29,823 bases of DNA from positions 1 to 29,823 of the forward strand of contig JAFGQA010000409.1 in assembly GCA_016935885.1 (NCBI GenBank), given 5' to 3'. Below are positions 1 to 29,823 of this stretch, piece by piece; position 1 is the first letter of the stretch; each line of letters starts with the position of its first letter. The notes under the pieces were generated by a model. It was not told where the DNA came from. It saw only the letters and a program-made list of their open reading frames with translations, and did no database searches. The position numbers and the translations under genes are program-made. This DNA is from Phycisphaerae bacterium. Its GTDB lineage: Bacteria > Planctomycetota > Phycisphaerae > UBA1845 > UTPLA1.

Positions 1-16
1 GCGACTACGATTGCTT

Positions 17-70
17 GACCGAGAATCCCTTCTCGGTCCTGAAGCCGGTGCCGAGAAAGGATTCTCGGCA
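17..70. repeat. Pair of adjacent perfect hairpins
   Basis: Two inverted repeats stand side by side. At 17-38 the arms GACCGAGAA and TTCTCGGTC flank a TCCC loop; at 49-70 the arms TGCCGAGAA and TTCTCGGCA flank an AGGA loop. Both share the core CGAGAA/TTCTCG. A related hairpin (GACCGAGA/TCTCGGTC) lies at 20003-20024. Neither has a T-run, so these look like a dispersed palindrome family rather than intrinsic terminators. Any gene they serve lies outside the window to the left. Confidence 0.7.
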
Positions 71-147
71 GAGCGTACAGTCGTTCTGTTTGTGAAACGC
101 CGTCCTAGTGCATCGTCACACGTAGTCTTGCGGGTTTGCCCTTTCGC

Positions 148-209
148 GTGCCACGGGCAGCCTGCCTGCCCGTGCGCACTGGCGGGCGAGCCGCCAGTGG
201 CACACGTCA
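148..209 (+). repeat. Family A palindromic element, compact copy
   Basis: An outer stem GTGCCAC/GTGGCAC encloses two hairpins, ACGGGCAG...CTGCCCGT and CACTGGCGG...CCGCCAGTG, and the copy ends in GTCAC. It lacks the roughly 30-nt spacer found between the hairpins in longer copies. It is a member of the dispersed family whose best copies are at 3926-4057 and 7710-7850. Confidence 0.75.
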
Positions 210-240
210 CTCGACCAGTGTTGGAGCACTAACAACGCGT

Positions 241-335
241 GGTAAAAGGAGAAACAGCGGTTCGGAAACGCCGTTCTTGACCGTAAAAACCACCGGCTTT
301 GGCGCCGCTGCCACAGTTTTGCCACGGGCTGCTAG
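241..335 (+). repeat. Family B inverted-repeat element, copy 1
   Basis: This stretch of about 95 bp is closely matched at 7256-7357 and 17061-17154. It shares blocks such as CGGTTCGGAAACGCCGTTC and TTTGCCACGGGCTGCTAG. The right end CCACGGGCT (322-330) matches the terminal repeat of copy 2; the left end is degraded here. The element abuts the queA stop codon (332-334), so it lies immediately downstream of that gene. An inner stem around CACCGGC...GCCGCTG forms a hairpin. Confidence 0.75.
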
Positions 336-1378
336 AGGATCAGCATGGCGTCGCCGTAACTGTAGAAGCGGTAGCCTTCTCTGATGGCGACCTGGTAGGC
401 ATCCATGATCGCCGGGCTGCCGGCGAACGCGCACACGAGCGCGAGAAGCGTGCTGCCGGGCAGATGGAGATTGGTGAGCAGGCCGTCGGTCATGCGGAAG
501 GTATAGGGCGGGTAGATCAACAGATCGGTCCAGCCCGCGTGTGGCAACAGTTCGCCAGTCTTGCCGCAGGTCTCCAGGACGCGAACAGAGGTCGTTCCGA
601 CCGCTACAACACGCCCGCCAGCGACCCGGGCCCGCTGGATGATGGCGGCGTTGTCGGGTGCGAGGCTATACCACTCGCTGTGCATGGGATGATCGGCCAA
701 GTCTTGGACCTCGACCGGTTGGAAGGTGCCGAGCCCCACGTGCAAGACGACGCTCGCAACCGAGGTCCCAACGGAGCCGCGGATCTTCTGAAGCAACTCG
801 GAGGTGAAGTGCAGGCCGGCGGTTGGAGCGGCGATGGCTCCCGGCGCGTCTCCGTAGACGGTTTGATATCGCTCCCGATCGAGCGCCGACAGCTCGGCGG
901 GGTCATCCGGCGACCGACGGATGTACGGCGGCAGGGGTGCCGCCCCGATCACATTCAGCACGGCGTGGGCCGGATCAGGCGGATCGACCCGGACCTCGCA
1001 CGACCCGCGATCTCCACGCTGGAGCAAGGTCATCGACCATGGGGAACTGGCCAAGGCAAGCCGCTCGCCTTCTTTCAGGCGGCCGGCGCCTGTCAGGAGC
1101 ACGATCCAGCGGCCCGCGGATTCCTCGCGAACAAACAGCCCGCCGATCTGTCCACCCGTTTGGCGCCGGGCCAGGAACTTGGCGGGCAAGACGTGCGTGC
1201 GGTTGATGACCAGGCAATCGTCCGGGTTCAGGAATTCCGGCAGATCACGAACCACGCGATGCTGGACGATCCCTGTCGCACGATGCAGCACCAACAAGCG
1301 GGCGGCGTCGCGCGGCTGGCACGGACGTTGGGCGATTCGTTCCGGGGGGAGGTTGTACTGCAGGTCCTTTGTTCTGAT
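332..1378 (-). CDS. queA: S-adenosylmethionine:tRNA ribosyltransferase-isomerase QueA
   Basis: QueA transfers and isomerises the ribosyl part of S-adenosylmethionine onto 7-aminomethyl-7-deazaguanine in tRNA, giving epoxyqueuosine; it acts in the cytosol. Family signatures are clear: LPPYIRR, GAIAAPTAGLHFT, HVGLGTFQPV, MHSEW, GTTSVRVLE, NLHLPGSTLL and the C-terminal FYSYGDAMLI. The first ATG/GTG/TTG codon is a TTG at 1297 (321 residues), but the frame stays open upstream and still encodes the conserved N-terminus DLQYNLPPERIAQRP. Aligned by eye with E. coli QueA (MRVTDFSFELPESLIA), the initiator falls on ATC at 1376-1378, giving 348 residues, close to the usual 340-356. A stop follows at 1394-1396 and no ATG/GTG/TTG lies between it and 1297. 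The start is therefore either ATC or an ATG damaged by mutation or sequencing. The function is very secure; the start is inferred. Confidence 0.95.
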   Translation of the reverse strand: MRTKDLQYNLPPERIAQRPCQPRDAARLLVLHRATGIVQHRVVRDLPEFLNPDDCLVINRTHVLPAKFLARRQTGGQIGGLFVREESAGRWIVLLTGAGRLKEGERLALASSPWSMTLLQRGDRGSCEVRVDPPDPAHAVLNVIGAAPLPPYIRRSPDDPAELSALDRERYQTVYGDAPGAIAAPTAGLHFTSELLQKIRGSVGTSVASVVLHVGLGTFQPVEVQDLADHPMHSEWYSLAPDNAAIIQRARVAGGRVVAVGTTSVRVLETCGKTGELLPHAGWTDLLIYPPYTFRMTDGLLTNLHLPGSTLLALVCAFAGSPAIMDAYQVAIREGYRFYSYGDAMLIL

Positions 1379-1578
1379 GGCTATATCCCGTTTTTATCCT
1401 GCCCGATAATAGCATATTCAGATCGTCAAAGGAGGCGGAACTTTACCTGGGACGGGCCAAGTTCTACGATCGAATGGGGGTGTGTCCGAAGTAATGGGGA
1501 AGGGTGAGTCTGTGTCTCCGGTGGTTGCGTACGACTGCCGTTCTGGGCGCTCAGGCATTCTTAGGGGGCGAGGTGAGC

Positions 1579-2124
1579 ATGGCACCGATTCCCAAAAACC
1601 ATCCGATTCGCCGCTGGTTCGCGGGCCTCGTGGAGGACAATTTCCAGCAGCAGATCGGCCTGTCTGATCCGCGAGTGCTGAATTACCTGGTGGAGTTACT
1701 GACAGAGTTTATCCACATCGAGCGAATCAACACACTTCGCGACGGCAGCGGCCGGCGGGTCGAGGACATCGCGGAGATGCTGTGCGAAGCGGAGATCGGA
1801 TCTGGGAGCGCGAGCACGGAACGGCGTCGGCTCTACCACCGGCACATCGGCGACTACACGCTGTTCTGGACCGGCCTGTATCCGGAGAACCTCAGGCAGA
1901 TGCACCGCCGACAGGCCAGGGACGAGCTTCTGAGCTACTTCGCGCAAGGCAAGCGTTCGTATGCCATCGCCTCCGAACTTAGCAGCGACCGAACCGCCCC
2001 GCCGGCAGGCGTGCTGCAAACATTGAGCGACCAGTTTGAGTATTGCGTGTACGGCCTGGGCCTGGTTCGCAAGAGCTGGGAAGAAGCCGACCCGGCCGGA
2101 TTCGTCGCAACCGGGCTGCTGTGA
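1579..2124 (+). CDS. Conserved-looking cytosolic protein of unknown function
   Basis: A 181-residue protein I do not recognise. The start ATG at 1579 is chosen because a purine-rich ribosome site (GGGGGCGAGG) lies just upstream. The frame is open back to a GTG at 1504, but those 25 residues look unlike a conserved N-terminus. There is no signal peptide or membrane segment. The sequence is rich in charged amphipathic helices (WFAGLVEDNFQQQIG, LTEFIHIERINTLRDG) with several aromatics in the centre (YTLFWTGLYPENL), which suggests a compact helical fold. It diverges from queA across about 200 bp that should hold both promoters. Composition and codon use look genuinely coding; the role is unknown. 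Confidence 0.75.
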   Translation: MAPIPKNHPIRRWFAGLVEDNFQQQIGLSDPRVLNYLVELLTEFIHIERINTLRDGSGRRVEDIAEMLCEAEIGSGSASTERRRLYHRHIGDYTLFWTGLYPENLRQMHRRQARDELLSYFAQGKRSYAIASELSSDRTAPPAGVLQTLSDQFEYCVYGLGLVRKSWEEADPAGFVATGLL

Positions 2125-2206
2125 AAAGAGAGACGTGGCTCCGCCTGAACATGCTCCGTTGCACGGACGAGCCCCGCCTCAGGCACCTCCCGCAAAGGGC
2201 ACGCCA

Positions 2207-2380
2207 GGGAAGGAATCGCGCCTGCACGGCTGGGGTCCGCGACGTTTCCGACGGCATTCGATTCTGGGTGCCACGGGCGGCTTGCCCGCCCGTACGGTCT
2301 CTCCGGTGGCATGGGGCACGCACACTGGCAGACAAGCTGCCAGTGGCACCCGCCCGGGAAAGGAATCGCGCCTGCGCGGC
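2207..2380 (+). repeat. Family A element flanked by a 24-bp near-perfect direct repeat
   Basis: The element body (2235-2354) reads outer stem GGGTGCCAC, hairpin CGGGCGG...CCGCCCG, the spacer GGTCTCTCCGGTGG, hairpin CACTGGCAG...CTGCCAGTG, and closing GTGGCACCC. It begins with a degraded terminus GTCCGCGAC and lacks the right terminus. It lies between two direct copies sharing GGAATCGCGCCTGC (about 2207-2230 and 2355-2380). The 2125-2480 interval otherwise holds nothing I can support. Confidence 0.7.
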
Positions 2381-2480
2381 CGCGTCGCACACACGACACA
2401 AAACGGGCACAGCTGTCTGTCCGCGCCCGCCTTGTGATGGGAGCCATTGCGCTTGCCACGGCCGGTCGCCGACGTAACGG

Positions 2481-3860
2481 TCACGGTTCCCGCCGGAACA
2501 GAATCCGCGTGACGTGGGCCACCGCGGTCTCGGCGCCCCCGCTGGCGTCCGTCGTCAGCAGAACGACCGGCTCACCGGCCGTCACCGGGCCTTCAAACTG
2601 CTGCTTGACCCGGTGGAAGACCGGGGCGAGCACGTTGTTGCCGATGTCGATGCCGGAATCCGAAAGGCCGGACAATTCGATCCCGATGTTGACATGGCCC
2701 CGCGTGGGCTCTTGTTCGTCCCACAAGCCGAACAACTCCACGACGCAGCCAAGGTCCTCATACTCGGTTTGGGACGTGACTTGACCCGACTTCGCCTGCG
2801 TGCCGCGGACGAACGGCCTCCGCGCCCCTATGGTCAGCTTCGCTCTCGAGCTGGGCTCAACGGTCTGGTCGGCCCGGTAGAGGATCTTCGTCGGGCCGAA
2901 TCTGCCCAACGCATCCCGCAACGACTGACAAGTGGCTGCGTCCTCGGCGAGCTTGGTGGCGTCCAGTTCAACGATCTGATCGCGACCGACCAGCGTCTCG
3001 AAGACGCCGATCTGAACGTGCGTTGCGTGTTCGCGAACGGCCGGAAGGCCCGAGGGTTTCGGAACGTCCAGTTGCTCGACCTGGGAGATGATCACCACGA
3101 AGTCCTTCGCGGTCGCCGTGACGATCAACGTGTTACTGTCCTCGTCCGCCGTGTAGGTGATGGGGTAAACACCGTCTCGAGGTCGCGGCGTTTCCGCCTG
3201 ATGAATACGAGTCAACAGCTCGGCCAGCACCGCCGCCCTGGCATGCTTCGGCCTGATGAACTTCGTCTCCTTGGCGCCGCGGGCCGAAGGAATATCCACC
3301 TGCTCGACGATCGCCATGACCCTCTCCATCTGCGGTGGGCTGGCGGTCACCAGGATCGACATCGTCCCGTTGATGTAGCTCACGATGACCGGATCCCGAC
3401 GGGTCGCGCGCAGTTGCTCGTTTATCATCTTCGGCAACTGCCACGGCTCGGCGTAGTCCACCGCAAACGTGCGCGTGATCCGGTCCGCCGTCTCCTCAAC
3501 GTCGAGCTTCGCGATCATGGCCTCGATGGCCTTCAACTGATCCTCTGACGCGGTCACGATCAGCGTGTTGGTCCGCGCGTCGGGGACCCACGCCGGGGCT
3601 TCCGAAACGGCGACATGCGCAAACACGTCCATTCCCAATGCGGCGACCGCTGGGGCGTCTGCGAACTTGAGCGGAATCATACGAATCCTGCGGTGCGCGC
3701 CGCTCGTGGCACGCGCGGCCTCGCTCTGATTCATCGTCTGCCTCGTTGCCGCAATGCTGACATCCTTCGACGATGACTCGGCTTGCCCGGTCGCCCAGGC
3801 GGGCGCGACGGGCAGGATCACCAGTAAGGCGTACAGATGGATGGGCAAAGAAACTCGCAT
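2481..3860 (-). CDS. Exported protein with three secretin N-type (NolW-like) domains
   Basis: A 459-residue protein. The start ATG at 3860 has an excellent ribosome site (AGAGGAGGT, 7 nt spacing), better than an upstream in-frame TTG at 3884. An N-terminal signal peptide (hydrophobic LYALLVILPVAPAWA) predicts export. Three ring-building repeats of the secretin N0/N1 type follow at about residues 59-120, 129-190 and 199-266. Each ends in a pattern like NTLIVTASEDQLKAIEAMI...LD or MSILVTASPPQMERVMAIVEQVD. The C-terminal 190 residues are beta-rich, but I do not see the usual secretin gate signature (VPxLxxIPxLGxLF). It may be a periplasmic secretin-like ring protein or an outer-membrane-associated partner of a type II/IV secretion machine. 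No pilus or secretion genes are adjacent. The fold call is good; the function is tentative. Confidence 0.8.
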   Translation of the reverse strand: MRVSLPIHLYALLVILPVAPAWATGQAESSSKDVSIAATRQTMNQSEAARATSGAHRRIRMIPLKFADAPAVAALGMDVFAHVAVSEAPAWVPDARTNTLIVTASEDQLKAIEAMIAKLDVEETADRITRTFAVDYAEPWQLPKMINEQLRATRRDPVIVSYINGTMSILVTASPPQMERVMAIVEQVDIPSARGAKETKFIRPKHARAAVLAELLTRIHQAETPRPRDGVYPITYTADEDSNTLIVTATAKDFVVIISQVEQLDVPKPSGLPAVREHATHVQIGVFETLVGRDQIVELDATKLAEDAATCQSLRDALGRFGPTKILYRADQTVEPSSRAKLTIGARRPFVRGTQAKSGQVTSQTEYEDLGCVVELFGLWDEQEPTRGHVNIGIELSGLSDSGIDIGNNVLAPVFHRVKQQFEGPVTAGEPVVLLTTDASGGAETAVAHVTRILFRREP

Positions 3861-3925
3861 AGGGATTACCTCCTCTCTCAACATTCCCCCAACAACAGGT
3901 CAAATCGCGTCCATGACAGTCCAGA

Positions 3926-4057
3926 CGGGTCCGTGACGGTTTATGTGGGTGGCACTGGCAGCTCGCCTGCCCCTTGCGCCTACCGGAGAGACCTCGCGGG
4001 CGGACAAGCCGCCCGTGGCACCGAGGATCGAATGCCGCCGGAGGTGTCACGGACCCG
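3926..4057 (-). repeat. Family A element with perfect 12-bp terminal inverted repeats
   Basis: A complete-looking 132-bp copy in reverse orientation. The left end CGGGTCCGTGAC (3926-3937) is an exact inverted repeat of the right end GTCACGGACCCG (4046-4057). Inside are GTGGCACTGGCAG, a degraded hairpin, CTACCGGAGAGACC, then hairpin CGGGCGG...CCGCCCG and GTGGCACC. No transposase is encoded, so the architecture is that of a non-autonomous miniature element or REPIN-like palindrome pair. It interrupts the tail of a small ORF. Confidence 0.8.
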
Positions 4058-4234
4058 GTCAAACCAGGCGGCAATGACCTCAACTGGATGCCGCATAGAA
4101 TCGTACAACAGAACATCGCAGGGGATGCACCCTTCCTGCGATTCGTCTAACTGAATCCCTGCAAGCCGCAACGATGGATCGTTCAACGATTCGCGACCGC
4201 GCTTCGCTCGGCCCCGCCACCCTGTCGAATTCAT
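3980..4234 (-). CDS. Short coupled ORF whose C-terminus is family A repeat sequence
   Basis: The ATG at 4234 overlaps the stop codon of the upstream zinc-ribbon gene as ATGA, the classic arrangement for translational coupling. The first 59 codons, up to AWFD, read like real protein (SLRLAGIQLDESQEG, CDVLLYDSMRHPVEVIAA). The remaining 25 codons lie inside the palindromic element that starts at 4057 and end at a TAG within it. I infer that element insertion replaced the original C-terminus, leaving a truncated or chimeric product. No family is recognised. It may be a broken gene rather than a functional one. Confidence 0.4.
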   Translation of the reverse strand: MNSTGWRGRAKRGRESLNDPSLRLAGIQLDESQEGCIPCDVLLYDSMRHPVEVIAAWFDRVRDTSGGIRSSVPRAACPPARSLR

Positions 4235-4716
4235 GAGCCGTCCGAAGGTGGCTGATTGCAATTCCAGCACACCTCGAAGTTGCCGGGGTTCTCCTCGCCG
4301 CAACGCGTGCAAGTCCAGTCGCCCCGGTCGGACGTTTCTACAGGCGGCAGTTCCTCACCCAGGGCCTGGCGGCGGAGCAGGTCGATCACGGCGAAGTAAC
4401 TCGCTCGCGGAACGGCGATTCTGCTTCGACTGTGCGTGACGCCGCCGAGACCGTAGATCGCCTCGATCGGGCCCATCATCTCCGTGAAGGGGATCTGGTA
4501 TCGCTTCAACAGTTCGACCACCTCGGGCTTGGAGCCGACCTCCTTGCCGTTGAAGATCACAATCGGGAAGTCGCCCTTGGGGATGTGTTCATCGATTGTG
4601 AATACCCTGCCGCACTCCGGGCACCGATGCCGCGGCAGGCCAGCCAGGCCATAGCCGCAGTTCAGGCACCGAAGACCGAGGTCGGGAACTGGAAGTGCTT
4701 CGGGGTCGAATGCCAT
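4231..4716 (-). CDS. Double zinc-ribbon protein with a DUF2007-like middle domain
   Basis: A 161-residue cytosolic protein. Residues about 17-36 form a treble-clef or ribbon with two Cys pairs (CLNCGYGL, then CPECGRVF), typical of small planctomycete zinc-ribbon proteins. Residues about 50-118 (PIVIFNGKEVGSKPEVVELL through the RIAVPRASYFAVIDLLRRQ stretch) resemble the ferredoxin-like DUF2007 domain, a putative signal-transducing fold. The C-terminus has a RanBP2-type zinc finger with the pattern WxCxxCx10CxxC (DWTCTRCGEENPG, then CWNCNQ). The finger suggests RNA or protein binding, and the combination suggests a regulatory adaptor, but this is inference. There is no strong ribosome site. The downstream ORF starts inside its stop codon. 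Confidence 0.75.
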   Translation of the reverse strand: MAFDPEALPVPDLGLRCLNCGYGLAGLPRHRCPECGRVFTIDEHIPKGDFPIVIFNGKEVGSKPEVVELLKRYQIPFTEMMGPIEAIYGLGGVTHSRSRIAVPRASYFAVIDLLRRQALGEELPPVETSDRGDWTCTRCGEENPGNFEVCWNCNQPPSDGS

Positions 4717-4889
4717 GGTGAGGTCGCTGCACCGGTTATCGAGGACTTTGCGGATTAAGATGAGCCGTGGGCTTCGCCCCGTGTGGCTTCTCGCGACAGG
4801 AGCGACTCCTCCGTGGACGAAGCCTCGGTTGGCAGATCCGCAATCGGCGAGTCCATCTCGCCTTTGGCATTATACCACACGCAAAAGGT

Positions 4890-5150
4890 TGGCCTGGCCG
4901 CCCGGATTGGGAGTCCGGGCGACCAGGCCAGAGGGTGGAGTGGGAGCAGGTGACTGGCTTCCACGTTCGCGGAAGCCGCTATCGCTCGTGGAGGGAGCCG
5001 GACATGCCGGCTACTCAGAATGTTCCATCGTATTGTTCAACGTCCGCGGGCATTGACCCTTTCGGTGCCGCGCCGCGAAAGCCGGCCCGCAGTAGTGTTC
5101 TTGCCTCCAACCGAGGGCCGCCTCGCAACGACCCAGACGACGGTCGTTGC
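4890..5150. repeat. Three hairpins in the 4717-5169 gap
   Basis: No gene is supported in this gap. At 4890-4930 a long inverted repeat (arms of about 17 bp around TTGGGAG, one mismatch) carries CGCCCGGA/TCCGGGCG. At 4956-4977 GGCTTCC and GGAAGCC flank 8 nt. At 5125-5150 GCAACGACC and GGTCGTTGC flank 8 nt; this last lies 20 nt beyond the sppA stop and may help end its transcript, although no T-run follows in that direction. Confidence 0.6.
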
Positions 5151-5169
5151 AAGCTGACCCCGCACGCTT

Positions 5170-7029
5170 CTATCGCAGGACCGTGTTGAAATCCGGTCCC
5201 ACCAACAGTACGTTCTCGGCAGACAGAAGTTGCAGTTGAATCAGGAATTCTCTCAACTTCGCCGCCTTTGCCGGATCGACCGTCTGCAAGGCCTCGAGTG
5301 CCGCCGCCATGGCCGGCAGCTTGGCATACTGCGAACCAACGGAGGTCCCAAGGCCGGCTGTCGAGGAGACGAACTCGTCGTCTTTCTTCTGCCCACCAAG
5401 GGCCTCAGCGATGATGTCGAAGAACGTCTTCGGCCGCGGGTAGACGCGCAGCTCGTAATCGGTGCCCAGCTCGGCCTCTGCCGCCGTGTACTTGATCGCA
5501 TCCGCAAAGCCGCCGAGCCGATCGACAAGCCCGATCTCGAGGGCCTGCTTACCAGTATAAACGCGCCCGCCCGCCAACGGTTCCAATTCGCCCTTGATCC
5601 GATCCGCCCGGCCCTCCATGACGCGACCCTTGAACTCGTCATAGACGCGGTACAGGAAGGACTCGAGCAGTTCCCGCTCGTCATCACCGAAACGGCGGTT
5701 GGTGTTCATCATGTCGCTGAACTTGCCGCGTTTGTATTCGTGGCCGGTCACGCCGACCCAGTCCCACAGGCCCTTGGTGACAATCTTGCCGCCGACGACG
5801 CCGATGGAGCCGGTGATGGTGCCGGGCTCGGCGAAGATCGTGTCGCCCAGCGTGGCCACGTAGTAGCCGCCGCTGCCCGCCACGTTGCCCATCGAGACGA
5901 TGAACGGCCGGCCGGAATCCTTGAAACGCTTGCTCGCCTCGCAGATGACCTCGCTGGCGATGGCCGAACCGCCAGGCGAATCGACCCGAAGGATCAGTGC
6001 CTTGACGCTCTCGTCAGCGGCCGCCTCGGCGATGGCCCTGCGGATCGTGGTCGAGCCGGCGTTGGAGGACCCGCCGAACAGGCTTGGCTCCGACTCACCG
6101 CTGGTGATGGGCCCCACGACGTACACGATCCCGATCGCCGCCTTGTCTGACTTCTCCTTGCCCTTCATCAAGTCGCCAAGAAGCTTGAAGATTGCGAACG
6201 GGTTGTCGAAGTCGATGTCGAGCTCGTCCTTCTTGCCATAGTTGGCGACTACCTTGGTGTCCTCACCGTAACGCTTCTTGACGCCTTTGATGAAATCTTC
6301 GCGGTATTGGAGCTTGTCCACCAGCTTGGCGTCGAGCGCCGCCTTGGCGCTGAGCAGACCGCCGTTCACCAGTTCGCGGACCTTCTTTGGGTTCAGCCCG
6401 CGGCTGTCCGCTACACCTTCGAGAATCTGCTCGAAGATCGAGTCCAGCAGCCAGTTGGTTTGCTCCTCGGCCTCCGGGCTGGGGCCGGAGCGATAGAACG
6501 GCTCCCCCGCCGACTTGTAGGCCCCACAGTGGATGATGTCCGCCTCGAGGCCCACCTTGTCCATCAGGTTCTTGAAATACAGGCCCTCGCCGTAAAGGCC
6601 GGTGAACGCCACGAGGCCGGTCGGCATCAGGGTTAACTGGTCGGCCGCCGAGCCCAGCAGCAACGTGCCATTGCCGAGAAACTCGCAGAAGACCAGGACG
6701 TCCTTGCCCGCGGCACGCAGGGCCTCGAACTGGACCCGAAGCTCTTGAATCTGGGCGAACCCCAATGTGGCTTCCTGGATGTCGAAGATCACCGCCTTGA
6801 CGTTGTCATCCGCGCGTGCCTGGTGGAGCTTCTTGAGCAGGTCAAACATGTTGACCGGCGCGGCATCCCCGAGCATCTGGCCCAAGCCGAATGCATCCGG
6901 GGCCTCCGTCAATGGCCCTTTAATCTTGAAAAGGGCAACGACGTCCTCCTCCCCCGCCGCCGCCGGCACTGCGGCGGCCACACCCATTACGACAAAAGCG
7001 ACTATCCAAAACCTCGGCCTCAGCAACAT
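5170..7029 (-). CDS. sppA: Signal peptide peptidase SppA, two-domain S49 type
   Basis: A serine endopeptidase that degrades cleaved signal peptides and some membrane or lipoprotein substrates at the outer face of the inner membrane. The ATG at 7029 has a ribosome site AAAGGGAG 7 nt upstream. In-frame codons extend to 7347 but run back through repeat family B, so they are not the real N-terminus. The protein has 619 residues, close to the 67-kDa E. coli type. A signal sequence covers residues 1-25. The N-terminal half carries the general-base lysine in GAYKSAGEPFYRSG (Lys172, like E. coli Lys209). The C-terminal half has LRVDSPGGSA and the nucleophile in GNVAGSGGYYV (Ser386, like E. coli Ser409), followed by TITGSIGVVGGK. 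Both catalytic residues are present, so the enzyme should be active. It appears monocistronic. Confidence 0.93.
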   Translation of the reverse strand: MLLRPRFWIVAFVVMGVAAAVPAAAGEEDVVALFKIKGPLTEAPDAFGLGQMLGDAAPVNMFDLLKKLHQARADDNVKAVIFDIQEATLGFAQIQELRVQFEALRAAGKDVLVFCEFLGNGTLLLGSAADQLTLMPTGLVAFTGLYGEGLYFKNLMDKVGLEADIIHCGAYKSAGEPFYRSGPSPEAEEQTNWLLDSIFEQILEGVADSRGLNPKKVRELVNGGLLSAKAALDAKLVDKLQYREDFIKGVKKRYGEDTKVVANYGKKDELDIDFDNPFAIFKLLGDLMKGKEKSDKAAIGIVYVVGPITSGESEPSLFGGSSNAGSTTIRRAIAEAAADESVKALILRVDSPGGSAIASEVICEASKRFKDSGRPFIVSMGNVAGSGGYYVATLGDTIFAEPGTITGSIGVVGGKIVTKGLWDWVGVTGHEYKRGKFSDMMNTNRRFGDDERELLESFLYRVYDEFKGRVMEGRADRIKGELEPLAGGRVYTGKQALEIGLVDRLGGFADAIKYTAAEAELGTDYELRVYPRPKTFFDIIAEALGGQKKDDEFVSSTAGLGTSVGSQYAKLPAMAAALEALQTVDPAKAAKLREFLIQLQLLSAENVLLVGPDFNTVLR

Positions 7030-7255
7030 CTGCGTGACTCCCTTTCCACTAGACATGGACACATTCCCGATGCGCCGTGCATCGAATCTCTTCGAACCAT
7101 CTTGGGACGCAACGTTGAAGCATCGAGGCGGCCAGTCATACCGGCCCGTGTGCCTCTGTTGCCCACTACAAGAAACGCAAGCACAACAGTCGCCTAACGG
7201 GGAAAAATCGTCTCGGCTCAAGCCCGGGATGCGTGAACCCGACCGGCCATCTGGC

Positions 7256-7352
7256 AGCCCGTGGTGAAAGGGAAGACAGCGGTTCGGAAACGCCGTTCCT
7301 GACCGTGGAAACCACCGGCTTTGGCGCCGGTGCCACGGTTTTGCCACGGGCT
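7256..7352 (+). repeat. Family B element with 9-bp terminal inverted repeats
   Basis: The best-preserved family B copy. The left end AGCCCGTGG (7256-7264) and the right end CCACGGGCT (7344-7352) are exact inverted repeats. Inside, CCGTGG...CCACGG encloses a CACCGGC...GCCGGTG stem, so the transcript would fold as nested hairpins. It lies just upstream of sppA. No coding capacity. Confidence 0.8.
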
Positions 7353-7524
7353 ACTAGGCGTGCCCCGGCGCAGAGGGCCTGGCTGGTTTTCAGGCTCAGA
7401 CCGCTGGGTCGAGGCGTGAACGGGGCGGTTCCGATCACGGGGCGAATGCGGATTCTTGGGTATTCCGACGCAGAAACCCGATTCGGCCACCCCTGGCCAG
7501 AAGGAAGAGGCCGATTTCTCGCCT

Positions 7525-7552
7525 TTGCACTGTCAACCATCCTGGCTATAAT
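7525..7552 (+). promoter_or_regulatory. Consensus-like sigma70-type promoter with no ORF downstream
   Basis: TTGCAC (7525-7530) is followed after 16 bp by a perfect TATAAT (7547-7552). The predicted start is around 7557-7559. This is the best promoter match I noticed in the window. No credible reading frame follows before the terminator at 7614-7657, so it should drive a short non-coding transcript or leader. Confidence 0.6.
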
Positions 7553-7556
7553 CTCA

Positions 7557-7657
7557 ATGCCCCCGCCGTACCGCAGGCACACCCCTGGGGTTGCTTCCAC
7601 ACCCCAACTTGTGATGCCCCGACCTGAATCGCGGCACGGCGTGGGGCATTTCTTTTT
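7557..7657 (+). ncRNA. Candidate structured small RNA or attenuator, about 100 nt
   Basis: The predicted transcript starts where a 13-bp closing stem begins: ATGCCCC then CGCCGT at 7557-7569 pairs with ACGGCG and GGGGCAT at 7636-7649, with one bulged T at 7642. A T-rich run (7649-7657) follows immediately, so 5' and 3' ends are paired in a rod. A second ATGCCCC at 7614-7620 can compete for the same 3' strand, giving a possible two-state switch. An apical TGGGG...CCCCA hairpin is also possible. I looked for signal recognition particle RNA signatures (GGAA loop, AGCAG) and did not find them on this strand. It could be a stand-alone RNA or a leader for the gene starting at 7992. It matches no RNA family that I recognise. 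Confidence 0.5.
7614..7657 (+). terminator. Intrinsic terminator of the orphan transcript
   Basis: The arms ATGCCCC (7614-7620) and GGGGCAT (7643-7649) are followed by TTTCTTTTT. The loop is long (22 nt). The alternative 13-bp stem using 7557-7569 would end at the same T-run. Confidence 0.55.
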
Positions 7658-7699
7658 GCTCAAGCTGACCGGCTTGCGAAGAACTCGCCGGCCTTCTTT

Positions 7700-7860
7700 C
7701 ACGCACGCGGGTCCGTGACGCTTCCGGCGGCATTCGATCTTGGGTGCCCTGGGCGGCTTGTCCACCCGTGCGGTCTCTCTGGCGGACGCATGGGGCATCC
7801 ACACTGGCAGGCAAGCTGCCAGTGGCACCCGCCTAAACTGTCACGGACCACACGCACGCG
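7700..7860 (+). mobile_element. Family A miniature element with a flanking 10-bp duplication
   Basis: The left terminus GGTCCGTGAC (7710-7719) and right terminus GTCACGGACC (7840-7849) are exact inverted repeats. The ten bases CACGCACGCG occur directly outside both ends (7700-7709 and 7851-7860, with one extra A on the right), as expected for a target-site duplication. The interior follows the family pattern: CTTCCGGCGGCATTCGAT, GGGTGCC, a GGCGGCTTGTCC hairpin, GGTCTCTC, and a CACTGGCAG...CTGCCAGTG hairpin. It is non-coding and would need a transposase supplied in trans. The element call rests on this one clean duplication plus the multiple copies. Confidence 0.6.
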
Positions 7861-7991
7861 AGTCACAGCAAGCGGCTTGACCGGATCGATGCGGTTCATG
7901 TAAGCTTGATCATGCGCGTGAACACGCGTGCCTGCTAGGATGGTTGGGTTTACCTCGCGCAACAATTCGAGTCATGAGAGGAGTTGCACGC

Positions 7992-9083
7992 ATGTACCTC
8001 TGCAACCGGTCGATGATAAATCAGCTATTTTTCTGGCTGGCCGTCGGATGCGTCCTGTCGTTCCATGCCGTCGATCTTTTGGCCCAGGATGCCATCATCA
8101 TCGACCACAACGACACCGATATCACCGCCCTCTCCGAAGCGGCGATCAGCAATGCCAAGGCCAGGCTCCATATCGGCTACGGGCATACCTCGCACGGCAG
8201 CCAGCTCACAGATGGGATGACAGGATTGATCGGCTTCGCGAACGGCGGCGGGCTGGGTCTTTCGTTTCCCACGGATTTCTTCGCATGGAACAACGGCGGA
8301 AGCGGGGGCGCCCTCGATTTGGAAGAAGGCGACGGCTATGGCTCCGGCTGGCTGGATCACGACTGCGGCTACTACCCGAACTGGGTGAACGAAACGAGAG
8401 ACTATCTCGACGATCCCAGCCACTCCGATGTGAACGTCATTATCTGGTCCTGGTGCGGACAGGTGGGCGGCAAGTACGCGGCTGGCGTACTCGATGATGA
8501 ATACCTGATCCCCATGGCCCAGTTGGAGGTAGACTACTCGGATGTCACATTTGTCTACATGACCGGCCACGTGGATCATTGGGATGACGGCGACAACAAG
8601 GCCGCGAACCAGATGATCCGCGATTTCTGCATCACCAACGGCAAGGTGCTGTACGATTTCGCGGACATAGAGAGCTACGATCCGGACGGCACGTACTTTG
8701 AATTTCCGCACGACAACTGCGACTACTACGAATCCGAGAGCGGGCCGCTTTTGGGCAACTGGGCCACCGAGTGGCAGAACACCCATATGGAGGACGTTGA
8801 CTGGTATTCGTGCACGTGTGCCCACAGCGTGGCTTTGAACTGCAACCGCAAGGCTTATGCCGCTTGGGCCCTGTGGGTCGCGATTGCCGTCATCCCGGGT
8901 GACATGGATTGCAGCGGTGAGGTGGACATCACGAATGACCTGCCCCTCTTCATCGAGGCCCTCTTGGATCCAACGGGCTACGTACCGCCCCCCGATTGCA
9001 CCATCGAGCCAGCAGATGTGAACGGGGACGGCGACATCAACGGAGAGGACATCGACGGGTTTGTGGACGTGCTGATTGACTAG
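7992..9083 (+). CDS. Secreted protein with dockerin-like C-terminal repeats; possible SGNH-type hydrolase
   Basis: A 363-residue exported protein. The start at 7992 is supported by GAGAGGAG 8 nt upstream. A signal peptide (LFFWLAVGCVLSFHAVDLLAQ) precedes the mature N-terminus. The body (about residues 40-300) is rich in Asp, Trp and Tyr. It contains motifs such as IGYGHTSHGSQL, VIIWSWCGQVGG, TFVYMTGHVDHWDDG and VLYDFADIESYDPDG. The DFADIE and GH..H features recall secreted SGNH-like hydrolases, but I cannot fix catalytic residues, so the activity is unassigned. The C-terminus (about 310-363) has two Ca-binding EF-hand-like dockerin repeats, GDMDCSGEVDITND and ADVNGDGDINGED. Planctomycete genomes often carry such tails without a cellulosome, presumably for surface attachment. 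It follows a structured leader region and a family A element. Confidence 0.8.
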   Translation: MYLCNRSMINQLFFWLAVGCVLSFHAVDLLAQDAIIIDHNDTDITALSEAAISNAKARLHIGYGHTSHGSQLTDGMTGLIGFANGGGLGLSFPTDFFAWNNGGSGGALDLEEGDGYGSGWLDHDCGYYPNWVNETRDYLDDPSHSDVNVIIWSWCGQVGGKYAAGVLDDEYLIPMAQLEVDYSDVTFVYMTGHVDHWDDGDNKAANQMIRDFCITNGKVLYDFADIESYDPDGTYFEFPHDNCDYYESESGPLLGNWATEWQNTHMEDVDWYSCTCAHSVALNCNRKAYAAWALWVAIAVIPGDMDCSGEVDITNDLPLFIEALLDPTGYVPPPDCTIEPADVNGDGDINGEDIDGFVDVLID

Positions 9084-9213
9084 CCGCGGCCACCCTCGGA
9101 ATCCCTCGGCGCTGCGCCTCCGCGGCGCGGCCTCGGACAAGGTCGCACGTGGGCGGGCAGGCAAACCTGAACCGTCGGCGAAAGACGTCGGGAGCCGCGA
9201 AGAGACAACGTAA

Positions 9214-9275
9214 ACCCTTGACAAAGGCCTGCTCTTGTCAAGGGTAAACGGTTGACGCGCCTGCCCGCGGGCAGG
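9214..9275. repeat. Two palindromes in the 9084-9419 gap
   Basis: ACCCTTGACAA (9214-9224) and TTGTCAAGGGT (9235-9245) form an 11-bp stem with a 10-nt loop. CCTGCCCGCGGGCAGG (9260-9275) is a perfect palindrome. No T-run follows. They could end the upstream dockerin-tailed gene's transcript or serve as an operator for the next gene. The rest of the gap shows nothing I can support. Confidence 0.5.
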
Positions 9276-9419
9276 TCCGCCAAACGGCAAGCCAGGAGGC
9301 CAGCCAAGTGGCACAATCGGTCATGTTGTTTTCTCGCGACGTCTTGGCCGGCGGTTGCACGCCACAACGCCGTCGACGCAGGGCCGTTTCATTCTCGCAC
9401 AACAACCGGAGACTGAATC

Positions 9420-10307
9420 ATGCAGATACGTCGATGGGTCAAGCGCTGTATCTCAATGACCTCGCTGCTCGCCGCGGTGACGAGTTGCCAGGGCCCTCCT
9501 CTGATCATCTCGCCTACCACGCTGCCCCATGTCATCGTGGGTAACACGTACCGCCGGACGCTCACCGCCGATAGCGAGAACGCCGTGGTCTGGCGCATCT
9601 CCGCCGGGAGTCTTCCGCCAGGGCTGAGCCTCAACCAGGAGACTGGCGTCATCACCGGCACGTTTACGCGGGACGGTGCGTTCACGTTCACCGTCACCGT
9701 CGAGGAATCCGGCCTGTTTCTCCGCGTAGGCGTGCAGTCGCTGACGTTGACCGTCATACCCAAACTGACCCTTGATGCCTCGCTCGAAAGCGCCCGACAG
9801 AACGAGGCCTACAGCCATCAGTTCGAGCCTGAGGGCGGGGTACAGCCGTACGCGTTCGAGTTGGAAGGACACGGCGCCGGCATGACGTTCGACGGGGCGA
9901 CCGGCACCCTGTCCGGCACGCCGAGTGTTCCCGATCCGGGGCGCACGCTCCAGGTCACCGTGTCGGACAGCGGCGATCCGCAACAGACGATTACCGAGCA
10001 GACCACCTTCGTGGTCAAGCCTCCACCCGTGCACATCACGACCACCGCCCTGCCAAACGGTCAGGAGGGCGTGGCGTATTCGCAACAGGTGCAGGCTGCG
10101 GACGGCTTCACGCCCTACGAATGGTCGATCACGAACGGCGTCCTGCCAGACGGCCTGGACCTGCCCGACGACCAGCAGACGGGCCTTATCTCCGGAACGC
10201 CGCCGGCGGGGTCGGCCGGGAACTGGACGTTCACGATCACCGTCACCGACGGCGATATACCGCCAACAACGGACTCGAAGGAACTCACAATTGTAATTGC
10301 TGAATAG
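9420..10307 (+). CDS. Lipoprotein with three putative-Ig (He_PIG-type) domains
   Basis: A 295-residue protein starting at the ATG at 9420 with GGAG about 9 nt upstream. It has a lipoprotein signal peptide with lipobox VTSC (Cys23), so it should be lipid-anchored outside the cytoplasm. Three tandem immunoglobulin-like domains of the He_PIG kind follow. Each shows the signature of a short PxG.xYs/YR strand, then LPPGLSLNQETGVITGTFT, then a TFTVTV-type strand. The copies are at about 30-115 (GSLPPGLSLNQETGVITG), 117-200 (GAGMTFDGATGTLSGTPS) and 205-293 (GVLPDGLDLPDDQQTGLISG). Such domains typically mediate adhesion or act as spacers in surface proteins. No enzymatic domain is visible. The next gene, another probable lipoprotein, follows after about 100 bp. 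Confidence 0.85.
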   Translation: MQIRRWVKRCISMTSLLAAVTSCQGPPLIISPTTLPHVIVGNTYRRTLTADSENAVVWRISAGSLPPGLSLNQETGVITGTFTRDGAFTFTVTVEESGLFLRVGVQSLTLTVIPKLTLDASLESARQNEAYSHQFEPEGGVQPYAFELEGHGAGMTFDGATGTLSGTPSVPDPGRTLQVTVSDSGDPQQTITEQTTFVVKPPPVHITTTALPNGQEGVAYSQQVQAADGFTPYEWSITNGVLPDGLDLPDDQQTGLISGTPPAGSAGNWTFTITVTDGDIPPTTDSKELTIVIAE

Positions 10308-10409
10308 CCGGGGACGATCAAGGTCATGCAGGTTTTCGCCCGCCGACGCGATCGCGGGCCCCGGCAGAGCCCGTATAATCTTGGCTGCCTCGCTTAGGAG
10401 ACCACGGCG

Positions 10410-11099
10410 ATGAGGAAACAACTCGGCATGCTCTGCCTCGTTCCGGCGCTCTGTTCGGCGATGACCTGCGACATCACGGGGGAAATCCGCTTCGTCGAGA
10501 CAGAAACCCTGGACAATGCGGATGCAGCCATCACCATCACCCAGGCGGCTGGCGCTCCCCAGGCGACGGTCGAGGCCACCATCACGCTCGATGCCTGGAC
10601 ATACGTTCAATTGAAAGACACCCAGGTGGTGGAGGTCAATGGCGAAGCGCTGAGCCGAACGGCCTCCACAGGTCTCTACCGGGCCACCATCGACGCCGCG
10701 GAGACATACACCATCACAGTCAGGGAGCCGACGCGTGGCGTTCAGGACACGGTGATCTCCTCGCCCGATTTCAACATCACTTCTCCACAGGCCGGCGGGA
10801 CCGCCTCGCTCTCGGGATTCACGATCACCTGGTCGAACGCCAACGCCAATCTCCAGGCCGAGGCCCTGCTCGAGCAGACCTTGTTGGGCAGGCCCCTGTC
10901 GCTGGCCCTGGGACCTGTACCGGACGCCGGCAGCCTGGCCGTCGGAGCGCCAGACATGGCGAGCGCCGGCTTCGGACAAGGCGCTGACCTGACCATCGCT
11001 GTCACGAGGATCAGCGAGTTGGGTAGCATCAGCGGCTTCAGGAACGGGACCCTGCAAGCACAGCGCTGCGAATCCAACGCCGTTCAGCCGGCGGCATAG
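10410..11099 (+). CDS. Small exported protein, probable lipoprotein, unknown function
   Basis: A 229-residue protein starting at 10410, preceded by AGGAG at a good distance. A TATAAT (10374-10379) lies 30 bp upstream, without a recognisable -35. The N-terminus (MRKQLGMLCLVPALCSAMTC) is a short signal peptide; Cys20 could be lipidated, although the lipobox is imperfect. The mature part is Thr-rich and beta-predicted (TITQAAGAPQATVEATITLD, YTITVREPTRG), with a hydrophobic Ala/Leu-rich second half. I do not recognise a domain family. It sits between an Ig-domain lipoprotein and a membrane sulfatase-family enzyme, so a cell-envelope role is plausible. Confidence 0.7.
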   Translation: MRKQLGMLCLVPALCSAMTCDITGEIRFVETETLDNADAAITITQAAGAPQATVEATITLDAWTYVQLKDTQVVEVNGEALSRTASTGLYRATIDAAETYTITVREPTRGVQDTVISSPDFNITSPQAGGTASLSGFTITWSNANANLQAEALLEQTLLGRPLSLALGPVPDAGSLAVGAPDMASAGFGQGADLTIAVTRISELGSISGFRNGTLQAQRCESNAVQPAA

Positions 11100-11151
11100 G
11101 CGTGGAATGCGGGGAACGCTGCTCCTTCCGGAAATGAGTGACTGACACGAT

Positions 11152-12639
11152 ATGGATTCCAGTGCACCGAACAACAAGACGACCTGGTTGAGACGCAGGT
11201 GGTCGGTCACCGTTGTTGTTGTTATTGCGGCAGCCCATGCCGGCATGTTTGGCCTTTACTGGTACGTAGCGCACCCAACATACGATGGCCCGGTGCGGCA
11301 CGTCATTTTCGTGTCCATGGACACGACGCGCCGGGATCACTTCGGGTGTTATGGCAACCAGTGGATCCGCACGCCGCGGATCGATGCCTTGGCTGCCGAG
11401 TCCATTGTGTTCACCGATTACATGACCGTCGTCCCGACCACGCTCGCCTCGCACACGTCGCTGTTCACGGGCAAATACCCGCATACCCACGGGACGCCGC
11501 GCAACGGGTTCACCGTGAACCAGGAGAACGTGATGTTGCCCGAAGTGCTGAAGCGGGCGGGATTCCACAACATCGGGTTCATTGCCTCTTTTGCGCTCGA
11601 CAGCCGCTTCGGTTTTTCACAGGGTTTTGACCACTACGATGAAACGTTCGACAGACTGGTCACTCGGCCGGACGATTTGGAATACCAGGACCAGCGGTCT
11701 GCGCAGAGCGTCACGGACACCGTGATTCGGTACCTCGATCAGACGGGTATTCCCGCCGACCTGTTTCTGTTTGTCCATTACTTCGACCCCCACACGTACT
11801 ATGCGCCGCCGGCGCCGTACGACACGCTCTATCAACGGCCCGAGGCGATGTCGGCAGCGCCTCCGGACCTGACCGCCGCCCGCGACGAATTGGCCCGGAC
11901 AGAGGGCAAGGCCACTCCGGCCGCCGAGACGCTGGCCGCTCGCTATGCTGGCGAGGTCTCCTACATGGACGAACACATCGGGCGGCTGCTGGATTACCTG
12001 GAGGCGCGGGGGATCCTCGATGAGTCAATCCTGATCGTCACGAGCGACCACGGGGAGAACTTCTGGGAGCACCCCTCCTACTTCAATCATGGATTGACCA
12101 CGTATCAGACCACGATGAGTGCCGTTTGCATGATTCGGATGCCGGGAGGCGTTCAGGGCGGCACGAGAGTGGATGAAGCCGCCGCCAGCATCGATGTCCT
12201 CCCGACGGTGTTGAAGCACCTTGGCCTCCCCGTTCCCGCAGGCGTCGAGGGCAAAGCACTTGATCTCACCGGCACCGGCGTCGCGAGCACGCCGCGCGTT
12301 CGCTTCGGGCAGGCAACGAAACTGTGGGATGGGAACACAGTACGAGACACGCGCAGTCGCTCTCTCCTCGAGGCGCGTTGTGCCGTCCAAGGCGACCTGA
12401 AGTACATCCAAACACCCTACGTACACACCGAGGAGCTGTACGACTTGTCCGTTGACCCGCATGAGCGGAACAACTTGTTGATCGCACCCACGTCCGAGAA
12501 CGCCGCCCGGGCAGCGGAACTCAGGGAGCGGCTCGATGAATGGGTTCAGTCGGCAGACCCGCTCCCGAGTCAGTTCGATCGCAGTCAACTCGATGACACG
12601 ATCCGGCGGCTGCGTTCACTCGGATACGCCGGTCCCTGA
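11152..12639 (+). CDS. Membrane-anchored sulfatase-superfamily hydrolase lacking the formylglycine motif
   Basis: A 495-residue alkaline phosphatase/sulfatase superfamily enzyme. An N-terminal membrane anchor spans residues 17-39 (SVTVVVVIAAAHAGMFGLY), with the catalytic domain outside. Metal-site motifs are present: VIFVSMDTTRRDHFGCYG near residue 52, FVHYFDPH, and TSDHGE (Asp299-His300). The sulfatase motif C/S-x-P-x-R aligns with TLASH at 97-101, followed by TSLFTGKYPHTHG. Thr97 therefore stands where formylglycine is made from Cys or Ser in true sulfatases. Related proteins with a Thr or Ser nucleophile include phosphodiesterase and phosphoglycerol-transferase-like members, so sulfatase activity should not be assumed. 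The C-terminus has the usual ELYDLSVDPHERNNL segment. The superfamily call is strong; the substrate is unknown. Confidence 0.88.
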   Translation: MDSSAPNNKTTWLRRRWSVTVVVVIAAAHAGMFGLYWYVAHPTYDGPVRHVIFVSMDTTRRDHFGCYGNQWIRTPRIDALAAESIVFTDYMTVVPTTLASHTSLFTGKYPHTHGTPRNGFTVNQENVMLPEVLKRAGFHNIGFIASFALDSRFGFSQGFDHYDETFDRLVTRPDDLEYQDQRSAQSVTDTVIRYLDQTGIPADLFLFVHYFDPHTYYAPPAPYDTLYQRPEAMSAAPPDLTAARDELARTEGKATPAAETLAARYAGEVSYMDEHIGRLLDYLEARGILDESILIVTSDHGENFWEHPSYFNHGLTTYQTTMSAVCMIRMPGGVQGGTRVDEAAASIDVLPTVLKHLGLPVPAGVEGKALDLTGTGVASTPRVRFGQATKLWDGNTVRDTRSRSLLEARCAVQGDLKYIQTPYVHTEELYDLSVDPHERNNLLIAPTSENAARAAELRERLDEWVQSADPLPSQFDRSQLDDTIRRLRSLGYAGP

Positions 12640-12703
12640 TAGCGTGGAAGGGGTCCGCAACGCATTCGGCGGGCGTGTTGAAGGAAAGGGGCCACGGGGC
12701 AAG

Positions 12704-12780
12704 CACACTGGCAGGCAAGCTGCCAGCGTGTGTGTCCCATGTGCCCACCAGAGGGACCGCATGGGTGGACAAACCGCCGT
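12704..12780 (-). repeat. Family A element, divergent copy
   Basis: Contains the hairpin CACACTGGCAG...CTGCCAGCGTGTG (12704-12732), the spacer CCCACCAGAGGGACCGCATG, and GGTGGACAAACCGCC, matching the reverse orientation of the family. The terminal inverted repeats are not recognisable. Confidence 0.6.
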
Positions 12781-12801
12781 ACGTGTTAAGCGGGGTGGCA
12801 T

Positions 12802-12911
12802 GGGTAAGCGGAGCCGCCAGCGGCGGCGGAGCTTACCCGTGGGCATCCGTTCGAGCCTGTTCTCACGGGTAATGAACGACCCGCCCCTCGGGGGCGGATC
12901 GTTCGTTACCC
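12802..12911. repeat. Two long hairpins with GGGTAA/TTACCC ends between convergent genes
   Basis: At 12802-12838 the arms GGGTAAGC/GCTTACCC enclose a GCCGCC/GGCGGC core. At 12867-12911 the arms GGGTAATGAACGA and TCGTTCGTTACCC enclose a GCCCC/GGGGC core. They share the same hexamer ends. They sit between the convergent sulfatase-family and tricorn genes, so they could act as a bidirectional transcript end, although no T-run is present. Confidence 0.6.
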
Positions 12912-13009
12912 ATTCCACGCCGACGCATGCCACGCCGTTCGAACGCTAAACACGTACGAGCCGCCCGTGTTCACTGGCGGGCGGGCCGCCGGTGACCGCC
13001 GCAGACCCA

Positions 13010-16000
13010 TCACGGACTGCGTATCGCCTCTGCGTTCTTGGATCGATCGATGTACGCCGGCGTATCGGGCAGCGTCATCGGCTCATTCGCGATCTTGTCA
13101 AGGACGTAGGCAACTCCAGCCTCCAACTGTGCGTCCTTGCCCTTGACCACGTCACCCGGCATGTTCTGCACCTCGATGTCCGGATCAACGCCGTGCCCCT
13201 CGATCAGCCAGTTGCGATTCAGGTCGAACGGAGCAAACTGCGGCGGTGTCGTCGTTCCGCCATCCACGAGGTGCTGATGCGTCTCGAAGCCGACCGCTCC
13301 GCCCCACGTCCTCATGCCGACTAGCTTGGCGAGGCCTTTGATCCTCATCGCCTCGGAGAAGTACTCGCCGCACGAGCCCGTATCCTCGTTCATCAAGACC
13401 ACGATGTGGCCGTAGAAGGCCCGCTCGGGGTCTCGGATGGTCTTGCCCTCGCGCGGCTGCGTGATCGCCCACAGCTTGCGCTCGATCCGGTCGATGATCA
13501 TGTCGCCGGTGAACCCCCCGCCGTTGTACCGAACGTCGACGACCATGCCCTGCTTCGTGTGGTCGGCGTACCAGGTCTTGGCGAACTCGATCAGCCCGCC
13601 TTGGCCCATATCGGGAATGTGCACGTAGCCAACCCGCCCATCCGTCGCCTTGTCCACCGCGGCCCGGTTGTTCTCGACCCACTCGCGATAGCGTATCGCG
13701 TTCTCGCTGTCGATCGTGCGAGCCCGCCAGGTCTTGGCACCTTCGGCCGATGGCTCGCTGTTGTACGTTAACGCCAACACGCGGCCGCGTTTGTTCTCCA
13801 GGAGTTTGTACACGTTGTCCGCGGCCGTGATCTCCTCACCGTCAATCGCAAGCAGGTAGTCGCCCTCTTTTATCGGGCAATCCGGCGCCCAAAGCGGCGA
13901 GCGCTCGGCGGGGTCCCAATTCGTCCCCGGAATGATATGGGCGATGCGATGGAACCCGGCACCGGCCGGCGTATCGAACTCCACTCCGAGCAGGGCGCTC
14001 GAGACGTGCTTGGCCTCGCTCTCGACGTCGCCGCCCCAGACATACGTGTGCCCGGAGTTCAACTCGCCGATCATCTCGCCGATCAGGTAATTCAGATCGC
14101 TGCGATTCCCACAGAATGGGACGAACTTGCGGTACTTCTCGCCAATCGCCTCCCAATCCACGCCGTGCATCCGGGAATCGTAGAACCAATCCCGCTGCAC
14201 GCGCCAGGCCTCGTTGTAGATCTGCTGGAATTCCGCTTCCCTGTCGATCTTGATCTTCACGGCGTCGAGATTCACCCCCCCGTCGCCGACCTTGGCCTCC
14301 TTGCCTGCATCGACCACGCCATACTTGCCGCCGCTGCGATACGCGAGCTTCTTGCCGTCGGCCGACAGGTGGTAGTTGTTGATCCCCGGCAGCAACTTCT
14401 TCGGCTTTCGCTTCTCGGGGTCCTTCTCGTCGATCTCGTAGTAGTACAGATCGACCTTGTCGCCCGTATCGTCGTTGATGTTCTGGTACTTCGAGAACTC
14501 GTGCTCGTCCTTCTTCAAGTAAAGGAAACCCTTCTCCGTCGCCTCCAGCCGGAAGTAATTCCCTGCGGGCACGCCCTCGACAAAGAACGTCCGCCGCTCG
14601 AAATCGCCAACGTCGATGCTCGGCTGTTCGATGCCCTTTTCGTCCTCGTCCGCCTTCTCCTCGGCCGGTTCCGCCTTGTCTTCCTCGTCGCCGGACTCTC
14701 CCTCTTCGTCTTGACGTTTCGATGTTTCGCCGTTCTCCTCCTCAGTCTTGACCTCCTCCTCAGAATCCTCCGGCGCGAACGGTTCCGGCTCGCCCTCCTT
14801 CAGGACCACGACGTAGGGCCTGCACATGTCCAGAAAGACATGATTCTGATCTACGAATCCCATCGTCGGGGAAAACGTGCGATTGGACAGGAAGTAAAGA
14901 TACCGGCCGCCGGGATCGAAGGACGGGCTGAAATCCGTCGTCCTGTCGCTCGTGACGCGATGTGTCTCCTTGTCCTTCACGCAGTACAGGAAGATCGACT
15001 CGTTCAGGTTCTCCACCATCTTAGTGTAGGCGATCCACTGGCTGTCCGGCGACCAGGCGTAGTCCTGAATGCCCCATCGCTCCCAGCCATCGTCATACTC
15101 CCCCTGGCCGATGACCGTGATCCCACCAGTCTCGGCATCCACCAGATTCAATCGCATGAACTTGTCCGAGAACACCAGCCACTTGCTATCCGGCGACCAC
15201 ACCAACCGCCATCGCCAGCCCTTGCCTCCCTCGGTCAACCGCCGCCACGGCTGCTCGCCCTTCTGATCAACCAGGTAGACCTCCTCCTCACCCGTCTTGT
15301 CCGATATGAAGGCCACCCACCGGCCGTCCGGCGACCACGCCGCGTTCTTCTCCCGCGTATCCGAGGTCCGGGTCATGTTGATCGGTTCGCCTTTCTTGAC
15401 CGGCAGGTTCACGATCTCGCCGCGCGTCTCCAGGAGCATTCGTGTGCCACTTGGGGACAGCCCGAACACGCCGGTGTTGGCGGTCACGCTCACGTACTCC
15501 GGTCGCATCTTGACCAGGTCGCTCGGGATGTTGACCTCGATCTTCCGCGTCTCGCCGCTGCCCAGGTCAAGCACGTGCAGCGACTCGGCGTATTGATAGA
15601 CGATCTGTCCCGGTCCCAACGACGGGTACTTCACGTCATAATCGCGATAATCCGTCAGCGCGGTGACTTCTTTGCTCTTCAAGTCGTACTTGTAGATGTT
15701 CAGCGTGCCGAACTTCCGGTCGGAGTTGAAGTAGATCGCGTCGCCCGACCACATCGGGAAGTTGTCAGACCCCGGCCAATCGGTGATCCTGTGGAAATCA
15801 CCCTTTTCGAGGCTGCCAAGCCAGATGTCCTGCGCCGTGCCGCCCTTATGACGCTTCCATGTCCGCGACTCCCTACTCATGCGGTTGTAGGCAATCGACT
15901 TCGCGTCCGGAGACAAAGCCGTCAAACCGGCCCGATCAACCGGCAGCCGTTCCGGCATCCCTCCGTCAATCGATACCCGATAGATCTGTTCACCACGCCC

Positions 16001-16396
16001 GGGATAGACCCTGCGCGAACGAAACAGGATCGACTTGCCGTCCGGGTACCAATCGACCACGTAATCCCCCGCCGGATGATACGTCAGACGCTTCGGCGAG
16101 CCGCCGCGCGCGTCCATCACGTACACGTCCGTGCCGCCGTCATAGTTCGCCGTGAAGGCGATCAGCGAACCGTCCGGGCTGAACTTCGCGAGGACCTCGC
16201 TGCCGCCGTCGCTGGTGATCCGTCGAGCATCGCCCCCGGCCGTCGGGGCGAGCCACAAGTCCCCCTCATACGTGAAGACGACCCTGTCCCCGTGCACATC
16301 CGCGTAGCGCATCAGGTGACTTTCAGCCACGGCCGTCGAGGCAACAGCACTAACAACTACAGAAGCCGTCAAGGCCAGCACACTGCGAGAAGCCAT
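13010..16396 (-). CDS. Tricorn-type protease, exported
   Basis: A 1128-residue tricorn protease homologue (tricorn is a large serine peptidase that trims oligopeptides). The ATG at 16396 has AGGGAGGG just upstream. A signal peptide at residues 1-24 indicates a periplasmic form, unlike archaeal cytosolic tricorn. Residues about 25-530 form WD40/TolB-like beta-propellers (repeated FSPDGSLIAF, WSPDGRWVAF, WSPDSQWIAY). A strongly acidic low-complexity linker at about 538-587 is unusual and includes a short stretch (ETSKRQ) matching a repeat in the 21293-24781 gene. Then come the C1 region with the catalytic histidine in ELNSGHTYVW (His783), a PDZ-like part (IKEGDYLLAIDGEEI), and the nucleophile in DTGSCGEYF (Ser1008). 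In archaeal tricorn the residue after the nucleophile is Asp; here it is Cys. The C-terminal HGVDPDIEV motif is present. Divergent from the 17400 gene across the repeat cluster. Confidence 0.93.
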   Translation of the reverse strand: MASRSVLALTASVVVSAVASTAVAESHLMRYADVHGDRVVFTYEGDLWLAPTAGGDARRITSDGGSEVLAKFSPDGSLIAFTANYDGGTDVYVMDARGGSPKRLTYHPAGDYVVDWYPDGKSILFRSRRVYPGRGEQIYRVSIDGGMPERLPVDRAGLTALSPDAKSIAYNRMSRESRTWKRHKGGTAQDIWLGSLEKGDFHRITDWPGSDNFPMWSGDAIYFNSDRKFGTLNIYKYDLKSKEVTALTDYRDYDVKYPSLGPGQIVYQYAESLHVLDLGSGETRKIEVNIPSDLVKMRPEYVSVTANTGVFGLSPSGTRMLLETRGEIVNLPVKKGEPINMTRTSDTREKNAAWSPDGRWVAFISDKTGEEEVYLVDQKGEQPWRRLTEGGKGWRWRLVWSPDSKWLVFSDKFMRLNLVDAETGGITVIGQGEYDDGWERWGIQDYAWSPDSQWIAYTKMVENLNESIFLYCVKDKETHRVTSDRTTDFSPSFDPGGRYLYFLSNRTFSPTMGFVDQNHVFLDMCRPYVVVLKEGEPEPFAPEDSEEEVKTEEENGETSKRQDEEGESGDEEDKAEPAEEKADEDEKGIEQPSIDVGDFERRTFFVEGVPAGNYFRLEATEKGFLYLKKDEHEFSKYQNINDDTGDKVDLYYYEIDEKDPEKRKPKKLLPGINNYHLSADGKKLAYRSGGKYGVVDAGKEAKVGDGGVNLDAVKIKIDREAEFQQIYNEAWRVQRDWFYDSRMHGVDWEAIGEKYRKFVPFCGNRSDLNYLIGEMIGELNSGHTYVWGGDVESEAKHVSSALLGVEFDTPAGAGFHRIAHIIPGTNWDPAERSPLWAPDCPIKEGDYLLAIDGEEITAADNVYKLLENKRGRVLALTYNSEPSAEGAKTWRARTIDSENAIRYREWVENNRAAVDKATDGRVGYVHIPDMGQGGLIEFAKTWYADHTKQGMVVDVRYNGGGFTGDMIIDRIERKLWAITQPREGKTIRDPERAFYGHIVVLMNEDTGSCGEYFSEAMRIKGLAKLVGMRTWGGAVGFETHQHLVDGGTTTPPQFAPFDLNRNWLIEGHGVDPDIEVQNMPGDVVKGKDAQLEAGVAYVLDKIANEPMTLPDTPAYIDRSKNAEAIRSP

Positions 16397-16541
16397 GCGT
16401 ACCCTCCCTTTCTGAGAACAAGATAATCCCTATGATGAAAACGGAGCCGACGCGACGGACGCACGCGCCGAAGTCACGATTGTACAGAATCTGCCCCACG
16501 GGCTCCAAGATGAGATTGGGCACCACAGGCCGGGCGGGTGC

Positions 16542-16716
16542 GTGACAGCTTGGGCGGGTGCGTGACAGCTTGGGCGGGTGCGTGACAGCTTGGGCGGGTG
16601 CCACTGGCAGCTTGCCTGCCAGTGTGTGTGCCCCACGCGCCCACCGGAGAGATCGCACGGGTGGACAAGCCGCCCGTGGCACCCAGAATCGAATGCCGCC
16701 GGAAGTGTCACGGACC
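16542..16716 (-). repeat. Family A element with its end tandemly triplicated
   Basis: The reverse-oriented copy ends at GTCACGGACC (16707-16716) and contains both hairpins (CACTGGCAGCTTGCCTGCCAGTG and CGGGTGGACAAGCCGCCCG). Its left end, GTGACAGCTTGGGCGGGTGC, is repeated with a strict 20-bp period from 16542, 16562 and 16582 before running into the element body. This looks like slippage or stepwise duplication of the terminus. Confidence 0.8.
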
Positions 16717-16805
16717 GGGGCCGGGCCCACTCGAATAGCACTCAGCCGACGCCGAAAATCCGCAACGTTGCCGTTAGGAGCCTCACCGCACGGATGGAAC
16801 GGCGC

Positions 16806-16924
16806 GTGGCACTGGCAGCTTGCCTGCCAGTGTGCACGCCACATGCGCCCACCGGAGAGACAGCACGGGCGGGCAAGCCGCCCGTGGCACCCAAAATCGA
16901 CTGCCGCCGGAAGCGTCACGGACC
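16806..16924 (-). repeat. Family A element, reverse copy
   Basis: Runs from GTGGCACTGGCAG through CACCGGAGAGACAGCACGG and the CGGGCGGGCAAGCCGCCCG hairpin to GTCACGGACC at 16915-16924. The left terminus is lost. It has the same orientation as the copy ending at 16716 and lies 90 bp away. Confidence 0.8.
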
Positions 16925-16960
16925 CCAAGCCGTTGGACGCGTCGATCGGCTATCTGGAAC

Positions 16961-17019
16961 CACGGGCGGACGGCACTGGCAGGCAAGCTGCGTGTGGCAC
17001 CCACCCAAACTGTCACCGA
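16961..17019 (+). repeat. Family A element, half copy
   Basis: Retains CACGGGCGG, CACTGGCAGGCAAGCTG, GTGGCACCC and a right end close to CCAAACTGTCACCGAC. It is in forward orientation, facing the two preceding copies. Partial and degraded. Confidence 0.6.
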
Positions 17020-17060
17020 CGCCGACTCCACGCCGCGGGGTGCGCCTCTCAGCAGCCCAG

Positions 17061-17154
17061 GATAAACAGGAAAACAGTGGTTCGGGAACGCCGTTCCTGA
17101 CCATGAAAACCACCGGCGAGACGCCGGTGCCACAGCTTTGCCACGGGCTGTTGG
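17061..17154 (+). repeat. Family B inverted-repeat element, copy 3
   Basis: Matches the other family B copies over about 94 bp (CGGGAACGCCGTTCCTGACC, AAAACCACCGGCG, TTTGCCACGGGCTG). The inner stem CACCGGCG...CGCCGGTG carries compensated differences from the other copies (GAGA replacing TTTG in the loop), which favours retention of the hairpin. From 17155 to 17399 I see no further element. Confidence 0.75.
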
Positions 17155-17399
17155 CAGTTGCCAAAGCTGAATACACGTAAACACGCGATCTGACCGGGCC
17201 GTGCTCTCCGACGTTGCGTCGTCGTATCGACCGTCAGGCTCGACTGTGGGGGCGCGCCACGTCGCCAACGGCAACGAGGTCGCTCGGCAAGTACGCACCG
17301 TCACTTTTGTCACTTTTTCTTGCGTTGATCGGACGAAAACCTCGCGAATACGTGATGAGTGAACCACTACATCCAGAAACAAGAAAGGAGACTTTGCAC

Positions 17400-18683
17400 A
17401 TGCTGAAGAATCTGACAAAGTGCTTGGCGGTATCGGCACTGAGCCTCGTCCTGGTTGTCGGTCTCGCCTGCGAGACGATCCCAACCGATGGTGACGGCGA
17501 TGGGAATGGAAATGGAAATGGAAACGGGAACGGCGGCGGCGGAACCGCCATGGAGGTCGTGCAGACCGCCATTGCATCGCACGCCAACGCGCGAATCCGC
17601 GCCGGAGATGACCTCGTCGCTTACGGCACCGAGGCCCTCCTCGGCGTGGACTACATCATCCCCTCGGCGGGCGACACCGCCGGTCGCGGCATCACCGATT
17701 CCGACCGCTTCAGATCGAACAGCTTCGCCGTCGCCGGCAAGAAGATCGCCCTCGTCGGCGACGCTGGTTCAGCCATCCTATACCAGGTCGCGATCTTCGA
17801 TAGCGCGAACCCCGGCGATCCAACGGTGATCCCCGCCACCCAGGTGCGACTCCAGAGCATCCCCGTCAGCGACGGTGACGCCGGACACATCGAGGCGGAC
17901 GGCGACTACGTCGTCGCCGTCAGCGACCCGAGCGAGGTCGCCGATGGCAGGATGCTTCAGGTAATCGACGTCAGCGGCGCCGTGCCCGTGGTCACTAGTT
18001 TCGGCACCGACCCCGCCTCCTCAGCGTGGAACGTCGCTATGGTCGCCGTGGACGCCGCCTCGAAGCAGGTCGTCGCGGCCGACACGAATGCTGACGTCTT
18101 CTGCGTCTATGACATCGACAATCCCGACACCGCCCCCACGCAGTTCGACGCCTCCGGCCATGACGGCATCCATGACAACGTCCAGATGGCCTTCGACGGC
18201 CAATACGTGCTTTATCGCAATGACGCGGGATACTCCAAGGCGATGGTGCTCGATACGACGAGCGGCACGTTCACCGAATTGGAGTTTGCCCAGAACAACG
18301 TCGCCCTTGGGGGTGGGAAATTCGGCTACTTCGTCGATAGGGACGCCAGTGACGATACGGGAGGCGGCCGGAGCGCCATCGGCGCGACGACGAACTTCGG
18401 TAGTCCCACGCTCGCCGGAGACGTCCAGATCGACGGCTATACGAACAACAACGGCCTCTTCGGCCATGGGACGAACATCGTCATCACCCCGAACGGCGAA
18501 CACTTCTTCCTCAACTGCCTCCAGCATAGCACCGGTGGAGCCTTCACGACCTTCACCGATCCATCCGGCACCAATGCCTATGGCTGTCCGGGCTGGGACG
18601 TCTCGTGCACCAACAACACCGTGGCCTTCAGGAGCACAACGGACGGAAACAACAACATTGTGGCCTACATCATCATCCCGTAG
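17400..18683 (+). CDS. Probable lipoprotein with Gly/Asn linker, unknown beta-rich domain
   Basis: A 427-residue exported protein. The ATG at 17400 is preceded by AAAGGAG at 9 nt; upstream in-frame starts (for example 17355) are less likely. The signal peptide ends in VLVVGLAC, with Cys in lipobox position. A linker of alternating Asp/Gly then Asn/Gly (about residues 32-46) follows, encoded by repeated GGAAAT-like hexamers. The remaining 380 residues are Asp/Ala/Val-rich and show about five to six repeated strands such as KKIALVGDAGSAI, DGDYVVAVSDPSE and KQVVAADTNADVFCVYDI. This suggests a beta-propeller without clear blade signatures. Late cysteines (FFLNC, YGCPGWDVSC) may form disulfides. 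No function assigned. A strong terminator follows at 18778. Confidence 0.8.
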   Translation: MLKNLTKCLAVSALSLVLVVGLACETIPTDGDGDGNGNGNGNGNGGGGTAMEVVQTAIASHANARIRAGDDLVAYGTEALLGVDYIIPSAGDTAGRGITDSDRFRSNSFAVAGKKIALVGDAGSAILYQVAIFDSANPGDPTVIPATQVRLQSIPVSDGDAGHIEADGDYVVAVSDPSEVADGRMLQVIDVSGAVPVVTSFGTDPASSAWNVAMVAVDAASKQVVAADTNADVFCVYDIDNPDTAPTQFDASGHDGIHDNVQMAFDGQYVLYRNDAGYSKAMVLDTTSGTFTELEFAQNNVALGGGKFGYFVDRDASDDTGGGRSAIGATTNFGSPTLAGDVQIDGYTNNNGLFGHGTNIVITPNGEHFFLNCLQHSTGGAFTTFTDPSGTNAYGCPGWDVSCTNNTVAFRSTTDGNNNIVAYIIIP

Positions 18684-18698
18684 GCCTCACGGTTGTAC

Positions 18699-18775
18699 CT
18701 CGTGAAGCGTATCTCGTGAAGCGTATCTCGTTGGCCTCTGACGCTTCACGCTTCACGAACTACGCTTCACACTTC
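18699..18775. repeat. Short-word repeat built on CGTGAAGCGT / ACGCTTCACG
   Basis: Two copies of CTCGTGAAGCGTATCTCGT are followed by inverted ACGCTTCACGCTTCACGAA and CTACGCTTCACACTTC. The opposing arms can pair. It lies between the lipoprotein stop and its terminator. Confidence 0.7.
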
Positions 18776-18777
18776 CG

Positions 18778-18820
18778 ACGGGCGGGAGCATCCTGTTGCG
18801 GGATGCCACCCGCCCGTTTT
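18778..18820 (+). terminator. Rho-independent terminator of the lipoprotein gene
   Basis: The stem ACGGGCGGG-A-GCATCC (18778-18793) pairs with GGGATGC-CA-CCCGCCCGT (18800-18817) around a 6-nt loop, followed by TTTT. It is strong and GC-rich, 95 nt after the stop codon, and it separates this gene from the methyltransferase. Confidence 0.75.
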
Positions 18821-18883
18821 GCGGCCGTAACCTGGCCGCATCGCAAGTTGACTGCCATCTGGAAACGCTGTACAAGCGCCGCC

Positions 18884-19597
18884 ATGGACGCCGAACGATC
18901 TTCCACCGAGCAGAACGGCCCCCATGTGATCCCGACGCGCGAAGGCTACGATCGCTGGGCCGAGATCTACGACGACGAAAACAACCCGCTCATCACGCTG
19001 GAGGAGCGGCTTCTGCCTCCGCTGCTTGGAGACGTCCGAGGGCTGTCCGTCGCGGACGTTGGCTGTGGCACGGGCCGCCACGCGCTGCGTTTCGCGGCCG
19101 CGGGCGCCAAGGTCACGGGCCTAGACTTCTCGAACGGCATGCTCGACATCGCCCGGACGCAACCCGGCGCCGACGCAGTCACCTTCATCGAGCACGATCT
19201 TGCCAGGCCGCTGCCGCTTGCCGGGGCTTCCTTCGATCGGGTGCTCTGCTGTCTCGTGGTAGAACACATCACCGACGTGCCGACGTTCCTTCGCGAGCTG
19301 AAGCGCATCCTCCGACCCGAGGGCTTCATCTTGATCTCGGATATGCACCCGGCGATGATGCTCAAAGGCATCCAGGCCCGCTTCACAGACCCGGCGACAG
19401 GACGCGACACGCGCCCGGCCAGCGCCGGCAACCAGATCTCGGACTACGTCATGGCCGCCACCCAAGCGGGCTTGCGGTTCGACCATATCAGCGAACACCG
19501 GGTAGACGAGGCGCTGGTGCAAGCCTCCCCCCGCGCCGCCAAATACCTCGGCTGGCCGCTGCTCCTCCTGATGCAGCTCTCGGCAAGACACGAGTAG
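18884..19597 (+). CDS. Class I SAM-dependent methyltransferase
   Basis: A 237-residue methyltransferase of the Methyltransf_11 type. The ATG at 18884 is chosen because conserved sequence (REGYDRWAEIYDDENNPL) begins about 20 residues later and the upstream frame runs through a terminator and repeat DNA; the ribosome site is weak. The SAM-binding motif I is VADVGCGTGRHALRFAAAG (Asp58 to Gly64 core), motif II acidic residue is in GLDFSNGMLDIA (Asp81), then DLARPLPLAGASFDRVLCCLVVEHI and LRPEGFILISDMHP. The N-terminal YDRWAEIYD is common to small-molecule methyltransferases of the ubiquinone/biotin (UbiE/BioC-like) kind, but no pathway neighbours are present. The fold is certain; the substrate is unknown. 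Confidence 0.9.
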   Translation: MDAERSSTEQNGPHVIPTREGYDRWAEIYDDENNPLITLEERLLPPLLGDVRGLSVADVGCGTGRHALRFAAAGAKVTGLDFSNGMLDIARTQPGADAVTFIEHDLARPLPLAGASFDRVLCCLVVEHITDVPTFLRELKRILRPEGFILISDMHPAMMLKGIQARFTDPATGRDTRPASAGNQISDYVMAATQAGLRFDHISEHRVDEALVQASPRAAKYLGWPLLLLMQLSARHE

Positions 19598-19605
19598 GCC
19601 GGGTA

Positions 19606-19719
19606 GCAGGGGCCAACTCGTTGGCCCCTGCAGCTCGTAGCGTGGGCCATCGAGCCCACGTTCTGATTCGTGCCCCGCCCTGAGGAACAGAATCAACAGA
19701 TGGGCAGGATTGCCCATCT
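19606..19719. repeat. Three perfect hairpins downstream of the methyltransferase
   Basis: GCAGGGGCCAA/TTGGCCCCTGC (19606-19631, loop CTCG), CGTGGGC/GCCCACG (19641-19660) and AGATGGGCA/TGCCCATCT (19698-19719, loop GGAT). The first starts 9 nt after the stop codon and could halt transcription or protect the mRNA end, though no T-tract follows. Confidence 0.65.
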
Positions 19720-19725
19720 TACGCC

Positions 19726-19809
19726 GGGTGCCACTGGCGGCTTGTCCGCCAGTGTTTTGTGAGGAATCGCGTGCAAGATCGCACTGGCAGCAAGCTGCCA
19801 GTGGCACCC
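19726..19809 (+). repeat. Family A element, short copy with intact outer stem
   Basis: The outer stem GGGTGCCAC (19726-19734) and GTGGCACCC (19801-19809) is perfect. It encloses ACTGGCGGCTTGTCCGCCAGT and CACTGGCAGCAAGCTGCCAGTG, so the single strand would form a three-way junction. The spacer contains AGGAATCGCG, which also occurs in the flanks of the 2235-2354 copy. Confidence 0.75.
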
Positions 19810-19854
19810 GTGCGAGGTTTGTCAACCCGTCGCTGGCGCTCCGGGCTCTGATAC

Positions 19855-20024
19855 GCTGGTGCGAGAATCCCTTCCCATCGCTTGCGAGGCCGCAGGCTGG
19901 TGCGAGAATCCCTTCCCATCGCCTGCGAGGCCGCAGGCTTGTGCGAGAATCCCCTCTCCCACCCCTCCTCAGCGGGAATCCCTTCCCAAACTCGCCAGCG
20001 AGGACCGAGAAAGGACTCTCGGTC
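19855..20024. repeat. 41-bp tandem repeat plus hairpin
   Basis: A 41-bp unit carrying GTGCGAGAATCCCTTCCCATC and TGCGAGGCCGCAGG is repeated about 2.5 times from 19855, with starts at 19855, 19896 and 19937. The hairpin GACCGAGA/TCTCGGTC at 20003-20024 follows, matching the pair at 17-70. It sits just beyond the stop of the minus-strand gene ending at 20040. Confidence 0.75.
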
Positions 20025-20039
20025 CAGCCGAGTGCTGGA

Positions 20040-21386
20040 TCAATCGAAGTAGGACGGGTACACGCGCGCTTTCGTCTTCCGCCTCTGGTACGCCCGGGCC
20101 AGGTCCAGGAAGATTTCCAGGTCGCGGTCGATGTTGGTGTTCACGCCGTCGAAATAGAGCGTGCGGATGGGCAGGTCGTCGTGGGCCTCGCTGACGGACG
20201 GGTAGATCGCCTCGCAGATGACGCCGTTCATGCAGGTAAACGGACTGATGTCGATAATCCCGTCGGCCCCCTTTCCGTGCAGGTAGATCGCCTTGCCCAC
20301 GCTGAGCACCATCTCGCCCAGGCAGCCGTCCGACGGCAGGTAGGGACTCGACGCCGCCAACACCTCGCGCACGTCGTGCGGCTCCTCGTACCCACGCAGG
20401 TCCTCCTTGACGGGTGCCAGCAAGGCGTGCTCATACTTGTGCTGGATGTGCGTCTTGATCTTCAACTTCAGGAGGTCAGTCGTCGTGCCGAGGACCGCGT
20501 TTGCCGCGCCGAGAATCCCTTCACGGCGCCAGCCCAGCCGCCGGCGCTCTTGCCGAATGTCCTCCTCCTGGCCCCAATTCGTGTACCAGACCCATTCGGC
20601 AATGTCGGAAATCCAGCATTCGCCGCCGTACCGCTCGATCCGCCGGGCCACGTCGTCGTTGCTGAACGTGTTCAGCCGGCAGAAGATCTCGCCCACCAGC
20701 CCGATCAGCGGGCGCCCCTTCTCGTACCGCGCGGGGACATTGCGGAACCGATCCCGCATTCGCTCCACCCCGGCGACCAAGTCGGCCAGCCGCTGCTTCG
20801 GCTCCAAGCCCGGCCGCTCAACTAGCCGGTCGAACGCGTCAATGGACTGATGGAACGTCTCGTCGGCGTCGCCGGCGATCTTCTCGTATGGCCGCGTCTT
20901 CAGCAGGAATCGCGTCAGCAAATCCCCGACGACCAGACCCATCCACGCCGTCCGCATCATCTCCGACGCCTGCTCGCCGAGGCCGTCGTAGCCGTTTCGG
21001 CTGGACGGCGACAACACCGGCACGTCGCCGTGGCCCAGCTCCGCCAACACCTTCCGCAGATACGGCGCGTACTGCCCAAACCGGCACGGCCCGTGCGCCG
21101 TCGGCATGAAGAACGCCGTCTTGTTCGGGTCGAATCCCGGCGAGCGGCAGATCTTCAGGAAATCGCCGAGCGTCACCTTGTGCGGCAGGCACTCCTCGCC
21201 GCTGCTGAACAGCCCGCCCAACTCCAGCGTCTGGGGATCCGACTCGGGCGGCAGCGCCGCCTCGACGCCGATCGACCGGAACGACGCGGCCATCATCCGG
21301 GCACCGGCATAGGACATCGGGGGGATGTAGAGCGTTCGTCCCGCAAGACTCTGTCCGCCTGTTCGTCTTTCCGCTGTCGCCACCAT
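20040..21386 (-). CDS. C-terminal (DUF2229/HgdB-like) part of a CoA-dehydratase activase system
   Basis: A 448-residue protein. In many bacteria this sequence is the C-terminal third of a single chain of about 1400 residues (BcrAD-BcrAD-DUF2229-HgdB-like). The ATG at 21386 has AAGGGG 8 nt upstream, and the conserved GRTLYIPPMSYAGA begins at about residue 17. Typical motifs follow: SSGEECLPHKVTLGDFLK, FFMPTAHGPCRFGQY, GEIFCRLNTFSNDD, and SPFTCMNGVICEAIYP with conserved cysteines (possible iron-sulfur ligands). It overlaps the upstream gene by 94 nt and lies in the frame reached from it by a -1 shift. It is either a separate, translationally coupled subunit or the product of fission, frameshifting or a sequence error. 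Family role: ATP-driven electron transfer to 2-hydroxyacyl-CoA dehydratase-like enzymes; the substrate is unknown. Confidence 0.85.
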   Translation of the reverse strand: MVATAERRTGGQSLAGRTLYIPPMSYAGARMMAASFRSIGVEAALPPESDPQTLELGGLFSSGEECLPHKVTLGDFLKICRSPGFDPNKTAFFMPTAHGPCRFGQYAPYLRKVLAELGHGDVPVLSPSSRNGYDGLGEQASEMMRTAWMGLVVGDLLTRFLLKTRPYEKIAGDADETFHQSIDAFDRLVERPGLEPKQRLADLVAGVERMRDRFRNVPARYEKGRPLIGLVGEIFCRLNTFSNDDVARRIERYGGECWISDIAEWVWYTNWGQEEDIRQERRRLGWRREGILGAANAVLGTTTDLLKLKIKTHIQHKYEHALLAPVKEDLRGYEEPHDVREVLAASSPYLPSDGCLGEMVLSVGKAIYLHGKGADGIIDISPFTCMNGVICEAIYPSVSEAHDDLPIRTLYFDGVNTNIDRDLEIFLDLARAYQRRKTKARVYPSYFD

Positions 21387-24300
21387 CGCAGGATCCCCTT
21401 GCTGTCCAAATAGGCCTCGCACCGCGTCATCATGCCGGCGTCGTTCGAGTGTCCGTCGAACTGCAACGTCAGATAGGGCTTGCCAGACGCGAGCCGAATG
21501 TACGCCTTGAGGTACGAGTCCGGCCCACACTTGAAGTTCGTGATGTAGATGATGTGCAGGTTTGGATGTTCGGCAACGATCTTGGCTGCCGCGAGGATCT
21601 TCCGGCCGTACTCCCAGTACATGTTGTCGTTCACGTCGCGGACATCCACATCCGCCACCGGCAACGCATCGATCGGCAGGACGTTGACGCCATAGAAGTC
21701 GCGCAGCTTCCTCGCGACGGAGATGTTCAAACCCGCGTCATGGATGTTGTACGGCCGCCCGACGAGAACCATGCCGCTCTCGCCCGTCCGCTGGAGCGTG
21801 GCCAACGCCTCGCGACCGGCCTGCTCATAGGCACAGCGGAACCTCCGCTGCGCCGCGATGGCGGCATCGAACGCCCGCTCGGCCACGACCCGCCGGACGC
21901 CCAGGTCGCGCACCGTCTGAACAAGCCCCTGCCGCGCGTGTTCGATGCCCTCGCGAAGCTCGAGCCTCGGGCACAGAATCCGCCCGCCCCACGACCGGAA
22001 CGGCGGGGCCTGCCGCACGACGAACGGCAGCGTCTGCCCCCATGGGCAGACGTGGCTCTCGTTGTCCAGGAACTTCGTCTCGGTGGACAGGATATTCGGC
22101 AGCCAGATGTAGTCCACGCCCTTCTCGACAAGATCGGCCACGTGCCCGTGGGCGACGATGATCGGGAAGCATGGCTCTGCCACCGCGGCGTCGAGCCCCA
22201 GTTGCACGATCCGCTTGTTGGTCTCCGTGGACGTCACCACGACAAACCCGCAATCGCGGAAGAACCGCCGCCACAACGGCAACAGATCGAGCGTGTACAT
22301 CGCCATCGGAAGGCCGATCCGCACGGGTGTGGGGGCCCCATCCTCTCGCAGTTCAGGTGTGGGTGCCCCATCCTTTCGTAGAAAGGGTGGGGGCTGCGAA
22401 CACCGACTCCCACGGTCGTCATCATCGTCGGCGTGCAGCAACTCATGCCGCAGCGCGACGAGATCGGGAATCACCGGCTTGCGGTCGGTCTTGGCTCGCT
22501 TGCGATATCGGTCGGAGCACTTGTCGCCCCAGTACGTCTTCTCGCCCTCGACCTTGAACTCCTGCACCGAGCAGTGGTTGCCGCAGCCGTTGCAGGTGAA
22601 CTCGCGGAGGCCGTAGTCGATCTTGCCGACGTCGTACCCGCGGAACCGCGTGCCGCTTCCCGTCGCGGACACCTTCTCCTTCGCCAGCAGTGCCGCGCCA
22701 ATGGCACCCAGCACCGCGTTGTGCGGCGGCACGATGATCTCCTTGCCTGTGATCGCGCTGAACGCGGCGGCCACGGCATCGTTGTACGCCGTCCCGCCCT
22801 GGAAGAAGACGCAGTCGCCGATCCGACGCCCGCGGACGACGCGGTTGATGTAGTTGTACCCGATCGAATACGCGAGCCCCGCGATCACGTCCTCGCGATT
22901 CGCGCCGCGCTGCATGTACGCGTTCACGTCCCGCTCCATGAACACCGTACACCGCTCGCCGAGCTTGATCGGCGCCTTGGAACTCAACGCGAGTGCGGAA
23001 AACTCGTCCTTGATGGATACACCCAGCTCCTCGGCCCGCTCCTCCAGGAAGCTGCCGGTCCCCGCCGCGCAAGCCTCGTTCATCGTGAAGTCCACGACGA
23101 TCGAGTCGGTGGACAGCTCACGCAGAGGCGCAGAGGCGCGGAGATCGCTGCCAATGACATCCTCTGCGGTCTCTGCGCCTCTGCGTGAGGCTCCCTCGGC
23201 GGATGGCGGACTTACGATTGACGATTGACGATTGGCGATTGACGATTGCGGATGGCGGGTCTCGACGTTGTGGTGTTCTGACGTTTCAACGTTCTGGCGT
23301 TTCGACGTTTCGACGTCTTGACGTTTCGACGTTTCGACGTTTCGGCTTTCCGCTTCCAGGCTGATATACTTGCTGTCTTGCCCGCCGACCTCGAAGATCG
23401 TGTCCGGCCGCTTACCCAGCAGCCGATCGCCGACAAACGTCGCCCCGGTCTTGTGGGCCGTGATCTCATCGTTGATGCTGTCGGCGCCGACCAGTTCGCC
23501 GATCAACTCGCGGCCGCTGCCCGTGCTGCCGACGGCGCGGACCCGGACGCGCGAGCCCACCGCCTTCTCCGTCTCATGCAGGCACCGCGACACCACCTCG
23601 ATCGGCCGGCCCTCGGTCCGCGTGAAGATCGAGTGAATCACGTCGCCGTCGCCGTCAATCAAGACGAGCTTCGTGCCGACCGAGCCAATGTCCAAGCCAA
23701 GATAGGCATCAACGGTGTCGCCGTTCCCAGGCAGGACGTACTCCGTCACCCGGTCACGCAGGAGCTTGACATTCTCGAGGCTCAGCGGCGGCGACGTCGG
23801 GAACGCGTGCTGTCGAGCTTCCGGCTTTCGGTTTTTGCAGGAATCGAACTCGCTCGTCGCGTGCCATTGCTCTGCGAGCAGTGCCGCGTGCGCGCTGTTG
23901 ACACGACAGTGGTACCCGTGCATCGCCGCGCCGACCGCCGCCAACGACTCCGCCGCCTCCGGAACGAACAACGCCCCGTCCTCCACCTCGAAGGCCTCAC
24001 GCATCGCCTGCACGACGGCCGCGTTTGCCGAGACGCCGCCGATAAACGCGATCGGCGCTACCGGTGTGCGGCCCCTCACGACCGCCGACTTGTAGTTCGT
24101 CGCCACGGCATTGCACAACCCGCGCAACACCTCCGGCGGCGTAAAGCCCTTCTGCTGGGCGTGGATCATGTCGCTCTTGGCAAAAACGCTGCACCGGCCC
24201 GCGATCTGCGCTGCCCGCGCGGCACCCTTCACGATCATGCCGATGTCCTCGACCGCGTGTTGAAGCCGCGACGCCTGCTGGTCCAGAAACGCCCCCGTTC

Positions 24301-24781
24301 CCGCCGCGCAGTCGCCATTCGTGCCGTAGTCGAGGATCCCCAGCGTGCCACCGCCGGGATCAGGTTCCAGACGCAGGTACTTGCTCGTTTCCCCTCCTAT
24401 CTCGAACACCGTCCGCACGTGCGGGTGCAGCAAATCGATTGCCCGCGTGGTCGCCTGGAACTCGTTGCACCGGGGCACCTTCAGGACCTCGGCCACCATG
24501 GTGCTACCCGAACCCGTCAGCACCGCTGAGGCGACGTTGTCAGCCCCAACGCACTCCAGCAACTCCGCCAGCAATTGCCGGGTGACTTCCAACGGCCGAC
24601 CCCGCGTTCGCCGATACCGTGCGATCAGAACCGCCAGACCGGGCTTCGTCTCGTTGGACACCAACCGGAGGATCGCCCGTGCTCCGTCACGCCTCAGGAT
24701 TGTCTCAACCCCGTCCCTTGATACCACAAGGGCGGCCTTGATCCCGACCGCGCCGACGTCAACGCCGAGATGAATCTTCAT
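21293..24781 (-). CDS. Tandem BcrAD/BadFG-family activase ATPase with repeat-derived insertions
   Basis: An 1162-residue protein. Two ASKHA ATPase modules of the 2-hydroxyglutaryl-CoA dehydratase activator type stand in tandem. Module 1 starts HLGVDVGAVGIKAALV and has EIGGETSKYLRL and DCAAGTGAFLDQQA (Cys158). Module 2 starts AYLGLDIGSVGTKLVL and has EVGGQDSKYISLE and ACAAGTGSFLEERA (Cys near 572). The CAAGTG cysteine ligates the bridging [4Fe-4S] cluster in HgdC. A cysteine-rich segment (CNGCGNHCS, YWGDKCSDRY) and a DUF2229-type domain follow (IRLASGKPYLTLQFDGHSNDAG near the end). About 80 repeat-encoded residues (479-558) split module 2 between its SKYISLE and DFTMNEACAAGTG motifs. A second 30-bp tandem repeat adds 20 residues near 800-818. 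The last 35 residues overlap the next gene in another frame and look non-homologous. Confidence 0.87.
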   Translation of the reverse strand: MKIHLGVDVGAVGIKAALVVSRDGVETILRRDGARAILRLVSNETKPGLAVLIARYRRTRGRPLEVTRQLLAELLECVGADNVASAVLTGSGSTMVAEVLKVPRCNEFQATTRAIDLLHPHVRTVFEIGGETSKYLRLEPDPGGGTLGILDYGTNGDCAAGTGAFLDQQASRLQHAVEDIGMIVKGAARAAQIAGRCSVFAKSDMIHAQQKGFTPPEVLRGLCNAVATNYKSAVVRGRTPVAPIAFIGGVSANAAVVQAMREAFEVEDGALFVPEAAESLAAVGAAMHGYHCRVNSAHAALLAEQWHATSEFDSCKNRKPEARQHAFPTSPPLSLENVKLLRDRVTEYVLPGNGDTVDAYLGLDIGSVGTKLVLIDGDGDVIHSIFTRTEGRPIEVVSRCLHETEKAVGSRVRVRAVGSTGSGRELIGELVGADSINDEITAHKTGATFVGDRLLGKRPDTIFEVGGQDSKYISLEAESRNVETSKRQDVETSKRQNVETSEHHNVETRHPQSSIANRQSSIVSPPSAEGASRRGAETAEDVIGSDLRASAPLRELSTDSIVVDFTMNEACAAGTGSFLEERAEELGVSIKDEFSALALSSKAPIKLGERCTVFMERDVNAYMQRGANREDVIAGLAYSIGYNYINRVVRGRRIGDCVFFQGGTAYNDAVAAAFSAITGKEIIVPPHNAVLGAIGAALLAKEKVSATGSGTRFRGYDVGKIDYGLREFTCNGCGNHCSVQEFKVEGEKTYWGDKCSDRYRKRAKTDRKPVIPDLVALRHELLHADDDDDRGSRCSQPPPFLRKDGAPTPELREDGAPTPVRIGLPMAMYTLDLLPLWRRFFRDCGFVVVTSTETNKRIVQLGLDAAVAEPCFPIIVAHGHVADLVEKGVDYIWLPNILSTETKFLDNESHVCPWGQTLPFVVRQAPPFRSWGGRILCPRLELREGIEHARQGLVQTVRDLGVRRVVAERAFDAAIAAQRRFRCAYEQAGREALATLQRTGESGMVLVGRPYNIHDAGLNISVARKLRDFYGVNVLPIDALPVADVDVRDVNDNMYWEYGRKILAAAKIVAEHPNLHIIYITNFKCGPDSYLKAYIRLASGKPYLTLQFDGHSNDAGMMTRCEAYLDSKGILRWWRQRKDEQADRVLRDERSTSPRCPMPVPG
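22327..22386. repeat. 30-bp tandem repeat inside the activase gene
   Basis: Two units with a 30-bp period (22327 and 22357) share GTGTGGG and GCCCCATCCT. On the coding strand they add an in-frame ten-residue unit twice (FLRKDGAPTP, ELREDGAPTP) between the cysteine-rich segment and the VRIGLPMAMY start of the next domain. Confidence 0.85.
23117..23345. repeat. Block of three short-word repeat families inside the activase gene
   Basis: First, CTCACGCAGAGGCGCAGAG (23117-23135) has an exact inverted copy at 23171-23189, a 19-bp stem. Second, GATTGACGATTG words are repeated in tandem (23215-23250). Third, CGACGTTTCGACGTTTC-type words are repeated (23263-23345). All are in frame, with no stop codon on the coding strand, and together they encode the low-complexity insertion in activase module 2. 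Confidence 0.85.
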
Positions 24782-24952
24782 TTTCTACACCGTCCCGATC
24801 CGTGTCGTTCCGGCCACCGTTGCGCCGCGGCAGCTCCCAACCAGCAGCGTTTTCACTGCGAACTCGGCGCAAGTTTGTACCTACTAACTTACCGCACGTC
24901 AACAGGATTCTGGCATCCACTACGCGATTGGGTGTACGTCACGACGGCAGGA

Positions 24953-25258
24953 GCCCCCGGCCAAGGCCGGGGCGTTGCGTGAAAAACGCGCAATGCAACG
25001 CGATTGCACTTGGCTCGTCAAGGTGCCCCCCGGCCAAGGCCGGGGGCTCTTGTCGTTAGATCTCGCATTTTTCCAACCGCACCAGCGGCCAGAAGGCCGC
25101 CTGGACTGTCGCGGACCCTCCACCACTAAGCACAATGGGACGTCACGGCCACGGCGCCCCAGCCGACGGCCCCCGGGCAGGCGAAGCAGGCAGCCGCCTA
25201 AGCACAATGGGACGTCACGGCCACGGCGCCCCAGGGGCGTCATGCCCAGGCCAGGCAT
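24953..25258. repeat. Palindromes and 37-bp direct repeat in the 24782-25416 gap
   Basis: GC-rich hairpins CCCCGGCC-AA-GGCCGGGG occur at 24953-24973 and 25025-25047, in contexts that are inverted relative to each other. A 37-bp exact direct repeat beginning CTAAGCACAATGGGACGTCA lies at 25126-25162 and 25198-25234. A CATGCC...GGCATG hairpin follows at about 25240-25258. No gene is supported here. The upstream regions of both the activase gene and the c-di-GMP cassette lie within this gap; I see no convincing promoter. A small hairpin GCAGAG-CAA-CTCTGC lies at 25375-25389. Confidence 0.75.
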
Positions 25259-25416
25259 GATCCGACGGTGGATGCGCGGACAGCGGGCTCGTAGATATTC
25301 TCGGCCCAGCCTTCTCGAGACTGCTACCTCAACCAGTTTAGGCGAATCGACGATAAAGGCGACGGCTGATTCGGGCAGAGCAACTCTGCTACTCTTGTCA
25401 ATCACGGGGGTCTATC

Positions 25417-25803
25417 GTGCGAAAAGCCTTTATTGAATTCCTAGCGGCCCGTGGAGCCATCCCAGCCGAGCGTTTGGACCAGCTAAGTACTCTTCTCCGC
25501 GGCGCGCCGGAGCCCATCGGCTCGATCGCCTTCAGTTATGGGATGATCACCGGTGGAGACATCGACCTGATTCTGGACGAACAGCGCAACAACTATAAGC
25601 CCTTTGGAGAGATCGCCATGGACAAAGGCATGTTGACGCAGGAGCAGGTTGAAGCCCTCCTCCAAGTGCAACAGATGCGCGCGGCCATGCACGTCGCTGA
25701 AGCCCTGGCCCTGTCGCGCATCTCCTCGATTGAGCAGATGATGGCCGAACTCAGCCAGTTCTTCTCCCAGCAAAGGCTGTCACCAGTGTGCTGCTGGCGT
25801 TAG
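25417..25803 (+). CDS. Small MshEN-like protein, candidate c-di-GMP effector
   Basis: A 128-residue cytosolic protein with a GTG start at 25417 and GGGGG upstream. It contains two tandem copies of a 22-residue pattern G-x6-G-x10-L-x2-Q, at 35-56 (IGSIAFSYGMITGGD...LDEQ) and 64-85 (FGEIAMDKGMLTQEQ...LQVQ). The same spacing of Gly, Gly, Leu and Gln defines the two c-di-GMP-binding motifs of MshEN domains found at the N-terminus of MshE/GspE ATPases. The leading Arg-Leu of the canonical motif is replaced by Pro-Ile and Pro-Phe, so ligand binding is not assured. It ends 15 nt before a GGDEF cyclase gene and is almost surely co-transcribed with it. It may alternatively be a structural adaptor. The gene is secure; the domain assignment is an inference from pattern. 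Confidence 0.75.
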   Translation: MRKAFIEFLAARGAIPAERLDQLSTLLRGAPEPIGSIAFSYGMITGGDIDLILDEQRNNYKPFGEIAMDKGMLTQEQVEALLQVQQMRAAMHVAEALALSRISSIEQMMAELSQFFSQQRLSPVCCWR

Positions 25804-25818
25804 GAAGGAGGCTCCACG

Positions 25819-27336
25819 ATGGTAGCCGAGGGGTCCACATCATCTCTGTTCAAGAACCTGAAGGCAGCCAAACGTCTTCCCAGCCCACCCGGCACGGCGC
25901 TCAAGGTCCTCGCACTATGTCGCAATGACGATATCGATATTCAAGAGATCGCCGACGTCATCAAGTCTGATCCCGCGCTGTCTGGGCGTTTGCTGAAATT
26001 CGCCAACTCACCGATGGCGGGTCTGGAGCGAGATGTCACGTCGGTCCGATTTGCCGTGCTCATGCTCGGCCTGAGGACGGTGAAGCTCACCGCGTTGGGT
26101 TTCTCGCTGGCTGTACCGGAGAGCCCACCACGCTGTCCCGGCTTTGTCCTCAAGGACTTCTGGGCCAGGAGTTTCATCACCGCGGCGATTGCCAGGCGGA
26201 TCGCGGAGGAGTTCTTCGGCACGGATCGCGAAGAGGGCTTCACTGCGGGGATGCTGGCGGATATCGGCCAGTTGGCTCTCGTCCAAGGAATTCCCGACGA
26301 TTATGCCTCGGTCCTGGCCGAGGTCGGCGAAGGAACGTCGCTTATCGAGGCCGAACGCAAGCGGCTGGGCGTGGACCACGTGCGATTCGGGGCACAACTC
26401 CTGGAGGATTGGGATTTGCCGGATGTTCTCGTTCAAGCCGTGGCGAGCCAACTCCAGGAGGAGAGCCCGGACCGGGCGTCCGTCCCGATCCACCCTTTGT
26501 CGCAGGTTGTCCAGATCGCAACCAGGCTCGCGCCGGTCTTCATATCTGACCAGGATCTTGACGCCGATCACCGTAAGGTCGCACTCGATATCGTCGAGAA
26601 GCGGCTGAAGCTGGACCAGGCATCGTGGAGGCGCGTCTCAGAGGAGATCCTGACCGAATACCTGCAGGTGGCCGAGGTGTTCGACATTCAGCTCGAGAGC
26701 CAAGCGTCCGTGATGGATCTCTATGTCGAGGCCCAGGAGGAGGCTGCTCGGGTGGGCATGGTGGCCCAACTGGAGCGAGCCCAGGCCGTCCAGCACAACC
26801 AAGACCTGCTCCGACGGGCCACCACCGATGCCTTGACCGGTGTGGCCAATCGGGCCAAGTTCGACGAACGGATCGAAGAGGCGATCAAAGGGCTTCGTCG
26901 CGGTTACGGTGACTTCGCCCTCATCCTGTTTGACATCGACTTCTTCAAGAAGTTCAACGACTCCCACGGCCACCAAGTGGGCGACCTCGTCCTGAAGCGC
27001 GTGGCCACGACCGCTGCGAACACGCTCCGCGACGTCGACCTACTGGCTCGCTACGGCGGAGAGGAGTTCGTCATCCTGGCGCCGCAAACGGACCGCAAGG
27101 GCGCGTGCATTGTTGCCGCTCGCGTACGAAGGTGCATCGAGGAATTGCAGATCAACGTGAACGGCGAGACCCTGAGTGTGACGGTCAGCTTAGGACTGGC
27201 GATTACCGCTGACCACGAGGTGGTTCCCAACGCCGGCAAGCTCATCGCCGATGCGGATGCGCAGCTCTACGTCTCCAAACAGAATGGACGCAACACCTGG
27301 TCGTACCTCGGCCGGACGGCATCGAAGCTCTCGTAG
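25819..27336 (+). CDS. HDOD-GGDEF diguanylate cyclase
   Basis: A 505-residue cytosolic signalling enzyme. The start at 25819 has GGAAGGAGG at ideal distance. Residues about 15-215 form an HDOD domain (LPSPPGTALKVLALC, IKSDPALSGRLLKFANSP, FTAGMLADIGQLAL), a non-catalytic HD relative used in signalling. A coiled-coil-like helix (about 296-335) connects to a GGDEF domain at 335-500. The latter has DALTGVANRAKFDERI, FDIDFFKKFNDSHGHQVGD and the active-site signature RYGGEEF (413-417). An RxxD inhibitory site (Arg404-Asp407) lies the usual five residues before it. The enzyme should condense two GTP into c-di-GMP and be feedback-inhibited. It is in an apparent operon with the MshEN-like protein and the phosphodiesterase downstream. 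Confidence 0.93.
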   Translation: MVAEGSTSSLFKNLKAAKRLPSPPGTALKVLALCRNDDIDIQEIADVIKSDPALSGRLLKFANSPMAGLERDVTSVRFAVLMLGLRTVKLTALGFSLAVPESPPRCPGFVLKDFWARSFITAAIARRIAEEFFGTDREEGFTAGMLADIGQLALVQGIPDDYASVLAEVGEGTSLIEAERKRLGVDHVRFGAQLLEDWDLPDVLVQAVASQLQEESPDRASVPIHPLSQVVQIATRLAPVFISDQDLDADHRKVALDIVEKRLKLDQASWRRVSEEILTEYLQVAEVFDIQLESQASVMDLYVEAQEEAARVGMVAQLERAQAVQHNQDLLRRATTDALTGVANRAKFDERIEEAIKGLRRGYGDFALILFDIDFFKKFNDSHGHQVGDLVLKRVATTAANTLRDVDLLARYGGEEFVILAPQTDRKGACIVAARVRRCIEELQINVNGETLSVTVSLGLAITADHEVVPNAGKLIADADAQLYVSKQNGRNTWSYLGRTASKLS

Positions 27337-27483
27337 TCGGCGGCGATGGTTTGCCACAGGGCGCCTATCGCTCAGACGGGCCAAGCGAACCGGGATTCGG
27401 ACAATGTCGATCTGGGCAAAGCAACAACCGAATGTTGAGTTCTGACACCACCCCTCGATTGTCTGGCGCAGGGGGAGGTTTCG

Positions 27484-29040
27484 ATGGTCGAAACCGAACT
27501 AACTGAGAAATGCCACTCCTCATGTCTACAGATATCGGGGACCCCTATCGCCTCTTGCAGAGCAGGGTATTTGCCAATCCCATTGGCATCGGTGCCAAGC
27601 GGCGCGCTCCAACATATCCCTGTTTATCTTCGTTGCAATGCCAATGCCAAATCGGAGGGCGGGGACAAAGGCTTCGCGCTATACCGTGCGGGCAAGGCCC
27701 GTTTCACCGATGAGGACCGTAACCGGTTGATCGAGAACAACGTCGGCTTCCTCTACATCCGCATGAGCGATCAAAGTCGGTTTCGCCAACAGATCGAAGA
27801 CCAGCTTGACGAGATCGCCGCCGACCCCGCGATGGCGATTGCAGAGAAATCTCAGATCGTCTATGGGACCAGCGTCGAATTGGTCAACGAACTCCTTTCT
27901 GAATGGAATCTGGCGAAACAATCACCAAGGCTGGAGAAAGTATCCCGTGCAGTTACGACGTTGGTGATTAACGACCCGACGGCATTCTCACATCTGTTTG
28001 CAGCCTCACACCACGATTTCTACACGGCGACACACATGGTGAATGTCGCTACCTGGATGGTGCCCCTCGCCTACAGAATGGGTCATCGCGATTCCCACAT
28101 GCTCAACTGCATTTGCCAGGCGGGCATGCTGCACGACATCGGCAAGATGTACCTCCCAGCCGAGGTGCTCAACAAGAAGGGCCGCTTGTCAGAGAAGGAA
28201 TGGGACCTGATCAAGCACCACCCAATCGCGGGCCACGAACACTTAAAGGGTTACGAGCGGATCGATCCGCTTGTTAAGCAAGTGGGGCTGGAGCATCATG
28301 AACGGATGGACGGCAGCGGGTACCCGTCTGGCCTGACCGGCGACCAGATTCACCCTGTCAGCAAGATATGCGCGGTGGTTGACTCGTTCGACGCGATGAC
28401 CGCGTTTCGTCCGTTTAAGGAGCGTACGTTCTCGGTGCCGGAAGCTATGGCGATCCTTAAGGAAGAGACGCCGCAGAAATATGATCCTCAAACCGTGGAA
28501 GCGTGGACTGGATTGATCGAATCTACGGACAATCCCCCGCTCCTCGAAGAACCCCCGACCCCGATGCTTGGCGCGATACCGCAAGCGGAGCAGCCAGCCT
28601 GCAGCAAACGACGGCACAAGCGATTTGCCTTTCACAGTCCCGCTCGGGTTCATATCCTGGAAGAGTCCTCCGATGGATGGACACTCCGGCCAGCCATCCA
28701 AGTGACGGCCCACAGTATATCTCGCGGAGGACTGGGATTCCTCAGTCAAAGCTCGGTGCGGATAGACGAGTACGTTCGGGTCTTCCTTGCGGCAGGTGGT
28801 TGGACCAAGAGGCCCTTGGAAGGTCAGGTTGTCCGCTGTCGCGCCTACAGCGATGGATGGTTCGAGGTGGGCGTAGCCTTCGTCGACCTGACAGGGCAGT
28901 GCGGCGACAATAAGGAGCGAGCTGCTTCCACACGCCGGCAGGAGACATCCTCGGTCCCCCCCCCCGACGGACGGATAGCCGCCCAGCGAGGCGTAGCCCA
29001 CGAGGCTTCCGGAGGCGCGAAGATAATCCACACAAGCTGA
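27484..29040 (+). CDS. HD-GYP phosphodiesterase fused to a PilZ domain
   Basis: A 518-residue cytosolic protein; the ATG at 27484 has GGGGGAGG 5 nt upstream. The N-terminal part (about 25-160) resembles the spacer region common ahead of HD-GYP domains. The HD-GYP domain (about 165-350) has the metal ligands in MLHDIGKMYLP (His217-Asp218), IKHHPIAGHEHL and HHERMDGSGYP (GYP at 279-281), so it should hydrolyse c-di-GMP. A PilZ domain (about 373-470) follows, with RxxxR in KRRHKRF (Arg376-Arg380). Its second motif reads SISRGG (411-416), with Ser replacing the usual Asp/Asn. The domain may sense c-di-GMP to regulate the hydrolase. The last 48 residues are low-complexity and contain a run of ten C bases (28956-28965). 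The 147-bp gap to the cyclase shows no terminator. Confidence 0.92.
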   Translation: MVETELTEKCHSSCLQISGTPIASCRAGYLPIPLASVPSGALQHIPVYLRCNANAKSEGGDKGFALYRAGKARFTDEDRNRLIENNVGFLYIRMSDQSRFRQQIEDQLDEIAADPAMAIAEKSQIVYGTSVELVNELLSEWNLAKQSPRLEKVSRAVTTLVINDPTAFSHLFAASHHDFYTATHMVNVATWMVPLAYRMGHRDSHMLNCICQAGMLHDIGKMYLPAEVLNKKGRLSEKEWDLIKHHPIAGHEHLKGYERIDPLVKQVGLEHHERMDGSGYPSGLTGDQIHPVSKICAVVDSFDAMTAFRPFKERTFSVPEAMAILKEETPQKYDPQTVEAWTGLIESTDNPPLLEEPPTPMLGAIPQAEQPACSKRRHKRFAFHSPARVHILEESSDGWTLRPAIQVTAHSISRGGLGFLSQSSVRIDEYVRVFLAAGGWTKRPLEGQVVRCRAYSDGWFEVGVAFVDLTGQCGDNKERAASTRRQETSSVPPPDGRIAAQRGVAHEASGGAKIIHTS

Positions 29041-29154
29041 TAGCGTGAAGCCGATGGCCGCCACACTTGGGCTGAAAGGACCGTGAGCCCCCGCACCAGT
29101 GTTGTCGTTGTCAACAGTCCTAGACTCGATGGACGGGAACCGCAGTGAATGGCC

Positions 29155-29526
29155 TCATCCGTTCAGCGTTCGGTCCTCGCGGACGTGGCGGTCGGCCTGC
29201 TTATACCTGTTCACCGCGTTGGTCTTATCCGGATCGTCCGACACGTAGTACGCCAGCACCGTGTCGCCCACGCTGATCTGATCGCCGTCCACCAGGATCT
29301 GTTCGCCCTTGATCCTCTCTCCGTTGACGTACACACCGTTCAGGCTTCTCAACTCAAGGATCACGTGGTAGCTGCCCGCCTTTCGAATCTGAAAGTGCCT
29401 GCGCGACACCTTGGGGTCCACGATCTGGATATCCCGCGATGGATCCCGGCCGCCTGCCAGCGGTCGGTTGGCGAGCACGAACTGCGTACCCGCCTGATCG
29501 CCGCTTAGAATCACCAACGATGCCAT
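29155..29526 (-). CDS. Small FHA-domain protein
   Basis: A 123-residue cytosolic protein made almost entirely of one forkhead-associated domain, which binds phosphothreonine peptides. The ATG at 29526 has a strong GGGAGGAGG site directly upstream. Key residues are present: GGRDPSRDI (Gly-Arg 26-27), VSRRH (Ser41, Arg42, His44), SLNGVYVNG (Ser61, Asn63-Gly64, Asn68-Gly69), and the closing LVDGDQISVGDTVLAYY. No kinase is in the window; a Ser/Thr kinase partner is expected elsewhere. It converges on the c-di-GMP cassette across 114 bp with no visible terminator, so a functional link is possible but unproven. Confidence 0.9.
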   Translation of the reverse strand: MASLVILSGDQAGTQFVLANRPLAGGRDPSRDIQIVDPKVSRRHFQIRKAGSYHVILELRSLNGVYVNGERIKGEQILVDGDQISVGDTVLAYYVSDDPDKTNAVNRYKQADRHVREDRTLNG

Positions 29527-29632
29527 GGACCTCCTCCCGAAGGCGAAGCGCCAATCAAAGTGGCCGTTCCCGGATAGGCTACCCAACGGACCTGAAACGT
29601 GCAAGGTAGTCCGGGACAACGCCGCCAACGTG

Positions 29633-29768
29633 GACCCGTGACACTTCCGGCGGCATTCGATTGCGGCGGCATCCGATGATGGGGGCCACGAGCGGCTCGC
29701 CCGCCCGTGCGATCTCTCCGGTAGCGCATGGGACATACACACTGGCAGGCAAGCTGCCAGTGGCACCC
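29633..29768 (+). repeat. Family A element, forward copy
   Basis: Starts at GACCCGTGACACTTCCGGCG, has the hairpin CGAGCGGCTCGCCCGCCCG, the spacer GATCTCTCCGGTAGCGCATG, and ends with CACTGGCAG...CTGCCAGTGGCACCC. The left end retains most of the terminal repeat; the right one is lost. It lies just upstream of the FHA gene. The rest of 29527-29823 shows nothing else. Confidence 0.75.
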
Positions 29769-29823
29769 AACGCCGTGAACTGGCGTGGGTTGTGGTTGAT
29801 TGTAAGTGACTGCAAGGAATGAA

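Follow-up and report, generated by a model that had tools for sequence, protein, structure and literature searches.

The family A repeats of this stretch of DNA (the window, 29,823 nucleotides from a Phycisphaerae bacterium) are very probably composite elements, that is, a shell related to an ISKra4 insertion sequence (IS) and moved in trans, with a REPIN inside. The shell would be a non-autonomous element with the 22-bp ends of an ISKra4-related IS (Mutator superfamily, DDE), on which the IS transposase would act in trans, with a 9-bp staggered target cut. The interior would be a REPIN, made of inverted REP hairpins of a kind that a different shell also carries and that flanks a REP-associated tyrosine transposase (RAYT, HUH). 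A transposase of the parent type would have moved the present copies, and the REPIN would have entered a single time, through end capture or an insertion of the RAYT type, and the composite would have multiplied only afterwards. The original prediction, of a MITE or REPIN-like family mobilised by an enzyme elsewhere, is supported on both counts, as a REPIN inside a MITE for which we infer the mobilising enzyme.

Copies in the window and in relatives

Repeats are present, above chance, at all ten positions at which copies had been predicted. Self-comparison of the window pairs 7710-7849 with 16577-16716 as inverted copies (140 nt at 89%), and GGTCCGTGAC with at most one mismatch occurs 13 times against 4.4 expected, a count reached in 0 of 100 shuffles. 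According to a weight matrix built from 27 ends (from the window and from loci of the MAGs G001, G003 and G004, introduced below), the terminal inverted repeat (TIR) is 22 bp long, GGGTCC[G/A]TGACAnnnTnGGCGG, rather than 10. End-like sites scoring above 12 number 15 in the window and 0 in the reversed sequence. They delimit three shells of full length, five more that are truncated or decayed, and an extra end at 25097. The features are as follows.

7700..7708, no strand: left target duplication CACGCACGC
7709..7850, plus strand: full-length shell of 142 bp (22-bp TIR, spacer, REP, spacer, inverted REP, TIR), duplication 9/9
7742..7770, plus strand: REP palindrome 1, with a CACGGGCGG-type arm that has decayed here
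7802..7832, minus strand: REP palindrome 2, inverted, CACTGGCAG-type arm
7851..7859, no strand: right target duplication CACGCACGC
3907..4056, minus strand: full-length shell, outer TIR in tandem (3907 and 3927); flanks GGTCAAATC (3898-3906) and GGTCAAACC (4057-4065), duplication 8/9
16536..16717, minus strand: full-length shell, TIR three times in 20-bp steps (16536, 16556, 16576); flanks AGGCCGGGC (16527-16535) and GGGCCGGGC (16718-16726), duplication 8/9
2233..2356, plus strand: shell that keeps both REPs but, of its TIRs, only a decayed left one
16801..16925, minus strand: truncated shell with both REPs and TIR 16904-16925
16961..17022, plus strand: half shell with one REP and TIR 17001-17022
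29632..29771, plus strand: decayed shell with TIR 29632-29653 and both REPs
12651..12994, plus strand: decayed mosaic shell with TIR 12651-12672, a REP at about 12700-12728 and a REP-like stretch at 12963-12994; by reading, a different palindrome, GGGGTGGCATGGG, lies inside near 12795
148..208, plus strand: REP pair without 22-bp ends
19726..19807, plus strand: REP pair without the ends of either shell type
25097..25118, minus strand: TIR, outside the list of ten copies, of an additional shell-like element whose palindromic interior is of another type

The single plan proposed for all ten copies holds in full for three of them (7709-7850, 3907-4056 and 16536-16717), which have both TIRs; five keep one TIR (2233, 12651, 16801 with its end at 16904, 16961 with its end at 17001, and 29632) and two have none (148-208 and 19726-19807). 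The exact 12-bp inverted ends reported at 3926 and 4057 are there, as are the ten identical bases on either side of the 7710 copy (7700-7709 and 7851-7860), although with the border placed at 7709-7850 the duplication would be the 9-mer CACGCACGC (7700-7708 and 7851-7859). That no copy encodes a protein stands as regards the parent transposase, the sole protein compared. The outer 20 bp of one end are repeated in tandem, twice at 3907-3948 and three times at 16536-16597, perhaps by slippage between the GGGTGC of the end and the GGGTGC of the REP. The REP pair at 148..208 is possibly, from its sequence, a decayed copy of the second type of shell found in G001 (see below); the end-like AGTGCTCCAACA lies beside it at 219-230, a single match that is not significant alone. 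The TIR at 25097 has no clear second end and no clear duplication.

Several other repeats were observed. The shell at 2233, which has no right end, lies between near-identical direct repeats of about 24 bp (at about 2207-2231 and 2354-2378), with a GGAATCGCGCCTGC core by reading, which are longer than the usual duplication. At 24930-25118, the TIR at 25097 borders a palindrome pair of the GAGCCCCCGGCCTTGGCCGGGG type, the far end of which is doubtful. An exact 37-bp direct repeat is found at 25126-25162 and 25198-25234 (copies 72 bp apart), an 8-bp tandem array of CGTTTCGA-like units at 23258-23349 is overlapped by a long minus-strand ORF, and repeats around GAGAATCCCTTC, partly tandem with 41-bp units, lie at 19855-19936, 3-36 and 20493-20526.

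Outside the window, a scan for an end plus a REP gave 15 loci, 12 of them in five Planctomycetota MAGs (G001 to G005, three of which are labelled Phycisphaerae) and three in actinobacteria (L010, L013, L016), which were taken as chance. All five MAGs match the element at E 0.001, near full length only in G001, G003 and G004, and with only REP-sized pieces in G002 and G005. To judge from these matches, the host of the window probably belongs to the G001/G003/G004 group. With one mismatch allowed, CSMAG_386 (G003) has 231 occurrences of the 12-base end against 21 in the reversed control, and in G001 (46/22), G004 (55/23), G005 (18/20) and G002 (21/10) this end exceeds the control little or not at all. 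The strict 22-base pattern, found 102 times in G003, occurs in none of the other genomes of its family (17 examined) and is absent from 391 of 392 genomes of the phylum. A laxer pattern occurs in 11 of 12 genomes chosen for holding the transposase described below (reversed control 0 in all twelve). A search of plasmids gave no match; viral contigs gave one REP match and seven end matches.

The shell and its parent insertion sequence

As far as sequence can tell, the shell behaves as a MITE, because it carries 9-bp target duplications, has a nested insertion with an empty site and has parent-like elements in relatives. Fetched loci provided 59 inverted end pairs, 56 of which were kept (two of more than 1000 bp and one at a contig end were excluded). 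The 9-bp duplication is exact in 26 of these, and 31 of the 56 reach at least 8/9, against at most one in 1000 flank shuffles; by length, the exact duplications measure 9 bp in 26 pairs, 8 bp in four and 10 bp in two. The other 25 pairs stay at 7/9 or below when the border is taken exactly; letting it move by as many as three bases lifts 12 of them to 8/9, which brings the duplicated pairs to 43 of 56 against at most 3 in 300 control shuffles, and the remaining 13 show no duplication even then. The flanking duplication expected at full-length copies is hence found, at 9 bp and not at the predicted 10. The two tandem-end copies of the window are scored as failures within the 56-pair figures. 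With a laxer end score, further genomes of the order yielded another 17 shells, 13 of which match at 8/9 or better, against none in shuffles. In the window itself, the full copies reach 9/9 at 7709 and 8/9 at both 3907 and 16536, the latter two only if the border is set at the outermost tandem repeat, which was done once the inner one had given 5/9; random pairs of 9-mers from the window reach 8/9 in 63 of 200,000 draws. Two G003 end pairs, 1147 and 2738 bp apart (L087 and L084), were rejected as elements, the ORFs inside them not being transposases by eye (one is presumably purC), and were left out of the duplication count.

The nested copy, L093:832-1013, is inserted in another shell and bordered by GTGTCCGTG on either side, and its flanks, when joined, match uninterrupted shells (17 fetched loci, some overlapping) at 98.6% over 69 bp. 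The original prediction had looked to sister strains for occupied and empty sites; both are found here within one genome (G003), the empty site being paralogous, in other copies of the shell, and not in a sister strain of the window. Consistent duplication, non-random borders and an occupied/empty pair of sites, the three points on which the idea of a mobile element could have failed, were each tested and found.

Ends and proteins in relatives indicate that the parent of the shell is likely an ISKra4-related (Mutator-superfamily) IS. Of 392 Planctomycetota genomes, 70 have matches to the ISKra4 model (9 above cut-off). Five such elements in three genomes (L257, L267, L268, L269, L275) have GGG-starting ends and exact 9-bp duplications, most ends at the ISKra4 loci of this phylum sample differ from those of the shell, and the ends of the ISKra4 copy in G005 do not match it. 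In G297, two transposase C-termini adjoin shell-like ends, with scores of 15.7 and 19.1 where 3 of 712,016 background positions exceed 15. A search with the G297-type transposase in the order of G001 matched 36 of 114 genomes and led to four loci (L287, L288, L289, L290) in which both ends (scores 20.9-30.5, all outside the 27-end matrix) lie 1524-1541 bp apart around the transposase. Single ends stand beside the transposase at L247, L262, L291 and L292, the last two scoring 37.7 and 38.1. One of the four full-length parents has a matching duplication (L289, 9/9; L287 has 3/9, L288 2/9 and L290 4/9), and the ends of L290 start with AGG.

The best model for the parent transposase is NF033572. 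Scored on the catalytic ORF alone, with the two frames left unjoined, L287 reaches 200.2 bits, L289 176.2 and L247 170.2, all under the cut-off of 205; the catalytic ORF of L287 and L289 lacks the first ~100 model positions, and no Pfam match was found for it. An upstream ORF containing cysteines (CxxC motifs) lies in another frame in L287, L288, L289 and L290. The two frames, for the N-part and the catalytic part, overlap, and the step between them reads as +1 in 4/4; a programmed frameshift is possible. The transposase with matching ends that had been sought thus exists in relatives (L287-L290), but no intact one is present in G001, G003 or G004: at E 0.001, these fragmented MAGs hold no transposase relative in G003 (which has 102 ends) or G004, and one or two weak fragments in G001. 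Two other candidate parents, DDE_Tnp_1 (PF01609; 18 matches in three genomes) and Transposase_mut (PF00872; one fragment), were rejected, their loci being without the ends of the shell except for end-like sites at L123 and L131 (16.6) and a lone, partnerless end at L125 (27.2), about 1.4 kb from the transposase match.

The interiors and how they came into the shells

Shell and core are separable layers, since one shell encloses at least four mutually dissimilar palindromic interiors and one REP pair occurs in two shells. The largest interior group is that of the family A REP pairs, with 35 elements (34 of 130-152 bp, one of 230). Nine elements belong to a 182-bp type, five to a 161-bp type with TGTAGCG palindromes, three to a type of 359-387 bp and two to one of 267/392 bp, and three stand alone. 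Blastn at E 0.001 finds no similarity among the first four groups; the fifth has a 38-base edge in common with the third. In two further genomes, G449 has nine shells of 114-159 bp with a REP pair resembling that of the 182-bp type, and G473 has three shells of 323-346 bp with longer palindromes that do not match the first set. Folding reaches a z of -2.65 or lower in 9 of 11 interior representatives, the other two being at -0.18 and -2.0. A 78-bp shell at L183:5738-5815 looks like the 161-bp type minus most of its REP pair.

The second shell came from twelve G001 loci at which the element search had matched REPs only. None has a 22-bp end above score 8, and they were rejected as bare REPINs because all 12 sit in other flanks that they have in common; seven of the twelve have clear inverted AGTACTCCGACA-like ends. 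These ends, 135-137 bp apart, enclose a family A REP pair (L374-L385), with CT before and AG after in most copies. There are 19 AGTACTCCGACA-like ends in the twelve loci against one in the reversed control, and elsewhere their number is not clearly above control.

One insertion of a palindrome into a shell can be followed. A 98-bp palindromic element (L100:2702-2799) lies inside the left TIR of the shell L100:2684-2913, whose own 9-bp duplication is intact despite it. This palindrome is bordered by CTAG at one end and by TTAG at the other, and in its relatives the borders are often CTAR-like; it could be a DDE-type MITE in its own right, with a duplication of 4 bp. With YTAG on either side, L100 was not retained as a proven REP-type event; what its sequence shows is that palindromes insert into shells, not RAYT agency. 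Relatives of this palindrome, of about 99 bp and with the ends CAGCCCGTGG/CCACGGGCTG, lie in the window at 233-331, 7255-7353 and about 17052-17150.

REPINs in shells are apparently seen separately in the window/G001/G003/G004 group, in G449 (with its 182-bp-like core) and in G473. We tentatively propose, with somewhat less than even confidence, that DDE shells are recurrent vehicles for REPINs: REP pairs would enter them by insertion or capture, the composite would multiply and spread between genomes, and cores and shells would recombine. It is also quite conceivable, though we would not bet on it, that shell ends captured by chance REPs that are common between genes, with no insertion of REPs into shells. 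Such capture fits the several dissimilar REP types inside shells, the same REP pair in two shells, the fact that no empty family A scaffold was seen and the YTAG borders of the sole observed palindrome insertion, that of L100, but it sits less well with interiors that are mostly clean inverted REP pairs, unlike random intergenic DNA.

An ordinary deletion MITE, in which the hairpins derive from the IS itself, would be in keeping with four internal-deletion copies that bridge IS and MITE (L293, L294, L295, L337). IS sequence is present in 4 of 75 interiors, all in elements of 367-687 bp, and in a tblastn search the parent transposase matches only L293, L294 and L295 among the 75. The other 71 interiors do not align to the five IS sequences, save for three matches of 15-30 bases (E 0.003-0.007), and family A REPs are present in a second shell as well and flank a RAYT, all of which makes this origin improbable.

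The core of the composite consists of two REP hairpins in inverted orientation, each reading CAC[T/G]GGC[A/G]G, a CTTG[C/T]-like loop and the complement. The GT[A/G]G or CGTC tag is absent from the hairpin foot, where family A reads GGTGC (by reading); in the 161-bp interior type, the foot is TGTAGCG. The REP-associated tyrosine transposase that the original prediction suggested looking for was found in one relative, G001, in which an ORF (L097, G001:C65) matches NF047646 at 93.1 bits (cut-off 80) and Pfam Y1_Tnp at 24.8 (cut-off 23). A family A REP lies just downstream of it and an inverted REP pair just upstream, one upstream REP being imperfect and recognised by reading only; among 31 scanned Y1 loci (44 Y1 matches in all), this is the one with family A REPs on both sides. 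The Y1 loci L047-L076 and L097 have no 22-bp end above score 12, and so do not qualify as TIRYT/TIRtron. A RAYT flanked by the same REP, and a core that is an inverted REP pair, are what a plain REPIN family would show if the outer repeat were an extension of the REPIN and RAYT moved the whole. This we find very unlikely: 9-bp duplications are common, which to our knowledge RAYT-type insertion is not expected to leave, and the same outer repeat encloses dissimilar interiors and whole transposase elements.

That the hairpin arms vary together while staying paired, as the original prediction had it, is borne out by 43 distinct sequences chosen by foot, 5' arm and loop alone, in which 292 of 387 cells are paired (the highest count in 2000 shuffles is 286). 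Of the two variable pairs, one is paired in 36/43 sequences and the other in 31/43, against shuffle maxima of 32 and 28. This covariation supports pairing and leaves selection and hairpin-driven conversion undistinguished, and kinship may inflate the counts. The 7709 copy folds with a z of -3.8 as DNA and -4.4 as RNA. Immobile structured RNAs or terminators, for which this strong folding and the covarying arms could speak, are the least probable explanation of all, as no Rfam family matches at gathering score and duplications and a nested insertion argue for past mobility, a later RNA or terminator role for once-mobile repeats being still conceivable.

Relation to known elements and implications

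Both layers have known counterparts. Mutator-like superfamily elements have ends of 18-39 bp with a terminal C and produce 8- or 9-bp repeats, and Planctomycetes are among the groups listed (PMC3942029). The shell resembles the ISKra4, ISMich2 and ISAzba1 elements of p-MULT 4 (prokaryotic Mutator-like) in that its 22-bp ends fall in this range, with a terminal C/G and 8- or 9-bp duplications, and in that the transposase enclosed by such ends in relatives matches NF033572 better than any other model. It differs from the ISKra4 group in that the window copies are without transposase and the parents score under the NCBIfam cut-off. The ISMich2 group splits its reading frame by a -1 shift (PMC3942029), whereas the split of the present parent reads as +1. 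MITEAba12 (PMC6382973), of 113 bp, likewise has TIRs in common with a resident IS and 9-bp duplications, but its ends are different (of the GGCTTTGTTGCACAAA kind) and no REP cargo is described in the parts of PMC6382973 available to us.

As in REPINs or BIMEs with RAYT (PMC3733652, PMC6006769), there are two inverted REP hairpins and, in G001, a RAYT flanked by REPs; unlike them, the foot reads GGTGC rather than GT[A/G]G and many copies lie in an IS-derived shell with 9-bp duplications. A further counterpart of the composite are the REP dimers within outer palindromes of Anabaena variabilis and Halothiobacillus neapolitanus, in which the outer palindrome was never found without REPs, according to the available sections of PMC3733652. 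They too have a REP pair inside a longer palindrome. Those sections of PMC3733652 give no origin for the outer palindrome, whereas the present one is traced back to DDE IS ends and encloses several REP types.

No report of REPs inside ISKra4 MITEs was found in the open-licence literature searched, and within that scope the nesting, repeated with dissimilar REP types and with one REP pair in two shells, appears to be new. REPINs are generally regarded as dependent on a RAYT encoded by their own genome. If the present reading is true, (i) REPINs could travel without their RAYT, changing genome inside DDE shells, (ii) DDE shells with REPINs and duplications of their own would give a countable record of REPIN movement, (iii) the nested insertions would allow events to be ordered from sequence alone and (iv) IS-derived shells could be where the outer palindromes come from that were described in 2013 around REP dimers (PMC3733652).
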